NCBI GenBank assembly: GCA_023957375.1
Contig: JAMLHB010000001.1
Span: 496,001 to 560,000, forward strand
Source of the DNA: Flavobacteriales bacterium
GTDB lineage: Bacteria; Bacteroidota; Bacteroidia; Flavobacteriales_F; PHOS-HE28
Reading direction: 5' to 3'
Length of the DNA: 64,000 nucleotides
Under the pieces are notes generated by a model, which saw nothing but the letters and a program-made list of their open reading frames with translations, was not told the origin of the DNA and did no database searches. Made by a program: the position numbers and the translations under genes. Positions 1-64,000 of the stretch are shown here, piece after piece; positions within the stretch are counted from its first letter, which is position 1, and every line of letters begins with the position of its first letter.

Positions 1-254
1 TGGCGTTGGCGCATGGGGCGGTCATCCTGCACGGGGTCATGGAACACGGCAATATCGCCCCGGTGCAGGCCGCCCCAAAGCTTCCAACGCTCCACGCCCA
101 CCAGGTCGCCCGGCAGCAGGGTGGCATACATGCTGGTGCTATGGACGGTGACCCAGCGCAGGATGAAGGTGTGCACCACCAGCAACAGGCCCATGGCCAG
201 CAAGAAGGCCTTGCCCCATTCGGGGATCCCCTTCACGATCCCCGCCCACTTCAT
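1..254 (-). CDS. Second type I signal peptidase (S26 family), 3' part outside the window
   Basis: The reading frame starts with ATG at 254 and is open to the window edge, giving 84 residues. A hydrophobic stretch at about residues 17-32 is one membrane anchor. It is followed by STSMYATLLPGD, the catalytic serine block of S26 signal peptidases, with Ser41 as the expected nucleophile. The usual proline after SxSM is absent (SMYATLLP instead of SMxPTL). The ATG overlaps the stop codon of the upstream lepB (ATGA, 4 bp), so the two peptidases are translationally coupled. The lysine general base lies outside the window. Its role would be cleavage of signal peptides on the outer face of the inner membrane. 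The family call is firm; whether it is fully active cannot be judged. Confidence 0.82.
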   Translation of the reverse strand, partial: MKWAGIVKGIPEWGKAFLLAMGLLLVVHTFILRWVTVHSTSMYATLLPGDLVGVERWKLWGGLHRGDIAVFHDPVQDDRPMRQR

Positions 255-1810
255 TTCACGCGGGTGAACAGCCGCTTCCAGCGGATGCCTCCCGGGAAGC
301 CGCCCCGTTCGGGGTCCACCGTCAACCATACCAGCACGGCCTTGCCCACCACATGGTCGAACGGAACAAAGCCCCAAAAGCGCGAATCCTGCGAGCGGTG
401 CCTGTTGTCACCCATCATCCAGTAATAATCCTGCTTGAAGGTGTAGCGGTCCGTTTGTTGGCCGTTGATCCAGATCGCACCCCCCTTCACTTCCAGCGTG
501 TTCCCTTCGTAGGCGGCAATGGCGCGGCGGTACAGCGGCAGGTTTTCGGGGGTAAGGGTGATCGATGCCCCCTTTTTGGGGATCCACAAGGGGCCGAAGT
601 TGTCCTCGCTCCAATTGAATGCGGGGTTGTTGGGGAAGATGGGCCAGAAATCCTTCGCGCCGTATGTCCCCTTTGGCTTGTTCTCACGTTCCATGTCCAC
701 CACGTTGCCGAACTTGGACAATGCTTCGGCATTGGCCGCGGTCAGTGGCATGTTGGCCGTGCCGTTCTCCTCTTGCACATCGGTGGTAGTAATGTCGTAC
801 TGGTCCTTGAGGATCCGGGTGTTGAAGCGGTCCTTGATTTCGAAGTCGTAGGCATACTGCCCGGTGGGCACCAGCGGTTCGGCCTTGCCGTTCACGTGCA
901 CCACGCCATCCGCCACCAGCACGGTATCGCCGGCCACAGCCACACAGCGCTTGATGTAATTCTCCTGTTTGTCCACCGGCCGCACCAGGATGTCGCCGGC
1001 GGGGCGGCTGCCGGTGCGCCCGTCGGGCATGGTGAACACTACTCGGTGGCGCTCCAGCAGGTTGTTCCTGCCGCTCATGCGGGCCAACTGGTAGTAGCTC
1101 ATGTTCTGGAAATTGGCCACCACCGTGTCACCTTCGGGGAAGTTGAAGACCACGGCGTCGCCACGTTCGGGTTTGCCGAAGCCGGGCAGGCGCATGTAGG
1201 GCAGCTCGAACCAGTTGGTGAAACTTGGCGTGTGGTCGGTGAGCGGAAGGGTGTGGTGCGTGAAGGGGAAGGTGACCGGCGTCATCGGAAGCCGGGGCCC
1301 GTAGCTCAGCTTGCTCACGAACAGATAATCGCCCACCAGCAAGGATTTTTCCATGGATTCGGTGGGGATGGTGAAGGCCTCGAAGGTGAAGGTGCGGAAG
1401 GCCGTGGCCACGATCACCGCGAAGAGAATGGCATCACCCCATTGACCCAACAGGTTGCGCCTGATCTCGCCCTTGGGAATGGGGCCCACCCATTTGTACT
1501 GGCTTCCGAAGGCCAGCTTGGGCAGTTCCACCCACGGCAGCACGGTCATCAACACGTGGTCCTTGAAGCTGCGCTTTCCAAGTACGATGCTGGTGTTCAC
1601 GTTATAGATGATCAACATCAACAGGTTCACCCCGGGGGCTAGAAGCAGGATCAACCAATACCAAGGCTTACCCAGGAGCTTGTTCCAGACCACCAGGTTG
1701 TAGATCGGTACGGCACCATGCCAAGCCGGCCGTCCGGCTTTGGCGAATACCTTGGGCAGGACGACGAACAGGAGCCCGATGTACAGGGCAAATAAGGACC
1801 AGGCGATCAT
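251..1810 (-). CDS. lepB: Signal peptidase I, long Bacteroidota form
   Basis: Protein of 519 residues that removes signal peptides from exported proteins at the inner membrane. The N-terminal ~100 residues hold two hydrophobic segments resembling the DUF5684 region found in Bacteroidota LepB. A further membrane segment at about 126-145 precedes the catalytic block IPTESMEKSLLVGDY with nucleophile Ser152. The general base is Lys287 in YIKRCVAVAGD. The conserved MGDN box is at about 466-469, followed by SxDSRFWG. The protein is far longer than the 324 residues of E. coli LepB because of insertions between the conserved boxes, most clearly between the lysine box and the GDN box. It lies 79 bp downstream of dapB in the DUF5683-dapB-lepB order usual for the phylum and overlaps the second peptidase gene. 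Confidence 0.95.
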   Translation of the reverse strand: MIAWSLFALYIGLLFVVLPKVFAKAGRPAWHGAVPIYNLVVWNKLLGKPWYWLILLLAPGVNLLMLIIYNVNTSIVLGKRSFKDHVLMTVLPWVELPKLAFGSQYKWVGPIPKGEIRRNLLGQWGDAILFAVIVATAFRTFTFEAFTIPTESMEKSLLVGDYLFVSKLSYGPRLPMTPVTFPFTHHTLPLTDHTPSFTNWFELPYMRLPGFGKPERGDAVVFNFPEGDTVVANFQNMSYYQLARMSGRNNLLERHRVVFTMPDGRTGSRPAGDILVRPVDKQENYIKRCVAVAGDTVLVADGVVHVNGKAEPLVPTGQYAYDFEIKDRFNTRILKDQYDITTTDVQEENGTANMPLTAANAEALSKFGNVVDMERENKPKGTYGAKDFWPIFPNNPAFNWSEDNFGPLWIPKKGASITLTPENLPLYRRAIAAYEGNTLEVKGGAIWINGQQTDRYTFKQDYYWMMGDNRHRSQDSRFWGFVPFDHVVGKAVLVWLTVDPERGGFPGGIRWKRLFTRVK

Positions 1811-1889
1811 GCAGTTGTGTTCAAGGGCGGGTGAAAGTTGCGCATATCTGCCAGCAGGCCATGGCTAAAGTTTGCAAAGGTACACGGCC

Positions 1890-2627
1890 TCAATCCACCG
1901 GGCCGAGCACGTCAGCCATGGTGTACAGGCCCTTGCGGGAGCGCAGCCATTCGGCGGCCACCACGGCGCCCGTGGCGAACCCTTCCCGGCCGAAGGCTTC
2001 ATGGGTCAGGCTGATGCGGTCCTGGGGGCTGGTCCATGTTACCGTATGGGTACCGGGTACTTCGCCACTGCGGATGCTCTTGATGCCAATGGCGTCCTTT
2101 CCGGCGGCATGTGGCGCCGGGGTGGATCGATCGTTCCCCTCCAAGGCCCATCCACGGTACCGCTCCGAGTTGGCTTCCACTCCATGGGCCAAGGTGATTG
2201 CAGTGCCGCTGGGGGCATCCAGCTTGTGCACGTGGTGGACCTCCTCGATCGCAGCGGCATATTCCGGGTGGCCCTTCATTAGCTTGGCCAAGTAGTCGTT
2301 CAGCCTAAAAAGCAAATTGACGCCAATACTGAAGTTGCTGGCCCACAGCAAGCTGCCGTTCTTGTCTTCAACCAAAACTTTCACGGCGTCCATCTGATCA
2401 TACCAACCGGTGGTACCCACCACTACCGGCACCTGATGGGCCAAGCACAATTGCATGTTGGGCAGGGCAGAAGCGGGCCTGCTGAACTCGATGGCCACAT
2501 CGGCACCGGTAGGTGGCGCACCGGCATTGGCCTGGTCTACCCGCAACACCACTTCGTGCCCCCGGAGCACGGCGGCCTGTTCGATGGCTTTTCCCATCTT
2601 TCCGTATCCATACAAAGCGATTTTCAT
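1890..2627 (-). CDS. dapB: 4-hydroxy-tetrahydrodipicolinate reductase
   Basis: Cytoplasmic enzyme of the diaminopimelate/lysine pathway that reduces the DapA product with NAD(P)H. The 245-residue protein begins with the Rossmann motif ALYGYGKMGKAIE. The family signature EEVHHVHKLDAPSGTA (about residues 128-143) holds the catalytic histidine pair and the substrate-binding lysine. The length fits the family (about 240-270). The gene follows a DUF5683 gene, but an insertion sequence now separates the two; the IS end lies only 27 bp upstream of the dapB start. Before the insertion the intergenic gap would have been 24 bp. Its transcription therefore now depends on read-through across the IS or on a promoter inside it. 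Confidence 0.95.
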   Translation of the reverse strand: MKIALYGYGKMGKAIEQAAVLRGHEVVLRVDQANAGAPPTGADVAIEFSRPASALPNMQLCLAHQVPVVVGTTGWYDQMDAVKVLVEDKNGSLLWASNFSIGVNLLFRLNDYLAKLMKGHPEYAAAIEEVHHVHKLDAPSGTAITLAHGVEANSERYRGWALEGNDRSTPAPHAAGKDAIGIKSIRSGEVPGTHTVTWTSPQDRISLTHEAFGREGFATGAVVAAEWLRSRKGLYTMADVLGPVD

Positions 2628-2650
2628 GCTGGTGCCGATCGTACGGGTTG

Positions 2651-2654
2651 TTCA
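2651..2654. repeat. Target-site duplication TTCA, left copy
   Basis: TTCA lies directly outside the left inverted repeat of the IS. The same four bases follow the right inverted repeat at 3869-3872, as expected for a 4-bp duplication made by transposition. Confidence 0.8.
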
Positions 2655-2674
2655 GGGTACCTCTAAAAACTCTG
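2655..2674 (+). repeat. Left terminal inverted repeat of the IS
   Basis: GGGTACCTCTAAAAACTCTG, matching the right end at 17 of 20 positions. Downstream of it, about 100 bp of non-coding IS sequence separates the end from the transposase stop codon. Confidence 0.85.
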
Positions 2675-2778
2675 TCCTCCGTCACGATGTTGCGTTTTGG
2701 ATGGAATTCAAGCGGAGCGTGTCAAGTTTTTGTATTGAATCCTGGGCTTTTTCGATGCGTTCGGGCGCACGTTCCCCT

Positions 2779-3819
2779 TCAGATAGCGCGTAGCTGAATG
2801 CTGCGGAACATGTTGTAGGTGATGTTCACCAAGCCGTTCATGGCGTGTACGCGTGCCTTTCCGATGACATGGAGGTACATCCCGTTCATGCTCATCTCCA
2901 TGAAGCCGAAGATGTGCTCCACCCGTGCCCGTGTCTTGGATTTCGTGCGGTTGGATGCCTTCTGAGCATCATCAAGCGGCTTGTTCCGGTAGCCTTTCTC
3001 ATGCACGTGGTTCTTCATGCCTGTCTTCCCGATGGCCTGCTCTTGCTCCTTCCCTACATAGGCAGAATCTCCATGCATCGGCTGGCCCTCGTCTGTGCTT
3101 TTGTCCAACAATGCTTCAAGTGCTTGGCTATCATGCACGCTGGCATCGGTGGTGACATACCGTAAAATGAGTTTGCTGCCGCTGTCCGCTTTCACGTGGT
3201 TCTTGTAGCCGAAATAGTTCACCCCGTTCTTCTTCGTCCAGCGCGCCTCAACGTCCTTTTGTGCTCTGCGGGGTGCATGCTCGGCGATACTTTCCGGAAT
3301 CCCACCCTCCTTGATCGTCTTGTTGTCGTCACGGCTGTTGCGCTGTCTTGGCACCTCAACGAACGAGGCGTCCACGATGCGGCCTTCATTGACAATGAGT
3401 CCCAACCGCGCAAGTTCTCCAAGGAACCGTTCGAAGCATTTATCCACCAACCCTAGGTCGGTGATCCGCTCACGGAAGTTCCATACCGTACGACTATCAG
3501 GCACATCGTCCGAGATGGTCAGGCCCAGGAAGCGCATGAACGACATGCGGTCGTTGATCTGGAACTCCACCTGGTCATCCGACAGGTTGTAGTACCGCTG
3601 AAGGATCAGCACCTTGAACATCAACACATAGTCGTAAGGAAGGCGACCACCCTTGCCCGCTGGTTCGCGATGAAGGCCATCGGTGAGCAGTTCGCGGAAG
3701 ACCTCGAAATCCACTTCACGGCCCAGCCGTTCCAACGGGTCCCCTAACTGGGTGAGTCGGCTCAACCGGATGTCTTGATCGAAAAAGCCGTAGTCCCGAT
3801 GCCGCTTGAATCGTTTCAT
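2779..3819 (-). CDS. IS5-family DDE transposase
   Basis: Protein of 346 residues that cuts and rejoins the ends of the surrounding element. The N-terminal region has the GDPLERL block and a segment of about 75 residues (ILQRYYNLSDDQ, then FLGLTISDDVPDSRTVWNFRER) typical of the IS5 DUF772 domain. The catalytic domain shows VDASFVEVP (first Asp), HGDSAYVGKE (second Asp) and RVEHIFGFMEMSMNG (Glu, the Y/R-x-R-VEHxFG type block). No frameshift or stop is present and the length is normal for the family, so the gene looks functional. The start ATG lies 49 bp inside the right inverted repeat. Confidence 0.95.
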   Translation of the reverse strand: MKRFKRHRDYGFFDQDIRLSRLTQLGDPLERLGREVDFEVFRELLTDGLHREPAGKGGRLPYDYVLMFKVLILQRYYNLSDDQVEFQINDRMSFMRFLGLTISDDVPDSRTVWNFRERITDLGLVDKCFERFLGELARLGLIVNEGRIVDASFVEVPRQRNSRDDNKTIKEGGIPESIAEHAPRRAQKDVEARWTKKNGVNYFGYKNHVKADSGSKLILRYVTTDASVHDSQALEALLDKSTDEGQPMHGDSAYVGKEQEQAIGKTGMKNHVHEKGYRNKPLDDAQKASNRTKSKTRARVEHIFGFMEMSMNGMYLHVIGKARVHAMNGLVNITYNMFRSIQLRAI

Positions 3820-3848
3820 GCCGCGAAGAACGGATCAAATGACCAATT

Positions 3849-3868
3849 CTGGGTTTTTAGAGGTGCCC
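3849..3868 (-). repeat. Right terminal inverted repeat of the IS
   Basis: Reads GGGCACCTCTAAAAACCCAG on the minus strand. Three mismatches to the left end. It abuts the TTCA duplication at 3869-3872. Confidence 0.85.
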
Positions 3869-3872
3869 TTCA
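3869..3872. repeat. Target-site duplication TTCA, right copy
   Basis: The duplicated bases contain the TGA stop codon (minus strand, 3870-3872) of the upstream DUF5683 gene, so the insertion regenerated the stop instead of destroying it. Confidence 0.8.
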
Positions 3873-4442
3873 ATGCAATTGCACGCTAAACGAGAATCCG
3901 GCAGCACCCTGCGCCATCAACCCGATGGAGGGGCCTGCCCGCAGCGTGAGGTCTTCACCCACATCGAAGCGGACGAAGTAGCCGTCCACCGTGGCATCAA
4001 TGATGTTCAGGCCGTAAACCAGGCCGGCGGCCACGTAGCTCAGGTCCTGCCACCGCTGATAGGTATCGGCCACGCTGCGCAGTTGTGCGGCAGTGTACCG
4101 CCCTTCGAATTCGTCCGCGCGTCCGTTCACCACGTCCAAGTAGGCTGTTTTGTACCGCTGGAACTCCTTGTTGTTGTCCTGGATGAACCAATAGCAGGTG
4201 GCCAATCCGCCAAGTACGATGGGCGCCTTCCAGTATTTGCGGTTATAGACCTGGCCGGCACCGGGCAGAATGGCCGAGTAGATGGCCGCACGGCCCGGTT
4301 GGTGGCGTGCACGCCAGTTGAGGGGGGCGCTGGTGTCCGCCTGCGCGGTGCCGCCCATGCTCGTGGCTTGACCGGCAACGCCCACGGGGGTGCCGCCTGC
4401 AAGCAGCAACAAGGGAAAGGTCCAACGGGCCATGGTACCCAT
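3870..4442 (-). CDS. DUF5683-type membrane/envelope protein
   Basis: Protein of 190 residues (187 if translation starts at the ATG at 4433). An N-terminal hydrophobic signal segment ends near VGVAGQ. The central segment has AAIYSAILPGAGQVYNRKYW, a hallmark of DUF5683 proteins, followed by a hydrophobic stretch (VLGGLATCYWF) and a conserved YQRWQDLSY region. The C-terminus PSIGLMAQGAAGFSFSVQLH looks like a final beta strand. In Bacteroidota the gene commonly sits between parB and dapB, as the neighbouring dapB-lepB supports. The function is not established. The stop codon lies exactly inside the 4-bp target duplication of the downstream IS, so the protein appears complete. Confidence 0.8.
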   Translation of the reverse strand: MGTMARWTFPLLLLAGGTPVGVAGQATSMGGTAQADTSAPLNWRARHQPGRAAIYSAILPGAGQVYNRKYWKAPIVLGGLATCYWFIQDNNKEFQRYKTAYLDVVNGRADEFEGRYTAAQLRSVADTYQRWQDLSYVAAGLVYGLNIIDATVDGYFVRFDVGEDLTLRAGPSIGLMAQGAAGFSFSVQLH

Positions 4443-4563
4443 GGTGGCAAAGATCGGTCGGCGGCATCAAACCCCCTTGTATTGCGGGCATGGGTTATCT
4501 TGTTCGCCGGGGCAGATGGCGTTGAACCCGGCCGTTCGGGCGCGGGCAGATCAGTAACTGGTC

Positions 4564-6621
4564 ATGCGGGGAAGCCTTGGACTCACCAGTGCCTTGGTGC
4601 GTGCTCCGGCACTGCGCGCTGCCATACCCTTTATTACGGGTTTGATGTTGGGCCGGTGGTTGGCACCGGGCTTGGTGGTGCCATGGGTGGTCGTGCTATG
4701 CGCCCTCAGCGGTTGGCTGTACGTTGCATTCCGGCCCCAGCGGTACGGCCTCCGCTGGCTGAACGGAGCTTGGTTGTTCGTGCTGCTGGCTTGCTTCGGG
4801 GTGCTGTGGCAAAGCCTGCGTTCCCCTGCGGGGTGGCCCGGCCATGTTGCCACGTTCCCCGGCGCTGTTCAGGGTTGGCACGTGCAGATCCAGGAGGTGG
4901 CCTCGGCCAACGGGCGGACCGTGCGTGCCTGGGCCGGGGTGCATGCGGCTGTGGAGGGCGGTGCGGCACGGCCCGCCAGCGGGGGAGTGCTGCTCACCCT
5001 GCTCACTGACAGCAGCCGGCGTGAAGTACAACCGGGTGATGGGCTTGTGGTTTCCAGCATCGTGGTGCCCATCGTCAAGGAGCCGGACCCCGGCGGCTTC
5101 GATGTGAGGCAATGGGCCGCCAGCCGCGGAGTGTTCCACGAGGGTTTCGCTCCAGAGGAGCAATGGGCGTTCCTTGACGCTCGGCCTGCCGTGCCCGGCC
5201 TGTTCGAGCGGATACGCACCCGGATCACGGGATGGCTCCGCAACACCGGATTGGCCGAACGGGAACGTGCCTTGGCCAAGGCCTTGCTGTTGGGCATACG
5301 GGATGAAATGGACAAGGACCAAAACCAGGACTTTGTCCGCAGCGGCACCATCCATGTGCTGGCCGTCAGTGGCACCCATGTGGGCATCATCTATGTTGCG
5401 GTGCTGTGGGCATTGGTGTTCTTGGGCAAGAAGCGGCACGGGCGCCTGCTGCGCGGTGCAATGGCCTTGGCGGCATTGTGGGCCTACGCCGGGATCACGG
5501 GCTTTGCCCCGTCGGTACTGCGGGCCACGGTGATGTTCTCCCTGTTCACCATCGCCGAAATGGTGCGCTGGCGGACCAGCTCCTTGAACAGCTTGGCCTG
5601 TGCCGCGGTACTGCTGTTGCTATGGGACCCGCAAATGATCGACCAACTCGGGTTTCAGCTCTCCTTCTTAGCCGTATTGGGCATAGCCGTTTTCTACAGA
5701 CCCTTGCACCAGGTCTGGGCACCGCCCAATGCAGTGGCCGGTTTCTTCTGGTCGCTTGTGGTGGTGAGCATGGCCGCGCAGGCGTTCACGGCACCGTTGT
5801 GCCTGTATGTGTTCCAGGCCTTCCCGGTCTGGTTCCTGCCGGCCAACATGGCCATTGTGGGCTTGGTGGGTGTGGCGGTATACGGCGGCATCATCCTGCT
5901 CGCCGTCCATGCGGTGCCTGTGCTGGGCGCCTTAGTGTCGGCTGTGATGAAGTGGCTTTTGCTGCTACTGGGCTTGCTGGCCGGATTTTTTGCCGGGCTA
6001 CCGGCGGCATATCCTGCCATCCGGGTGGGCTTTTGGGGCATGGCGGGGCTGTACCTGCTACTGGCCTTTGGCGCCATCTGGCTGATGCAGGGCCATCGCT
6101 GGGCACGTACGGCGACCATGGCGACGCTGTTGTTGCTCCTGTGTGGATGGGGCTGGACCGCGCACCGGCGCAACGGACAGCGGATGATGGCCGTGTATTC
6201 CGTGCGGGACGGCATGGCTTGCGCGTTTGTGCAGGGGCGGACGCTCCATGCGTTCGGCAATGTCGACGATCGCTGGGCCCGGGAAAAGGTGGAAGCGCAT
6301 GCCCGAAGCGTGGGGGCGCACCGTATCGTATGCACCGACAGCTTGCCGTTCGAGGTGGACTTGGGGCCCGATCGGTTTGTGCTGCTCGCAGCGGACCGCA
6401 CGGCCGGGGCGGTGGCGGCCAGCCCCATGAGGGCGCGGTCCGTGGTCCTGTATGGGCCGGGCAGGGTGGATGCCGGAGCGATCAAGGGCGCTCCAGGGGC
6501 GGAATGGGTGCTGAATGCCAACATGGGCGGCAAACAACGCGCATGGGCGCGCAGCGCATGCAGGCAGCAGGGCGCCAAGGTGCACGATATCCGCCTGAAC
6601 GGGGCTTATGTTCGCCCGTGA
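4564..6621 (+). CDS. comEC: ComEC/Rec2-type DNA uptake channel protein
   Basis: Protein of 685 residues, polytopic inner-membrane, expected to pass single-stranded DNA into the cytoplasm during transformation. Two or three membrane segments at the N-terminus are followed by a soluble DUF4131-like region (about 100-220). The competence domain begins with LLGIRDEMDKDQNQDFVRSG and IHVLAVSGTHVGIIYV, the family signature, and continues through about eight further membrane helices to residue ~530. The last 150 residues form a small soluble domain without the HxHxDH metallo-beta-lactamase motif, so this is the short form without the C-terminal nuclease-like domain. The stop TGA overlaps the ATG of the Rieske gene by one base. 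Confidence 0.9.
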   Translation: MRGSLGLTSALVRAPALRAAIPFITGLMLGRWLAPGLVVPWVVVLCALSGWLYVAFRPQRYGLRWLNGAWLFVLLACFGVLWQSLRSPAGWPGHVATFPGAVQGWHVQIQEVASANGRTVRAWAGVHAAVEGGAARPASGGVLLTLLTDSSRREVQPGDGLVVSSIVVPIVKEPDPGGFDVRQWAASRGVFHEGFAPEEQWAFLDARPAVPGLFERIRTRITGWLRNTGLAERERALAKALLLGIRDEMDKDQNQDFVRSGTIHVLAVSGTHVGIIYVAVLWALVFLGKKRHGRLLRGAMALAALWAYAGITGFAPSVLRATVMFSLFTIAEMVRWRTSSLNSLACAAVLLLLWDPQMIDQLGFQLSFLAVLGIAVFYRPLHQVWAPPNAVAGFFWSLVVVSMAAQAFTAPLCLYVFQAFPVWFLPANMAIVGLVGVAVYGGIILLAVHAVPVLGALVSAVMKWLLLLLGLLAGFFAGLPAAYPAIRVGFWGMAGLYLLLAFGAIWLMQGHRWARTATMATLLLLLCGWGWTAHRRNGQRMMAVYSVRDGMACAFVQGRTLHAFGNVDDRWAREKVEAHARSVGAHRIVCTDSLPFEVDLGPDRFVLLAADRTAGAVAASPMRARSVVLYGPGRVDAGAIKGAPGAEWVLNANMGGKQRAWARSACRQQGAKVHDIRLNGAYVRP

Positions 6622-6983
6622 TGTTCATCGAAGGGACCAGGTGGAAAAAACTGAGTGACGGTACGCCGCGCGTGTTCCCGGAAAACAAGCCGATACGCGT
6701 GCACTTGAACGGCAAGGCGATCTGCTTGGTCCGCAATGGGGGAAGGCTCCATGCCGTCCTGGACCGCTGCCCGCACCAGGGCAGCAGTTTTGCGGGCGGC
6801 TGGTGCGAAGGAGGCGACCTCATTTGCCCGATGCACCGCATGGGCTTCAATTTGGCCACGGGCCGCAGCCGCACCGGTGGCATGGACAGCATGGAGGTTT
6901 TCCCCGTGGAAGAACGGCCGGACGGGGTGTACATCGGGTTCCAGTACACCACCGTGAAGATCTTCGGTGTGGAGCTGTGGTAG
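6621..6983 (+). CDS. Small Rieske [2Fe-2S] protein
   Basis: Protein of 120 residues made of a single Rieske domain. Cluster ligands are visible as CPHQGSSF and, 16 residues on, CPMHRMGFN, matching the CxH-x(16)-CxxH pattern. The G-x-C second shell is weaker (GGWCEGG). There is no signal peptide or membrane helix, so it is probably a cytosolic ferredoxin-like electron carrier of the NirD/biphenyl-dioxygenase ferredoxin type. The ATG at 6621 shares its A with the comEC stop (TGATG), so the two are translationally coupled. The redox partner is unknown. Confidence 0.88.
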   Translation: MFIEGTRWKKLSDGTPRVFPENKPIRVHLNGKAICLVRNGGRLHAVLDRCPHQGSSFAGGWCEGGDLICPMHRMGFNLATGRSRTGGMDSMEVFPVEERPDGVYIGFQYTTVKIFGVELW

Positions 6984-7003
6984 GGAGCTGCCGGCCTAGG
7001 CGG

Positions 7004-7867
7004 TCAGATCTCGGCCAGTCGCATCGTTTCCTTCAGCCGCACGCCTTTTTCGGTGCGCTCCACCAAGGCGCATTCCGTGGTGCTGTCGTGCTCAAAAAAG
7101 AGGATCGACCCCTGGTCGGCCGCTTGTTCCAGCACGGGTGCCTTTTCCTGCATGCTCAGCAAGGGGCGTGTATCATAGCTGATCACCCAGGGCACCGGTA
7201 TGTGGTGTGCGCTGGGTATCAGGTCGGCCATGTAGATGAGGGTGCGCCCTTTGTAGGCGATGTGCGGGATCATCATGGCGTCGGTATGGCCGTTCACCAG
7301 CAGCACGTCGAACCCGGGGAAGAGCCCCTTCACGTAGGACGTGTCCGTATCCCGCGCCCGCTCTACCTCCACAAACTTCAACTGGCCGCTTTCCCGTATG
7401 GGCAGGATGTTCTCGCCCAGGAAACTGGCCTTCTCGCGCGGGTTGGGCCGGGTGGCCCATTCCCAGTGGTATTGGTTGCTCCAGTAATGCGCATTCCGGA
7501 AAGCGGGCACCAATTTGTCGCCTTCGCGCCGGATGCTCCCTCCGCAATGGTCGAAGTGCAGGTGGGTAAGGAACACGTCGGTCACATCATCCGGGGTGAA
7601 GCCGTGCTTCTTCAAGGAGCCCGCCAGGGTGTCGTCCCCATGCAGGTCATAGTGGCTGAAAAATTTGGCGTCCTGCTTGTCCCCGATCCCGTTGTCGATC
7701 AGTACCAAGTGGCCGCCCGTTTCCACCAACAGGCAGCGCATGGCCCAGGTGCACAGGTTGTTTTCGTCGGAAGGGTGCCGCTTGCTCCAAAGCACCTTGG
7801 GCACCACGCCGAACATGGCACCTCCGTCCAGTTTGAAGAATCCGGTATCGATGGTATAAAGCTTCAT
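7004..7867 (-). CDS. Metallo-beta-lactamase-fold hydrolase
   Basis: Protein of 287 residues from the ATG at 7867 (MKLYTIDTG); a 12-residue upstream extension is possible but does not resemble the family. The zinc-binding motif THLHFDHCGG (about residues 108-117) is followed by further ligands in NGHTDAMMIP and YMADLIPS. The pattern resembles quorum-quenching lactonases and related MBL hydrolases. There is no signal peptide. It is convergent with the Rieske gene and ends 20 bp from it. The substrate is unknown. Confidence 0.85.
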   Translation of the reverse strand: MKLYTIDTGFFKLDGGAMFGVVPKVLWSKRHPSDENNLCTWAMRCLLVETGGHLVLIDNGIGDKQDAKFFSHYDLHGDDTLAGSLKKHGFTPDDVTDVFLTHLHFDHCGGSIRREGDKLVPAFRNAHYWSNQYHWEWATRPNPREKASFLGENILPIRESGQLKFVEVERARDTDTSYVKGLFPGFDVLLVNGHTDAMMIPHIAYKGRTLIYMADLIPSAHHIPVPWVISYDTRPLLSMQEKAPVLEQAADQGSILFFEHDSTTECALVERTEKGVRLKETMRLAEI

Positions 7868-8140
7868 GGGGAAGATCGGCCTCCGCAGTGGGGACCGGGC
7901 CAAAGGTCGGCACAGCGGCTGGAAGGCCGGTCAGCGATCACCATGGGCGGTGAAGTTCCATGCGTGGGGCCTTGGCGTGAAACCAGCGGAACGGGGGGGC
8001 GGCACTGGCCGATCGCGGGCAAATGCTGAAGGACCGGAAAAGCAAGCCTGGTTCATGGCGCGTAGGGCGCCAACCGGCCGAAGGTCGGCGGCTACAGGCG
8101 CCGGTTATTACCGAGGCAACGCAAATTGCCTCATTATCCG
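7868..8140. other. Gene-free stretch upstream of rpsA
   Basis: No credible coding sequence. An imperfect palindrome AACCGGC (8072-8078) / GCCGGTT (8100-8106) lies just before the rpsA promoter-like box. Nothing else is recognised. Confidence 0.5.
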
Positions 8141-8155
8141 TACTTTCGCGGCCCC
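8141..8155 (+). promoter_or_regulatory. TAnnTTyGCGGCCC promoter-like block of rpsA
   Basis: TACTTTCGCGGCCCC resembles the Bacteroidota -7 box (TAnnTTTG) with the GCGGCCC extension seen upstream of other genes in this window. It leaves an untranslated leader of about 95 nt before the rpsA ATG, the longest in the set. Confidence 0.55.
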
Positions 8156-8253
8156 TTTTGCGGGAAGGTTCGTGCAGCAGCACCACGGACCACACACCAA
8201 CAACCTTCCGGGCGGTGCTGCCAGGGCCCGGGATACAAACAAGGAAGGAACGT

Positions 8254-10119
8254 ATGTCATCAGTGGAAAACAACAAGGTCGTCTTCGCCGCACCTCCGGC
8301 CGATTTCGATTGGGAAGCCCTGGAAAATGCCACGCCCGGCACTTCGGCTGACCGCAAGCAAATGGAGGATGCCTATGAGAACACCCTCAGCAGCATTTCC
8401 GAGAAGGAAGTGCTCATGGGCACCATCGTGGGCCTGAACAAGAAGGAGGCCGTCATCAACATCGGGTACAAATCCGAGGGCGTGGTGCCCTTGAGCGAGT
8501 TCCGCTACAAGCCCGACCTGAAGATCGGCGACCAGGTGGAGGTGTACATCGAGAAGCAGGAGGACAAATCCGGCCAGATGATCATCTCCCACAAAACGGC
8601 ACGCGTGCACAATGCCTGGGGCAAGGTGAACAGTGCCATGGAGGGCAATGAGATCATCACGGGCTATGTGAAGTGCCGCACCAAGGGCGGACTCATCGTG
8701 GACGTGTTCGGCATCGAAGCCTTCCTGCCCGGCAGCCAGATCGACGTGAAGCCCATCCGCGACTACGACCAGTACGTGGGCAAGAACATGGAGTTCAAGG
8801 TGGTGAAGATCAACCAGGAGTTCAAGAACGTGGTGGTTTCCCACAAGGCCCTGATCGAAGCCGAGATCGAGGCGCAGAAGAAGCAGATCATCAGCGGCCT
8901 GGAAAAGGGCCAAGTGCTCGAGGGCACCGTGAAGAACATCACCAGCTACGGCGTGTTCGTGGACCTGGGCGGCGTGGACGGACTGATCCACATCACCGAC
9001 CTGAGCTACGGCCGCGTGAACCACCCCGAGGAAGTGGTGAAGCTCGACGAGAAGATCAACGTGGTGATCCTCGACTTCGACGACGAGAAGCGCCGCATCG
9101 CCCTCGGCCTCAAGCAGCTCAGCCCGCACCCTTGGGATTCCCTGGACCCCAACCTCCAAGCAGGGGACAAGGTGAAGGGCAAGGTGATGGTGACCACCGA
9201 CTACGGTGCGTTCGTGGAAGTGGCCCCCGGCGTGGAAGGCCTGCTGCACGTAAGCGAAATGAGCTGGAGCCAGCACCTGCGCAGCCCCAAGGACTTCCTC
9301 ACCGAAGGCCAGGAAGTGGAAGTGCAGATCCTGAACATCGACCGCGACGAGCGCAAGATGAGCTTAGGCATGAAGCAGCTCACCACCGACCCCTGGCAGG
9401 ACATCGAGTTCAAGTACCCCGTCAACTCCCGCCACACCGCCAAGGTGCGCAACTTCACCCACTTCGGCGTATTCGTGGAACTGGAGGAAGGCGTGGACGG
9501 CCTGGTGCACATCAGCGACCTCAGCTGGACCAAGCGCGTGAAGCACCCCAGCGACTTCTGCAAGATCGGTGACGAGATGGAAGTGCAGGTCCTGGAAGTG
9601 GACAAGGAAAACCGCCGCCTCAGCCTGGGCCACAAACAAGTGGAGGAGAACCCTTGGGAAGTCTTTGCCGACACCTTCAAGGTGGGCAGCATCCATGAGG
9701 GTACCCTCATTGCCCGCTCGGGCAACACCTTCACCGTGGCCCTGCCATACGGGGTGGAAGGCACCGTGGCCCTGAAGCAACTGCGCAAGCAGGACAACAG
9801 CAAGGCCAACTTGGAGGACAAGCTGCCGTTCATGGTGCTGGAGTTCAATGGCGAGGCACGCCGCATCACCCTGAGCCATACCCGCACCTTCGAGGAAGGC
9901 GAGGAACCCTTGGAGAGCGCCCCTTCAGCCAAGCGCGGCCGCGGGAAAGCCGCCGAGGATGGAGGCCAAAGCCCCAGTGTCCGCAGCATCAACGAAAAGG
10001 TGGAGCGCTCCACGCTTGGCGACCTGGACGTGCTGAGCGACCTGAAGCATGCCATGGAAGACAGCGAACGCGCCAAGGCAAAGACCAAGGCCAAGCCCGA
10101 AGAAGGCGCTGCGGAATAA
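8254..10119 (+). CDS. rpsA: 30S ribosomal protein S1
   Basis: Protein of 621 residues from the ATG at 8254, preceded by AAGGAAGGA; the frame is open further upstream but that part has no family similarity. It holds mRNA on the 30S subunit during initiation. About six S1 (OB-fold) repeats are visible, each starting with a G-x-V/I phrase and ending with a DEKRRIALG, RDERKMSLG or KENRRLSLG type segment; the clearest are at about 130-550 (ITSYGVFVDLGG, TTDYGAFVEVAPG, FTHFGVFVELEEG). The tail of about 70 residues is charged, Lys/Glu-rich and probably disordered. It is transcribed alone and ends at a strong terminator. Confidence 0.96.
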   Translation: MSSVENNKVVFAAPPADFDWEALENATPGTSADRKQMEDAYENTLSSISEKEVLMGTIVGLNKKEAVINIGYKSEGVVPLSEFRYKPDLKIGDQVEVYIEKQEDKSGQMIISHKTARVHNAWGKVNSAMEGNEIITGYVKCRTKGGLIVDVFGIEAFLPGSQIDVKPIRDYDQYVGKNMEFKVVKINQEFKNVVVSHKALIEAEIEAQKKQIISGLEKGQVLEGTVKNITSYGVFVDLGGVDGLIHITDLSYGRVNHPEEVVKLDEKINVVILDFDDEKRRIALGLKQLSPHPWDSLDPNLQAGDKVKGKVMVTTDYGAFVEVAPGVEGLLHVSEMSWSQHLRSPKDFLTEGQEVEVQILNIDRDERKMSLGMKQLTTDPWQDIEFKYPVNSRHTAKVRNFTHFGVFVELEEGVDGLVHISDLSWTKRVKHPSDFCKIGDEMEVQVLEVDKENRRLSLGHKQVEENPWEVFADTFKVGSIHEGTLIARSGNTFTVALPYGVEGTVALKQLRKQDNSKANLEDKLPFMVLEFNGEARRITLSHTRTFEEGEEPLESAPSAKRGRGKAAEDGGQSPSVRSINEKVERSTLGDLDVLSDLKHAMEDSERAKAKTKAKPEEGAAE

Positions 10120-10142
10120 CCCGCACTGGCACGATCAATGAA

Positions 10143-10177
10143 GGAGGGCGGTCCGTGGTGGGCCGCCCTCCTGCTTT
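10143..10177 (+). terminator. Rho-independent terminator of rpsA
   Basis: GGAGGGCGG (10143-10151) pairs with CCGCCCTCC (10163-10171), a 9-bp GC-rich stem with an 11-nt loop, followed by TGCTTTTA. Confidence 0.85.
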
Positions 10178-10206
10178 TAGGAAAGTAGGGGCGGGGAGGC
10201 TGCTGC

Positions 10207-10220
10207 TATCTTGGCCCCCG
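10207..10220 (+). promoter_or_regulatory. Promoter-like box immediately before the acyltransferase start
   Basis: TATCTTGGCCCCCG resembles the TAnnTTTG(CGGCCC) block seen elsewhere in the window. It ends one base before the ATG at 10222. If it is the -7 box, the transcript would be leaderless or nearly so. Confidence 0.45.
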
Positions 10221-10221
10221 C

Positions 10222-10755
10222 ATGTTCAGCTCCATTTCACGTGCCGTGCTCAAGATCATCGGGTGGAAGGTGGTGGACCACCGGCCCCCCGAGGTGGGCA
10301 GCGTCATCTATCTGGTGGTGCCCCATACCAGCAACTGGGATTTCTTTCTCGGCTTGTTCGTGCGCAGCGCCATCAAGCTCAAAGCCAACTACCTGGCCAA
10401 AAAGTCCTTGTTCGATTCACCCTTAGGCTGGTGGTTCAGGTGGCTGGGCGGCTACCCGGTGGACCGTTCCAAGCACAGCAACATCACCGACCAGATCATC
10501 GCCTACTTCAACACCGTGCCGGGCTTTGCCGTGGCCATCACCCCGGAGGGCACGCGCGCCAAGGTGGAGAAGTGGAAAACCGGCTTTTGGCACATCGCGC
10601 GCAAGGCCAATGTGCCCCTGATCCTCACCAGCTTCGACTACAGCAGGAAAACGGTCACCTTCAGCGAACCCTTCCACGCGAGCGACGACCTGAAGCACGA
10701 CCTGGCCACGCTCACGGAATACTTCAAGCCTTTCGTGGGGAAAAACCCGCAATAG
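10222..10755 (+). CDS. PlsC-like 1-acylglycerol-3-phosphate acyltransferase family protein
   Basis: Protein of 177 residues, shorter than typical PlsC (about 240). The acceptor-catalytic block is VPHTSNWDFF (an HxxxxD motif, residues about 34-43), with the substrate-binding phrase AITPEGTRAK at about 109-118. KSLFDSPLGWWFRWLGGYPVDR is typical of the glycerol-phosphate acyltransferase fold. It should transfer an acyl chain to a lysophospholipid or related acceptor at the inner membrane. The ATG lies right behind a promoter-like box. The exact substrate is not determined. Confidence 0.88.
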   Translation: MFSSISRAVLKIIGWKVVDHRPPEVGSVIYLVVPHTSNWDFFLGLFVRSAIKLKANYLAKKSLFDSPLGWWFRWLGGYPVDRSKHSNITDQIIAYFNTVPGFAVAITPEGTRAKVEKWKTGFWHIARKANVPLILTSFDYSRKTVTFSEPFHASDDLKHDLATLTEYFKPFVGKNPQ

Positions 10756-10786
10756 TTGCGGCACTGTATTTGCCGGAACACGCGCC

Positions 10787-11308
10787 ATGCATCCTGTTCG
10801 AAACCTGCTCGTCCCCGCTCTCTTCATGCCCGTCATCCTTGCCGCACAGGCCACCTTCCCGCCGCTGGAAGGTGAAACTGTCCAGGGGAATTCCGTCCGA
10901 TTGCCAACCAACGGAAGCTGGAGCATAATGGCCGTGGTGGTCGGCAAGAAAGCGCAGCCTGCATTGGAAGAATGGTTCGCGCCAGCATACAACCGCTTTG
11001 TGATGAAGAGCGGGTTGTTCGCTTCCAGCTACAGCGTCAACCTGTACCTGGTGCCAGTGTTCACCGGGCTGGACAAGGCCGCGTACGGCCCCAGCATGAA
11101 CACCCTGAAGAAGCGGGTGGACGCGGACTTGGCCAAACAAGTTGTTTTCTTCAAGGGTGATGCCGATGTCGTTCTGCAAGCCTTGGGCATCAGGGACAGG
11201 AACATTCCCTACTTCTTCACCGTGGACCCGCAGGGCAACATCGTCCACCGGGAATCCGGCAAGTTCTCCGTGGAGAAGCTCGATGCCCTGGAAGCCCCGC
11301 TGCTTTGA
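10787..11308 (+). CDS. Secreted thioredoxin-fold-like protein
   Basis: Protein of 173 residues. Residues 1-20 form a signal peptide (hydrophobic LLVPALFMPVILAAQA). The middle and C-terminal parts have the alternation of a thioredoxin-like fold (MAVVVGKKAQPALEEWF, then IPYFFTVDPQGNIVHRESG), resembling ATP10-like or redoxin-like sequences, but no CxxC active site is present. It therefore probably has a structural or chaperone-like role, or is not a redox protein. It starts 31 bp after the acyltransferase and may be co-transcribed. The function is unknown. Confidence 0.7.
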   Translation: MHPVRNLLVPALFMPVILAAQATFPPLEGETVQGNSVRLPTNGSWSIMAVVVGKKAQPALEEWFAPAYNRFVMKSGLFASSYSVNLYLVPVFTGLDKAAYGPSMNTLKKRVDADLAKQVVFFKGDADVVLQALGIRDRNIPYFFTVDPQGNIVHRESGKFSVEKLDALEAPLL

Positions 11309-11417
11309 ACAGGGCTATCGGGCCTGGAGTCCGCAACTGGCGGCTGAATTTGAAGTTTCGACTGGTTGTGAGTTGAAAGATGTTAGTTGTCAGGGCCGTT
11401 CCAACGAGTTCTGACCC

Positions 11418-11614
11418 GGATTATGAAGTAGCTGACGTTGCGAGAGCCGGAAACGCACAGCCACAGGCATTTTCGTGACGAAAGCGGGGCCACGCTCCCG
11501 GTGAGGAACGAAAATGCGTGAAACGCACTGTGGTAAAGCGTTTCCGGGTCGTAGTAGTCAAGCTACTGCATATTCCGGGTCTGAAGGTACTCCGTAGTTC
11601 AGAGGGGGCAACCC
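11418..11614. ncRNA. Structured element A of a tandem pair (candidate RNA)
   Basis: A 197-bp non-coding unit with nested complementary segments. P1: 11418-11436 with 11557-11576 (GGATTATG / CATATTCC plus AGTAGC / GCTACT). P2: CCGGAAACGC (11447-11456) with GCGTTTCCGG (11538-11547), perfect. P3: CCACAG (11461-11466) with CTGTGG (11528-11533). P4: GCATTTTCGT (11467-11476) with ACGAAAATGC (11508-11517), perfect. A 3' hairpin TCTGAA (11580-11585) / TTCAGA (11598-11603) follows. GTTGC (11437-11441) could also pair with GCAAC (11608-11612), enclosing the 3' side of the structure. A second copy with different stem sequences but the same layout follows 8 bp later. No ORF fits. Orientation is not proven; cyclophilin genes lie downstream on the plus strand. 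Confidence 0.7.
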
Positions 11615-11622
11615 TAATACCT

Positions 11623-11850
11623 GGATTATGCAGCAGGGTTCGTTGCGAGGGTCGAAATCACAAGGACAGCGCGGGTTTCACCGAGAAGGAATAGCACAAG
11701 CTATTGTGCCGAGGGGAAAACCGGCGAAGCGTACGCTGCCGCAGTGATTTCGGGCCGTAGTAGAAATCCTGCTGCATATTCCGGGTAATACGCGGGCGTA
11801 GGTTCAAACTCAGCGAATTGGCCACCGCGCGCCGTATGCGGGGTCAACCC
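11623..11850. ncRNA. Structured element B of a tandem pair (candidate RNA)
   Basis: A 228-bp unit with the layout of element A. Constant blocks: GGATTATG (11623-11630), GTTGCGAG (11642-11649, same 11-nt spacing as in A), CGTAGTAG (11755-11762), CTGCATATTCCGGGT (11772-11786) and CAACCCTAA at the end. Stems are kept while their sequences differ: P1 AGCAGG / CCTGCT instead of AGTAGC / GCTACT; P2 CGAAATCAC (11653-11661) / GTGATTTCG (11744-11752) instead of CGGAAACGC / GCGTTTCCG; P3 CAGCG (11667-11671) / CGCTG (11734-11738). The inner arm is longer and has its own hairpin AATAGC / GCTATT (about 11690-11705). The 3' hairpin is ATACG (11788-11792) / CGTAT (11833-11837). The paired changes argue for selection on structure. 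Confidence 0.7.
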
Positions 11851-11975
11851 TAACAACTGACAACGAACAACTGATCGAAATCGCAGGCTCAACGGGCGGT
11901 TCAGCCCGAGGGTCCTGCTGTTCTAATTCCCTGGCATCTGCCCGCCATTAACTTCGCACCCCGCAAAACACCTAC

Positions 11976-12722
11976 ATGAACACCATGCAGATCACGTCCA
12001 CACTTGCCGGCATCGCCTTGGCTTTTGCCTGCGGCACCAACACCACCACGGCAACAGCTGAAACCCCCACGGCCCAACCGCCGGCCACTCCCGTTGAACA
12101 GGCGGAAGCCGTACCGCAGACTGCAATTCCCGCAGACACCGCCGAAGGCCTCTTTGCGATCATCACCACCCGCTTGGGCACCATCAAGGCGAAACTGGCC
12201 TACCAGGACGCACCCTTGACCGTTGCGAACTTTGTGGCGTTGGCCGAGGGCAAGCAGCATAACAGCGCCAAGCCTGACGGCACGCCCTACTACGACGGCA
12301 CCATCTTCCACCGCGTGATCTCCGGGTTCATGATCCAAGGAGGCGACCCTGCGGGCACTGGTGCCGGCGGGCCGGGCTACACCTTCCCCGACGAGTTGGA
12401 CCCTTCCAAGGCATCCGCGAAGGAGGGCTATAAGCGGGGCGTGATGGCAATGGCCAACCGCGGGCCAAACACCAACGGCTCACAGTTCTTCATCATGCAC
12501 CAAGACTATGGCCTTCCGCTCGCCTATTCGATCTTCGGCAAGGTGGTTTCCGGCATGGAAACCGTGGACAAGATCGCCACCCTGCCGCGCGGCCCGCAGG
12601 ACCGGCCGAACGAGGAGGTAACCATGCAGGTGAAGATAGAGGCAGTAGGCAAGGATGCCAAGGCTTTCGATGCGGTGAAAGTGCTGGAGGCGAACAAGGC
12701 CAAGTTCATCACCGGCCGGTAA
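11976..12722 (+). CDS. Cyclophilin-type peptidyl-prolyl isomerase, exported, probable lipoprotein
   Basis: Protein of 248 residues. The N-terminal signal segment ends in LAFAC, an acceptable but imperfect lipobox; a Thr/Pro/Ala-rich linker (about 20-55) follows. The cyclophilin domain (about 58-225) shows the catalytic phrase IFHRVISGFMIQGGDP and NGSQFFIMHQ, with the usual FxxQGGD residues. It should catalyse cis/trans proline isomerisation in the periplasm. A second cyclophilin gene starts about 30 bp downstream and is probably in the same transcript. An internal ATG three codons later is an alternative start. Confidence 0.92.
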   Translation: MNTMQITSTLAGIALAFACGTNTTTATAETPTAQPPATPVEQAEAVPQTAIPADTAEGLFAIITTRLGTIKAKLAYQDAPLTVANFVALAEGKQHNSAKPDGTPYYDGTIFHRVISGFMIQGGDPAGTGAGGPGYTFPDELDPSKASAKEGYKRGVMAMANRGPNTNGSQFFIMHQDYGLPLAYSIFGKVVSGMETVDKIATLPRGPQDRPNEEVTMQVKIEAVGKDAKAFDAVKVLEANKAKFITGR

Positions 12723-12753
12723 TTGACGTGTGAACCCTAAAACCAGGAGCAAC

Positions 12754-13311
12754 GTGGAGAACAACACATTGGGCGAAGGACTCTTCGCGGAGATCAAGAC
12801 CAACAAGGGCACCATCGTGTGCCAATTGGAGCACGAAAGAACGCCGCTGACCGTGGCCAATTTCACGGCCTTGGCCAAGGGTGAACGCCAAACCAGCGCC
12901 AAGGCGGCAGGCGTCCCGTACTTCGACGGCATTGTGTTCCACCGCGTGATCGCGGACTTCATGGTGCAGTGCGGTGACCCCACCGGAACAGGACGGGGAG
13001 GCCCCGGCTACGTGTTCCCGGACGAGATCGTGCCCGGCCTGCGGCACGACAAGCCGGGTATCCTCAGCATGGCCAACGCCGGCCCGGGCACCAATGGAAG
13101 CCAGTTCTTCATCACCCATGTGGCCACCCCGTGGCTGGACGGCAAGCACACCGTGTTCGGCCATGTGGTTGCCGGGCAGGAGGTGGTGAACGCCATCGCC
13201 CAAGGTGACCACATCGTATCGGTGGAGATCCTTGCCAACGGCACAAGTGCACAAGGCTTTGATGCCAAGGCGGTGATCGAGAAGAACCGCGACAAGTTCC
13301 GGGTGCGCTAA
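12754..13311 (+). CDS. Cyclophilin-type peptidyl-prolyl isomerase, cytosolic
   Basis: Protein of 185 residues from the GTG at 12754, chosen because AGGAG precedes it at 12745-12749; a GTG at 12730 would add 8 residues. There is no signal peptide, unlike its upstream neighbour. The catalytic segment is [17 protein letters not shown] (Cys in place of the usual Gly) and [11 protein letters not shown]. About half the residues match the upstream protein, so the pair are tandem paralogs aimed at different compartments. The stop TAA overlaps the stop of the convergent helicase gene (13308-13311). Confidence 0.9.
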
Positions 13312-14606
13312 CGGCGTCCCCCGTGGATGCCGGCACGCCCCGCGCCGCCACGCCCGCCACCATGGCCGCCGCGCCGCCCGCCACCGGGTGCGCGGCGGTC
13401 CTTGTTTGGGCGGGCGCCCTTCACCCCCTCCGCCCGGTAGGCCGGGCCTTCACCGAAGCCGGCGGGCAGGGGCAGCTTCTCCACAGGGTAACCGATCAAT
13501 TTCTCAATGCGGCCGAACTCGCGCATGTCCACCTCGGTGATGAAGGTGATGGCCTGCCCCTTTTTCGAGGCCCGGGCAGTGCGGCCCACGCGGTGGACAT
13601 AGTCTTCCGGGTCGCGCGGCACGTCATAGTTGATCACCAGGTCGATGTCGTCGATGTCGATGCCTCGGCTTACCACGTTGGTGGCCACCAGGATGCGCAG
13701 CTTGCGGTTGCGGAAATCCAGCATCACCTGCTCGCGCTCGCTCTGCTCCAGGTCACTGTGCATGGCCTGGGCGTCGAAGCCTTTTTTCTTCAGGTGCCGG
13801 GCCAGGTTGCGCACTTCCACCTTCCTGCCTGCGAAGATGATGATGCTCGTTGCCTCGTTCACCCGCAGGATGTGCTCCAGCACCGGGGCCTTCTGCGGCT
13901 CGTGCACCACATAGGCCTCCTGCTTCACACCCTCGGCGGGTTTGCTCAGGGCAATGCTGATCTCCAGGGGGTCGCGCAGGATGTTGCGGGCCAGCTCGCG
14001 GATGGGCGGGGCCATGGTGGCGCTGAACATCAGCGTTTGGCGCTCTTTGGGCAGGAATTGCACGATGCGGTTGATGTCGTCAATGAAGCCCATGTCCATC
14101 ATGCGGTCAGCCTCGTCGAGCACCAGAAACTCCAGGCCCTTGATGGCCACATAGCCCAGGTTGAGGTGGCTGAGCAACTTGCCGGGCGTGGCGATGATCA
14201 CTTCCGTGCCTCCGGTCAGGGCCGCCTTTTGCTGGTCGAAGGAGGAGGCATCGCTGCCGCCGTACACGGCCATGGAGGTGATGGGGGTGAAGTAGGCGAT
14301 GGCCTGCATCTGCTGGTCGATCTGCAGGGCCAGCTCGCGCGTGGGTACGATCACTAAGGCACGGATGGAACCTTCCACCTGGGGTTTGTAGCCATAGATG
14401 ACCTCGATGAGCGGCAACAGGAAGGCGGCCGTTTTGCCCGTGCCCGTCTGTGCGCAGGCAATCAGGTCCTTTCCGTCAAGTACGGCAGGGATGGCCTGCG
14501 CCTGGATCGGTGTGGGCTTGAGGATGCCCATGGAATCCAAGCCTTGCAGGAGGCCGGGATCGAGGTCGAGAGCACGAAAGTCGGATACGGGTGCGGAAGT
14601 TTCCAA
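13308..14606 (-). CDS. DEAD-box ATP-dependent RNA helicase, RhlE-like
   Basis: About 432 residues from a TTG at 14606 ([13 protein letters not shown]); the frame is open further upstream but would run into the neighbouring gene and has no helicase similarity. Motifs in order: Q motif [14 protein letters not shown], Walker [21 protein letters not shown] in [17 protein letters not shown], then the C-terminal RecA domain with [19 protein letters not shown] and HRVGRTARA. The last 40 residues are Gly/Arg-rich ([13 protein letters not shown]), as in RhlE-type helicases that bind RNA nonspecifically. It remodels RNA during ribosome assembly or decay. No ATG fits the expected start, so the TTG start is an inference. 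Confidence 0.92.
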
Positions 14607-14674
14607 TGGAGTATGGCGTGAATGGGCCGGTGGCGAAAAAAGAAAGCGCGAAGGTAGTCCATCAGCCCCGCTAC

Positions 14675-16495
14675 CTATGAGGCCTTGCGCATTTCCTCCA
14701 ACGGGAGCGTACGGAAGGTGAACTGGAAGGAGGTGGTTTCCCCCTTCAGCAGGCGTATGTCGCCTTCCAAGCCGGCTGCCCACGTGTGGAGCAGCACTCC
14801 GTTGAGCGTTCCATTGCCCAAAGACGCGCCGGACAGGGCCCCGCTGGGATCCGTGTAGAGCAGTTCGCATTGCGCCGTGCTGATTTGGCGAAGCCCGAAG
14901 CGTATTTCCCTGCTCCCGGCTTCCGGCGTACGGTGGCGCGCACTGATCCGTGCCAGCTCCGAGAAAAGCAGGCTGACCAACACCATCGTTTCGACTTCCA
15001 TGTCCAATTCGGCCACCTCCACGGTGAGGTCCAGTTCCTCCCCATGCCCGGACTCCCGGAACACGTTAACGGCCAAGGCATTGAAATGGGCGGGGAGGTT
15101 GATCTTGCCGATCCATTGGGATTTCTTCAGGTTCTCCCACACCAACGACAAGATGCCCAAGCGGTGCCGCAGGGCGGCCCAAGCCGCTGCCGGGTCGCGG
15201 CTCCCGTCGTTACGCTCGAGCACCTCGGATAAAAGGTGCAGCAGGCGGATGCCCAGGTCAACGGGATATTGCAGGCTGGCCAGTTGCTTATTGCGTTCAT
15301 GCACTTGGCTGAGCGCATCTTCCAGGTGGTGGTTCTGCGCTTCAAGCCCGGTGCGCTCCTGTTCCACAATCCTGATCTGCCTGCCGATCACCCCGTTACG
15401 GAGGCGTGTGTGGCGCAACCGGCGTAAACGGACGGCCTGCAGAGCGATAAGCAGCAACAGGGTTACAATCACCGCCGCGCTGCCCATTGAGACCCAACGG
15501 CGTTTTGTGCTTTCCGCCGCCAGCGCCGAGCTTGCCAAGTTGTTTTGGCCGTGCAGCTCCTTTAACTCCTCCTCTTTGGCGCGTGCATCAAACAAAAGAT
15601 ACCGGCGCTCGCTGCGGATCATGCGATCAGCATTGAACATCGAATCCCTGGCAAGGATCTCCTGTCTGCGGGTGTGCAGAGCTGCCTGTAGGTCACCCTG
15701 GCCTTCCTGGATGGCGGCCAACAGACCGAGTAGATCCGGCGTGGTTGACCATGCGGACGGAACCCATTTCTGTGCTTCGCGGAAGGCCGAACGCGCAGCC
15801 GCCCAGTTGGCAAGTGCGGCATTGGCGCGCGCGATGGCGAACCAGATACGGGCGGTTTCCTGCGGGTCCGCGATCAGGTTCTGGTGGCGCAGAGCTGCAT
15901 GCAGCACGGATAAGGCATCAGCTCCCTTGCCCCGCGCGGCCAATTGTTCACCTTGGCGGTATTGCACGCGTAATACGCCCAATTGATCATTCACCTTGCT
16001 AAAGGCGGCCAACGCTTCTTCGCTTTGTTTGCGGAATTCCTGCTCGTGCCCCTCATCCATCAATAGGTCCATCAGATCAAGGCAGGCATTGCCGACCGAG
16101 GCATGGTCGGGCGTGCCCCGCAAGAGCAGAACAGCCCGTTTGCTGGCAGCCAGGGCCCCCGAATGATCACCGGATTCCTGCGAAACCTTGGACAGCACGC
16201 GCCAGTCGTCGGCCATCACATGTCGATCGGCCGAAATACCCGTCATGTTCGCCACCCGTAGGCAGGTCGCCAATGCGGAATCCAAGCAGCCGTAACTCAC
16301 TAGCAGGTCGCGCAGCTTGCGCGATTCCCGCAGCACCAGGTCCTGCCTTCCAGTCTCTTCGGCGGCTTGCACCCGGGACCTGAACCGTTTGAGCTCACGC
16401 AACCGGTCCACATGGATAGACGGTACGGCAACCGCAGCAAGTCCAAGACACAGGAACACCAAGGCCATGGGGCTCCGAAGGGGGGGAAGTAGCAT
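14675..16495 (-). CDS. TPR-containing membrane sensor with degenerate histidine-kinase-like C-terminus
   Basis: About 606 residues from the ATG at 16495. A hydrophobic N-terminus (ALVFLCLGLAAVAV) is an export signal or anchor. A long helical, TPR-like region follows (about 30-330). A second membrane helix (VSMGSAAVIVTLLLLIALQ) precedes a coiled coil (about 375-420). The C-terminal part has the outline of a HisKA_2/HWE-type kinase (LRHRLGILSLVWENLKK, then GTLNGVLLHTWAAGLEGDIRL like a G2 box and a terminal SFQFTF strand). The phosphoacceptor histidine and N-box asparagine are not recognisable (FSELARISARHR where NELxxNAxKH is expected). It may be a pseudokinase or a highly diverged sensor. No response regulator is adjacent. 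Confidence 0.7.
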   Translation of the reverse strand: MLLPPLRSPMALVFLCLGLAAVAVPSIHVDRLRELKRFRSRVQAAEETGRQDLVLRESRKLRDLLVSYGCLDSALATCLRVANMTGISADRHVMADDWRVLSKVSQESGDHSGALAASKRAVLLLRGTPDHASVGNACLDLMDLLMDEGHEQEFRKQSEEALAAFSKVNDQLGVLRVQYRQGEQLAARGKGADALSVLHAALRHQNLIADPQETARIWFAIARANAALANWAAARSAFREAQKWVPSAWSTTPDLLGLLAAIQEGQGDLQAALHTRRQEILARDSMFNADRMIRSERRYLLFDARAKEEELKELHGQNNLASSALAAESTKRRWVSMGSAAVIVTLLLLIALQAVRLRRLRHTRLRNGVIGRQIRIVEQERTGLEAQNHHLEDALSQVHERNKQLASLQYPVDLGIRLLHLLSEVLERNDGSRDPAAAWAALRHRLGILSLVWENLKKSQWIGKINLPAHFNALAVNVFRESGHGEELDLTVEVAELDMEVETMVLVSLLFSELARISARHRTPEAGSREIRFGLRQISTAQCELLYTDPSGALSGASLGNGTLNGVLLHTWAAGLEGDIRLLKGETTSFQFTFRTLPLEEMRKAS

Positions 16496-16594
16496 GGGGG
16501 GCTCATACGGCAGGGCCCGCCCGGGAGTTGCGCCACGGCCGGATGTTCCGGGGCAATGGCCGAACCTGACTGCAGAATAACAGGGAGCGGGGAT

Positions 16595-16607
16595 TATCTT
16601 TCGGGCC
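16595..16607 (+). promoter_or_regulatory. Promoter-like box upstream of the CUB-like cargo gene
   Basis: TATCTTTCGGGCC resembles the TAnnTTTG box plus the GC-rich extension common in the window. It lies 24-36 bp before the start codon of the plus-strand gene. Confidence 0.5.
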
Positions 16608-16630
16608 TGAACCATTGAATGCCCCCACAC

Positions 16631-19144
16631 ATGCAACGAACCATACCCCTAAGCGCGTTGACCTTCCTGCTCGCTTCATGGTGCTTGCCCGCGACGATGA
16701 GCGCGCAAGGCTGCACCAACACTTCCGCCTACGGCACTGCAACCCCGAACGCGGACGGTACCCTTACCCAGATCTCCTCTTGCTCCTACATGAGCGAATA
16801 CAGCACGGTGAACGGGGTGGTCGCAGGGGCCAACTACGAATTCACCATTACCGGAGGCGGGTACATTACGGTACGGGAAGGAACACCCACCGGGCCGGCC
16901 ATCGCCCAAGGGTATTCCCCGTTAGTGGCCACGGCCACGGCCAATGGATCGCTCTATCCGCACTGGACCGTCAATGACCTGTGCGCCACCGCGAGCGGCT
17001 GCCAGACCACCACCGTGCAGTTCCTGCTGAACTGTGTGCCCCCATCGGCCACAGTGACCTTGGTGGATGATTGCGCGAACAACCAGTATTCCTTGGATGT
17101 GAACGTCACGAGCGTGGGTGATGGCGCCAGTGTGGACTTGGTATACAGCGTCAACGGAGGGCCGGACCAAACCGACCCCGGGCTTTCCACGGGTGTGCAC
17201 ACCATCGGACCCTTTACCGTGGGGCAGTCAGTGGACCTTACCGTAGCGCATGCCACGGACCCCATGTGCAACCGATACTTTACCGGATTGGGCACGGCCA
17301 GCAACTGCCCGATCATTTTGGAATGCGGCGGGGCGCCGCTGGATCAGGCCTACTGTTATACGAACAACGACAACCACCACTGGTTGTACCAAAGCGACAA
17401 CAATGAGCAGCTGATCATGATCTTCTCGGCGGGCAGCGTCGAATCCAGCACCTGGGACCACCTCCGCATCTATAACGGGCCGAACAACCAAAGCCCGTTA
17501 CTGTATGAAAACCCATCGGGTACCACGAACATTGCCGGTGTACAAGTCATTGCATCGTCGGGCCAGATCTACATGGAGATCACCTCGGACGGCTCGGGAA
17601 GCTGTGCCACCAACAGCACTTGGGGCTGGATATGGCAAGTGGGCTGCTTGGATTGCACCTCGCCGCAGGCCACCTACAATGTGGTGACGGATTGTGCTAA
17701 CATGCAGTACAGCATTGAAGTGAACATCACGGAACTGGGCAGTGATCCCTTGCTGGACATTACCAATAACAATGGGGCCCCCACGGTGCAGGCCGATGCG
17801 CCGGGCACGTACACGGCCGGCCCGTTCCCTGCTGGCACACCCACGGTGATCACCTTGTCCAACGACGTAAACCCGCTGTGCAACGTGAGCTCCACCGCCA
17901 TGGTGAACCCGCTGTGCCCAACGATCATCCAATGCGGGGGCAATGTGCTCAACGAAACCTACTGCTATCAAAACAACGACAACCATGCGTGGCATTGGCA
18001 AGCCTCCTCCAACAACCCGTTGGTGATCCAGTTCTCAGCCGGTACCATTGAATCGGCTACGTGGGATCATTTGCGCGTGTTTGACGGCCCGAGCAACAAC
18101 TCCCCATTGTTGTTCGAGCACATTCAAACCAGCCAGCTCAATCTGGCGGGGCTGGAGCTCATCGCCAGCGGTACGGACATCTACATGGAGCTCACTTCGG
18201 ACGGGTCCGGCAGTTGCCAAAGCAGCACCCAAACGGAATGGGCGTGGGAAGTGGGCTGCATGGATTGCACCAACCCGGCCGCCACATACAGCATGGTGGA
18301 GGACTGCATCCACCACAGCTACTCCATTGCCGTGAACGTGACCGACCTGGGCTCGGGAGCCTTCGTGCGGATCGCCAACTCATTGGGCACGGACACGTTG
18401 GCGAATATTCCGACAGGTCTTACCATGGTGGGGCCTTTCCCCATGGACAGTACGGTGATGCTGACGGTGCTGAGCGAAACGAACAACCTGTGCCGCATTT
18501 ACAGCCAGGAGTTCAGCTCCAACTCACAGGCATGCGTGGACACGGTATGCGCCGCTACTGCGTACGAGTATTGCTATGCCAACAATGACACCGCCTGGTT
18601 TGCCTACCAAGGTATTGCAGGCGTACCGTTGACCGTGGAATTCCTATGGGGCACTATGCTCGTGAATGATTTTGTACAGATCTACAACGGGCTGGCCCCC
18701 CTGCCGGCCAACTTGCGATGGCAGGGCAACTTGGATGGCGACATGACGGGCTGGGCGGTGAACACCACCAACGGGTTCCACACCATGCTGGTGCGCATCG
18801 TGTCCAACGCAACGGGCTCTTGCGCCACCGGGGAGACGCAGCTGCCTTTGCATTGGGTAGTACAATGCGGGGCCGTTGGCATTGATGAAAACGGCAGTGC
18901 GGAATTCGCCGTGTATCCAAACCCCTCCGACGGCCAGTTCACCCTTCAGCTTCCAGCAGGGGTGCACGGCACGGTGGACCTTCGCGTAACGGACTTGTCC
19001 GGGCGTACGGTACATCATGAGGTATTCGGGGCCAACGGCAGCCCGAACACCTTCGACCTGCACGGTTTGCAAACCGGAAATTATGTGGTGAGCATCACCA
19101 CCAACGACTGGGTGAAAGCACAGCAACTCCAGATCATCCGCTAA
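16631..19144 (+). CDS. Secreted multi-domain protein with CUB-like repeats and type A T9SS sorting domain
   Basis: 837 residues from the ATG at 16631 (an ATG at 16619 adds four). A signal peptide (residues 1-25, ending at SAQ) is followed by a region of about 200 residues and then three repeats of about 200 residues. Each repeat starts with a C-GG...YCYxNND block (GAPLDQAYCYTNNDN, GNVLNETYCYQNNDN, TAYEYCYANNDT) and continues with FSAGxxESxTWDHLRxxxGP and YMELTSDGSGSC. This resembles CUB-like beta-sandwich domains. The last 75 residues are a type A sorting domain (VYPNPSDGQFTLQL ... LQTGNYVVSI). The protein should reach the cell surface through the type IX system. The ligand is unknown. A terminator follows. 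Confidence 0.87.
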   Translation: MQRTIPLSALTFLLASWCLPATMSAQGCTNTSAYGTATPNADGTLTQISSCSYMSEYSTVNGVVAGANYEFTITGGGYITVREGTPTGPAIAQGYSPLVATATANGSLYPHWTVNDLCATASGCQTTTVQFLLNCVPPSATVTLVDDCANNQYSLDVNVTSVGDGASVDLVYSVNGGPDQTDPGLSTGVHTIGPFTVGQSVDLTVAHATDPMCNRYFTGLGTASNCPIILECGGAPLDQAYCYTNNDNHHWLYQSDNNEQLIMIFSAGSVESSTWDHLRIYNGPNNQSPLLYENPSGTTNIAGVQVIASSGQIYMEITSDGSGSCATNSTWGWIWQVGCLDCTSPQATYNVVTDCANMQYSIEVNITELGSDPLLDITNNNGAPTVQADAPGTYTAGPFPAGTPTVITLSNDVNPLCNVSSTAMVNPLCPTIIQCGGNVLNETYCYQNNDNHAWHWQASSNNPLVIQFSAGTIESATWDHLRVFDGPSNNSPLLFEHIQTSQLNLAGLELIASGTDIYMELTSDGSGSCQSSTQTEWAWEVGCMDCTNPAATYSMVEDCIHHSYSIAVNVTDLGSGAFVRIANSLGTDTLANIPTGLTMVGPFPMDSTVMLTVLSETNNLCRIYSQEFSSNSQACVDTVCAATAYEYCYANNDTAWFAYQGIAGVPLTVEFLWGTMLVNDFVQIYNGLAPLPANLRWQGNLDGDMTGWAVNTTNGFHTMLVRIVSNATGSCATGETQLPLHWVVQCGAVGIDENGSAEFAVYPNPSDGQFTLQLPAGVHGTVDLRVTDLSGRTVHHEVFGANGSPNTFDLHGLQTGNYVVSITTNDWVKAQQLQIIR

Positions 19145-19163
19145 GCCAGCACCGCACAGTTGG

Positions 19164-19196
19164 AAAGGGCTGCCCCATGGGTGGCCCTTTTCATTT
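19164..19196 (+). terminator. Rho-independent terminator of the CUB-like cargo gene
   Basis: AAAGGGC (19164-19170) pairs with GCCCTTT (19184-19190), with an inner complementary GCCCC/GGGTG segment, followed by TCATTT. Confidence 0.75.
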
Positions 19197-19473
19197 GGGC
19201 CCGGGGAGAGCGAGGGCTTCACGCTGCCGGTAGCATGACGGGCCCGTGCGCCGGTATCCGGTGAACAGAAGACGGGGCCGGTTCATGCCATGCACGCCAT
19301 CGGCAACGAGCCGGATCTTCCCCGATGATCAGGAGGGCTTCAATGAGCGGCTGGAACAGATCTTGTCGCCCGGAATACCCTTGTACCGCAGGGGCAGGTG
19401 GGACGTGGACTTCCGCCGAGGGTATGCGGCACGGCAGCATTCCCGGGGCGGCAGCCCGGCTACGGAGCAGGAA
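19197..19473. other. Intergenic stretch without a supported gene
   Basis: Short frames exist on both strands, but none has a credible start, family motif or consistent codon use. Nothing is recognised. Confidence 0.45.
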
Positions 19474-19908
19474 TTATTTTTCTGACCGGTGGAACACGGC
19501 CAGTTCCTTCCCGCCAAGAAGGATAAGATCACCATCCTTCACCGACCAGGTGCGCGCAAGGTTGAGCGCCTCCAGGAAGCGGTCTTCGGTCTGTTGGGTT
19601 TCCTGGCAATACATCCGGGTGGCCGCCAGGCCGGGGAAGGCGATGGAATCGCCCCAGATGCGCATGGTGCCGAATACCCGGTTGCAGCCCGCGTAGCCCG
19701 TAACGTTGGTGCCTAAGCTGTCGATGCTCAGAAAAGGCGTTTCCACGCCCTCGGGCATGCGGACCGCTTCGCCGTTGAGGCTGGCCAGCACCCATTTCGC
19801 GCCGGATGGACCAGCGGTTGCGCCCGCGCTGGCGGTCTTTTCGGTGCAGGTATTGGCGCTCAGGACCAAGCCCATCAACAAGGCTGCCAAGGGGATCATT
19901 GGTTTCAT
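19474..19908 (-). CDS. META-domain (HslJ-like) exported protein
   Basis: Protein of 144 residues. A hydrophobic signal segment (residues 5-20, LAALLMGLVLSANTC) may end in a weak lipobox at Cys22. The META domain runs from about 38 to 140 with W-VLASLNGE, YAGCNRVFGTMRI and the TRMYCQE...F...L pattern seen in HslJ-like proteins. In other bacteria such proteins are linked to stress and antibiotic tolerance in the envelope, but no biochemical role is established. It is the last gene of the gldF-to-dnaN minus-strand series, 32 bp downstream of dnaN. Confidence 0.85.
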   Translation of the reverse strand: MKPMIPLAALLMGLVLSANTCTEKTASAGATAGPSGAKWVLASLNGEAVRMPEGVETPFLSIDSLGTNVTGYAGCNRVFGTMRIWGDSIAFPGLAATRMYCQETQQTEDRFLEALNLARTWSVKDGDLILLGGKELAVFHRSEK

Positions 19909-19940
19909 TCCGTACCGGTCCGGGGTTCTATAGTTTCCGA

Positions 19941-21062
19941 TCAGTTGTTCAGCATCACCGGCATCACCAGCATCAGGATGTCCTCGCCATGTTCGGAATC
20001 TCCGGAGGGGAGCAGGATGCCCGCGCGATTGGGTGCGCTCATTTCAAGGATCACGTGTTCGCTGTCCAAGTTGGTCAGCATGTCCATCAGGAAGCGGGAA
20101 TTGAAGCCGATGACCATGTCCTGGCCTTCGTATGCACACGTGAGCATTTCGTTGGCCTCGTTGGCGTAATCCAGGTCTTCAGCGCTGATGGCCAACTGGC
20201 TGCCGGTGATGTTGAGCCGCACCTGGTGGGTGGTTTTATTGCTGAACAGGGATACCCGGCGGATGGCGTTCAGGAAGCTTTGGCGGTCGATGCTGAGCTT
20301 GTTGGGGTTTTCCTTGGGGATCACCGCCTCATAATTGGGGTACTTGCCATCGATCAGGCGGCACACCACCTGCATGTTGTCAAACGTGAAGGAGGCGTTG
20401 TTTTCGTTGAATGCCAGGCTCACTTCGGCATTGGTGGCCGCCAGGGAGTTCTTCAGCAGGTTCAGGGGCTTCTTGGGCACAATGAAGCTGGCCGCCTTGG
20501 GTGAGCTGATGTCGCTGCGGGTATAACGGACCAGTTTGTGGGCATCGGTGGCCACGAACCGCACGGCTTCCTCGGAGAGTTCAAAGAAAATCCCGCCCAT
20601 CACCGGCCGGAGGTCGTCGTTGCCGGTGGCGAAGATGCTCTTGTTGATGGCCATTCCCAGCGTACCGGCAGGCATGCCCACCGTGGTGGGGTCCTCCAGC
20701 ACCGGGCTCTTGGGGAACTCAGCACCGGAGAAACCGGTCATTTTGTACTTGCCTTGGTCGCTGCTGATCTCGATCCCAAAGTGCTTGCCGTCCACGCTGA
20801 AGGTCAGCGGTTGCTCGGGGAACGCCTTGAGCGTGTCCAGGAGCAGCCGCGCGGGGATGGCCACACTGCCCTTGTCCTTGGCTTCCACGGCCATTTCCGC
20901 CGTGATGGTCGTCTCCAGGTCGCTGGCGGTGATCGTCAGTTTCTTGTTGTCTATTTCAAACAGGAAATTGTCGAGGATGGCCAGGGTGTTGTTGCTGGCA
21001 AGAACGCCTTGCAGGCCCTGCAGTTGCTTGAGCAGAGCGCTGCTGGAGACGATGAACTTCAT
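19941..21062 (-). CDS. dnaN: DNA polymerase III beta subunit (sliding clamp)
   Basis: Protein of 373 residues, the normal length. It forms the ring that tethers DNA polymerase III to DNA. The start MKFIVSSSALLKQLQ and the end DILMLVMPVMLN are clear family landmarks; the C-terminal PVMLN belongs to the partner-binding groove. Conserved internal phrases include TATDAHKLVRY-like VATDAHKLVRY and GKYPNYEAVIP. It lies behind gldG-DUF4340, the order seen in other gliding Bacteroidota, not next to dnaA. The 143-bp gap to DUF4340 allows its own promoter. Confidence 0.97.
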   Translation of the reverse strand: MKFIVSSSALLKQLQGLQGVLASNNTLAILDNFLFEIDNKKLTITASDLETTITAEMAVEAKDKGSVAIPARLLLDTLKAFPEQPLTFSVDGKHFGIEISSDQGKYKMTGFSGAEFPKSPVLEDPTTVGMPAGTLGMAINKSIFATGNDDLRPVMGGIFFELSEEAVRFVATDAHKLVRYTRSDISSPKAASFIVPKKPLNLLKNSLAATNAEVSLAFNENNASFTFDNMQVVCRLIDGKYPNYEAVIPKENPNKLSIDRQSFLNAIRRVSLFSNKTTHQVRLNITGSQLAISAEDLDYANEANEMLTCAYEGQDMVIGFNSRFLMDMLTNLDSEHVILEMSAPNRAGILLPSGDSEHGEDILMLVMPVMLNN

Positions 21063-21205
21063 CTGGTGGTCTTTTCAGTTATGCGTGATCGCCCGTTCCA
21101 TGGGCTTGCGGGGCGGGGCGCAAAGATATCCGGGCGGGAGGGTGGCAGGGCCAGGTGTTATCAACAACGGCGGACCTTTATCCACATCCGCCGGTGCGGG
21201 CACGG

Positions 21206-22231
21206 TTACGGGGCCGATGCACGGGGAGCTTGGAGGGTGGAGGCTGGCCGGGTAACCCGGTCCCACCAAAAGCGTTGCACCAACACCAGGGCGGTATCGC
21301 CTACCAAGGCGTACATGCGGTTGATGTCCCCGGTCATCGGCTCGAAGCTGAGGTCCTTGGCGCCAGGGTCGGCGGCCTTGTACCAGAAGGGGATGCGTTG
21401 CACGCCCCGGGTGCTTGTGATCTTCAGGACATACAGCGGCGTTGAGCGCAGGAGCGAATCGCGCTGCCCGGGTGAAAGCTGGCGGGCAAAGCCCTCGAAA
21501 CTGCCGTTGCGCAGGGCGAGCATCAGGTCCTGTACCCGGGCGGTATCCATGGCCATGGCCTGCCCGTTGGCATCAAAAAGGCGGAGGCTGTCGCCCCCTT
21601 TATAGGTGATGCTGAAGCCTTGCCCGGGTTCGGCTGGCACTTCCAGGTCCACACGGCTTATCTCGGCGAGCCTGGGGTAGTAGGTGACCCGGCTGCTGCG
21701 CCAGTCGTCGATCACCGTGTGGAACCGCGTGTTCAGCACACCGGTAAACCCGGCCATGCCCATTTCAAACGGCACCCCGCTGCGACCCTTGCCGGGGATC
21801 TCCAACACCATGTAAGTGCCATAGTGGTCGGAACTGGAACCGCCCACCCACCAGATCTTCGAGGGGGTCTTCCCGCCCTGGTAGATTTCCACCTTCTTGG
21901 CGGTGCCGGCCATCAGGCGCAGCACATTGGCTTCCATGCTTTTGGGAACGGGGGCGCGCAATTCCACCAGTTTGAAGGTTTCCAGCAGCAGGTCCACCTG
22001 GAAGTTCTTTGCCGGCATGCCGTTGACGGTCCATCCGTCCGCCGTACGCCTGAGGTCGGCGGTGCCGCCGGTTTTTTCCGCAATGAAGATGCGGTCCACC
22101 GAAGCGGTGTCGGCCACGGCAAAATCGGTCAGGGCCCCGGCCAGCGTGCTGCCCGTATTGCCCTTCCACAACCACCAGGCTACGGCCGCCAGCACGGCCA
22201 AGGAGAGAAGTGGGATCCAGCGTTTAAGCAT
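21206..22231 (-). CDS. DUF4340-type protein of the gld locus
   Basis: Protein of 341 residues with one N-terminal membrane helix (IPLLSLAVLAAVAWWLW), the rest periplasmic. The sequence follows the DUF4340 pattern (WTVNGMPAKNFQVDLLLETFKLV, then VPFEMGMAGF and INRMYAL). In Bacteroidota and other phyla such proteins are encoded with GldG-like ABC auxiliary proteins, as here: its start overlaps the end of gldG by 8 bp. A role in assembly of the same ABC complex is likely but unproven. Confidence 0.85.
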   Translation of the reverse strand: MLKRWIPLLSLAVLAAVAWWLWKGNTGSTLAGALTDFAVADTASVDRIFIAEKTGGTADLRRTADGWTVNGMPAKNFQVDLLLETFKLVELRAPVPKSMEANVLRLMAGTAKKVEIYQGGKTPSKIWWVGGSSSDHYGTYMVLEIPGKGRSGVPFEMGMAGFTGVLNTRFHTVIDDWRSSRVTYYPRLAEISRVDLEVPAEPGQGFSITYKGGDSLRLFDANGQAMAMDTARVQDLMLALRNGSFEGFARQLSPGQRDSLLRSTPLYVLKITSTRGVQRIPFWYKAADPGAKDLSFEPMTGDINRMYALVGDTALVLVQRFWWDRVTRPASTLQAPRASAP

Positions 22232-23969
22232 CGGGGCGGGTGTAGCGCCGCTTGCGCAGCAGGTGGAACGCCAGCGCCCCGAACAGCCCGATGAGGATGG
22301 GCAATACCACGTTGGCCACTTGCACTTGCACGCGGTCCGTTTCGATCAAGTGGGGGTCCAGCTGGCGCAGGGTGATGGCCCGTGAACGGATGCTGATCAG
22401 GCTCTTGTCGTCCAACAGGTAGTTCATGGCGTTGAGGAAGAACTCGCGGTTGCCGAAGATCTTGGCCCGGGCGGCCCGCTCATAGCCCAAGGGGTAGTAG
22501 GTGCCCCGTTCCCGGTCCACCGGGTTGGCGAGCGCATCGCCGTCGCTTATGGTGATCTGTGCGGTGGGCCGGCTCCATTCGCGGTATCCGATGGCCTTCA
22601 AAACACTGTCCGGCATGTCGAGCTTATCGGCAAAGGCCGACCGGAACTTGCCCTGCGTAAGCACGGCCACGGTTTGGAAGGGCGTGTTGTTCTGCTCCAG
22701 GCCCAGGTCCATGTCCACCACGGCCAAGCTGATCCGCACCGGGTTGCGCAGCACGCGCGTGTAGCGCGAGGTGGTGAGCAGGATGGTGCTGTGCGCGCTG
22801 TCTATGCCGATGGTGTCGATGCTGCTGGCCATGCGCAGCCGCACCGGGTCGATGTTGGCCACGATGGGGTGGTGGCCTCCGGGTGTGATCAGCGGCTCGA
22901 AGGGGAAGGGGCGGGTTTCCAGCTTGGGCTGGTCGCCGTATGGCCGGGTGTACAGTTGAATGGGGGCGCACTGCTTGTCCAGCAACAGGTTCTTGTTGAT
23001 GCGCACCCCGTAGGCGAAGAGCAGGTTGTCCAAACCCAGTTCCAGGGGCGTGGCCATGGAGAACTGGTTCACGCGCAGGCTGTCCAGGTGCGGGTCCATG
23101 GCATCCAGGGCCCACAGCACCTTGCCTCCGTTCATCACGAACTGGTCCAGGATGAACCGGTCCTTCTCCCCGAACAGGCTGTCGGGCTTGGCCACAATGA
23201 CGGCATCGAACTTGTTCAGCCGGAAGGTGACGCCATCGGGCCGGTCGCTGAGGGCATCAATGCGGCCGTCCAAGCGCACGCGGCTCACGTCGTACTGTTC
23301 GTTCAATGCATCGGTCAGGCTTTGCACCGGCAAACGGTCCAGTTCGCCCTGCCCCTCGATGAAGGCCACCTTGGCACGGGCAGTGGCGGTGATCTGGCGG
23401 ATGGCACTGGCCAGGTCGTACTCCAAGTTGTTGATCGACCGGTTCACCGTTTCCGCGTCGGTGGCGCGCAGTTGCGACTTGAGCAGTTGCAGGGGCAGTT
23501 TCTTCCCCTGGAAGCTGATGATGGCACCGGGCCAAACGATCACCTCGCTCTGGGAGCCCTTCCCCCGGGTGCGGATGCTGGTGTACTGGAGCCCTTCTTT
23601 CTGCAATTGCTCGTACGCCTTGTTTCGGGTCTCCTCATCAAGCCCGGCGCTGGGGTCCGTGAATTCATACTGGAGCAGGTCCGGGTTGCGCACGCGCATT
23701 TCGTCCAGCAGGTCGCGCAGGCTGGTGCTGAGCCGCTGGAGGTCGGCGGGCAGCTCCCCACTCAGGTAGATCTTCACGAACACCACGTCCTTGAGGCTGT
23801 CCACCAGTTCCATGGTGGCCGGGGTGAGGGTATAGCGCTTATCCGAGGTAAGGTCGGCCCGAAGGCGCGTGAACGACCCGATGAAGAGCACCAGCAGCAC
23901 GCTGGCCACGCCGATGGCGAACTGCAACAGCCCGGCGACTTTCCTCGTGGTGCGTTTGGCCAGGTCCAT
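22224..23969 (-). CDS. gldG: Gliding motility ABC transporter auxiliary protein GldG
   Basis: Protein of 581 residues from the ATG at 23969, which overlaps the gldF stop (TAATG). An N-terminal membrane helix (VASVLLVLFIGSF), a large extracytoplasmic domain of the GldG/ABC_transp_aux type (LTSDKRYTLTPATMELVDSL, VFVKIYLSGELPADLQRL, DRFVL-like GEKDRFILDQFVMNGGKVLWALD) and a C-terminal helix (VVLPILIGLFGALAFHLL) are visible. With GldF and an ATPase (GldA, not in this window) it forms a transporter required for gliding in Flavobacterium johnsoniae. The substrate is unknown. Confidence 0.93.
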   Translation of the reverse strand: MDLAKRTTRKVAGLLQFAIGVASVLLVLFIGSFTRLRADLTSDKRYTLTPATMELVDSLKDVVFVKIYLSGELPADLQRLSTSLRDLLDEMRVRNPDLLQYEFTDPSAGLDEETRNKAYEQLQKEGLQYTSIRTRGKGSQSEVIVWPGAIISFQGKKLPLQLLKSQLRATDAETVNRSINNLEYDLASAIRQITATARAKVAFIEGQGELDRLPVQSLTDALNEQYDVSRVRLDGRIDALSDRPDGVTFRLNKFDAVIVAKPDSLFGEKDRFILDQFVMNGGKVLWALDAMDPHLDSLRVNQFSMATPLELGLDNLLFAYGVRINKNLLLDKQCAPIQLYTRPYGDQPKLETRPFPFEPLITPGGHHPIVANIDPVRLRMASSIDTIGIDSAHSTILLTTSRYTRVLRNPVRISLAVVDMDLGLEQNNTPFQTVAVLTQGKFRSAFADKLDMPDSVLKAIGYREWSRPTAQITISDGDALANPVDRERGTYYPLGYERAARAKIFGNREFFLNAMNYLLDDKSLISIRSRAITLRQLDPHLIETDRVQVQVANVVLPILIGLFGALAFHLLRKRRYTRPDA

Positions 23970-24694
23970 TACCAAGTGCGGCTTTGGAGCACCGTGCGGG
24001 TGGCCATGATGAAAATGGCGTCCACCCCCAGAAAGTAGAGCACGTCGCGCAGGTCGATCACACCCCGGCTCATGCTGGCGTAATGCTGCTCGATGCCCAT
24101 GCCCTTCAACGTTCCTTCCAAGGCGCCGATGGAACTGAAATCCGCCAGCATGTCGAAGCCCACGTACAGGATGAAGCACAGGAAGACCGCCACCAGGAAG
24201 GCCACGATCTGGTTTTCGGTGAGGGCGCTGGCGAAGAGGCCCACTGCCGTGAAGGTGGAGGCCAGGAAGAACAGACCGATGTAACTGCCCCGGATGGCAC
24301 CGTTGTCCAAGCTCCAGGCGGGCACGGCCAACCGGCCGATGCTGTACCAGTACAGCAAGGTGGGCAGCAGCGCCAACACCACCAGCAGCACTGCGGCGAG
24401 GTACTTGGACAGCACCAGGCGCAGTTCGGAAACCGGCTTGGTCAGCAGCAGCTCCATGGTTCCGGTGCGGCGCTCCTCACTGAAGCTGCGCATGGTGACC
24501 GCCGGGACCAGGAACAGGAACACCCAGGGCGCCACTTGGAACAGCGGGCCAAGGTCGGCATAGCCCAAGTCCAGGATGTTCCCGGGAAACACCCACAGGA
24601 AAAGCCCGGTGATCAGCAGGAAGACGCCAATGACCAAGTGGCCGATCAGCGAACCCAGGAAAACTTGGACCTCCTTGCGGATCAACGCTCCCAT
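23969..24694 (-). CDS. gldF: Gliding motility ABC transporter permease GldF
   Basis: Protein of 241 residues from the ATG at 24694 (MGALIRKEVQVFLGSL); the longer upstream frame is not plausible. Six membrane helices alternate with short loops. The phrase MRSFSEERRTGTMELLLTKPVS is the conserved cytoplasmic loop of ABC-2 permeases of this group. The length equals that of known GldF proteins (241-242). It is the first gene of the coupled gldF-gldG-DUF4340 series. The ATPase partner is encoded elsewhere. Confidence 0.93.
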   Translation of the reverse strand: MGALIRKEVQVFLGSLIGHLVIGVFLLITGLFLWVFPGNILDLGYADLGPLFQVAPWVFLFLVPAVTMRSFSEERRTGTMELLLTKPVSELRLVLSKYLAAVLLVVLALLPTLLYWYSIGRLAVPAWSLDNGAIRGSYIGLFFLASTFTAVGLFASALTENQIVAFLVAVFLCFILYVGFDMLADFSSIGALEGTLKGMGIEQHYASMSRGVIDLRDVLYFLGVDAIFIMATRTVLQSRTW

Positions 24695-24830
24695 GTTGGT
24701 GTGGCTTTGCAGCCCATGCCTGGCGCGGGCCGCGAGGCGCGAAGGTAAATGCGGCGAAGGCCCCGGTGCCGGCCTTCCCGGGCAACGGCACCTGTTGTTG
24801 GGCAAGATTGGCAATGGGCCCCGCCCGGCA

Positions 24831-25709
24831 TCAGAACTCGATGGTCGTTTTACGGGGTTGGCGCTTGGGCTTCTTCGGGATCTTGGTCGCGTCGGTGTCG
24901 CAGTAGTTGCGCTTGATGAAGGCGGCATCCTTTTCGCCTAACCGCATGCTGCGCGACCAGTCCAGGCAAGCCCGCTCCTTGTCGCCCAAGTTGTAGTAGC
25001 AATCTGCCCGGTAGTAATAGGCGTCGGCCAGCTCGGTGGTGTCCGTGGCGATCACTTCGCTGAACTTGGTGATCGCCTCCTGGTAGCGCTTGCCTTCGAA
25101 GAGCAGGACGGCCAAGCTCATCAGGCCCCCGGGGATCGAGGGCTTCATGGCCAGTGCCCGGGAGATTTCCGCAGCGCCTTCCTCTTCGTCGTATTGCGCA
25201 CCCTTGATCACGCCTGACAAGTACAGGGCCTCGGGAAATTCATCCGAGGGTTGGAGGGCTTTTCGCACGCTCTTCAACGCCGCATCCAGGTCGCCGCCCT
25301 GATACAGCGCCCATGCCCTGTTGTACCAGGCGTCCACATCGGCGGGGGCCAGTTCCAACGCCTTGTCCGCCTCGCGCAATCCGGCCTTGGCCTTGCCCTC
25401 GGTGATGAACAAGGCACTGCGGCTCACATACAGGCGGGGGTCGCCGGCATCCAATTGCTCCGATGTTTTGTAATCCGCCAAGGCCGCATCATGGCGGTGC
25501 TGCCGCTGGTGGATGTCGCCCCTCAATTTGAACGCTTGGGCCAAACCCGGTTCCAAGGCAATGGCGCGGTCCACCCGTGCCAAGGCACTGTCCAATTGGC
25601 CCGCAGTGTACGCTGCGTTGGCCGATGAAAACAACTCGATGCCTGGGGATTGTGCGAAGCCATGCACGGGAACCAGGGCCAGTGCCGGGATAAGGATGAT
25701 GTATTTCAT
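24831..25709 (-). CDS. Exported TPR-repeat protein
   Basis: Protein of 292 residues from the ATG at 25709. A signal peptide (MKYIILIPALALVPVHGFAQ) is followed by about six to seven TPR units (for example A-YTAGQLDSALARVDRAIALEPG and WYNRAWALYQGGDLDAALKSVRKAL) over residues 35-265. The tail is very basic (KIPKKPKRQPRKT). It is probably a periplasmic scaffold; no partner can be inferred. The ATG overlaps the stop of the upstream monooxygenase-fold gene (ATGA). Confidence 0.8.
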   Translation of the reverse strand: MKYIILIPALALVPVHGFAQSPGIELFSSANAAYTAGQLDSALARVDRAIALEPGLAQAFKLRGDIHQRQHRHDAALADYKTSEQLDAGDPRLYVSRSALFITEGKAKAGLREADKALELAPADVDAWYNRAWALYQGGDLDAALKSVRKALQPSDEFPEALYLSGVIKGAQYDEEEGAAEISRALAMKPSIPGGLMSLAVLLFEGKRYQEAITKFSEVIATDTTELADAYYYRADCYYNLGDKERACLDWSRSMRLGEKDAAFIKRNYCDTDATKIPKKPKRQPRKTTIEF

Positions 25710-26038
25710 GCGGGGGGAGTCGTGTCTTCCCGGGTGCCGGGATGTTGCATGTGGTGTTCCACCTCCAAGGTCCATGCCGCGGCGGGAGCTGCGAACAGGG
25801 CCTTTACCACGGGCCAAACATCCGCAAAGGTCGCCGATCTGCGATAGGCCTCCAAGGATTCCGGTGATTCCCATTCGCTGCGGGTGAAGAACACCGAACG
25901 GTCCTGCGTGTCGCGCAGCAGCTCCAACATGCGGCAGCCCGGGGTGGCGATGATCCGGTGGCGCCATCCATTGAACAGCTCTTGGAAGTGCGCTGCCTCC
26001 CCCGGTCGGAAAGTCATTCTGACAAGGCGGACGATCAT
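25706..26038 (-). CDS. Antibiotic biosynthesis monooxygenase-fold (ABM, ferredoxin-like) protein
   Basis: Protein of 110 residues. The pattern MIVRLVRMTFRPGEAAHFQELF ... PGCRMLELLRD ... FTRSEWESPESLEAYRRS is typical of the dimeric alpha+beta ABM/YgiN-like fold. The ATG overlaps the stop of the SAM-hydrolase gene upstream and the stop overlaps the TPR gene downstream, so the three form one coupled operon. The substrate is unknown; many such proteins are small-molecule or haem-related oxygenases. Confidence 0.85.
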   Translation of the reverse strand: MIVRLVRMTFRPGEAAHFQELFNGWRHRIIATPGCRMLELLRDTQDRSVFFTRSEWESPESLEAYRRSATFADVWPVVKALFAAPAAAWTLEVEHHMQHPGTREDTTPPA

Positions 26039-26862
26039 GCGTGGGCGACGGTCTTCGCCGGCACGGCTGCCAGTTCCAGCAGTACCGGATCGGTTACGCG
26101 CAGCCCCAGCAGTTGGGCTGCACCTCCGCCATTGCCCACCGCCCCTTTGTTCACCGCCATCTCCAGCAGTCCGGAATCACCGAAAAAGGCTACGCGTTCG
26201 CCCACCGGAACATCGGAATAGGTCTTGTGGATGGCGGTGATGTCGTGGCGCGAGGCGCCGAAGGCGATTTTGAAGGCATGGTGCTTCACCACCGATGTGA
26301 AAGCTTCCTTGGTGATGTTGGTGATCACGTTGCCGTAATGGTCCACGTGGATCACTTCCCCCCGGATGGTGTCGTTGTTCACCACCGGCCGCACGTTGAT
26401 CTGTTCGCGCACTGCCGCCAGTTTGCGGCCCAGCAGGTCAATGGTGCCGCCCCGGGCTAAATGGCATGCGGCCTTCACGAAGACATGCTTGGTGGGAAAG
26501 GTGAGCCGCCCGTCGTCCGGCTTCAGGGTCAGCTCCACCACCGTATCGGGCTGCCCGTCGAACAGCAAGTGGAAGATGCCGCTGTCCGCGCCGACAAAGA
26601 AGTGCCCTTTGAACCCCGCCGCTACATGGGGGGTTTGGCCGTCGGCTTCCGGGTTCACCCCGATGATGTGGACCGTACCCTCCGGGAAGTGGGGCCAGGC
26701 ATTGCGCAGGACAAAGGCGGCGTGCCGGTTGTTGAACGGGGCGATCTGGTGGCTGATGTCCACGATCACGGCTTCCTTCAACTGGGACAAGATGGCGCCC
26801 TTCACCGCCGCGACATAGTGGTCGCTGGTGCCCATATCAGAGGTGAGCGTGATGATGGCCAT
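26035..26862 (-). CDS. SAM hydrolase (SAM hydroxide adenosyltransferase, DUF62 family)
   Basis: Protein of 275 residues. Family members cleave S-adenosylmethionine with water to adenosine and methionine. The N-terminal landmarks MAIITLTSDMGTSDHYVAAVKG and DISHQIAPFN are typical, and HVDHYGNVITNI in the second domain is the conserved adenosine-binding phrase. The length fits (about 260-280). The gene is divergent from phoH, and the SAM hydrolase / phoH / purC neighbourhood is shared with other Bacteroidota. Confidence 0.92.
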   Translation of the reverse strand: MAIITLTSDMGTSDHYVAAVKGAILSQLKEAVIVDISHQIAPFNNRHAAFVLRNAWPHFPEGTVHIIGVNPEADGQTPHVAAGFKGHFFVGADSGIFHLLFDGQPDTVVELTLKPDDGRLTFPTKHVFVKAACHLARGGTIDLLGRKLAAVREQINVRPVVNNDTIRGEVIHVDHYGNVITNITKEAFTSVVKHHAFKIAFGASRHDITAIHKTYSDVPVGERVAFFGDSGLLEMAVNKGAVGNGGGAAQLLGLRVTDPVLLELAAVPAKTVAHA

Positions 26863-26930
26863 ATGGTGAGGGGATAGGCTGGCGCCGTTACCTTCGACCG
26901 GTCAAATTTAACCGCACCGCACGCAATCGC

Positions 26931-27956
26931 GTGCCGGTGGCCAAGCAACAACCCTTGAGCGAGCGCACCATCAGCATCACGACAGCCGATCCAGTGGCTG
27001 TTTTAGGCCCCAACGACCGGAACCTGCGGTCCATCCGCGGGATTTTCCCCAAGCTCAGCATCATGGCGAGGGGCAACGAGCTGCGGGTCACCGGGCCGGG
27101 CGAACTGGTGGAAACGTTCATGGAGCGGTTTGAACAATTGCAGCGCCATGTGGTGAAGTACAACGAGCTGCCCGAAAAGGTGTTGGAAGAGATCATGCGC
27201 AGCGGCGACGGGGAGAGCGGTGACCACCCGGACGGAGGCGGGGTGATCGTACACGGAAACTTCGGCCTGCGGATCAAGGCCCGCACGCCCAACCAGCAGC
27301 GTTTGGTGGAAGCCGTGGCCGATCACGACATGGTCTTCGCCGTGGGCCCCGCAGGCACTGGTAAAACCTACACCGCCGTGGCTTTGGCCGTGCGGGCGCT
27401 GAAGGAACGCCAGGTGCGCCGAATCGTCCTGACACGGCCTGCGGTGGAAGCCGGGGAGAACCTGGGGTTCCTGCCCGGCGACCTGCGCGAAAAGCTGGAT
27501 CCCTACTTGCAGCCGCTCTACGATGCGCTCAAGGACATGGTGCAGCCGCAAAAGCTGGTGGAATACCTCGAAGGCGGCGTGATCCAGATCGCCCCGCTTG
27601 CCTTCATGCGCGGCCGTACGCTGGATCATGCCTTCGTGATCCTGGACGAAGCCCAGAACGCCAGCCTGCCCCAGCTCAAGATGTTCCTCACCCGCATGGG
27701 CCGCGATGCCAAGTTCATCATCACCGGCGACGCCACCCAAGTGGACCTCCCGGACCGCGTGCACTCCGGCCTGCTGCCCGCCGTGGAACACCTACGCGGG
27801 GTGAAGGGCGTGGCCGTGATCGACCTCGATGAAAAGGATGTGATCCGCCACGAGCTGGTGACCCGCGTGATCGCGGCCTTCAAGGACATCGAGGAAGGAA
27901 AGCCGCCTGCCTCGAGCACAACGAAACCAACCGAACACAAAGGCAAAAAGCCATGA
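26931..27956 (+). CDS. PhoH-like ATPase
   Basis: Protein of 341 residues with a GTG start at 26931 (a second GTG lies two codons later). An N-terminal region of about 110 residues (NDRNLRSIRGIFPKLSIMARGNELRVTG) resembles the KH-like part of long PhoH proteins. The ATPase core has Walker A GPAGTGKT, the TRPAVEAGENLGFLPGDLREK signature and Walker B FVILDEAQNA, followed by TGDATQVDLP. It is probably an RNA helicase/nuclease-associated ATPase in the cytosol. The stop overlaps the purC start by 4 bp. Confidence 0.93.
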   Translation: MPVAKQQPLSERTISITTADPVAVLGPNDRNLRSIRGIFPKLSIMARGNELRVTGPGELVETFMERFEQLQRHVVKYNELPEKVLEEIMRSGDGESGDHPDGGGVIVHGNFGLRIKARTPNQQRLVEAVADHDMVFAVGPAGTGKTYTAVALAVRALKERQVRRIVLTRPAVEAGENLGFLPGDLREKLDPYLQPLYDALKDMVQPQKLVEYLEGGVIQIAPLAFMRGRTLDHAFVILDEAQNASLPQLKMFLTRMGRDAKFIITGDATQVDLPDRVHSGLLPAVEHLRGVKGVAVIDLDEKDVIRHELVTRVIAAFKDIEEGKPPASSTTKPTEHKGKKP

Positions 27957-28903
27957 GCTTGCCGAATACCTTGATGCGCTCGGAGCTGCAACTGCCGGGC
28001 GTTGCCGAAGTCTATCACGGAAAAGTGCGTGACGTGTACCACCTGGCCGATGGCCGCACCGTGCTGGTGGCCACCGACCGCATCAGCGCCTTCGACGTGG
28101 TGCTGCCGCGCGGCATTCCGCACAAGGGCCAGGTGCTCAGCCAGCTCAGTTGGCACATGCTGCAAGCCACGGCCCACATCACGCCCAACTGGGCCATCGC
28201 CTCGCCCGACCCCAATGTGGTGGTGGGCCACCGCTGCACCACCGTGAAGGTGGAAATGGTGGTGCGCGGTTACTTGGCGGGCCACGCTTGGCGCACCTAC
28301 AACGAAGGCAAGCGCGTCCTCTGCGGCGCCGCGATGCCGGACGGGCTCAAGGAGAATGATTTCTTTCCCTCGCCCCTGATCACCCCCAGCACCAAGGCCG
28401 ACGAAGGCCACGACGAGGACATCACCCCGGAGGAGATCCTGAAGCGCGGCCTTTGCACGCCGGAAGAATGGGCCACCATGAGCCGCTACGCCTTGGCGCT
28501 CTTCGCCGAAGGCAGCCGCATTGCTAAAGCGCGCGGCCTGATCCTGGTGGACACCAAGTACGAGTTTGGCCGCACGGCGGACGGTCGCATCCTGCTGATC
28601 GATGAGGTGCATACGCCGGACAGCTCGCGCTATTTCCACCTGAACGGCTATGCCGAACGCCAGGCCAAAGGCGAACGGCAAAAACAGCTCAGCAAGGAAT
28701 TCGTGCGCGAGTGGCTGATCGCAAACCACTTCATGGGCAAGGAAGGGCAGCAGGTGCCCGCGATGGACGATGCTTTTGTGCAAAGCGTGACCACACGGTA
28801 CGTGGAACTGTTCGAGAAGATCACTGGGGAAAAGTTCATGCCGGCGGATACGGGCAATATCAACGGACGGGTGCAGCACGCGCTGGAAGGGTATCTTCGG
28901 TGA
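27953..28903 (+). CDS. purC: Phosphoribosylaminoimidazole-succinocarboxamide synthase (SAICAR synthetase)
   Basis: Protein of 316 residues in purine biosynthesis; it joins CAIR and aspartate using ATP. The start YHGKVRDVYHL, the ATP-binding VATDRISAFDVVL, VVRGYLAGHAW and LIDEVHTPDSSRY are all family hallmarks. The length is that of the longer, eukaryote-like form common in Bacteroidota. The ATG overlaps the phoH stop (ATGA), so the two are translationally coupled. Confidence 0.96.
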   Translation: MSLPNTLMRSELQLPGVAEVYHGKVRDVYHLADGRTVLVATDRISAFDVVLPRGIPHKGQVLSQLSWHMLQATAHITPNWAIASPDPNVVVGHRCTTVKVEMVVRGYLAGHAWRTYNEGKRVLCGAAMPDGLKENDFFPSPLITPSTKADEGHDEDITPEEILKRGLCTPEEWATMSRYALALFAEGSRIAKARGLILVDTKYEFGRTADGRILLIDEVHTPDSSRYFHLNGYAERQAKGERQKQLSKEFVREWLIANHFMGKEGQQVPAMDDAFVQSVTTRYVELFEKITGEKFMPADTGNINGRVQHALEGYLR

Positions 28904-28919
28904 TCAAACACTGAAACAG

Positions 28920-29606
28920 ATGCGCCACTACCTGATCATGGCGGCAGCAATGCTGGCCTTTAATGGCCTGCGTGCCCAAGTGCCGGACACCATCTACACG
29001 GTCACCGCACCGATCACGCATTCGCTGTGTTACACCAACAACATGGACACGCTGGCGGGCTACCAAAGCGCAGACGGCGCGCCACTCTGGATAGCAATTT
29101 GCTCCGGGCACATGGCAGCCTGCTGTGACCACGCCTATCTCTTTGATGGCCCGGATGCAACGGCACCGCTCCTCGGCATGAATTCCGCCGATGAGTCCTT
29201 GGCCGGATTGACTTTTGTGGCCAATTCGGGCATGCTCACCTTGCGGTTGGAGTCCGATGCCGCGGTGAGTTGCGCCACGGACGGGTTTGAACCCTTGACG
29301 TGGATCGTTGGGCTTGCTGCAAGCTCCGTGGAGTGCCAGCCCTTGGGCATCACGGAGCAGCGTGGTTCAACATTCAATCTGTACCCCACTTTGGTCGATG
29401 ACCGGGTAACGATCAGCGTGCCGTCCTCAACTAATGGTGGCGGGCTGCTTCAGCTTTTAGACCTAACGGGCAAGACGGTCGTGGTGCAGCACATTGGATC
29501 GGGATCCACTGCAGTGGGCACTGCCAGCTTGCCCACCGGCGTGTACGTTGCCTTGCTGACCAACGACGCGGGATCCACATCCCGGCGGTTTGAGGTGGTA
29601 CACTGA
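28920..29606 (+). CDS. Small secreted CYxNN-type protein with type A T9SS sorting domain
   Basis: Protein of 228 residues, 16 bp behind purC. A signal peptide (residues 1-19, ending at LRAQ) precedes one beta-sandwich module beginning THSLCYTNNMDTLAGYQ and containing AYLFDGPDATAPLLG and LRLESDAAVSC. This is a shortened relative of the repeats in the 837-residue cargo at 16631. The C-terminal 70 residues are a sorting domain (FNLYPTLVDDRVTISV ... LPTGVYVALLTND). It should be exported to the surface by the type IX system. The biological role is unknown. Confidence 0.82.
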   Translation: MRHYLIMAAAMLAFNGLRAQVPDTIYTVTAPITHSLCYTNNMDTLAGYQSADGAPLWIAICSGHMAACCDHAYLFDGPDATAPLLGMNSADESLAGLTFVANSGMLTLRLESDAAVSCATDGFEPLTWIVGLAASSVECQPLGITEQRGSTFNLYPTLVDDRVTISVPSSTNGGGLLQLLDLTGKTVVVQHIGSGSTAVGTASLPTGVYVALLTNDAGSTSRRFEVVH

Positions 29607-29647
29607 GCAGAAGGGTTCGGGTGTGCGGGGTTGTAGTACGATCAAGT

Positions 29648-30220
29648 TCACGAAGCCCGGTAGTTCGGGAATTTCGTGAGCAGCCACTTCAACACATCCA
29701 ATTGGTCCTTCACCGGCGCACGGCGTACCTGGGCCAGCAGTTTGATGGCATCGGGGCGGTTGAGGGTGAGATTTGAAGCACCTTCGTTACAAACTGAACA
29801 AATAGCTCTCAAATTTCCGGGGCTATCATCGCCTCCCATGGACTTATCCAAGATGTGTCCCAGATGTAATCGGGTTTTTCGCCCGTTGTCATAAGGATGA
29901 GGTTCGCCAGCCGCCGCGCCGCACATCTGGCAGGTAAAGCCGTTCCGGTCCAGTACGATTGCCCTGGTCTCTTTGGAAATATTGCGTTCAAATGCTGGTT
30001 TAGGCTTTGCTGAAACGAGTACATATTGACCCGGCTTCAGGTCACTACGATCATTGTGGGTTTGAATGTCGAACCCTTCTTCGTCGCGAAGCTCTCTTAC
30101 TCGGCGTGCCCATTCACTAATTCCTCCGGATACCTCGCGGAGTGTTGCGCTGTCCAGCACCACACCGATGTGCTCCAAGAAGTACGACCTCAGCTTAGCT
30201 CTGGCCCCTTTGCTTGCCAT
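29648..30220 (-). CDS. HNH restriction endonuclease
   Basis: Protein of 190 residues. The C-terminal half is an HNH/zinc-finger nuclease: FTCQMCGAAAGEP and CSVCNEG provide two CxxC zinc pairs, LHLGHILDKSMGG carries the catalytic histidine region and NLRAICSVCN the asparagine. The N-terminal 90 residues (YFLEHIGVVLDSATLREVSGG) are a helical DNA-recognition-like part seen in restriction HNH enzymes. Its start overlaps the stop of the methyltransferase gene (TAATG), so the methylase is made first. Together they form a type II restriction-modification system. The recognition site cannot be read from the sequence. Confidence 0.88.
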   Translation of the reverse strand: MASKGARAKLRSYFLEHIGVVLDSATLREVSGGISEWARRVRELRDEEGFDIQTHNDRSDLKPGQYVLVSAKPKPAFERNISKETRAIVLDRNGFTCQMCGAAAGEPHPYDNGRKTRLHLGHILDKSMGGDDSPGNLRAICSVCNEGASNLTLNRPDAIKLLAQVRRAPVKDQLDVLKWLLTKFPNYRAS

Positions 30221-31173
30221 TAGGCGACCATAACCCTTCGTTGTGCAGCCATTTCAAACATCTTTCGAATACTTTTTCCAACGGCTTCAGCAACCGGTGG
30301 CGGGAATGCATTGCCGACTTGCCGGTATGCAGCGGTCTTTTTACCGGTAAAGTGCCAATCATCTTCAAACCCTTGGATGCGTGCTACCATTCTGACGGTG
30401 AGCTTGGGCATTCCAATAAAATCCGGAGGCGGTGCATGCTCAGCTATGGAGCCTCCGTTGACTCCAAGTTGAGCCCAAGCCTTGCGCGCACGAGAAGGAC
30501 CGAGATCAGGCCCACCATGCTTTTTTGATCCTCCGACAACCGTTGGCGCTACAGCCTGAGCGCCAGCAGCCCAAACATGAGCGTGCTGCCATCCATTGGC
30601 TCCCATCAGATCCAACAACGTGTCCCCAACAGTAGGAGGAGGAAAATTAAATCCTTCTGGCCAGGAGAAATGTTCTGCGTCAATCGGTCGTGTTGCCACG
30701 ATCACCACCCGGGGCCGTAGTTGGGGAACACCGTAGTTCGATGCATGGAAAAGTTTGATGTGCGGAACATATCCAAGTTTTCGAAACTGTTGGAAGAGTC
30801 GCTCCCTATAGCTCTCAAAACTGGGGTCGAGGAAGCCTCTGACGTTTTCGAGCATAACTGCACGCGGTGCGATTTCATCGGTCAATCGCAATGCTTCCGG
30901 GAATAGGTCCCGTTCATCTTTTGCGCCCAATTGTTTGCCTGCTACGGAAAAGGGTGGACACGGAACACCCCCTGCCAATAGATCAATACCCCGATAGGGT
31001 CGGCCATTGAAACTTGCTACATCGCCTTGGATCACATTCCATTGTGGCCGGTTCACCCGAAGTGTCGCACAACAAGCATCATCAATCTCGACCAAAGCCT
31101 CATGGCCAAAACCAGCTTTCTCCAGCCCCCTTGATTGGCCACCGGCTCCAGCGCAGATTTCAACGCTTGTCAT
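30220..31173 (-). CDS. DNA (cytosine-5-)-methyltransferase of a type II R-M system
   Basis: Protein of 317 residues. Motifs in order: I, EICAGAGGQSRGLEKAGF; IV, GGVPCPPFSVAGKQ with the catalytic Cys; VI, MLENVRGF; VIII, QLRPRVVIVA; X, GNAFPPPVAEAVG. The target-recognition region lies between VIII and IX (about 185-260). The gene is followed directly by an HNH endonuclease gene, so its job is to protect the host DNA from that enzyme. Base composition is visibly less GC-rich than in neighbouring genes, which suggests transfer. Confidence 0.94.
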   Translation of the reverse strand: MTSVEICAGAGGQSRGLEKAGFGHEALVEIDDACCATLRVNRPQWNVIQGDVASFNGRPYRGIDLLAGGVPCPPFSVAGKQLGAKDERDLFPEALRLTDEIAPRAVMLENVRGFLDPSFESYRERLFQQFRKLGYVPHIKLFHASNYGVPQLRPRVVIVATRPIDAEHFSWPEGFNFPPPTVGDTLLDLMGANGWQHAHVWAAGAQAVAPTVVGGSKKHGGPDLGPSRARKAWAQLGVNGGSIAEHAPPPDFIGMPKLTVRMVARIQGFEDDWHFTGKKTAAYRQVGNAFPPPVAEAVGKSIRKMFEMAAQRRVMVA

Positions 31174-31379
31174 GGCTTGGGCTTGATGGATTTTTTGTCA
31201 CACCGCATGCTGCCAACATAATACTGGGCGTTAGTTCAATTCACGGTAGCGTATGTCGAGTTATGCACAAAGCCGATCGGGGAGCTACAAGATAGTCGCC
31301 CTGGCTTCCACAATTGATCTATGCCTCGCATTGAATTGAGTCCTTCAACCACTTTCAGCTCGCCTCAAAGGATACGCAC

Positions 31380-31580
31380 TCAGATGTCATCGATTTTAAG
31401 GTTTGGAGCCAAATTGAATGTGCGGCTAACCCGTGGTCCTTGTTCCGCCTGGTGCGGCCGATACCAATAAAGGTAGGTGGCCCAAGCCAGCGCCAACAAC
31501 GCCAACACCACCACAAAGCCCCAGGCCCAGCGTTCGCGCTGCTTGGGCGTCATGCGTTGCACGCTGGGGTCAAGGGCCAT
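31380..31580 (-). CDS. Small single-span membrane protein
   Basis: 66 residues from the ATG at 31580. A charged N-terminus (residues 1-20) is followed by one membrane helix (WGFVVVLALLALAWATYLYWY) and a short periplasmic tail ending in NLKIDDI. It starts 13 bp behind the helical-repeat gene on the same strand. No family is recognised. The frame upstream of this ATG reads through the neighbour and is not credible. Confidence 0.6.
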   Translation of the reverse strand: MALDPSVQRMTPKQRERWAWGFVVVLALLALAWATYLYWYRPHQAEQGPRVSRTFNLAPNLKIDDI

Positions 31581-31593
31581 TCGCTTGCAAGAC

Positions 31594-32124
31594 TTATTGC
31601 ACGCCCAAGCGGTCTTCCAGGTGGCGTTGCAGGTCTTCGAGCAGCGCCTTTTTATAAGCATCCGCTTCTCCCGGAACAGCCTTTCTGATCCGGGCCAAGG
31701 CCAAGCGAGCGGCTTTTTCCGGCAGCACTTCCTGGTTCTCCAGTACGGTGAGCACTTCCATGGTCTCGTCGGCATCGCCTTCCACGGCGATCTGGGCTAA
31801 GCGTTCCGTCCAGGGTGCCGCGTCCAAGCCCGCGTTCCAAAAGGCGGCGATGGCGGTTTTGCGCACGTCCAGCAATTCCGGCAGGTCCAGCGCCTTGCCC
31901 AGTTCCGCTGCGGCATCCTTCACCTTCACCTCAAACAACAAACCTTCAATGCGGCGCTGCCGTGCGTGGTCGTCCGTCTGAGCCAGGGCATGCAAGAGAA
32001 GAAGGATGGAATTAGCATCGCCCTTTTCATGGATGGTGGCCAACGCTTCCAAGGCCTGTGCATCATCCGCACTGAGCAGCGCAGCGAACGCCTTGTCCAG
32101 TTGGGCTCCCTTCTTTGTTGCCAT
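31594..32124 (-). CDS. Helical-repeat (HEAT-like) protein of unknown function
   Basis: Protein of 176 residues, soluble and predicted all-helical. Short alternating units such as LLSADDAQALEALATIHEKG and VRKTAIAAFWNAG resemble HEAT repeats. No enzyme motif is visible. It is probably co-transcribed with the small membrane protein gene downstream and divergent from the alcohol dehydrogenase. Membrane recruitment of this protein by its small neighbour is a guess only. Confidence 0.68.
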   Translation of the reverse strand: MATKKGAQLDKAFAALLSADDAQALEALATIHEKGDANSILLLLHALAQTDDHARQRRIEGLLFEVKVKDAAAELGKALDLPELLDVRKTAIAAFWNAGLDAAPWTERLAQIAVEGDADETMEVLTVLENQEVLPEKAARLALARIRKAVPGEADAYKKALLEDLQRHLEDRLGVQ

Positions 32125-32226
32125 GGGGCAAAGGTAGGGGGCATGATGCGGGAGGTCTCCTTATGGTTGTCGGTTGTTCGGCCCCAGTTGTCAGGATGCC
32201 GGTCACCGATCACCGACCTTTGTACC

Positions 32227-33273
32227 ATGACCTCCGTGAAAGCTTATGCGGCGCAAAGCGCGGAATCACCGCTTGCGCCATTGTCCATCGACCGCCGCGA
32301 CCCCGGCCCGCACGATGTGGTGATAGACATTGCCTACTGCGGCGTGTGCCACTCCGATGTGCATGCCGTGCGCAACGAGTGGGGCCGCACGCGCTATCCC
32401 ATCGTGCCGGGGCACGAGATCACCGGGTATGTGGTGGCCGTGGGGAACGAGGTGAAACGCTGGAAACCCGGCGACACCGTGGGCGTGGGCTGCATGGTGA
32501 ACAGCTGCCGCGAATGCAGCGCGTGCCACGAGCACCAGGAGCAATATTGCGAGCGTGGCATGACCGCCACGTACAACTCCATCGACAAGCGCGGCGACCG
32601 TACGGTGACCAAGGGCGGCTATTCCACGCGCATCGTGGTGAATGAGGATTTTGTGCTGCGGATCCCACAGGGCATGCCGCTGGACCGCACGGCCCCGCTG
32701 CTGTGCGCGGGCATCACCACCTATTCACCCTTGCACCGGCACGGCGTTACCACTGGTGCCAAGGTCGGCATCGTGGGCCTGGGCGGCCTGGGCCACGTGG
32801 CTGTGAAGATCGCCAAGGCACTCGGCGCGCATGTCACCATGATCAGCCATTCCGAACGCAAAAAGGCGGATGCCGAGCATCTGGGCGCCGACGATTTTCT
32901 GCTCACCCGCGATCCGGAGGTGTTCAAAAGCCATGCGAAGCGCTTCGATTTCATCTTAGACACCATTTCCGCCAACCACGATTACAACGCCTACCTGAAC
33001 CTGCTGCGCCTGGACGGCACCATGGTGGTGGTGGGCCTGCCGGAACCGGCACCGGTTAGCGCGGATACCTTGATCCAGGGGCGGCGCAGCCTGGCCGGTT
33101 CGCTCATCGGCGGGATCAAGGAAACCCAGGAGATGCTGGATTTCTGCGCCAAGCACGGCGTATTGGCCGACATCGAACTGATCCCCGCAAGCAAGATCAA
33201 CGAGGCCTACGACCGCATGGTGAAGAGCGATGTGCGGTACCGCTTCGTGATCGATATCCAGTCGTTGGGGTAG
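32227..33273 (+). CDS. Zinc-dependent alcohol dehydrogenase, cinnamyl-alcohol/YahK group
   Basis: 348 residues from the ATG at 32227; the longer upstream frame crosses the neighbouring gene region. The catalytic zinc site is CGVCHSDVH and GHEITGYV; the structural zinc is formed by CRECSACHEHQEQYC. The NADP-binding motif is VGIVGLGGLGHVAVKIAKALG. The order and spacing fit broad-range NADP-dependent aldehyde reductases such as YahK. It is cytosolic and monocistronic. The physiological substrate is unknown. Confidence 0.93.
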   Translation: MTSVKAYAAQSAESPLAPLSIDRRDPGPHDVVIDIAYCGVCHSDVHAVRNEWGRTRYPIVPGHEITGYVVAVGNEVKRWKPGDTVGVGCMVNSCRECSACHEHQEQYCERGMTATYNSIDKRGDRTVTKGGYSTRIVVNEDFVLRIPQGMPLDRTAPLLCAGITTYSPLHRHGVTTGAKVGIVGLGGLGHVAVKIAKALGAHVTMISHSERKKADAEHLGADDFLLTRDPEVFKSHAKRFDFILDTISANHDYNAYLNLLRLDGTMVVVGLPEPAPVSADTLIQGRRSLAGSLIGGIKETQEMLDFCAKHGVLADIELIPASKINEAYDRMVKSDVRYRFVIDIQSLG

Positions 33274-33332
33274 GGAGGAGTTCACCGCCACGACGCCAAG
33301 GGCGCCAAGAAGGGCAGCAGGTACCGCTACAA

Positions 33333-34667
33333 CTACAGCATCCCCCTGGCCTTCACCTCCAAGTATTTGTTCAGCACGCTGGTGCTCAACTGCTCCGGCG
33401 CAGTAAGGATGGTGAGTACGCCGTGGCGCTCCAGCTCCTTGGCGATGAGTTCCTTTTCGTGGATGAACTGGGTGGTGATGGTCTTGATGTACACGCTCAT
33501 GGTGTCGCGGTCGGGCTGTTGCAGCAGGCCGTCCAGCTCGGTGTTGCGGAAGATCACCACAGCCACCAAGTGGGAGCGGGAGAGCAGTTGCAGGAACGGC
33601 AGCTGGCGGCGCATGGCGGAGAGGCTCTCGTAGTTGGTGTGGAGCACCAGCAGGCTGCGCTGTGGAAGCGTCCGCTTTACGCGGGCATACAAGGCTTCCA
33701 TGTCGGTCTCGGCGAAATCGGTGCGCAGGGCGTAGAGCAGCTCCACCACGCGCTGGATCCAGCCCTTGTCGCGCGCGGGCGGCAGCACGGTATGCACGGT
33801 GTTGCTGAAGGTGATTACGCCGGCCTTGTCGTCTTTTTTCAGGGCAATGTCGCTGAGCACCAGCGTGGCGTTGATGGCGCGGTCCAGCAGGGTGAGGCCG
33901 CCGAAGGGCATCTTCATGGTGCGCCCGGTGTCGATGAGCGAGACGATCTGCTGGGCCTTTTCGTCCTGGTACTGGTTCACCATCAGCTTGGCGCGGCGGG
34001 CGGTGGCCTTCCAGTTCACGGTGCGGCGGTCGTCGCCGGGGATGTATTCGCGGATCTGCTCAAACTCGGAGCGCTGGGCGCTGCGCCGCATTTTGCGCAC
34101 ACCGGCGGCGCTGAACGGATCGGCCTGGGCCATCAGCTCGTACTTGCGCAGGTGGATGTAGCTGGGGTACACGGCGACCTCGCACCCCTGTTCCTGCTTG
34201 TAACGCCGCTCGGCCAGCCCCAGCCCCGTGCGCACCAGCACGTTGATGGCGCCGAAGGCGTACACCCCGCGCGTGAGCGGCCGAGCGATGTAGTTCAATG
34301 CGGCATCACCGGCCGGGCTGATCCGCGTGCGCAGGTCCAGGTTGCGCTCTTGCAGTTGCGGCGGCAGTTCATCCAGCACCCGCACGGCAATGGGAAAGGG
34401 GTAGTTGCTCTTCACTGCAACCGTAACGGGGTTTTCGTCGCCGTTGCTCCACTTGGCCAGGGTGCTGCGTTCGGCCTGGATGCCGCCCTTCACGCTGAAC
34501 AGGCGCACGGCATCCGCCACGGTGAGCACCGCCAGGAGGGCCAACGCGGCCACGGCCACGGGCCACAGCGCGGGCAGCAGGTACGCGCCCACGAAGCAGG
34601 CCACAATGCCCCAGCCGATACCGAAGAAGCGCCGGGTAAGAAAGAGCGATCGCAGGGTGTTCTTCAC
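33333..34667 (-). CDS. DUF58 (VWA-like) membrane protein of the MoxR locus
   Basis: Protein of 444 residues. Two N-terminal membrane helices (about 13-50) precede a beta-rich region and the DUF58 core, IREYIPGDDRRTVNWKATARRAKLMVNQYQDE, which joins a VWA-like fold (SLIDTGRTMKMPFGG, a MIDAS-like DxGxxM variant). It is the last gene of the minus-strand block and overlaps the MoxR gene by 4 bp. The MoxR ATPase probably acts as a chaperone for metal loading or folding of this protein. The substrate process is unknown. Confidence 0.88.
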   Translation of the reverse strand: MKNTLRSLFLTRRFFGIGWGIVACFVGAYLLPALWPVAVAALALLAVLTVADAVRLFSVKGGIQAERSTLAKWSNGDENPVTVAVKSNYPFPIAVRVLDELPPQLQERNLDLRTRISPAGDAALNYIARPLTRGVYAFGAINVLVRTGLGLAERRYKQEQGCEVAVYPSYIHLRKYELMAQADPFSAAGVRKMRRSAQRSEFEQIREYIPGDDRRTVNWKATARRAKLMVNQYQDEKAQQIVSLIDTGRTMKMPFGGLTLLDRAINATLVLSDIALKKDDKAGVITFSNTVHTVLPPARDKGWIQRVVELLYALRTDFAETDMEALYARVKRTLPQRSLLVLHTNYESLSAMRRQLPFLQLLSRSHLVAVVIFRNTELDGLLQQPDRDTMSVYIKTITTQFIHEKELIAKELERHGVLTILTAPEQLSTSVLNKYLEVKARGML

Positions 34668-35656
34668 CGGGGTACGGGGACTTTGGCGATGATCTCGGCC
34701 ACGGCCTCATCCGGGCGGATGCCCTCCATTTCGCGCTCCGGCGTCAGCAGGATGCGGTGGCGCAGTACGGCGGGCAGCACCTGCCGGATGTCTTCCGGAA
34801 TGGTGAAGTCGCGGCCCTGCACGGCGGCCACGGCCTTGGCAGCGCGCTGTACGGCAAGGCTGGCGCGGGGGGAGGCCCCGAGCATCAGGTTGCGGTCGTT
34901 GCGGGTGGCATGGGCGATCTCGGCGATGTAGCGCACCAGCTTGGCGTCGCACTTCACCTGGAACACGAGTCCGCGCAGGCGGGCCAGTTCGGCGGGCGTG
35001 ATCACGGGCGTTACCTGTGCGGCGTCCATGAGGTGCGGCCCTTCCTGCGCCCGCAGCAGCAATTGTTCTTCCTCCTCCAAGCTAGGGTGCCCCATGTCGA
35101 TCTTGAACAGGAAGCGGTCCAACTGGGCCTCCGGCAGGCGGTAGGTGCCTTCGTGCTCAATGGGGTTCTGCGTGGCCACGATCATGAAGGGATCGCCCAC
35201 GGGGTGGGTGGTGCCGTCCACGGTGACCTGCCGTTCCTCCATCACCTCGAAGAGCGCGCTTTGGGTTTTGGCGGGCGCGCGGTTGATCTCGTCCACCAGC
35301 ACGACGTTGCTGAAGATGGGGCCGGGCTTGAAGGTGAAGGCGGCGGTGCGCGGGTCGAAGATGCTGGTGCCGATCACGTCGCTGGGCATCAGGTCCGGGG
35401 TGAACTGGATACGCGAGAAGCCGGTGTCCACGGTGCGGGCCAGCAGTTTGGCGGCGAGGGTTTTGGCCACGCCGGGCATGCCTTCGATCAGCACGTGGCC
35501 GTCGCTGAGCAGGGCGGTGATCAATTGGTCGATCACGTTGTCCTGCCCGATGATGACGCGCTGGATGCCGCTGCGGATGCGTTCGGCGGCATCGCGCAGC
35601 TCGGCCAGCGGAAGTGCCGGGGTGTAGCCGCCGGTGGGGATGTTTTCTGGTTCCAT
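34664..35656 (-). CDS. MoxR-family AAA+ ATPase
   Basis: 330 residues from the ATG at 35656 (MEPENIPTGG). Walker A GMPGVAKT, Walker B VVLVDEINRAPAKTQSALFEVMEE, sensor 1 ATQNPIEHEGTYRLPEAQLDRF and the C-terminal lid typical of MoxR are all present. It is a cytosolic AAA+ chaperone-like ATPase that works with the DUF58/VWA protein encoded next to it. A 53-bp gap carrying a short direct repeat separates it from the DUF4350 gene. Confidence 0.95.
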   Translation of the reverse strand: MEPENIPTGGYTPALPLAELRDAAERIRSGIQRVIIGQDNVIDQLITALLSDGHVLIEGMPGVAKTLAAKLLARTVDTGFSRIQFTPDLMPSDVIGTSIFDPRTAAFTFKPGPIFSNVVLVDEINRAPAKTQSALFEVMEERQVTVDGTTHPVGDPFMIVATQNPIEHEGTYRLPEAQLDRFLFKIDMGHPSLEEEEQLLLRAQEGPHLMDAAQVTPVITPAELARLRGLVFQVKCDAKLVRYIAEIAHATRNDRNLMLGASPRASLAVQRAAKAVAAVQGRDFTIPEDIRQVLPAVLRHRILLTPEREMEGIRPDEAVAEIIAKVPVPR

Positions 35657-35669
35657 GGTGTTGAAATGC

Positions 35670-35698
35670 GGTGCGAGGGTGATAGGGTGCGAGGGTGA
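35670..35698. repeat. Short direct repeat GGTGCGAGGGTGA between DUF4350 and MoxR genes
   Basis: GGTGCGAGGGTGA occurs at 35670-35682 and again at 35686-35698, followed by a degenerate third unit (AAGGGTG). It lies in the only real gap of the otherwise overlapping operon. Confidence 0.6.
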
Positions 35699-35709
35699 AA
35701 GGGTGGGGG

Positions 35710-36936
35710 CTACAACTTGTGCCGCAGCCGGTCCAAGGTTTTGTTCAGGGTGAGCAGTTGTTGTTCGCTGGCCAGTTCGGCGGTGGCGTAGAAGTCCATC
35801 AGGCGGTTGGCATGGTGCAGTTCTTCTTCGCCGATGCCGCTGCGCCGGGCGATCTCCGCGAGGGTGCGGTTGTCCCACTCACTTTGCGGAAGGCGCAATT
35901 TCCGGCGCACCTCTTCGCGGAACTGCGCGGAGAGCTTGCGGGCCAGGTCAGCATGGTCGCCGCGGAAGTAGTAGAGGCGGCCCATGGTGTCGGCAAAGTC
36001 GCGGCTGCTGTTGCGCGGCGGGGCCACCACGGGAATGGCCCGCTGGCGGCGGCGTGCGTACACCAGTACGGTGAGCAGCAACAGGGCGATCATCGTCCAA
36101 TAGGCCCAGCGCAGCGCGGGCTGGGCGAGGATGTAGCGCAGCGGACTGGTGCTGCCCGCGCGGCCGGCCTTGTAGTATTCATCCCACAGCACGGGCCGGT
36201 CGGGCAGCAGGCCGAAGGCCTTCTCCATGAAGCCGCGTGCGTCGTCCTTCAGCAGGTAGTAGTTGGTGAAGGCCAGTGGCGTGCTGCACAGGTACAGCGT
36301 GCCTTTGCCGATGGGCACGCGCAGCAGCACGGGATCGTTCCGCCAGGTTTCCGCCAGCACTTGGGCGCTGTCCTTGGCATACCGGCTGAAGTAGTTCCGC
36401 ATGTCGCCGCGCCCGAAGCGGAATTCCCCGGCCTTGCGCACCGGCTCCACGGTATAGTGCAGCACGGCGGTGTCCCCGAGCAGGATCTCCTTTATGCCCT
36501 GTGCGCTCAGGCTGTCCAACGGCTCGTAGCGGTAGGCCGTGGAAAGCCCCAGGGTGTCCTCGATCATGCTGCCAAAACCTTCCGCCGCGATGAAGGCGTT
36601 GTCACCGGCCTCCACCATCTTCAGCAGGTGCTGCAGGTCCAGCGGGTCCAGGTTGAGCCAGCGCTCCACGAAGACGTGGTTGACGCGCGGGGTAGCGTTG
36701 TCCGGCGACAATTGCCGTTGTGCGGTGGCGTATATCGGTTCGCGCACGGTAGTTACGCCCTGCGGGAAAAGGTCGCCCAAGCGCTGGCGCACTAAGCTGC
36801 AGGCGTACGGGTCATTGCGGTACTCGGTGTAGGTGGGCGTCCAATTGGGTTCCTTCGGCGTGATGGTCTCCAGCACCACCAACAGCAGCACGATGGCCAA
36901 GGTGGCCCCGAGGATGATCTTTTCCGCCCGGGTCAT
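35710..36936 (-). CDS. DUF4350-domain membrane protein
   Basis: Protein of 408 residues. An N-terminal helix (IILGATLAIVLLLVVLE) is followed by an extracytoplasmic domain resembling glutamine-amidotransferase-like DUF4350 (HVFVERWLNLDPLDLQHLLKMVEAGDNAFIAAEGFG), a second helix (WTMIALLLLTVLVYARR) and a cytosolic helical tail of about 110 residues. It overlaps the DUF4129 gene upstream by 4 bp. It belongs to the conserved MoxR block; the function is unknown. Confidence 0.85.
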   Translation of the reverse strand: MTRAEKIILGATLAIVLLLVVLETITPKEPNWTPTYTEYRNDPYACSLVRQRLGDLFPQGVTTVREPIYATAQRQLSPDNATPRVNHVFVERWLNLDPLDLQHLLKMVEAGDNAFIAAEGFGSMIEDTLGLSTAYRYEPLDSLSAQGIKEILLGDTAVLHYTVEPVRKAGEFRFGRGDMRNYFSRYAKDSAQVLAETWRNDPVLLRVPIGKGTLYLCSTPLAFTNYYLLKDDARGFMEKAFGLLPDRPVLWDEYYKAGRAGSTSPLRYILAQPALRWAYWTMIALLLLTVLVYARRRQRAIPVVAPPRNSSRDFADTMGRLYYFRGDHADLARKLSAQFREEVRRKLRLPQSEWDNRTLAEIARRSGIGEEELHHANRLMDFYATAELASEQQLLTLNKTLDRLRHKL

Positions 36937-37664
36937 GGCGTTTCAGCGGGGGTGTGGAAGCGGATGAACACCGGCGCGAGGCTGCGGTACCGTGCTTCAT
37001 CCAAGGGCGCATCGCCAAACCAGGCCCATTTGAAGAGGAAGCTGAGCTCGGCGAAGGCGCTGCGCCGGGCGGGATCTTTCAACTGCCGCAGGTATTCGCG
37101 GTCGGTGCTTTCGGGTTGGAAACGCAGCTGCCCTTCATCGATCAGGAGCCGCAGGGCCTTCAGGTAGTGGAAGCGGATGGCAAGCGGCCACTGGCCCTTG
37201 CGCTCGGCTTCCGCCAGCAGCCGGTCCAGGTCTTCGCGGGGCAGGTCTTCACCGATCTCCAGCACTTGCCTGGGCCGTGCGGCGTCGGTGGAAAAACCGC
37301 CGTGGAACAGGCGTTTCCGCAAATAGATGGCCACCAGCACCACGGCCGCAAGCAGGAAGGCCCAGTCTAAGTGGCCGAAGATCCAATGTCCGGTCTTGGT
37401 GCCGAAGAGTTTTTCCAGTTGCTGGCCGACCCATCGCTTCAGCCGGTCCCACCACAGCATGTCCGTGTGCAGGCTGCGGTCGTAGTCGAAGTCGGGGTTG
37501 GTTTGCAGTTGCGCAATTTCCTGTGCATTGAAGCGCACATCCCGAACGTTGACCGGTGCCGTGCTGTCCATGGCCGCCTCCGTGGCCGCTTGGGCACGGG
37601 CCGGGGCCATGCCCAGGGCAACCAGGGCGAAGAACAGCAGGGCGAACGCGCGGAACACGGGCAA
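36933..37664 (-). CDS. DUF4129-domain membrane protein
   Basis: Protein of 243 residues with a signal peptide (residues 1-25), a periplasmic stretch containing DFDYDRSLHTDMLWWDRLKRWV, one membrane helix (WAFLLAAVVLVAIYL) and a cytosolic C-terminal DUF4129-like domain (AIRFHYLKALRLLIDEGQLRF ... LSFLFKWAWFGDAPLDEARY). Similar domains end bacterial transglutaminases, but no catalytic domain is present here. It sits 13 bp behind the upstream polytopic protein gene and overlaps the DUF4350 gene. Confidence 0.85.
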   Translation of the reverse strand: MPVFRAFALLFFALVALGMAPARAQAATEAAMDSTAPVNVRDVRFNAQEIAQLQTNPDFDYDRSLHTDMLWWDRLKRWVGQQLEKLFGTKTGHWIFGHLDWAFLLAAVVLVAIYLRKRLFHGGFSTDAARPRQVLEIGEDLPREDLDRLLAEAERKGQWPLAIRFHYLKALRLLIDEGQLRFQPESTDREYLRQLKDPARRSAFAELSFLFKWAWFGDAPLDEARYRSLAPVFIRFHTPAETP

Positions 37665-37676
37665 GGTGCTGCTGTT

Positions 37677-38546
37677 TCAGGCCGTGGGCGGCATGGTGGC
37701 TTGTTCCACGCGTTCCAGCAGGCCGCGTCCTTCCTTTTCTTCCATCAGCGAGAGGGCTTGCAGGCCCACGGGCACCAGCAGCAGCGGCTGCAACAGCACG
37801 GTCACCACGCCGGAAAGCATCATGAAGACCGTCATGAACCAACCCATGCGCTCGCCCATTTCCGCAGGGTTTTCCATGCCGCTCATGGCACCGAAGCCGG
37901 TAAGCATCATGAAGGGCAGATAGATGAAATAGCCTAGGAAGCCGATCAACATGCCGAGCACCAGCACCAGTCCGAAGGTTTCCCACCAGTGGCCCTTGAT
38001 CAGCTTGAATGACCGGCCGATGCAGTCCGTGATCCCCGCGCCCTCAAAGGACCGCAGCGGGAAGGCCATGGTGAAGACGATGGCCAGCCACAGTGCCCCC
38101 ACGAACAGCAGGAATACCCCGGCGAAGATGAGGATACCGGCCAGCACCGCAATGGCGAAGTAGGCGGGAAGCTGGCGCGACGTGGCTTTCCACAGTTCGC
38201 CGGTGGTGGGTGCCAGCCCGTGCTGCTGCATGTAGTGACGCATGTATTCGTACACCATGGCATACATCAGCAGCCCCGAGAGGATCATCAGCACATAGCC
38301 CAAGGCCATGCTTCCGAAGGCGGCCCCGGGCGATCCAATGATCCCCGCTTGGGCATTGGTGAAGGCCGTGCGGAAGAAGCTCCCGAAAAAGAAGGAAGCC
38401 ACCAAGTACGGCGGCAGGCAGATGAAGATCAGCGGGCGGTACAGCGTTTTCCAGTTCTGCCTTACGAATTGGAAGCCGGTGCTGATCACCGCGCTGAAGT
38501 CACGCTGCTTGCGGAGTTCGATGGTTTCCATGGGTGCGTTGGACAT
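37677..38546 (-). CDS. Polytopic membrane protein of the MoxR/SpoIIM block
   Basis: 289 residues from the ATG at 38546 (a later ATG at 38531 is possible). About six membrane helices begin after a cytosolic N-terminus (LRKQRDFSAVISTGFQFVRQNWKTLYRPL). The segment TMAFPLRSFEGAGITDCIGRSFKLIKGHWWETFG resembles the membrane domain of glycerophosphodiester phosphodiesterase-type proteins. It has no catalytic part. Its start overlaps the SpoIIM gene by 47 bp. The function is unknown. Confidence 0.75.
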   Translation of the reverse strand: MSNAPMETIELRKQRDFSAVISTGFQFVRQNWKTLYRPLIFICLPPYLVASFFFGSFFRTAFTNAQAGIIGSPGAAFGSMALGYVLMILSGLLMYAMVYEYMRHYMQQHGLAPTTGELWKATSRQLPAYFAIAVLAGILIFAGVFLLFVGALWLAIVFTMAFPLRSFEGAGITDCIGRSFKLIKGHWWETFGLVLVLGMLIGFLGYFIYLPFMMLTGFGAMSGMENPAEMGERMGWFMTVFMMLSGVVTVLLQPLLLVPVGLQALSLMEEKEGRGLLERVEQATMPPTA

Positions 38547-39486
38547 GGTAGGGGTAAAGGATGAAGTAACCGATGATGAAGGCCAAGCTGCCAAAGATGA
38601 TGCTGAGGTTCACCGCCGGGTGCATGTCGGCGCTGCGCCGCGTGATGAACGACTCGATGAAGCCCGCGAGGATGAAACAGGGCACCAAGCCCACCACGAT
38701 CTTCATGCCCTGCAAGGCCCCGCGCCGGAAACTCGCCAGGCGCGTGTACGTGCCGGGGAAGAGGATGCTGTTTCCCATCACCAGCCCGGCGCTACCCGCG
38801 ATCACGATGCAGCTGATCTCCACCGTGCCGTGCAGCCAAATGGCCAGGAGGCTTTCGCGCAGCACGCCCTGCTGGTACATGAAGTACTGGAAGGCCCCCA
38901 GCATGATGCCGTTCTGCACCAAGATCAACCAGGTGCCGTAGCTCAGCAGCACGCCCAATGCGAATGCGTAGAAGCTCACCATGATGTTGTTCAGCGTGAT
39001 GCCGAAGAACATGTCCATCATCCCTGAGCTGCCGTACACGGCCATGGGCTTGCCTTCCTTGATGTTCTCCAAGGTCATGTCCACGTAGCCGTCGCCGAGG
39101 ATCAAGCGCGTGAAGGTGGTGTCATAATGCGCACTGAGCCCGCCGATCATCACGGCGGTGAGGAAGATGGCGGCGGAGAGCACCAGCTGGTGGCGCGTGC
39201 CGGCCAACAGCAGCGGCAGTTCGGTTTTCCAAAAGGTGATGAAGCGGCCCAGGCCCGTGCGCTGGTTGCGGTAGATACGCCGGTGCAGGCCCGCAGCCAA
39301 GGTGTTCAGGTAGGCCGTTACCTGCGCGCCGGGGTAGAAGGTGCGGGCATAGCTCAGGTCATCGTTCAGTTCAATGTACAGCGCGCTGGCCTCGTCGGGG
39401 GTGATGTCCTGCCCTTGCTGCGCGGCGAGCTGCTCCAGCCGCCGCCATTTCTCTCTGTTCCGCGCTATGAATGCCACTTCCCGCAT
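38500..39486 (-). CDS. Stage II sporulation protein M-like (DUF95) membrane protein
   Basis: 328 residues from the ATG at 39486 (MREVAFIARNREKWRRLE); the upstream part of the frame belongs to the MORN gene antisense and is not credible. About six membrane helices follow a cytosolic helical region. The SpoIIM family core is visible at FFGITLNNIMVSFYAFALGVLL and AIWLHGTVEISCIVIAGSAGL. In Bacteroidota this gene heads the same block and usually follows an RDD-family gene, which is missing here. Confidence 0.9.
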   Translation of the reverse strand: MREVAFIARNREKWRRLEQLAAQQGQDITPDEASALYIELNDDLSYARTFYPGAQVTAYLNTLAAGLHRRIYRNQRTGLGRFITFWKTELPLLLAGTRHQLVLSAAIFLTAVMIGGLSAHYDTTFTRLILGDGYVDMTLENIKEGKPMAVYGSSGMMDMFFGITLNNIMVSFYAFALGVLLSYGTWLILVQNGIMLGAFQYFMYQQGVLRESLLAIWLHGTVEISCIVIAGSAGLVMGNSILFPGTYTRLASFRRGALQGMKIVVGLVPCFILAGFIESFITRRSADMHPAVNLSIIFGSLAFIIGYFILYPYHVQRTHGNHRTPQAA

Positions 39487-39566
39487 GGTCGTGCCCGGGA
39501 TGAAACATAGTGCGCCCATGTTGGCGCATGCGTTGGTTCGTGGCCCGATCTCATAGGTTATTTCCG

Positions 39567-40091
39567 TTACATCCCGAAAAGGAATGTCCCCCCCTGCTTC
39601 AACTCTCCTTTGCGCCACTTTTCCTTCTTCACCAGTTTCCCATTCTCGTAATACTTCCAGTTGCCATGCTTCTTCCCGTCCTTGTAATGCCCCACGATCC
39701 CTTGATCGCGAAAAGCCCAAGTGCCCTCGCGCTTGCCGAGCCGGTATTGTCCCTTCACGGTGATGCGGCCGGCTTCATCATATTCCGCCCAGTCGCCGTG
39801 GAGGCTGCCCCATCCGTACACGCCGAAGAGAAGCTGCTTCCCGTCAGGATAGAAGGCGCGGTACACGCCGCTGGGTTTGCCGCGCTTGTAGTCGATCGTG
39901 ACAGCGGTGCGGGTGGTGTCGAAGGCGTATTTGCCTACGAGGCGGAAAGGTTCCATGCCGGTAGGCAGGGGGGGATAGACCACCGCATAAGGGGTGGAGC
40001 TTCCTTGCCCGGGAACAAACAGGGTATCGGGCTGGGCCGAGGCCCGGATGGCAAGAAGACAGGCCAGGTGCAGGATGGACTTAAGGTACAT
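39567..40091 (-). CDS. Exported MORN-repeat (YwqK-like) protein
   Basis: 174 residues from the ATG at 40091. A signal peptide (MYLKSILHLACLLAIRASAQ) is followed by at least four MORN-like units: RGKPSGVYRAFYPDGKQL, GSLHGDWAEYDEAGRI, GKREGTWAFRDQGI and GKKHGNWKYYENGKLV. Such proteins are often annotated as YwqK-type antitoxins, but no toxin gene is adjacent, so a surface or periplasmic scaffold role is more likely. The start overlaps the end of pbpC by 11 bp. Confidence 0.82.
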   Translation of the reverse strand: MYLKSILHLACLLAIRASAQPDTLFVPGQGSSTPYAVVYPPLPTGMEPFRLVGKYAFDTTRTAVTIDYKRGKPSGVYRAFYPDGKQLLFGVYGWGSLHGDWAEYDEAGRITVKGQYRLGKREGTWAFRDQGIVGHYKDGKKHGNWKYYENGKLVKKEKWRKGELKQGGTFLFGM

Positions 40092-42471
40092 GGGTGGCAG
40101 GAGGCGAGTTTGCCCCGGATACAATGGTGAAATTGCGGTGCAGGGCATGGCCCTGCCCATCGGTCAAAGTTATCCGGTGGGCGCCTTCGGGCGGGGAGAG
40201 CGCCATGCGGTGGATGCCGGTGGTAGTGCCGATGAATGCGCCGTCGAGGTCCCAAAAGAGCGTGGCATCGGCGTTGCGGTGCGCTACTTCCACCACCATG
40301 TGGCCCCGGGTGCCGTCCAATTGCACCGGTATCAATAGCCGTGCTCCGGGCTCGGGGTAGAGGATCTCCATGGGTTCGTCGGTTCCCATGGTGCCCGGCG
40401 CCCATGGCGGCAGCGGGCGGTACCCAGGGTGACCCAAGGCATAATAATGCTCCATGCCGGGTGGAAGAACGAACCAGGTCGCCATGTGGCCGTCACCTTC
40501 GTTGATGCGGTACTGCCCCGAGGGATCCAGCAGAACCCGGCAGTGAAAGGCGCAGGTGGGCGTGCGGAGCGATGTGGGCGGAACCCACAGGGTATCGGCC
40601 CGTGGGCAGTCGATACCGGCGCGGTAACCGCTGGCGGGGCAGATGGCGGCCCGTGCCATTTCATCGTACGGCGGTTCAAAGGGCGGGGCGTGCGGCAGCA
40701 GATTGAACAGGTCGAACAACAGGGGCGCCGCAGCCAGCGTGCCGGTGAGGCCCGGCCTTCCCTCCCCGCTGGCGTTTCCGGTCCATACGGCAATGCAGTA
40801 GCGGCTGGTGAGGCCAATGGCCCATGCGTCCCGATGGCCGAAACTGGTGCCCGTCTTCCAGGAAATGTGCTGCTGCCCGGCAAAGTGGTTCCATCCTTGT
40901 TCCTCGGCGGGCCGGGCCACCTCGCGCAGTGCCTTCAGGGTGAAGTGGATGGCGCTGGCACTCAGCACGGGTGGCCCCTGCAACGGTGCGATGGGATCCG
41001 ATGGCCTGGTCTTTTGCAAAAGCACGTGTGGCGGGCGGATGTCGCCTTGGCGGTAGGGCAGGCCCATGCGCCCGTAATGGTTCAGCACGCGGCCCATGCC
41101 GGCATAGGCCCCGGCCAATTCCCACAAGGTGGATTCCGCACCGCCCACCACCAGGGAGAGGCCGTAGTCTTCCGCGCTGCGGTCGATGCTGTGCAGGCCC
41201 ATCCCACGCAAGGTGCGCAGGGTTCGCTCCACCCCGTGCTGGTGCAACAGGCGCACCATGGGCACATTGAGTGAACGGGCCAGCGCGCCGGAGGCGGGCA
41301 CGGCGCCGCTGTATTGCTCGTCGTAATTGCGTGGCGTGAAGTTGCCGTAGCGGGTGGGCACATCGGACAACAGCATGTCGGGCGTAAGCTCGCCGCTTTG
41401 CAGCATGTCCGCATACAGAAAGGGCTTGAGCACGCTGCCGGTACTGCGCCTGGCCCGGATAATGTCCACATCGCCGGCATGCCGCGCACCGGCAGTGCCC
41501 AGGTTGCCCACATAGGCCAGCACCTCGCCCGTGGGCACATCCACGATGAGGGCGGCGGCATTGTACACCTCATTGGCCCGGAGGCGTGCGGCATAGCGGT
41601 CGGCGGCCTCCGTTGCACGGTCTTGCAGGGAGCCTCCCACGCTACTGTGCAGCAGTTGTCCGTCGTGTCCTTGTGCATGCAGGGTGGCCAACAAGTGCGG
41701 TGCCCGCCGGGGCAGCTCGCGCGTGCGCCCAGGCAGCGGTTCTTCCTTGGCCAACGACCATTCCAAGCTATCGATGGCCTGTACCGCCAGCAGGCGGTCC
41801 AACAGCCGGTTGCGCTTGGCCAACAGGGCTTCGTGCCCTTTTCCGGGGTAGATGGCGGAAGGCGCATTGGGAAGTACGGCCAGCGTGGCGCTCTCGCTCC
41901 AACTGAGGTGGGACGCCGGGCGGCCGAAATAGCGCCACGCGGCCGCGTCCAGGCCTACCACGTTGCCACCGAAGGGCGCGTGCCCGGCAAACAAGGCGAG
42001 GGTCTCCTCCTTGCCGTGCCGCAGCTCGATCCGCAGCGCGAGCAAGGCTTCCATGAATTTTTCCCCGTACGTGCGCGGGCGGTTGCCACGGGCCAGACGT
42101 GCCACCTGCATGGTGATGGTGCTGCCTCCGCTCACGATGCGGCCGGCTGCATGGTTCTGGCGCCAAGCGCGCACCAGTGACTGGGGCCGGATGCCCCAGT
42201 GCCTGCGGAACCGGCGGTCCTCGAACTGGATCAGGCAGGTGGCAAACCGGGCAGGCACCGGATCGATCTGCGGGAAACGCCATTGCCCATCGGCGGCCAC
42301 GGTGGCACCCAATAGTTCGCCATCCCGGTCCAGCAACACGGTGGAACAAGGGCTGTCGAACAAGGGCGCGGTGGGCCACCAACGTGCCCACGCAGTAAGC
42401 AGCACCACCCCAGCGAGCAATGCCGTGCTTCGTGGATGGGCCCGGGCCCAGCTGCATGCACGGCTCATCAT
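40081..42471 (-). CDS. pbpC: Penicillin-binding protein 1C
   Basis: 796 residues from the ATG at 42471. One N-terminal membrane helix (STALLAGVVLLTAWARWW) is followed by the glycosyltransferase domain (FEDRRFRRHWGI with the catalytic Glu, GGSTITMQVAR), the transpeptidase domain (RSTGSVLKPFLY with the SxxK serine, ARSLNVP for SxN, SWKTGTSFGHRDAW for KTG) and a C-terminal beta-rich BiPBP domain ending near residue 796. It polymerises and perhaps crosslinks peptidoglycan. The alpha-2-macroglobulin gene that often accompanies pbpC is not next to it. Confidence 0.95.
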   Translation of the reverse strand: MMSRACSWARAHPRSTALLAGVVLLTAWARWWPTAPLFDSPCSTVLLDRDGELLGATVAADGQWRFPQIDPVPARFATCLIQFEDRRFRRHWGIRPQSLVRAWRQNHAAGRIVSGGSTITMQVARLARGNRPRTYGEKFMEALLALRIELRHGKEETLALFAGHAPFGGNVVGLDAAAWRYFGRPASHLSWSESATLAVLPNAPSAIYPGKGHEALLAKRNRLLDRLLAVQAIDSLEWSLAKEEPLPGRTRELPRRAPHLLATLHAQGHDGQLLHSSVGGSLQDRATEAADRYAARLRANEVYNAAALIVDVPTGEVLAYVGNLGTAGARHAGDVDIIRARRSTGSVLKPFLYADMLQSGELTPDMLLSDVPTRYGNFTPRNYDEQYSGAVPASGALARSLNVPMVRLLHQHGVERTLRTLRGMGLHSIDRSAEDYGLSLVVGGAESTLWELAGAYAGMGRVLNHYGRMGLPYRQGDIRPPHVLLQKTRPSDPIAPLQGPPVLSASAIHFTLKALREVARPAEEQGWNHFAGQQHISWKTGTSFGHRDAWAIGLTSRYCIAVWTGNASGEGRPGLTGTLAAAPLLFDLFNLLPHAPPFEPPYDEMARAAICPASGYRAGIDCPRADTLWVPPTSLRTPTCAFHCRVLLDPSGQYRINEGDGHMATWFVLPPGMEHYYALGHPGYRPLPPWAPGTMGTDEPMEILYPEPGARLLIPVQLDGTRGHMVVEVAHRNADATLFWDLDGAFIGTTTGIHRMALSPPEGAHRITLTDGQGHALHRNFTIVSGANSPPATHVP

Positions 42472-42674
42472 TCCGGGGAAAGCGTTGGGTCCATCCGCAG
42501 GCAAAGATGATGCGGCCGCAAGGGCCGGGCGACCAGGACCCCTTGGTGGATGATCGCAAAGGCCGAGCCTTGGCCCCGCGATGCCTGCGGCCAGTACCGG
42601 GCATGCTGCAGGAAAGGAATCGCGCGGGGCAATGAAGCTTTCCGCCATTTATCCCCCCTTTCCCCATCTCCGGA

Positions 42675-42682
42675 TAAATTTG
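42675..42682 (+). promoter_or_regulatory. -7 type promoter box upstream of the secreted protease
   Basis: TAAATTTG is an exact match to TAnnTTTG and is followed by AGGGCTCG. It lies 55 bp before the ATG. No -33 element is clear. Confidence 0.55.
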
Positions 42683-42736
42683 AGGGCTCGACCTGTAAAC
42701 AGACCTCAAGATCAATTGCTGAACTGGAACATTGCC

Positions 42737-44413
42737 ATGAACGTCAGAACACTCTCCATCATTGCTTCAATAGTTGCGTGGGCCCCGCTGGCCGCACAGA
42801 TCTCCACCGGCGGTATGCCCTATTCATTCCGTGCCGGGATCGGCATGGATGGGATCCCCACGGTGCAAGCCGCTCCTTTTGATGCCGTGGCCGTTGCAAC
42901 GGCCGATGCCGCCAGGCAGGCGGAAGGGAAACTGCCGGCATACGCGCGTGTGCAAGCCCTGGATGCGGGCCTGGAGGATGCGGGAAGATGGGTGCAGCTG
43001 GCCAATGGGGACCGGTTATGGCAATTGCGCGTGACCAGCGCTGGAGCCTTGGCCACGGAGCTCTACTTCGGCACATTCCACTTGCCGGACAAAGCCGTGC
43101 TGTATGTCTATGGCAATGGTGGCGACCATGTACTTGGAGGATTCACCTCGTTCAACAACCGGGATGATGGCACCTTCGCCACCAGCTTGGTGCCCGGAGA
43201 GTCCTGCATCTTGGAATACTACGAGCCCGCTGCCGTTGCAGGCGAAGGGCGGCTGCGCATCTCGGGGTTGGGCCATGCCTACCGCGATGTGGCTGAAGTG
43301 ACCGCCGCAGGCGCGTGCGAAGTGGATGTGAATTGCAGCGAAGGCAACAACTGGCACCCGCAACGCGATGCGGTGGTACGCATCAGCATTTTAAGCCAGG
43401 GGCAAAGTTTTTGGTGCAGCGGGTCGTTGGTGAACAACCTGCAGCAAAACTGCAAGCCGTATTTTCTGACGGCATTGCACTGCGCCGAAGGCAGTTCCGT
43501 TTCGGACATGAACCAGTGGAAGTTCTACTTCAACTATGAACGGAGCGGATGCGGGAGCGGTACATCCCCCTCCAACCGGACGGTATTGGGGTGCACCAAG
43601 CGCGGTTCCAGCAACGATGGGGGAGGGAACAGTGGTTCCGATTTCCTGCTGGTGGAGGCCAACAACCCAACGATCCCGGCCGCGTACCAACCGTATTGGG
43701 CCGGGTGGGACGCCACGGGCACGGGAAGCACGGGCGGTGTGGGTATCCATCATCCCGCCGGCGACCGCAAGAAGATCAGCACCTACACGGGCAATACGGT
43801 GAACAGCACTTGGAGCGGGGTGAACGGCACCCACTGGCGGGTGTCATGGGCGGCTACGGCCAATGGACACGGCGTTACCGAAGGAGGGTCCTCGGGCTCG
43901 CCGCTGTTCAATGCCGGCAAGCGGATCATCGGCACGCTCACTGGTGGCGGTTCGTGCTGTGTGGCTGGCGCTTGCGGACCGGGAACGTCACCCTCCGCCT
44001 TCGATTACTATGGCAAGGTGAGCTATCACTGGCAGAGCAACCCCGGGTCCGCCACCATGCGGCTGAAAAAATTCCTGGACCCGCAATCCACCGGTACGCT
44101 CACCATGGACGGCAGTTACAACCCTTGCGGCCCCGCCGGTGTCGGTGATGTGGACGGGGCGGTGGAGCGCCTGGCGCTTTACCCCAACCCGGCAAGCGGG
44201 GTGGCCGTGGTCGTTCTGCCCGAAAACCTCGGCCGTGGGGGCATGCTGGAAGTGCGCGACATGAGCGGCCGTCTCTTGGCCGGGCACCTCTTGCCTGCTA
44301 CGGGTGAATTCCGCTTGGATACAGCCCCCTTGGCCGGTGGAACCTATTTGTTGCGCGTGTTGGATGGCCCCCGGCTCCTGGCCACGGCACCGCTCATCGT
44401 GGTGCACCCATAG
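42737..44413 (+). CDS. Secreted trypsin-fold serine protease (lysyl-endopeptidase-like) with T9SS sorting domain
   Basis: 558 residues from the ATG at 42737, just before a signal peptide (VRTLSIIASIVAWAPLAAQ). A propeptide-like region of about 170 residues precedes the protease domain: TALHCAEG with the catalytic His, NSGSDFLLVEAN with the Asp and TEGGSSGSPLFNAGKRIIG with the Ser. Several Cys residues (CSGSLVN, NCKPYFLTALHC, SGCGSG, CCVAGACG) fit the disulfides of Achromobacter-type lysyl endopeptidases. The C-terminal 75 residues form a type A sorting domain (LALYPNPASGVAVV ... LAGGTYLLRV). It should be displayed on or released from the surface. Confidence 0.9.
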   Translation: MNVRTLSIIASIVAWAPLAAQISTGGMPYSFRAGIGMDGIPTVQAAPFDAVAVATADAARQAEGKLPAYARVQALDAGLEDAGRWVQLANGDRLWQLRVTSAGALATELYFGTFHLPDKAVLYVYGNGGDHVLGGFTSFNNRDDGTFATSLVPGESCILEYYEPAAVAGEGRLRISGLGHAYRDVAEVTAAGACEVDVNCSEGNNWHPQRDAVVRISILSQGQSFWCSGSLVNNLQQNCKPYFLTALHCAEGSSVSDMNQWKFYFNYERSGCGSGTSPSNRTVLGCTKRGSSNDGGGNSGSDFLLVEANNPTIPAAYQPYWAGWDATGTGSTGGVGIHHPAGDRKKISTYTGNTVNSTWSGVNGTHWRVSWAATANGHGVTEGGSSGSPLFNAGKRIIGTLTGGGSCCVAGACGPGTSPSAFDYYGKVSYHWQSNPGSATMRLKKFLDPQSTGTLTMDGSYNPCGPAGVGDVDGAVERLALYPNPASGVAVVVLPENLGRGGMLEVRDMSGRLLAGHLLPATGEFRLDTAPLAGGTYLLRVLDGPRLLATAPLIVVHP

Positions 44414-44777
44414 CCGACTTCCCTGGTACCGCCGGGGTGCGGGGCATTTCATCCGCGCTCCATTCATGTACCTGCAACCTGCGGAGGCCATACTTCGCTT
44501 TTAGCGAGGTACGGCTTTCCGCGCCTTCCTCCACGGTGGCGAAACGTTGCACGTCGATGTCCGTGGTGTCCGTGAACGATGCAGGCCATTGCTGTCGCAC
44601 CCATGCGATCAAGTGTGGCGTGGTATACATCTCCGTGGTCTCGAACAAGGGCGAGATCTCCACCACGGGACCGTTGCGCCAATTGCCGATGGCATAGCCA
44701 TAGATCGTGTTTTGCGCCCGGGCTGCGAGCGCCGCGAAACTGAACATCAAGGCTGCGAGGATCTGCTTGCTTCCCAT
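44394..44777 (-). CDS. Small exported protein of unknown function
   Basis: 127 residues from the ATG at 44777. A signal peptide (residues 1-21, ending at ARAQ) is followed by a short domain with IYGYAIGNWRNGPVVEISPLFETTEMYTT-like segments and no recognised family. Its end overlaps the end of the convergent protease gene by 20 bp. Confidence 0.6.
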   Translation of the reverse strand: MGSKQILAALMFSFAALAARAQNTIYGYAIGNWRNGPVVEISPLFETTEMYTTPHLIAWVRQQWPASFTDTTDIDVQRFATVEEGAESRTSLKAKYGLRRLQVHEWSADEMPRTPAVPGKSAMGAPR

Positions 44778-45015
44778 GTGGTACGTTTTGTTGCAAAGTT
44801 GTTGCCGAAGCGTCAATACACGCCTTTCGGCCGGGGCGATCGGGCGCGCACCATGTCGGGCCTTTTCGAAAACCCGCCCGGGAAACCGGCGGGGTAACCC
44901 TAAAACGTTCGCCTGCGGCCCAGGCGATGAACAGCTACGCTCGAAAGCCCTGCCCGGTGCGTACCGGGAGAGGGCTCTCGTGTCTTAATGTTTCGCCAGA
45001 TATGGGGGAATTGTG
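44778..45015. other. Non-coding stretch with one large imperfect hairpin
   Basis: No gene is supported. CGAAAGCCCT (44942-44951) pairs, with one mismatch, with AGGGCTCTCG (44971-44980). Inside it CCGGT / ACCGG forms a second stem. Part of this sequence (AGCCCTGC..GTACCGGGA) recurs at about 45208-45224. Confidence 0.5.
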
Positions 45016-45168
45016 CGACCCCGTCAGGGTCGAGTTTCCAATGATCAGGACATGCAACGTTCTTTGACCCCGTTGGGGTCACCTGAACTGATGCCGAAGC
45101 TGACCCCGAAGCGGGTCACACAGCGTAGAATCCATATTCAGCGCAGGTTTCGACCCCGGAGGGCGTCG
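45016..45168. repeat. Array of four GACCCC palindromes (REP-like)
   Basis: Four short perfect or near-perfect palindromes share a GACCCC core: 45016-45032 (CGACCC/GGGTCG), 45065-45081 (TGACCCC/GGGGTCA), 45101-45118 (TGACCC/GGGTCA) and 45151-45168 (CGAC/GTCG with a CCC..GGG inner pair). Starts are spaced 49, 36 and 50 bp. The outer base pair switches between C-G and T-A while pairing is kept. Sequences between units are unrelated. They lie between the convergent ends of two minus-strand operons and no gene overlaps them. Confidence 0.7.
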
Positions 45169-45245
45169 CACATCACAAGCACGTCGGCGCGAATAATATG
45201 ACGCGATAGCCCTGCGTACCGGGAAAGATCGAACCGGCACGTAGG

Positions 45246-45779
45246 CTACTTGTTGAAGGCGCCCATCATCCAATGGTGCTTCTCGATCTGCTCAATGAAG
45301 CCCTTCACCATGCGCTCGGTGCCGGCATCGGACAGCCCCATGGCCAGGTCCACCGTCTCATACATGCGATCCACCAGGGTTACATAGTCAGCCAGCAGGT
45401 TCTTCACCATGTCGGTGGAAGAGGGCACCGTGGCGTCCTCTTTCAGCGTGCTGGCCTTCAGGTATTCGGAAAACGTGCTCAACGGCCGTTCGTGGAACAC
45501 ACGCACACGCTCCGCGATCATGTCGATGTCTGCCTGGGCTTCGGTGTATTGCAGTTCCAGGTTTTCATGAATGTCGAAGAAGTCGCCACCGGTCACGTTC
45601 CAGTGGTAATTGCGCAACTTTTGGTAGTGCACCTGGTAATTCGCCAACAGGGTGTTCAGGGAGTGGGCCAATGCTTTCCGCTCGGCATCCGACCAGCGTA
45701 ACGAGTGGTTTCGGACGACTTTTCCGGCCGTGCTTCCCTTTTTTGCCTTGATCCCCTTGCCTGCCTTTTGCTTTGCCAT
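45246..45779 (-). CDS. dps: Dps-family ferritin-like DNA-protecting protein
   Basis: 177 residues from the ATG at 45779 (a TTG ten codons upstream is possible). The N-terminal 25 residues are very lysine-rich (MAKQKAGKGIKAKKGSTAGK), typical of tails that bind DNA. The four-helix core has the ferroxidase-site pattern NYHWNVTGGDFFDIHENLELQYTEAQADIDMIAER across the dimer interface. It should oxidise and store iron and protect DNA from peroxide. It is a single gene; the upstream region has no clear OxyR/PerR site that can be read by eye. Confidence 0.93.
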   Translation of the reverse strand: MAKQKAGKGIKAKKGSTAGKVVRNHSLRWSDAERKALAHSLNTLLANYQVHYQKLRNYHWNVTGGDFFDIHENLELQYTEAQADIDMIAERVRVFHERPLSTFSEYLKASTLKEDATVPSSTDMVKNLLADYVTLVDRMYETVDLAMGLSDAGTERMVKGFIEQIEKHHWMMGAFNK

Positions 45780-45940
45780 GGTGGTTGTGGTTTTTTTGTT
45801 CTGGACCAAACTACCCCTCGTTTTGGAGCCAGGGCCTGAGCATGGTCAGCTTCGGTCGGCCGTTCGGGTCTTTTAGGCATTGGGAGGCCGTCCGGTTGTT
45901 GCACCGGCATCCGTGCATGGGGCTTGCGCACCCCGTGCGA

Positions 45941-46318
45941 TCAGCCAACGGACCGGCGCCTCTGCCTTTTCCCGTCGATGGCCATGCCGAGCATCACCAA
46001 GAATGCGATCAATAAGCCGAGGAACTCGCGCGAATCCTCGATCACCGGTGTGGAGGCCTTCATCTCCCCGGCAATGTCGGGGAACCCTTGCTGCACCCAA
46101 TGAATGATACCCGGTGAGGCGATCAGCATCCACGCCCCGAAGATCGCCGTTACAGCGGCCAACCACCAGGCCGGATACTTGCCGAAGGCGGCCATGCTGC
46201 AGGAAACTGCAACGGCCAAGTAGCCCAGCGTCCAGTGGATGGGGTCGGGGTCGTTCAACTGGAGGTAGGCAAATGCCAGGAAGATTGCGGTGAGCAGCAG
46301 GTACATGGTCTTCTTCAT
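45941..46318 (-). CDS. TMEM220-like small membrane protein
   Basis: 125 residues from the ATG at 46318. Four hydrophobic segments with the phrase YLQLNDPDPIHWTLGY at the first loop, as in the transmembrane protein 220 family, whose function is unknown. It starts 6 bp behind the stop of the TonB-dependent receptor gene and so is probably co-transcribed with it. Confidence 0.82.
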   Translation of the reverse strand: MKKTMYLLLTAIFLAFAYLQLNDPDPIHWTLGYLAVAVSCSMAAFGKYPAWWLAAVTAIFGAWMLIASPGIIHWVQQGFPDIAGEMKASTPVIEDSREFLGLLIAFLVMLGMAIDGKRQRRRSVG

Positions 46319-46323
46319 CGGGG

Positions 46324-48651
46324 TCAGAATTCGATGCGGTAGCTCAGGTTGGGAATGATGCCAAGCTGGTACTTGGTCACTACGCCACCCTGGCGGTGAT
46401 CGTAGTAGCGGAAGGCCTCGTTGCGTGCATTGGTGGCGTTCTGCAAGTCCAGCGCCCACAATCCGGTGCGCCCTTTGCGGTCCCGCTTCAAGTAGATCCG
46501 CAGGTCCAACCGGTAGAGGTCGGCCAAGGGTGCATCCCAACCGGGTGCCAGGAAAACCGTTTGACCGATGGCGGTTGAGAGGCGCACGTCGATCGGTTGC
46601 TCGCGCATGCCACCCGCCAAGTTGACGCGGGCACTGGCACCCCAGGTGCGCACAAGGTCCTCCTTCTGTTTCCTGAATTCCTTTCCGCCCAGCACGTTCG
46701 CGGTGTAACGGCCGTCCCATCGGCTTTCAAGCTCCCCGGGGCCGTCCAAGGTGAATGTGCTCCGGTACAACGATCCGTTGGCTTGGTAGAACAGTTGGTT
46801 GGCGAACCGGTGGTCCACGCTGGCCTCTACACCCATGTTGCGGCCTTTGCCGTTGGTGGCCACTGGAAACCTGACGGGCTCGTCCCATGCATTCAGCACG
46901 CTCCAGTTGATCGGCACCATGAAATTATCCAACGCCATGATCGGGCCAATGGGCACATCGGTGAGCACTTGCATGTAGGCTTCAGCGTGCACCGACAAAC
47001 GGCCATTCACCGGGTGGTCGTACCCCAGCACCAGGTCATGCGAACGGGTGGGGCCGATAACGCGGCCGGTACCGCCGGTGGCAAAGGATTGCCACTGCGG
47101 CATTTGGGACCGCATTCCCGCGGACAGCCCGAGCACACGACCGTGCCGCATGTGCCATTGCAACCCGGCCCGGGGCTCAGCGATCGCTGTTTCGCTGAAC
47201 GTGAACCACGCAACGCCCATGCCCACATGGGCCTGTACATGCTCACTGAGGGACCAACGACCACTCACCCAGGGCCTGACCATCCATCCGGATGTGGTGC
47301 TGTTCCGCATGCCCTCGATGCGGCGTTCCAGCAGGCTTGTCCCTGCCTCATAATGGAAGCGGGCACCCGCTGCACCTTCCAGTTGCACATGGCCTGCGAG
47401 CTTGCGCTCATTCAGTTGCGCTTCCGCGCGGTATCCCACGGCGTAGTCGGGGCGCAGCCGTTCTTCCTCCCGCCTCTGGTACGCCTCCGACAGCACCATC
47501 GCAGCGCTCAGGTTGGCCTTGGCGCCCAAGGGGGCACGCATCCTTGCACCTATGGCACCCGTGGTTGAAGTGTATGTGATGTTGCGGCTGTCCTTATCGA
47601 ATTCCCACACGGCGGTGTCATGTACGGCCTCGAACTTGTTGCTGCTGCTGCCGCCCACGCCGAACAAGTGCCATTCGCCGCGCTTGCCGATCGGCAAGGC
47701 CACGTGGAAGCTCAGGTCCTGGTACGTGATGGCCTCATCGCCGAGGTCCACGCCCAAGGCACCGAGCAGGCCCACGGTGGAATACCGGTAATTCACCAAG
47801 TACGACGACCGTGTGCTTGTACCGATGGGGCCCTCGGTGCTGGCGTCAAGCCCCATCAGGCCGGCCTGCAGCGTCCATTCGCGGCGTTTTGCGTTGCCAT
47901 CGCGCAAGCGCATGTCCAGAATCCCGCCCAGCGCATTGCCATACCCCATGGGGAACACGCCGGTCAGCAACCGCGAGGTACCGAGCATCTGGGCGCTCAA
48001 CATGTTCACACCACCCCCGCTGAGCGTCGGCAGGTCCGTGGGGGTGCCGGCATTGCCCGTATGGTTCAGGTTTACCACCTCCACACCTTCCAGTAGCCAG
48101 GCGTTGGCATTGGGTGAGTTGCCGCGGATGCTCAGGTGGTTCGCCTGGTCGTTCACCGCTGCGACCCCGGGCAGGGCCGTTACCAACCGCGCCGGATCGA
48201 AGAAGGTGGCGGGCCAGCGCAGGCTCTGTTCCACCGTGAAGGCTTTCACACCCAACATCGCCGGACGTTCCCTGGCCATGGCGCTGATGGTGACCGTGCC
48301 CAAGGTATTGGCCGAGGGGGATAGCTCGATCCGCTGCACGCTCTGCTTGCCGGCCCGCAACCACAGCTCGGGAACTTCCAGCGTGTCGAACCCCATGGCC
48401 GCCACCCGCAGCGCATAGTGGCCAACGGGAATGGCCGTGATGGAATAATGGCCACTGCTGTCCGTGGCGGCCGTAAGTGACACGTTGCCCGGCGACAAGG
48501 CAACGGCCGCACCACGGACGGGCATACCCGAAATGGCATCCACCACCTGCCCCTCCACTGTGGCCATCGGCGGCTGGGCGGCCAATGGCAACAGGGCGGC
48601 GATCCATGCGCAGCACGAGGCCCAACGCAGTGCAAGTGAACAGGACGGCAT
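46324..48651 (-). CDS. TonB-dependent outer-membrane receptor
   Basis: Protein of 775 residues. A signal peptide (ending at PLAAQ, about residue 26) precedes a carboxypeptidase-like regulatory domain (VEGQVVDAISGMPVRGAAVAL ... YALRVAAMGFDTLEVPEL), the plug (LVTALPGVAAVNDQANHLSIRGNSPNANAWLLEGVEV) and a beta barrel ending in YQLGIIPNLSYRIEF with the C-terminal Phe. No SusD partner is nearby, so it is not a canonical polysaccharide-utilisation pair. The ligand is unknown; a divergent CxxCxC outer-membrane protein gene lies upstream. Confidence 0.93.
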   Translation of the reverse strand: MPSCSLALRWASCCAWIAALLPLAAQPPMATVEGQVVDAISGMPVRGAAVALSPGNVSLTAATDSSGHYSITAIPVGHYALRVAAMGFDTLEVPELWLRAGKQSVQRIELSPSANTLGTVTISAMARERPAMLGVKAFTVEQSLRWPATFFDPARLVTALPGVAAVNDQANHLSIRGNSPNANAWLLEGVEVVNLNHTGNAGTPTDLPTLSGGGVNMLSAQMLGTSRLLTGVFPMGYGNALGGILDMRLRDGNAKRREWTLQAGLMGLDASTEGPIGTSTRSSYLVNYRYSTVGLLGALGVDLGDEAITYQDLSFHVALPIGKRGEWHLFGVGGSSSNKFEAVHDTAVWEFDKDSRNITYTSTTGAIGARMRAPLGAKANLSAAMVLSEAYQRREEERLRPDYAVGYRAEAQLNERKLAGHVQLEGAAGARFHYEAGTSLLERRIEGMRNSTTSGWMVRPWVSGRWSLSEHVQAHVGMGVAWFTFSETAIAEPRAGLQWHMRHGRVLGLSAGMRSQMPQWQSFATGGTGRVIGPTRSHDLVLGYDHPVNGRLSVHAEAYMQVLTDVPIGPIMALDNFMVPINWSVLNAWDEPVRFPVATNGKGRNMGVEASVDHRFANQLFYQANGSLYRSTFTLDGPGELESRWDGRYTANVLGGKEFRKQKEDLVRTWGASARVNLAGGMREQPIDVRLSTAIGQTVFLAPGWDAPLADLYRLDLRIYLKRDRKGRTGLWALDLQNATNARNEAFRYYDHRQGGVVTKYQLGIIPNLSYRIEF

Positions 48652-48766
48652 GCTGCGATGTTACAAAAGCAGCCGGAACCAGGTGTGCCATGCGTGTAAC
48701 AAAGGGTGCAATTCCGCATCGAACCGGGGCAATCAACTGGGATGGCACCTTGATCACCCTTCAACC

Positions 48767-49726
48767 ATGATAAGACAGGTATTGGCAGGCTTGGTTCTGC
48801 CTTTGGCGGTTTCTGTTTATGCCTGCGACCAATGCAGTTGCGGTTTATTGCTTGGTGTTCAACCGAAGGACCACGCGAACAATTTCGGCCTTCAATGGCG
48901 GATGCGCTACCTCAGGGGCGACTTGATGGCCGTTGGTCCCGAGCTGCTGGTGCTCAAGCATGGTGGTGCACATGGCGATGCACCGCAGGGCACGCAAGCC
49001 AGCTACATCGAAACGTACTCGGTGCTGGAGGCGCGCGGCGAGGTTTGGTTCACGGACCGGGCCAGTGCCACGGCCAGCATTCCAGTGCTGAGCAATTTCC
49101 AAAGCGTGGACGGCGTGGCGCATGCCGACCTTCAGGCCGTGGGTGACCCGATGCTATTGGTGCGCTACGCCGTGTTCGGCTCCACCTCGGGACTGGATAC
49201 GGTGCGCTGGCGCCACCGGGTTACCGTCGGCTTGGGCGTGAAGATGCCCTTGGGGCGAAGCGATGTGGTCCAGCACGGCGAGGAGTTGGATCACGACCTG
49301 CAGCCCGGCTCCGGAACGTGGGACCCGCTGATGAGCTTGGAATACATGGTGCGCCGCAGAAACTGGGGCGCCGGACTGGGCGCAACGGCCCGGTACAATG
49401 GTGAACGGACCGACGGCTACCGCATGGGCCATAGTGGATCGCTTACCGCCGAGGTATTCCGCATCATTCCGCTGGGATCGTTCAAGGTGCTGCCCTCAGC
49501 AGGCAGTTATTGGGAGGGGGCCTTGCACGACCGGGAACACGGGGTGGCCGATGCAACAACGGGCGGTCTTGTGGTGTTCAGCCACGTGGGTTGCCGCTTG
49601 TGGTGGCACAACTTGGGCATGGCCCTTACTTGGCAGCATGCCTTGCGCAACGACCTTGGTGCTTCCATGGTCCCCAACAGGAACAGGTATACTGCAGGTG
49701 TGATTTACAATTTCGGGCAAGAATAA
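48767..49726 (+). CDS. Outer-membrane beta-barrel-like protein with N-terminal CDQCSCG motif
   Basis: 319 residues from the ATG at 48767. The signal peptide ends at VSVYA, immediately followed by CDQCSCGLLLG, a CxxCxC cluster at the mature N-terminus. The rest is rich in alternating strands with aromatic girdle positions (WRMRYLRGDLM, VRYAVFG, RYTAGVIYNFGQE) and is probably a barrel. Proteins starting with CDxCGC are seen in other Bacteroidota and are often encoded near TonB receptors, as here (divergent, 115 bp apart). A metal-related role is possible but unproven. Confidence 0.75.
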   Translation: MIRQVLAGLVLPLAVSVYACDQCSCGLLLGVQPKDHANNFGLQWRMRYLRGDLMAVGPELLVLKHGGAHGDAPQGTQASYIETYSVLEARGEVWFTDRASATASIPVLSNFQSVDGVAHADLQAVGDPMLLVRYAVFGSTSGLDTVRWRHRVTVGLGVKMPLGRSDVVQHGEELDHDLQPGSGTWDPLMSLEYMVRRRNWGAGLGATARYNGERTDGYRMGHSGSLTAEVFRIIPLGSFKVLPSAGSYWEGALHDREHGVADATTGGLVVFSHVGCRLWWHNLGMALTWQHALRNDLGASMVPNRNRYTAGVIYNFGQE

Positions 49727-49766
49727 GCGGCCAAAGCGCGGTGCAGAGGGGTTCGCAACGCGATGT

Positions 49767-51032
49767 TCAACGCCGCAGCATGCTGTAGAGGGCCTTCAGT
49801 TGCTCCACATCCTTTTTGCCGGGCCACAGATCGCCGAAGGTGGTGCCCGTGATGCGCATGAAGGCAACGGTTTGGTACATGGCGTTGATGCCGTAGGCGC
49901 ATGTGGCCGAGATGGCGGCACCGGCCATGCCGAAGCGGGGGATGAGGGTGAACCCGGTGGCCAGCGTGGCCAGCAGGCCCAGGCCCGAACCGATCACGTT
50001 GTGCACATTCCGCGCGGTACCGCTGAAAAAATGACTGTAAGCCTGCGTGGCCGCCATGGCCAGGATGCCCGGGGAGAGCAGGGCCACCAGCGGGGTGATG
50101 CCGGTGACCTCCGGGCCGAAGACCCATTGGAACACGGTGGAGGGGAGGGCAAGCAACGCCAGCACGCAGATCGTGCTGAAGGCTATGGAGGTTTTCAGGA
50201 AGGTGAGCGTGAGCGTGCGTTGCACCTCGCGGTGGCGCGTATTGCTGATCTTGCTGTACAGCACCAGCGCCAAGCTCTTGGGAACCAACCAGGCCCCTTC
50301 GGCCAGCTGGTTGGCCACCGTGTAAATACCCAACATGGACGTGCTGCGAAAACGCTCGATCAGCCAGTAGGCCAACCGGTAGTTCATCAGTTGCATGCCA
50401 TTGGCCAATTGCACATACAAGCCCTGGCGCAGCAAGGTCCGCAACACATTCACCTGGCCGTGTGCCCGGGTCGGCGCCCGCTTGTTGATGGCCCACGTGC
50501 CCAGCACCAGTGTGGATGCTGCGGACAGATAGGCGGCGTGGACATAGGCCATGGCATCGGCATCCGGCACGCGCGCCAGGAACGCGAAGGCGGCCACCAG
50601 CACCGCAGCCTGCACCACGGCGATGTAGTTGTTCGCCCGGATCCGTTGCTGGCCCACCAGTACGCTCAGGTGGATGGCGCCGATGCTCTGGATCAGGGCC
50701 AGTGCCGCCACATGCAGCGCATAGCCTTCCGGCACCAAATGCAACAAGGTGAGGATGCCCCATCCGGCCACGGTGGCCACCACGGCCCAGGCATAGCAGG
50801 GTGGAAGCAATTTGCGCAAGGGTACGCGCGGCACCAAATAGATCAATGCGCCGCCGCCCATCAGGTCCATGCCCAAGCGCACCAAGGTGATGCCCAGCAC
50901 CACCAGCCCGATCACACCCAAGCCTTCGGCCCCTAGGCGGTGCCCGGCCACCACGGCCACCAAAAGGCCCATCACCGTGGTGGCGATGCGCGAGAGGATG
51001 GTGCCGGAGATCGCCTTGAGCATGCCTGCCAT
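49767..51032 (-). CDS. Polysaccharide/oligosaccharide flippase (Wzx-like, MATE/PST superfamily)
   Basis: Protein of 421 residues with about 12 membrane helices. The N-terminal SGTILSRIATTVMGLLVAVVAGHRLGAEGLGVIGLV fits the PST family. The middle part contains LAYWLIERFRSTSMLGIYTVANQLAEG. It should move lipid-linked sugar units across the inner membrane. It lies downstream of a glycosyltransferase gene on the same strand (114-bp gap), so the two probably act on one surface glycan. Confidence 0.88.
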   Translation of the reverse strand: MAGMLKAISGTILSRIATTVMGLLVAVVAGHRLGAEGLGVIGLVVLGITLVRLGMDLMGGGALIYLVPRVPLRKLLPPCYAWAVVATVAGWGILTLLHLVPEGYALHVAALALIQSIGAIHLSVLVGQQRIRANNYIAVVQAAVLVAAFAFLARVPDADAMAYVHAAYLSAASTLVLGTWAINKRAPTRAHGQVNVLRTLLRQGLYVQLANGMQLMNYRLAYWLIERFRSTSMLGIYTVANQLAEGAWLVPKSLALVLYSKISNTRHREVQRTLTLTFLKTSIAFSTICVLALLALPSTVFQWVFGPEVTGITPLVALLSPGILAMAATQAYSHFFSGTARNVHNVIGSGLGLLATLATGFTLIPRFGMAGAAISATCAYGINAMYQTVAFMRITGTTFGDLWPGKKDVEQLKALYSMLRR

Positions 51033-51146
51033 CAGCCTTGCTTTGTTTACCGGGCCCAGTTCCGCCCCGCATCACGCCCTTCCGTAGGGCCGGCCAACGG
51101 CACGAGGCCGGTGGTGCCACACGCTGCGGTGGTGCAGGACGCGGGT

Positions 51147-52271
51147 TCAACCATGCTTGATGATGTGGCGGTAGGCATCGTCAAAAGCTTGGGCAACCAC
51201 CGGCTGGCTGAACCGGCTTACCGCGTAATCGCGGATCGCTTCCGGGTTGTAGGCTTGCCTGCCTTCGGCCAGGGCGACCATGCCGTCCCGCAAAGCGGCC
51301 GTATCCCCACGGGGAACCAGTATGCCACGCTCGGAACTGAGGTGTTCCGGGATGCCGCCCACGGCCGTGGCAAGCACGGGAAGCCCCGTGGCAAAGGCCT
51401 CCAGCATCACGCACGGCAGGTTCTCCACATGGCTGGGCAGCACGAAGGCATCGCTCTCCCGCATGTGCCGTGCAATGGTGGCATGTTCCGCCGCACCACT
51501 GAAGCGGACGGCACCGGGTCCCAAGCCCAGCCGCTCGGCCGTAGCTTGGTGCGGGCCTAGTTCACCATCCCCCAAAATGTGCAGTTCCAGAGCGGGTGCT
51601 TGGTGCTTGGCCGCCGCAAAAGCTTGCAGCAGGCCGGTAATGTTCTTGACCTCATCCACCAGCGTGGATACGTGCAACAGGCGTGTGCGGGCAGTCGTCC
51701 GAGGGGTTTCGGGCAGATGGAACTGGTCCGTGTCCACCACGTTCGGGATCACACGGAACGGCGCATGGAAGCCGTGGCGCCGGAGCGCCTCGGCCAATTG
51801 CAGGCTTACCGGGCACAGCATGGATGCGCGCCTGCCCGCTGCACGCATGGCCATTCGTGTGGCCAAGGGAAGCCGTTGCACGGCGTTCAGGTGGTAGCCG
51901 CTCCAATTTTCGCTGACCAGGAAGGGGAGCTTCCACCGGCGTTGCGCCAACCAGAGCATCGGAGCCGTGGCATGAAGGATGTTGCCGTGCATCACTTCGA
52001 AGGGGCCCGAATGCTTCTGCAAATGCGCAATGCGCCGGTACACGGCCCGCAGGCGTTGGAGCGGGTCCGTGGCCGTATACAGCACATGCTCGGCAAGCCG
52101 GCCCGTCGAGCGTGTCTCCCATTCCATGCCCTTCGCACTGTTGTCGCGAACGGCATGCACCACGGTGACATCGTGCAGGGTGGCTACCGCCTCGGCATGG
52201 CGCTGCACGAAATTGCCCAATGTGGCGTGTGTACGGTTCGGGTACCAGCCGGGCAGAAAAAGCACATTCAT
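51147..52271 (-). CDS. Glycosyltransferase family 4 protein
   Basis: Protein of 374 residues of the GT-B fold. The N-terminal domain begins MNVLFLPGWYPNRTHATLGNFV. The nucleotide-sugar domain has LHVSTLVDEVKNITGLLQAF and the E-x7-E motif in SHVENLPCVMLEAFATGLPVLAT. It is cytosolic or membrane-peripheral and adds a sugar in synthesis of a surface polysaccharide together with the flippase downstream. It starts divergently from the tRNA-His promoter. Confidence 0.93.
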   Translation of the reverse strand: MNVLFLPGWYPNRTHATLGNFVQRHAEAVATLHDVTVVHAVRDNSAKGMEWETRSTGRLAEHVLYTATDPLQRLRAVYRRIAHLQKHSGPFEVMHGNILHATAPMLWLAQRRWKLPFLVSENWSGYHLNAVQRLPLATRMAMRAAGRRASMLCPVSLQLAEALRRHGFHAPFRVIPNVVDTDQFHLPETPRTTARTRLLHVSTLVDEVKNITGLLQAFAAAKHQAPALELHILGDGELGPHQATAERLGLGPGAVRFSGAAEHATIARHMRESDAFVLPSHVENLPCVMLEAFATGLPVLATAVGGIPEHLSSERGILVPRGDTAALRDGMVALAEGRQAYNPEAIRDYAVSRFSQPVVAQAFDDAYRHIIKHG

Positions 52272-52305
52272 TCAAGCGCAAAGTAAGTGTTGCAGGGGGT
52301 ACCCC

Positions 52306-52319
52306 TATATTTGCGGCCC
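52306..52319 (+). promoter_or_regulatory. Promoter of tRNA-His
   Basis: TATATTTGCGGCCC is the best match in the window to TAnnTTTGCGGCCC. It lies 26 bp before the tRNA. No separate -33 TTG is evident at the usual distance. Confidence 0.65.
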
Positions 52320-52345
52320 GTTTGGCGGCACGCCCGGCGGAAATG

Positions 52346-52419
52346 GTGGATGTAGCTCAGTTGGTTAGAGCGCCGGATTGTGGTTCCGGAGGTCGCCGGT
52401 TCAAGCCCGGTCTTCCACC
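52346..52419 (+). tRNA. tRNA-His (anticodon GTG)
   Basis: All four arms can be drawn. The acceptor stem GTGGATG / CTTCCAC has one U-U mismatch. The D arm starts AGCTC with loop AGTTGGTTA. The anticodon stem CCGGA / TCCGG encloses TTGTGGT with anticodon GTG at 52380-52382. The T stem GCCGG / CCGGT encloses TTCAAGC. A G at 52345 can serve as the -1 base opposite C73. CCA is not encoded. Confidence 0.96.
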
Positions 52420-52423
52420 CAGG

Positions 52424-52446
52424 AAAGCCCCGTGAGGGGCTTTTTC
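52424..52446 (+). terminator. Terminator of tRNA-His
   Basis: AAAGCCCC (52424-52431) and GGGGCTTT (52436-52443) form a perfect 8-bp stem with a GTGA loop, followed by a short T run. Confidence 0.9.
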
Positions 52447-52518
52447 GTTGGAGGGGGGCCGTGGAAGGCGCGAACGGGCGGGGTAGTTGCTGGGCATTGG
52501 CCTTGCCGCGGCACAAGT

Positions 52519-53538
52519 TCACTTCAACGAAGTGGCCCCGGTGGGTTCCGGGCTGTCCGCGCCGTGCTTCTTGTCGACCAGCACGGTGGCCAAGCGCCAC
52601 GGGATCCGTCGTTCAAAGGGGGCCTGCCGCACCGGGCAATCCATGATCTGGCAAATGGTGCATGAACGGGGTATGCACGGGTCCATGTGGATGAAGAACT
52701 CCACTTCGCGGCCCGATCCCTTGTTCACTAAGCGGGCCAGGTCGGTGATCTCCGCGTGGGCCGCTTCCACGGTGAAATACCAAGGCACGGTGACGTGGCA
52801 ATCGATGTGCAGTGCACTGCCGAACTTGATCACGCGGAAGTTGTGCATGTCGATCCAGGCGGGCCTCCGGTGTTCTTCGATGATCCGCACCAGGTCCGCT
52901 GCCACGGCCATGTCCGTTTCATCCATGATGCCGCCCACGCTGCGCCGCACCACGCGAAGGCCCTGCCAGCAAATGAACAGGGCAAAGGCGATGGCGAATA
53001 GGCTGTCCAGCCAGTGCAGCCCGGTGAGGTGGATCGCCAGCAGGCCCAGCACCAGCACGGCCGTGGTCCACACGTCGGAAAGGAGGTGGATGCCGCTGGC
53101 CTCCATGGTGATCGAATGGCTCTGCCTGCCCTTGGTGCGTAACAGAATGCCCAAAACCAGGTTGGCGATGCCGGTGGCCGCGATCAGCAGCATGCCTTGC
53201 CCGATGTTGTGGATGTTGATGCCGGTGATCCAGGCTTCGGCAGCCCGGTATATGATCAAGATGCCGGCCACCACCACCATGGAACCCTCCAGGGTGGCGC
53301 TGATGAACTCCACCTTGCCATGCCCGTAGGGATGTTCGCGGTCTTTCGGCTTGGCCGCCAGGAAGAGGCTGTACAGGGCAATGGCCCCCGCGGCCACGTT
53401 CACGATGCTTTCCAGCGCATCGCTGAGGATGGCATTGCTGCGGGTGATGTGCCATGCGGCGAACTTGATGGCCATCAACACCACCCCAATGCCCAGCACC
53501 CACGCCTGAAACCGCACGTTCGTGCGCCCCGCAACCAT
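52519..53538 (-). CDS. Cation diffusion facilitator family transporter with Cys-rich tail
   Basis: 339 residues from the ATG at 53538. Six membrane helices; metal-site residues in LSDALESIVNVAAGAIALYSL (helix II) and HLLSDVWTTAVLVLG (helix V, HxxxD type). The cytosolic C-terminal domain (residues about 210-290) is of the usual ferredoxin-like type. It ends in HMDPCIPRSCTICQIMDCPVR, a cluster of four Cys that could bind metal, followed by a tail ending in KKHGADSPEPTG. It should export divalent metals such as zinc, iron or manganese. It is divergent from nhaA. Confidence 0.9.
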   Translation of the reverse strand: MVAGRTNVRFQAWVLGIGVVLMAIKFAAWHITRSNAILSDALESIVNVAAGAIALYSLFLAAKPKDREHPYGHGKVEFISATLEGSMVVVAGILIIYRAAEAWITGINIHNIGQGMLLIAATGIANLVLGILLRTKGRQSHSITMEASGIHLLSDVWTTAVLVLGLLAIHLTGLHWLDSLFAIAFALFICWQGLRVVRRSVGGIMDETDMAVAADLVRIIEEHRRPAWIDMHNFRVIKFGSALHIDCHVTVPWYFTVEAAHAEITDLARLVNKGSGREVEFFIHMDPCIPRSCTICQIMDCPVRQAPFERRIPWRLATVLVDKKHGADSPEPTGATSLK

Positions 53539-53568
53539 GCGGCAAAGTAACTGCCCTTGCCGCCTTCT

Positions 53569-53581
53569 TAGTTTTGGCCCC
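53569..53581 (+). promoter_or_regulatory. Promoter-like box of nhaA
   Basis: TAGTTTTGGCCCC, with the -7 type pattern and a shortened GC extension, lies about 40 bp before the nhaA ATG and just inside the region between the divergent CDF and nhaA genes. Confidence 0.5.
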
Positions 53582-53618
53582 CGCCACGCCACCACCACCT
53601 GCGTGCTGCTTCCACCCG

Positions 53619-54779
53619 ATGAAAGTTACCCGCCTCTTCAACGCCCTGCTGGAAAATGAACGCACCTCAGGGATGTTGCTGGTGATCTGCACCATCATCT
53701 CCCTGGCTTTGGCCAATTCGCAACTGCAGCACGGCTACTTGGCCATTTGGCATCATCCCGTGGCCGGCAACAACCTCGAGTATTGGATCAATGATGGCCT
53801 GATGGCGGTTTTCTTCCTGATGGTGGGCCTGGAACTGAAGCGCGAGGTGGTACGCGGCGAACTGTCGCGGCGCGATCAAGCCATGTTGCCTGCGCTGGCG
53901 GCGCTGGGCGGCATTCTGGTGCCCGCCGGAATCCACATGGTGTTCAACCACGGCACGCCTACCCATGCCGGGGCCGGCATCCCCATGGCCACCGACATCG
54001 CCTTCGCCATCGGTGTGCTATCGCTGTTGGGCAGCCGGGTACCGTTGCCCCTGAAGGTCTTTCTTACTGCCTTGGCCGTGATCGACGACCTGGGGGCCAT
54101 CCTGGTGATCGCCGTGTTCTATTCCACCTCCCTGCACTGGGGCTATCTCGGCGGGGCGCTGGCCATTTTCCTGGTGCTGCTCGCCCTCAACAAGGCCGGG
54201 GTGAAGCATCTGCTTCCCTATATCCTGCTCGGGGTCGTGATGTGGTACCTCATGCTCCACTCCGGCGTACATGCCACCATTGCGGGGGTGTTGATGGCCA
54301 TGACCATACCATTCGGCGATGGCAGCAGCAAGTCTTCTTCCGGAAGGCTGCTCTATTTCCTCCACAAACCGGTTTCCTTCGGCATTCTCCCGCTTTTCGC
54401 TTTGGCAAACACCGGCATTGTGCTGGAAAGCGACTGGTTCAACCACCTGTTCACCCCCAATGGCCTGGGCATTTCGCTGGGCCTGATCGTGGGCAAGCCG
54501 GTAGGCATCGCACTATTCTGCGCCGCCAGCGTGGCCCTGGGGGTCGCCGTACTGCCCAAGGGGATTGGTTGGCGGCAGCTCATCGCCGTGGGCGCGTTGG
54601 GCGGTATTGGGTTCACCATGTCCATTTTCATCACCATCCTGGCATTCGATGACCCGCATATGGTGGTGGAGTCGAAAACTTCGATCCTGGTTTCGTCAAC
54701 AGTGGCGGCCATCATCGGATACTTTTGGCTGGGCAGCGTGCTACCCGCACAGGCCGGGGTCCGGAAAGCCCAAGTGTGA
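53619..54779 (+). CDS. nhaA: Na+/H+ antiporter NhaA
   Basis: 386 residues from the ATG at 53619 (MKVTRLFNALL). About 12 helices. The family hallmarks GLMAVFFLMVGLELKREVVRGEL, AGAGIPMATDIAFAIGVL and LAVIDDLGAILVIAVFYS with the adjacent Asp pair (VIDDLG) used for ion transport are present. GIGFTMSIFI is near the end. It exports sodium in exchange for protons and controls pH and salt tolerance. Confidence 0.96.
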   Translation: MKVTRLFNALLENERTSGMLLVICTIISLALANSQLQHGYLAIWHHPVAGNNLEYWINDGLMAVFFLMVGLELKREVVRGELSRRDQAMLPALAALGGILVPAGIHMVFNHGTPTHAGAGIPMATDIAFAIGVLSLLGSRVPLPLKVFLTALAVIDDLGAILVIAVFYSTSLHWGYLGGALAIFLVLLALNKAGVKHLLPYILLGVVMWYLMLHSGVHATIAGVLMAMTIPFGDGSSKSSSGRLLYFLHKPVSFGILPLFALANTGIVLESDWFNHLFTPNGLGISLGLIVGKPVGIALFCAASVALGVAVLPKGIGWRQLIAVGALGGIGFTMSIFITILAFDDPHMVVESKTSILVSSTVAAIIGYFWLGSVLPAQAGVRKAQV

Positions 54780-54854
54780 AGCAGGGCGTGCCCATGGGGG
54801 GCACCGTTCCCGTAATGATGCCCCGCCATCGTGGGGCGTCCTGCGGGGCTGGCT

Positions 54855-54868
54855 TAGTTTTGCGGCCC
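54855..54868 (+). promoter_or_regulatory. Promoter-like block of the arginase gene
   Basis: TAGTTTTGCGGCCC has the TAnnTTTG box with the GCGGCCC extension. The ATG is 20 bp after its end, so the leader is short. Confidence 0.6.
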
Positions 54869-54887
54869 TGCGCTAATTGGGTTGAAC

Positions 54888-55829
54888 ATGGAAGTAAGGT
54901 TGATCGAAGCCGCCTCGGAGATCGGTGCCGGTACACGGGGCACCAGCTTGGGCATGGGCGCCCTGCGGGTAGCCGCCTGGAAGATGGGGAGCGAGCTGTT
55001 CGGGCATGCGGAGGAGAGCATCCTGCGCGATGAGAACGACGTGATGTACGAGGATGATACCCAATCGCCCAATGCCCACCATATCGATGGCCTGATCCGG
55101 TTCGAGTCCGACCTCGCCTTTGAAGTGTACAAGTTCCAGCGCAACAATGTCTTCCCCATCATTGTGGGAGGTGATCACTCCATCGCCATCGGCTCGGTGT
55201 CGGGCACTAAAATGGCGCACCCGGGCGAGCGCATCGGCGTAATTTGGATCGATGCCCACGCCGACATGCACAGCCCATGGACCACGCCCAGCGGCAATGT
55301 GCACGGCATGCCCCTGGCGCTGCTGATGAACATTGAAATGAAGGGGCAGAACCGCCCAAGGATGTTCACCCTGGATGCGTGGGACCGCCTTCGGAAGATC
55401 GGGGGAAACGAGCCCAAATTGTCCCCGCAGGACCTGGTGATCATCGGGTTGCGGGACTACGAGAAGGAAGAGGAGGCCATCATCAAAGAGCACAACATCA
55501 AGGTGGTCACGGTGGAGCAGCTCCGCAAGACAGGGCCTGATGCGGTCGTGAAAGACGTGTTGGCCTACCTGGCCCCATGCGGGAAGCTGCACGTCAGCTT
55601 TGACGTGGACAGCCTGGACCCCTCCATTTCCGTGGGAACCGGAACCCCCGTGCCCGAAGGCTTGTTCCTGGACGAAGCCCGAACGTTGCTCACCGGCTTT
55701 TGCAGCGATCCCAAAACCGTTGCGCTGGACGTGGTGGAGATCAACCCGGCCCTGGACACCCGGAACGCCATGGCGGAAAATGTGCTCACCGTTATGGAAC
55801 CCCTGTTCCACATCCTGCGCGCCCGTTGA
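54888..55829 (+). CDS. Arginase/agmatinase/formiminoglutamase family hydrolase, probably arginase
   Basis: 313 residues from the ATG at 54888 (a TTG two codons earlier is possible). The binuclear manganese site is formed by VGGDHSIAIG, IWIDAHADMHSP and VSFDVDSLDPSISVGTGTPVPEG. The spacing fits arginase, which cleaves arginine to ornithine and urea; agmatinase or formimidoylglutamase cannot be excluded by eye. argS follows 99 bp downstream. Confidence 0.88.
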   Translation: MEVRLIEAASEIGAGTRGTSLGMGALRVAAWKMGSELFGHAEESILRDENDVMYEDDTQSPNAHHIDGLIRFESDLAFEVYKFQRNNVFPIIVGGDHSIAIGSVSGTKMAHPGERIGVIWIDAHADMHSPWTTPSGNVHGMPLALLMNIEMKGQNRPRMFTLDAWDRLRKIGGNEPKLSPQDLVIIGLRDYEKEEEAIIKEHNIKVVTVEQLRKTGPDAVVKDVLAYLAPCGKLHVSFDVDSLDPSISVGTGTPVPEGLFLDEARTLLTGFCSDPKTVALDVVEINPALDTRNAMAENVLTVMEPLFHILRAR

Positions 55830-55928
55830 GCATCGTGCACCTTTTTCCGCGGGCGGCCAGCACCTGTGCGAACCGTTCGCCCTTTCGCCCCTGAAACACC
55901 CGCCACGCTCTATATGCAGGCCCCAGCC

Positions 55929-57734
55929 ATGTTCCAAGACCGACTTCAAGCCCAGCTGCTGCCGGTGGTGCTATCCGCCTTCAAGGAACTCTTCGGACCC
56001 ATCCCCGAAGCCGTGAAGATCGCCTTCCAGCCCACCCGGCCGGAGTTTGAAGGCGACCTCACCATCAACGTGTTCCCGTTCCTTAAGCTCAGCGGGCAGG
56101 GGCCGCAACAGACCGCCACCGCCATCGGGGAATACTTGGTCCGGCATGCGCTACCAGTCGAGCGTTTCAACGTGGTGAAGGGGTTCTTGAACATGGTCAT
56201 CAGCGATGCGTACTGGACGGGTTTCCTGAAGGAAGCCGGCGAGCGGGACATCCTGCAGTTCGGCCCTACAGGCAACAAGGTGATGGTGGAGTACGCCAGC
56301 CCCAACACCAACAAGCCGTTGCACCTGGGCCACCTGCGCAACATCTTTCTGGGGTACAGCGTCAGCCGCATGCTCCAGGCTGCAGGCCATGAAGTTGTGA
56401 AGGTGCAGGTGATCAACGACCGGGGCATCCACATATGCAAGAGCATGGTGGCCTGGCGCATGTTCGGTAACGGGGAGACCCCGGCATCCAGCGGTCTGAA
56501 GGGGGATAAGTTGGTGGGCAAGTACTACGTGGCGTTCGACAAGGTGTACAAGGAGGAAGTAGCCGGGCTGATGGCGGCCGGGAAAAGCGGGCCGGAAGCG
56601 GAGAAACAGGCGCCCATCCTGCTGGAAGCCCAAGCCATGTTGCGCCAGTGGGAGGCCAATGATCCGCAAGTGCGTGCCCTGTGGGAAAAGATGAACGGCT
56701 GGGTGTACGAAGGCTTTAATGCCACATACGCCCGCGCCGGGGTGGATTTTGACAAGAACTACTACGAGAGCAACACCTACCTGCTGGGCAAGGAAGACGT
56801 GCTGAAAGGTTTGGCAAAGGGGGTGTTCTTCCGCAAGGACGACGGCAGCGTGTGGGTGGACAATACCGCCGAGGGGCTTGATGAAAAGGTGCTCCTGCGC
56901 GCCGACGGCACCAGCCTCTACATCACGCAGGACATCGGCACCGCGATCAAGCGCTTCGAGGAATTCCCCGGCCTCTCACGCATGATCTACACGGTAGGCA
57001 ACGAGCAGGATTATCACTTCAAGGTGCTCTTCATCATCCTGAAAAAGCTGGGCTTCGCATGGGCGGACGGGCTGTTCCACCTCAGCTACGGCATGGTGGA
57101 CCTGCCCAGCGGAAAAATGAAGAGCCGTGAAGGCACCGTGGTGGACGCCGACGACCTGATCGATGAAATGGTGGCCGAGGCGCGGGCCACCGGCGAACAG
57201 CTCAGCAAGCTGGACGACTTCAGCGGGGAGGAGCGGAACACCTTGTTCGAAATGATCGGCCTGGCGGCCTTGAAGTATTTCCTCCTCAAGGTGGACCCTA
57301 AGAAACGCATGCTGTTCGACCCCAAGGCCAGCATCGACCTGCAAGGGCATACCGGCCCGTTCATCCAGTACACTTACGCACGGATACGCTCGCTGCTTCG
57401 CAAGGCGGGGCTGCCGGTTGGGGGCGGACGGCCATCGGGCCCAGCGGCAATGGGCAGCCAGCAGCTTCTTCCCGAGGAAAAGAACGTGATCAAGCTCCTG
57501 CACCAGTTCCCGGCCGTGCTCAACGAATCGGCAACGAAGCTGGAACCGTCCGCGTTGGCCAACCATGCCTACGAATTGGTGAAGGCCTACAACGCATTCT
57601 ACCAAACTGTTCCGGTGTTGAAGGAAGGGGACGCGGAAATACGCGGGCTGCGGTTGGCCTTGAGCAGTGCCGTGGCGGAAACCACGCGGAAAGCGATGTG
57701 GTGCCTGGGGATCGAGGTGCCCGAGAGAATGTAG
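55929..57734 (+). CDS. argS: Arginyl-tRNA synthetase
   Basis: About 601 residues from the ATG at 55929 (MFQDRLQAQLLPVVL), which matches the usual N-terminus; an ATG at 55914 adds five residues. The N-terminal Add1 domain, the HIGH motif in SPNTNKPLHLGHLRNIFLGY, VINDRGIHICKS and the C-terminal DALR domain (LEPSALANHAYELVKAYNAFYQTVPV) are present. The KMSK loop reads GKMKSREG. It charges tRNA-Arg. It lies behind the arginase gene on the same strand. Confidence 0.96.
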   Translation: MFQDRLQAQLLPVVLSAFKELFGPIPEAVKIAFQPTRPEFEGDLTINVFPFLKLSGQGPQQTATAIGEYLVRHALPVERFNVVKGFLNMVISDAYWTGFLKEAGERDILQFGPTGNKVMVEYASPNTNKPLHLGHLRNIFLGYSVSRMLQAAGHEVVKVQVINDRGIHICKSMVAWRMFGNGETPASSGLKGDKLVGKYYVAFDKVYKEEVAGLMAAGKSGPEAEKQAPILLEAQAMLRQWEANDPQVRALWEKMNGWVYEGFNATYARAGVDFDKNYYESNTYLLGKEDVLKGLAKGVFFRKDDGSVWVDNTAEGLDEKVLLRADGTSLYITQDIGTAIKRFEEFPGLSRMIYTVGNEQDYHFKVLFIILKKLGFAWADGLFHLSYGMVDLPSGKMKSREGTVVDADDLIDEMVAEARATGEQLSKLDDFSGEERNTLFEMIGLAALKYFLLKVDPKKRMLFDPKASIDLQGHTGPFIQYTYARIRSLLRKAGLPVGGGRPSGPAAMGSQQLLPEEKNVIKLLHQFPAVLNESATKLEPSALANHAYELVKAYNAFYQTVPVLKEGDAEIRGLRLALSSAVAETTRKAMWCLGIEVPERM

Positions 57735-57788
57735 CCGGGAACGCCTGCCAACGGTTGGCTTTCCGGTCCCGTTCGCGGCTGCGGCCGC

Positions 57789-58796
57789 TCAGAACTTCGG
57801 ACAAGGCACCGTGCGGTAGCGCCGCTTCTTGCTGTTCTTGGGCCACTCGTAGGAGAGGCTGATTTCGTGGGCACCACCGCTTTTCGCCGTCAGCTTGGAT
57901 ACGGTGACGTCGTAGCTGTACACCAACCGCAGCTGGTAGGGCGTCTCATAACCCACCATCAGGATCACGGCATCATCGTTCGGATAGCCGGGCTGATAGG
58001 CCTTCACCGCAGGCAACCCCCGGTACCACAGGCCGAAGGTCAACTGCTGGTGGTCCACGTACCCGCCAAGGTCCAACTGGTCCCAAAGCTGCTGCGCCTT
58101 GTAGTGCGCGGCCAGGGTCATCGTGGTTTCGCTGAAGCGGAAATCCTTGCCGTCCACCGCGAAGCGGTAGCCCACGTGCACGCTGGTGCGCATGGGCAGG
58201 GTGGCGTCACCGTCCAAGTAAAGGCTCTGCTGGGGCTCGTTCAGGTGGTTGATCGAGAATCCGCCCCAGAATTGTTCAGAATAGTACAGGAAGCCAACGG
58301 AGAAATCGAAGTAGGAGGTGTTGCGCATCATCGCCTGCTCCACGGTGGTTGTGGCATTTTCGCGAATGATCTGGTCCGCGAAGAGCGCGTTGCCCCAATC
58401 GAAGGTGCGCATGGTGTAACCCGCCCGTATTCCGCCCCTCACCGCGCGCCTGCGGTTGATGCGGGCTTCGTAGGAATAGTTGAAGGAAGCCTGTGTGAAC
58501 GATAGCCCCAAGGTCCCCGCCCGGTCATGCATCACCATGCCGCCGAACCCGCTGTTCAGTTGGACGCTCCGGTGGTCATAGGCCACGGCATAGGTCTTGT
58601 AACCCGGCCGCACGCCGGGCCATTGCAGGCGGTAGTTCAGGCCGATGCGGTCCTGCTGCGTGTTTCCCGTCAAGGCCGGGTTCAGGTACATGGGTGCCGC
58701 GTAGAACTGTGAAAGTTGCGGGTCCTGGGCCGCTGCTCCCGCAGCAAAGGCCAGGGCCCACACCAGCAAAATGAAATGGGGTAAGCGTGTCTCCAT
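57789..58796 (-). CDS. PorP/SprF-family type IX secretion outer-membrane protein
   Basis: 335 residues from the ATG at 58796. A signal peptide (ending at AGAAAQ) precedes QDPQLSQFYAAPMYLNPALTGN, the defining N-terminal block of the PorP/SprF family. The remainder is a beta barrel of the same family (RIGLNYRLQWPGV, FDFSVGFLYYSEQFWGGFSINHLNEP). The gene starts one base after the stop of the 1365-residue type-B cargo, as sprF follows sprB in F. johnsoniae. It probably secretes or anchors that cargo. Confidence 0.93.
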   Translation of the reverse strand: METRLPHFILLVWALAFAAGAAAQDPQLSQFYAAPMYLNPALTGNTQQDRIGLNYRLQWPGVRPGYKTYAVAYDHRSVQLNSGFGGMVMHDRAGTLGLSFTQASFNYSYEARINRRRAVRGGIRAGYTMRTFDWGNALFADQIIRENATTTVEQAMMRNTSYFDFSVGFLYYSEQFWGGFSINHLNEPQQSLYLDGDATLPMRTSVHVGYRFAVDGKDFRFSETTMTLAAHYKAQQLWDQLDLGGYVDHQQLTFGLWYRGLPAVKAYQPGYPNDDAVILMVGYETPYQLRLVYSYDVTVSKLTAKSGGAHEISLSYEWPKNSKKRRYRTVPCPKF

Positions 58797-58797
58797 T

Positions 58798-61700
58798 TCA
58801 ACGGAACAGGGTGAGGTCGCCGGTGCGCTGCGATTCCTTGTTGTCCACAAAACGCACCCACAGTTGGTAGACATACACGTCCTGCTGACTGAGTTGCCCG
58901 CGGTAATAGCCGTCCCAGCCTTTCTTCACGTCGTTGCTCTCGAACACAAGTTCGCCCCAACGGTTGAAGATCCGCATGCGGAAGTCCTTCACGAAGCGCA
59001 CAAAGGGGTAGAACACGTCGTTGCCCAGGTCAGTGGGGTCGAAGAAACCGCCACCTCCGCCGTTGGGGTTGGGCGTGAACGCATTGGGCAGGGTGATGTC
59101 ATACAACGGATCCACCTGTACGACATGCGCGGCAGTGGCGGTGCATCCATGATCGTCCGACACGCTCAGCAGTACTTCCCAAGTGCCAGGCTCCAAGTAA
59201 TGGTAGGCAGGGTCGGGGTTGGCACTGGTGCCTCCGTCGCCGAAGCTCCAGAACCAGCTGCTGACCGCACCGGAGGATTGGTCGGTGAATTGGATGTCCG
59301 CATGGTCGGCATCGGTCACCCACGGATCGGCCGTGAATGCCGCCACGGGCGGTGCGTAGGCCTCCACCAAGCCGGTGTTCAAGGCAGCGGCCGTGCATCC
59401 CAGCGGGGTGGTTACTGCCAAGGATACGGTGTAGGTGCCCGCCGGATAGGTGTGTACCGGGCTCATGGACGTGCTGGAAGTGCCATCGCCGAACTGCCAG
59501 GCATAAGTGACCGGCTGGTTGGTGAGCCCTGTTGGGAAATGCACAGTGAGCGGGGCGCAGCCTTGTGCGATGATGGGCGGCAAGGAGATGGAAGGAGGAG
59601 TCTCAACCGCGATGGCGATGGTGGCAGCAAGGCTATTGGCGCAGACGTCGGTGGCGGTAACATCCAAGTTGCAGCTGGTGCTTGCCGTAATGTTGAAAGG
59701 TCCGTTGCCGGTGGCGGAGATCTGGGGCCAGGCGATGGACACCGGGCCGGGATAGCCCGTCACCCAGGCTGAAACGCTTGCCGTGCCGCCGGGGCAGAAG
59801 GCGGTATCTCCCTGCGTGTGCAGGGTGGCCTGAGAGAGGTCCAGCACCACCACCGGGAGTTGAAGGATCGGACCCGTGCACCCATTTTGGTCCGTCACGG
59901 ACACCTGCACCACTTGCGAAGCGGGGAAGGAGTACAGCAATGACCCGCCCGTGCCGATGCCCGCCCATGTCACCGTGTGGTTCCCCGTGCCGCCGGAGGC
60001 TTGGGCAGTGAGCGGTACCGGGGTGTTCACGCAGACCGTGTCGTCCACCTGCGCGGTCAGGAGCACTGGCAAGGGGTCGGTAAGCGTGACGGTGGCCTGG
60101 TCCTGGCATCCGTTGGCATCGGTGACCACCACGGTGTACGCGCCTTGGGGCAGGCCATGGGCAGTGGGCGTGGTTTGGCCGTTGGCATTGGCGCTCCACT
60201 GGTAGTAGAAAGGCGGGGTGCCGCCCACGGGCAGCACGGTGGCATGGCCATTGGCTTGGCCCGCACAGGTGGGGGATGAACCCCAAATGCTGTCCGCCAG
60301 AAGGGTGGCAGGCTCGCCGATGCTTACTGTGGCCGTGGTGTCGCAACCGTGTGTATCCGTCACGGTAATCGCATAGGTGCCAGCTGCCAAGCCCATGGCG
60401 GTGGCCGTGGTTTGGGCGGAGGGGTCGTTCCACAGGAAGGAGAGGCCCGGCCCGGAAGGGGAGAAGACGGCACTTCCGGAGTGGTCGCCGTGGCAGTTGA
60501 GGTCGGACGACGCCATGGACGCTCCGGAGAAGCTGTTCAGCAAGGTGAGGTGCACGGTGTCCGTGGCGGGTGGGCAGTTGGTGTTGCCCGTGGTGGTGAG
60601 CACCAGGTCCAGCCCCTGGGCTGAGATCTCTGCGGCAGTGGGCATGTACGTCGATTGCAGGCCGGTATTGCTGAACGTGCCACCGCCACCGCTCCAAGTG
60701 CCTCCGCTGGCATTGGTCACTGTGCCGGACAACTGTACCGGCAGTGAGGAGAAACAGGCCATCAGGTCCACACCGGCATTCGCAGCGTTGGGCTGCCCCA
60801 ATGCGTCGATGGTGGCCGTGCCTTGGACCGGGGCGCAATTGTTGGCATCAACCACCGTAAGGGAATAGGTGCCTGCGGAGGCGTGCAACACGGCCCCGGT
60901 GTCATTGGTGCTCCATGCGTACTGGTATGGTGCAGTGCCCCCCTGTACCGTGGCCGTGATGCTGCCGGTGCCGTTCCCAAAGCAGGTTTCATCCACCACC
61001 ACCAGGTCGGTGATGGCCAGGGCTCCGGGTTCCTGGATGACGGCGTTCAGCGTGGTGTCGCACCCGAACCCGTCACTAACGGTCAGGGTGTAGCCGCCAG
61101 CAGCCAGGCCGGTGGCCGTGGCCGTGGTTTGGGCGGCGGGATCGTTCCACAGGAACTGTAGCCCGGGGTTGGCTGGCGTAAAGCTTGCCGTGCCATTGCC
61201 CGCTCCGTTGCACGTCAGGTTGGTGGAGCCGAGCTGCCCGCCCGCAAAACTGTTGGGGAAGGAGATATGCACCGTGTCCTGTGCTTGCCCGCACGGTGAA
61301 TCACCCGTGGTGGTCAGGTACAGGTCCACACCTCCGGCCGCTATTTCCGCCGCCGTGGGCGCATAGCTTGCATTCAAACCGCTGCCGCCGAAGTTGCCCG
61401 CACCGCCTGCCCAGGCGCCATCAGGTGCATTGGCCACTGATCCGGACAACAGCACGGGCAGGTCGCCCAGGCAGCCCACCAGGTCGGGCCCGGCATCCGC
61501 GCTCGCCGGTTGGTTGGCCTCGCCGATGGTAACATCTTGAGGATGGCTTACGCATCCGTTGGCGTCCGTAACGGTCACCTGGTAAGCCCCGGCTTCGGCA
61601 ACGATGCCTTGCGTGGTTTCCCCGGTGCTCCACGCGTATTGAAAGGGTGCAGTGCCTACGGCCACGTTCACCGTTGCGCTTCCGTCCCCGTTTCCTGCAC

Positions 61701-62895
61701 AGGATTCATCGATCACATCCGGGGCTGCCAAGGTCAGGCCGGGCAGCACATGCACCGAATAGACGTATGTCTGCAGGGCCGGAATGGGGCAGGCACCGTC
61801 GCTTACCGTAAGGATGAACGGAAAGAAGCCCGAGGCATTGGATACCCCGGACCAGCATACATGGGCCGTAAGAGGATTGGTTCCGCTATAGGTAATGGTG
61901 GCCCCCGGCAGGTTTTGGGCAATGTTGGTGGTGGCGGTGAGCACGTCGCCCGCGTTTGGATCGGAGATCACGGCATCAAAGCAGAAGTTGCCCGATTCAC
62001 AGATCTCGATGGCCCGCGGGCCTGTTTGCGTGGCTTGGCCGGAAAGGGCATCCACAATGCCGGTGGCGGGGTCCGGAGGCACGTTGCTGCACGGATAGGC
62101 AATGAATTGCATGTCGCGCATGATGGCGCCGATCCACGCGCCATTGGCATTGTACTGGTCTACGCGGACCACCACCACCCAGTTGCCTACTTGGTTCAAG
62201 GTGAAGGTCACTTGCCCGCTTGCAGGGTCCAGGGTGATGCCCGGGATCGGCTGCTGCCCGGTATGGGGGCTGACATAAGGCAGGTTCACGCCGCCCGTGT
62301 TCATGGCGGAAATAAAGGTGTAGGCCAGTGAGTCGCCCTGTGCATCGAAGGCCCCGTAGCTGTACGAGATGGGATAGCCCGCGCAGACGAACGGAATGGC
62401 CGTGTTCGTGAATTGGGCGGAATTGTCGCAAGGGCCTGCCTGATTGTTGATCCGCGCTTCGATGTATACGTCCTTGTCGCCCGGGTTCACCAAGTTGGCG
62501 ATGGCTCCGTTGCGCCAAGGAGCCGACCAGGAAACCGTCCAGTAATTGCACGGTGGCAGGGTTACCGTGCCCGTATAGATGTACTGCTGAATGCCCGGCA
62601 ACGTGCCGCCTTGGCAGGTGCTGTTCGGCAACTCCAAGTTGCACAGTTGGGAGATCTCCACCCCGCCCGGGGTGCTCACGTTCACCGTTTTATTGCCGCA
62701 AGGGCTTTGTACCGCCAGGGTATAGGAGTTGTTCAGGCTTACCCCGGCACAATCCCGGTATACCACCAACGTGATTCGGTACTGATTCCCTCCCAGGCAT
62801 TGGTAGTAGATCTCGCCGCCCGCGATGTGCGTGGCTTTCGCAACGGATATGGCGAAGAACCCCAAGACAATGGTGAGAAGCAGTTTGCGGAACAT
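58798..62895 (-). CDS. Very large secreted protein with SprB-like repeats, PKD domain and type B T9SS sorting domain
   Basis: Protein of 1365 residues. A signal peptide (residues 1-21) is followed by an N-terminal part of about 400 residues with several Cys pairs. Two super-repeats of about 230 residues follow, each with a SprB-type unit (DESCAGNGDGSATV ... YQVTVTDANGC) and a long unit (DAGPDLVGCLGDLPVLLSG ... LWNDPAAQTTATATGLAAGGYTLTV). A PKD domain (WQFGDGTSSTSMSPVHTYPAGTYTVSL) and a second PKD (WFWSFGDGGTSANPDPAYHYLEPG) precede the type B sorting domain (NAFTPNPNGG ... FRMRIFNRWGELVFES). It is probably a cell-surface adhesin, secreted by the type IX system with its SprF-like partner encoded directly downstream. 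Confidence 0.92.
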   Translation of the reverse strand: MFRKLLLTIVLGFFAISVAKATHIAGGEIYYQCLGGNQYRITLVVYRDCAGVSLNNSYTLAVQSPCGNKTVNVSTPGGVEISQLCNLELPNSTCQGGTLPGIQQYIYTGTVTLPPCNYWTVSWSAPWRNGAIANLVNPGDKDVYIEARINNQAGPCDNSAQFTNTAIPFVCAGYPISYSYGAFDAQGDSLAYTFISAMNTGGVNLPYVSPHTGQQPIPGITLDPASGQVTFTLNQVGNWVVVVRVDQYNANGAWIGAIMRDMQFIAYPCSNVPPDPATGIVDALSGQATQTGPRAIEICESGNFCFDAVISDPNAGDVLTATTNIAQNLPGATITYSGTNPLTAHVCWSGVSNASGFFPFILTVSDGACPIPALQTYVYSVHVLPGLTLAAPDVIDESCAGNGDGSATVNVAVGTAPFQYAWSTGETTQGIVAEAGAYQVTVTDANGCVSHPQDVTIGEANQPASADAGPDLVGCLGDLPVLLSGSVANAPDGAWAGGAGNFGGSGLNASYAPTAAEIAAGGVDLYLTTTGDSPCGQAQDTVHISFPNSFAGGQLGSTNLTCNGAGNGTASFTPANPGLQFLWNDPAAQTTATATGLAAGGYTLTVSDGFGCDTTLNAVIQEPGALAITDLVVVDETCFGNGTGSITATVQGGTAPYQYAWSTNDTGAVLHASAGTYSLTVVDANNCAPVQGTATIDALGQPNAANAGVDLMACFSSLPVQLSGTVTNASGGTWSGGGGTFSNTGLQSTYMPTAAEISAQGLDLVLTTTGNTNCPPATDTVHLTLLNSFSGASMASSDLNCHGDHSGSAVFSPSGPGLSFLWNDPSAQTTATAMGLAAGTYAITVTDTHGCDTTATVSIGEPATLLADSIWGSSPTCAGQANGHATVLPVGGTPPFYYQWSANANGQTTPTAHGLPQGAYTVVVTDANGCQDQATVTLTDPLPVLLTAQVDDTVCVNTPVPLTAQASGGTGNHTVTWAGIGTGGSLLYSFPASQVVQVSVTDQNGCTGPILQLPVVVLDLSQATLHTQGDTAFCPGGTASVSAWVTGYPGPVSIAWPQISATGNGPFNITASTSCNLDVTATDVCANSLAATIAIAVETPPSISLPPIIAQGCAPLTVHFPTGLTNQPVTYAWQFGDGTSSTSMSPVHTYPAGTYTVSLAVTTPLGCTAAALNTGLVEAYAPPVAAFTADPWVTDADHADIQFTDQSSGAVSSWFWSFGDGGTSANPDPAYHYLEPGTWEVLLSVSDDHGCTATAAHVVQVDPLYDITLPNAFTPNPNGGGGGFFDPTDLGNDVFYPFVRFVKDFRMRIFNRWGELVFESNDVKKGWDGYYRGQLSQQDVYVYQLWVRFVDNKESQRTGDLTLFR

Positions 62896-63082
62896 CGGGG
62901 GGGGACGTAGTGCCTTAGCCCTCCTACGGGGAAGCCCGTATGAGGTTACCTCCTGTGCCGCCTACTTGGTCCGGGCAGGTGTACCGGGATGGGCCATGCC
63001 GTGCAACAAGCATCCGGGGGAAGCTTTCGGACCAAGGGCCAAAGACCTCGGTGGCCTTGGAATAAGGCAGGCCACGCGTGGG

Positions 63083-63096
63083 TATCTTCGCGGCCC
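63083..63096 (+). promoter_or_regulatory. Promoter-like block of ffh
   Basis: TATCTTCGCGGCCC. A TTG at 63057-63059 lies 23 bp upstream, within the range seen for -33 elements. The ATG is 14 bp after its end. Confidence 0.6.
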
Positions 63097-63109
63097 TGAA
63101 ACCGGAGGA

Positions 63110-64000
63110 ATGTTCGAGAACCTGAACGACAAGCTGGAACGCGCTTTCAAAGTGCTCAAGGGCCAAGGCCAGATCACGGAGATCAACGTGGCTGAAACGG
63201 TCAAGGAGATCCGCCGTGCGCTGCTGGACGCTGACGTGAACTACAAAACCGCCAAGGAATTCACCGATCGCGTGAAGGCCAAGGCACTGGGCCAGAACGT
63301 GCTCACCGCCGTCAGCCCAGGCCAGTTGCTCACCAAGGTCACCCACGATGAACTTGCGGAGCTGATGGGCGGTCGCAACGCGGGCATCAACCTCAGCGGC
63401 AACCCCACGGTGGTGCTCATGAGCGGCCTGCAGGGGTCGGGCAAAACCACCTTCAGCGGCAAACTGGCCAACTACCTGCGCAAGAAGGGCCGCAAGGTGC
63501 TGCTCACTGCGGCCGACGTGTACCGCCCTGCGGCCATCGACCAGTTGGAGACGCTGGGCAAACAGTTGGACATCGCCGTGTACAGCGAGCGCGACAACAA
63601 AGACCCCGTGGGAATCGCCAAGAACGCCATCGTACACGCCAAACAGCACGGCTTCACCGCCGTGATCATCGACACCGCCGGGCGCCTGGCCGTGGATGAG
63701 GCCATGATGGATGAGATCACGCGCATCAAGAAGGCCATCAGCCCGCAGGAAACGCTCTTCGTGGTGGATGCCATGACCGGCCAGGATGCCGTGAACACCG
63801 CCAAGGCCTTCAACGACCGCCTCAACATCGACGGGGTGGTGCTCACCAAGCTCGACGGCGACGCACGCGGCGGCGCAGCCCTCACCATCCGCAGCGTGGT
63901 GGACAAACCCATCAAATTCATCGGCACCGGTGAAAAGATGGAAGCCATCGATGAGTTCCATCCGGACCGCATGGCCGGCCGCATCCTCGGCATGGGCGAC
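63110..64000 (+). CDS. ffh: Signal recognition particle protein Ffh, 3' end outside the window
   Basis: 297 residues are present, from the ATG at 63110 behind GGAGGA, which is too close to act as a normal ribosome binding site. The N domain (MFENLNDKLERAFKVLKGQG) and G domain are complete to the window end: P loop MSGLQGSGKTTFSGKLA, VYRPAAIDQL, IIDTAGRL, TKLDGDARGGAAL. The methionine-rich M domain lies outside. It targets inner-membrane proteins to the translocon. The upstream boundary is the promoter block at 63083. Confidence 0.97.
   Translation, partial: MFENLNDKLERAFKVLKGQGQITEINVAETVKEIRRALLDADVNYKTAKEFTDRVKAKALGQNVLTAVSPGQLLTKVTHDELAELMGGRNAGINLSGNPTVVLMSGLQGSGKTTFSGKLANYLRKKGRKVLLTAADVYRPAAIDQLETLGKQLDIAVYSERDNKDPVGIAKNAIVHAKQHGFTAVIIDTAGRLAVDEAMMDEITRIKKAISPQETLFVVDAMTGQDAVNTAKAFNDRLNIDGVVLTKLDGDARGGAALTIRSVVDKPIKFIGTGEKMEAIDEFHPDRMAGRILGMGD

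Follow-up and report, generated by a model that had tools for sequence, protein, structure and literature searches.

The insertion site

The window, which is the whole stretch of 64,000 nucleotides of Flavobacteriales DNA that was analysed, contains two related non-coding units lying close together within an older, longer repeat. A sequence-only reading of this region had given the units limits of 197 and 228 bp. The two units are present, but the elements themselves are 167 and 168 bp long, and each is bordered by a short direct repeat. The features of the site, in positions of the window, are as follows:

11310..11917, + strand: older host repeat, ~267 bp once the two insertions are subtracted, ends CAGGGCTATCGGG...CCCGAGGGTCCTG; also present uninterrupted at other loci, inverted ends of 13 bp
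11411..11413: target-site duplication CTG, left of element A (direct repeat CTG on either side)
11414..11580, + strand: element A, a 167-bp MITE copy (subfamily A) that forms a hairpin over its full length, inverted ends ACCCGGATTATGAAGTAGC...GCTACTGCATATTCCGGGT
11581..11583: target-site duplication CTG, right of element A (direct repeat CTG on either side)
11616..11618: target-site duplication AAT, left of element B (direct repeat)
11619..11786, + strand: element B, a 168-bp MITE copy (subfamily B) that forms a hairpin over its full length, inverted ends ACCTGGATTATGCAGCAGG...CCTGCTGCATATTCCGGGT
11787..11789: target-site duplication AAT, right of element B (direct repeat)

The blocks that had been listed as common to both units were found in the sequence, as were the two compensated stems, AGTAGC/GCTACT against AGCAGG/CCTGCT and CGGAAACGC/GCGTTTCCG against CGAAATCAC/GTGATTTCG. 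The CAACCCTAA block, also counted among the shared blocks, is present but lies outside both elements and is part of the different repeat that received both insertions; both of its occurrences are held by the host repeat at 11310..11917. Similarly, the units were described as tandem. They are adjacent here, but only because the same host repeat was hit twice, and elsewhere the copies are mostly single and dispersed. In both units the fold is far better than that of shuffled sequence (z -8.7, computed for the subfamily A copy on a stretch that included flank, and z -6.3). The subfamily A element of the window is also seen at L011, L013, and L018, and the subfamily B element has numerous near-identical copies in the genome.

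Excision in silico of both elements, together with one duplication each, leaves a 326-bp sequence. The first ~267 bp of this sequence are found uninterrupted in another genome (G031) at 95% identity over 265 bp, and uninterrupted copies of the host repeat are also found in G032 (92% and 89%), in G019, and in the genome that contains the window (G000). The two MITEs of the window therefore entered the older repeat by separate insertions. Aligned copies of the host repeat have 13-bp inverted ends (CAGGGCCATCGGG...CCCGATGGCCCTG), and several of them are flanked by target duplications of 9-10 bp. The host repeat is dispersed, with a length of ~267-285 bp, and was seen at 11310-11917 of the window and at L142, L143, L145, L149-L152, and L154.

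The window's own genome contains three ISAs1-type transposase genes (PF13808), and its three ISAs1-type IS copies start with CAGGGCTATCG and have 10-bp duplications. The host repeat resembles ISAs1-family elements in its similar CAGGGC ends and its 9-10-bp duplications and is probably a second MITE, of ISAs1 type. Because of this resemblance to the ISAs1-type IS copies, the site in the window very probably consists of two MITEs nested inside a third, different MITE. The likeness to ISAs1-family elements belongs to the surrounding host repeat and not to the two units reported earlier.

A dispersed palindromic element and its candidate transposase

When the shared block TGCATATTCCGGGT was searched for in the whole genome, tens of sites were found, mostly as inverted pairs with a spacing of 153-154 bp. 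The repeat extracted from these sites is 167 or 168 bp long and has the ends ACCCGGATTATGCAGTAGs and sCTACTGCATATTCCGGGT. The window's own genome contains at least 21 dispersed copies with a constant spacing between the two ends, and additional copies are present in other genomes of the genus. All copies have near-perfect inverted ends and fold into a single long hairpin. The terminal inverted repeats are ~18 bp long with one fixed T/A difference between the two ends. There are two main subfamilies, the arms of which have diverged with pairing retained. The element has no coding capacity, and the only mostly open frame shows no codon-position bias.

Perfect 3-bp target-site duplications flank 19 of the 21 copies in the own genome, which is a complete assembly, and one more copy has a duplication of 4 bp. 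Chance would give such a 3-bp duplication at about 1 in 64 copies, or ~0.3 among 21. The duplicated triplets are varied (CTG, AAT, TCA, GCC, AGG, TGA, GGC, and others), which argues against a fixed insertion motif in place of a copied target. With all examined genomes pooled, 3-bp duplications were found at 38 of 57 distinct copies. The inverted ends, the 3-bp duplications, and the empty site indicate that the units are foldback MITE insertions and not tandem noncoding RNA (ncRNA) genes. Thus, it can be stated with high confidence that the two units are copies of a palindromic, protein-less MITE of 167/168 bp, presumably mobilised in trans and most likely by an IS1380-family enzyme.

The candidate source of this enzyme is an intact 1419-bp IS at G000:C1:733812-735230. 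Its ends, TCCCGGATTATGCAGTAGC...CTACTGCATAATCCGGGT, match the ~18 bp of the MITE, and the own genome has no second IS-sized inverted pair with such ends. A match to the end of a mobile element had been named beforehand as a finding that would speak against an RNA family, and this IS, in the same genome, provides one. The transposase that it encodes is 441 aa long and belongs to the IS1380 family (NF033539, 254 bits with a cut-off of 180 bits; PF13701). At one fixed position the MITE carries GGATTATG in its left end and GGAATATG in its right end, and the IS carries GGATTATG at both ends. The MITE differs from IS1380-family insertion sequences in that it encodes nothing and has an unrelated interior. 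The two are similar only over ~18 bp per end, with no similarity beyond, so simple deletion from the IS does not explain the interior of the MITE.

No target duplication was found at the single IS1380 copy of the own genome. In G032, which carries the MITE, four contig ends contain pieces of a nearly identical IS (97% identity). The left flank of one (L104) ends with GGA and the right flank of another (L102) starts with GGA, and the two flanks fused with one GGA give a continuous DUF4421 protein (E 1e-56). This IS copy appears to interrupt a DUF4421 gene and very probably made a 3-bp duplication, in a single case in which two contig ends were joined and their pairing was deduced from the restored gene. 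G028 contains a related IS end (L127); in G032 as in G028, contig ends truncate the IS pieces. Searches at the strict thresholds used found the IS transposase in no other genome of the genus or class.

The target duplication in the IS1380 family is 4-5 bp, a length that the 3 bp of the MITE do not match. A duplication of 3 bp would be unusual for this family since one of its members, IS1247, makes 5-bp target duplications (PMC3281130). This difference and the single own-genome IS copy without a duplication would favour a true MITE whose mover is a transposase other than the IS1380 enzyme, e.g., one that is now lost. Such a mover is unlikely, as IS ends matching those of the MITE occur in three genomes (G000, G032, and G028) and the IS copy in G032 has an apparent 3-bp duplication. 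The terminal inverted repeats shared by MITE and IS, together with that duplication, are the features that liken the MITE to the IS1380 family, and they suggest that the IS itself may make 3-bp duplications and that the IS1380 enzyme most likely moves the MITE.

In the proposed mechanism, a DDE transposase would bind the ~18-bp terminal inverted repeats and mobilise the MITE, and insertion at a staggered 3-bp cut would give rise to the 3-bp target duplications. The matching ends point to the IS1380-family IS at G000:C1:733812-735230 as the most likely source of the transposase. Both copies in the window landed independently in the older MITE-like repeat, which lies between two genes. Source copies that spread would keep their palindrome through selection on a DNA or single-stranded DNA (ssDNA) hairpin or through hairpin-templated correction, and inserted copies would then decay.

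The MITE or its ends were found in 13 of 45 genomes of the genus, some single matches being chance hits in genes, and by a stricter pattern the MITE was found in none of ~23 genomes from other genera in the class. Carriers include Flavobacteriales/Bacteroidetes MAGs (JAGFIV01 mag.6, JAFEAI01 SZAS LIN-79, JAFDZG01 SZAS-77, and JAHDVX01 BAC5). Searches of plasmid and phage collections gave no relevant match, and a search of the literature found no paper on this MITE.

Bacterial MITEs (such as Correia elements/NEMIS, RUP, and ERIC) are short, protein-less, hairpin-forming, dispersed elements that are served by a transposase in trans. The present element is like them in its long hairpin, inverted ends, target duplication, and dispersed copies. 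It differs in having other ends, a 3-bp duplication, and two main subfamilies with diverged yet paired arms, and it has so far been seen only in one Flavobacteriales genus. It represents a new MITE family, ordinary in kind, with a probable IS1380 partner and at a nested insertion site. What is newly described is an IS1380-linked MITE family with 3-bp target duplications and a MITE-in-MITE site, and the candidate autonomous partner makes mobilisation of the MITE directly testable.

Paired stem changes and competing readings

The paired changes in the stems were examined in 16 aligned copies, on a strand-neutral structure made up of 53 Watson-Crick pairs. In this alignment 91.4% of cells pair, compared with 36-44% when slid. 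Both sides have changed at 15 of the 53 pairs, and the covariation score was reached by none of 500 shuffles. The paired stem changes with pairing kept, as noted in the sequence-only reading, are thus genuine.

Changes were counted by parsimony on a tree of the copies with the same strand-neutral structure; the tree is built on short, possibly recombining copies, and its long internal branches can conceal successive single changes. The paired changes fall mainly on internal branches, where the most frequent event is a double change with Watson-Crick pairing retained (19), followed by changes to G-U (11), to A-C (7), and to other mismatches (7-8). On terminal branches, changes to G-U (38-39), A-C (36), and other mismatches (41-43) are about equally frequent, and paired double changes number only 8. 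The difference between internal and terminal branches indicates that the palindrome was preserved in source copies, with free decay in inserted copies. The maintenance of the palindrome may reflect selection on the DNA hairpin or hairpin-templated repair. A point against the preferred explanation, that of a mobilised MITE, is that pairing across subfamilies has been kept beyond the apparent need of DDE transposition.

Selection on RNA from one strand predicts that changes to G-U should be well above changes to A-C. There is no such excess on terminal branches (39:36), and the two do not differ significantly on internal branches (11:7, p 0.48). A strand bias on internal branches, seen with structures predicted from the + strand, was discarded: those structures favour G-U by construction, and the bias is not significant in the strand-neutral analysis. 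The + strand folds ~11 kcal/mol better on average than the - strand in essentially all copies, but this difference goes back to few founders and carries no independent weight. Recent copies lose pairing without a sign of RNA-strand selection, and the paired changes are a better fit to a palindromic mobile element than to selection on an RNA. It is improbable that selection on source copies of the MITE preserves a strand-specific hairpin, of RNA or ssDNA, with a role in transposition or in the host. If this were true, the MITE would be a mobile carrier of structured RNA and not a passive palindrome.

The strong fold of both units, the pairs changed on both sides, and the better fold of the + strand would be accounted for by a structured ncRNA gene family in which selection acts on the folded + strand transcript and dispersal is only incidental. 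The family with a fixed core and variable arms that had been suggested finds no support in the inverted ends, 3-bp duplications, and intact empty site, which show transposition, nor in the G-U and A-C counts. Additionally, occurrence in the genus is patchy, and Rfam searches at gathering and permissive thresholds (including riboswitches, HEARO, and the group II intron) gave nothing relevant, in agreement with the earlier remark that the units are not a recognisable riboswitch or ribozyme. An RNA gene family is very unlikely on these grounds. The genuine covariation does not by itself show an RNA gene; the striking covariation within one genome can be explained as a property of a palindromic mobile element, which should caution searches in which compensatory changes inside a genome are treated as proving a functional RNA.

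The hairpin form, the GTAG motifs, and nine Y1_Tnp matches in the genome recall REP/BIME-like elements, in which a Y1 (RAYT) transposase acts on single-stranded hairpins and the selected object would be an ssDNA hairpin. Y1 transposases are not known to duplicate their target, whereas duplications flank 19 of the 21 copies, and no Y1 match adjoins any MITE copy, the closest being ~2.5-3 kb away. This reading was rejected on both counts and retains scarcely any probability. The least credible reading is that of a protein-coding palindrome that inserts into genes in frame, as Rickettsia palindromic elements do. An element with its duplication measures 171 bp (168 + 3), which is divisible by three, and in 32 of 56 copies one + frame stays open throughout. 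However, substitutions on terminal branches number 92, 94, and 95 by codon position, without bias, and the subfamily A copy in the window, at 167 bp, has stops in every frame; the codon-position test excluded this candidate. Stop-free frames are long in the GC-rich own genome, which limits a simple survey of genic and intergenic copies.

Variant elements

Several elements depart from the standard length. A 188-bp element in G017 (L132, 713-900) has MITE-type ends, a 3-bp duplication (ATC), and a wholly unrelated interior, and suggests that the ends alone may suffice. Palindromes of 41-69 bp with MITE-type ends occur at L124, L125, L126, L128, and L029, and the one at L128 (45 bp) has a 3-bp duplication, AAC. 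Inserts of ~20 bp are present in some MITE copies (L031 364-551; L113; L062, L064, and L072). One of these inserts is the palindrome CCTGCCTGACGGTAGGCAGG, the first part of which is seen again in L113, and a GC-rich insert of ~20 bp near the right arm is common to three MITE copies.
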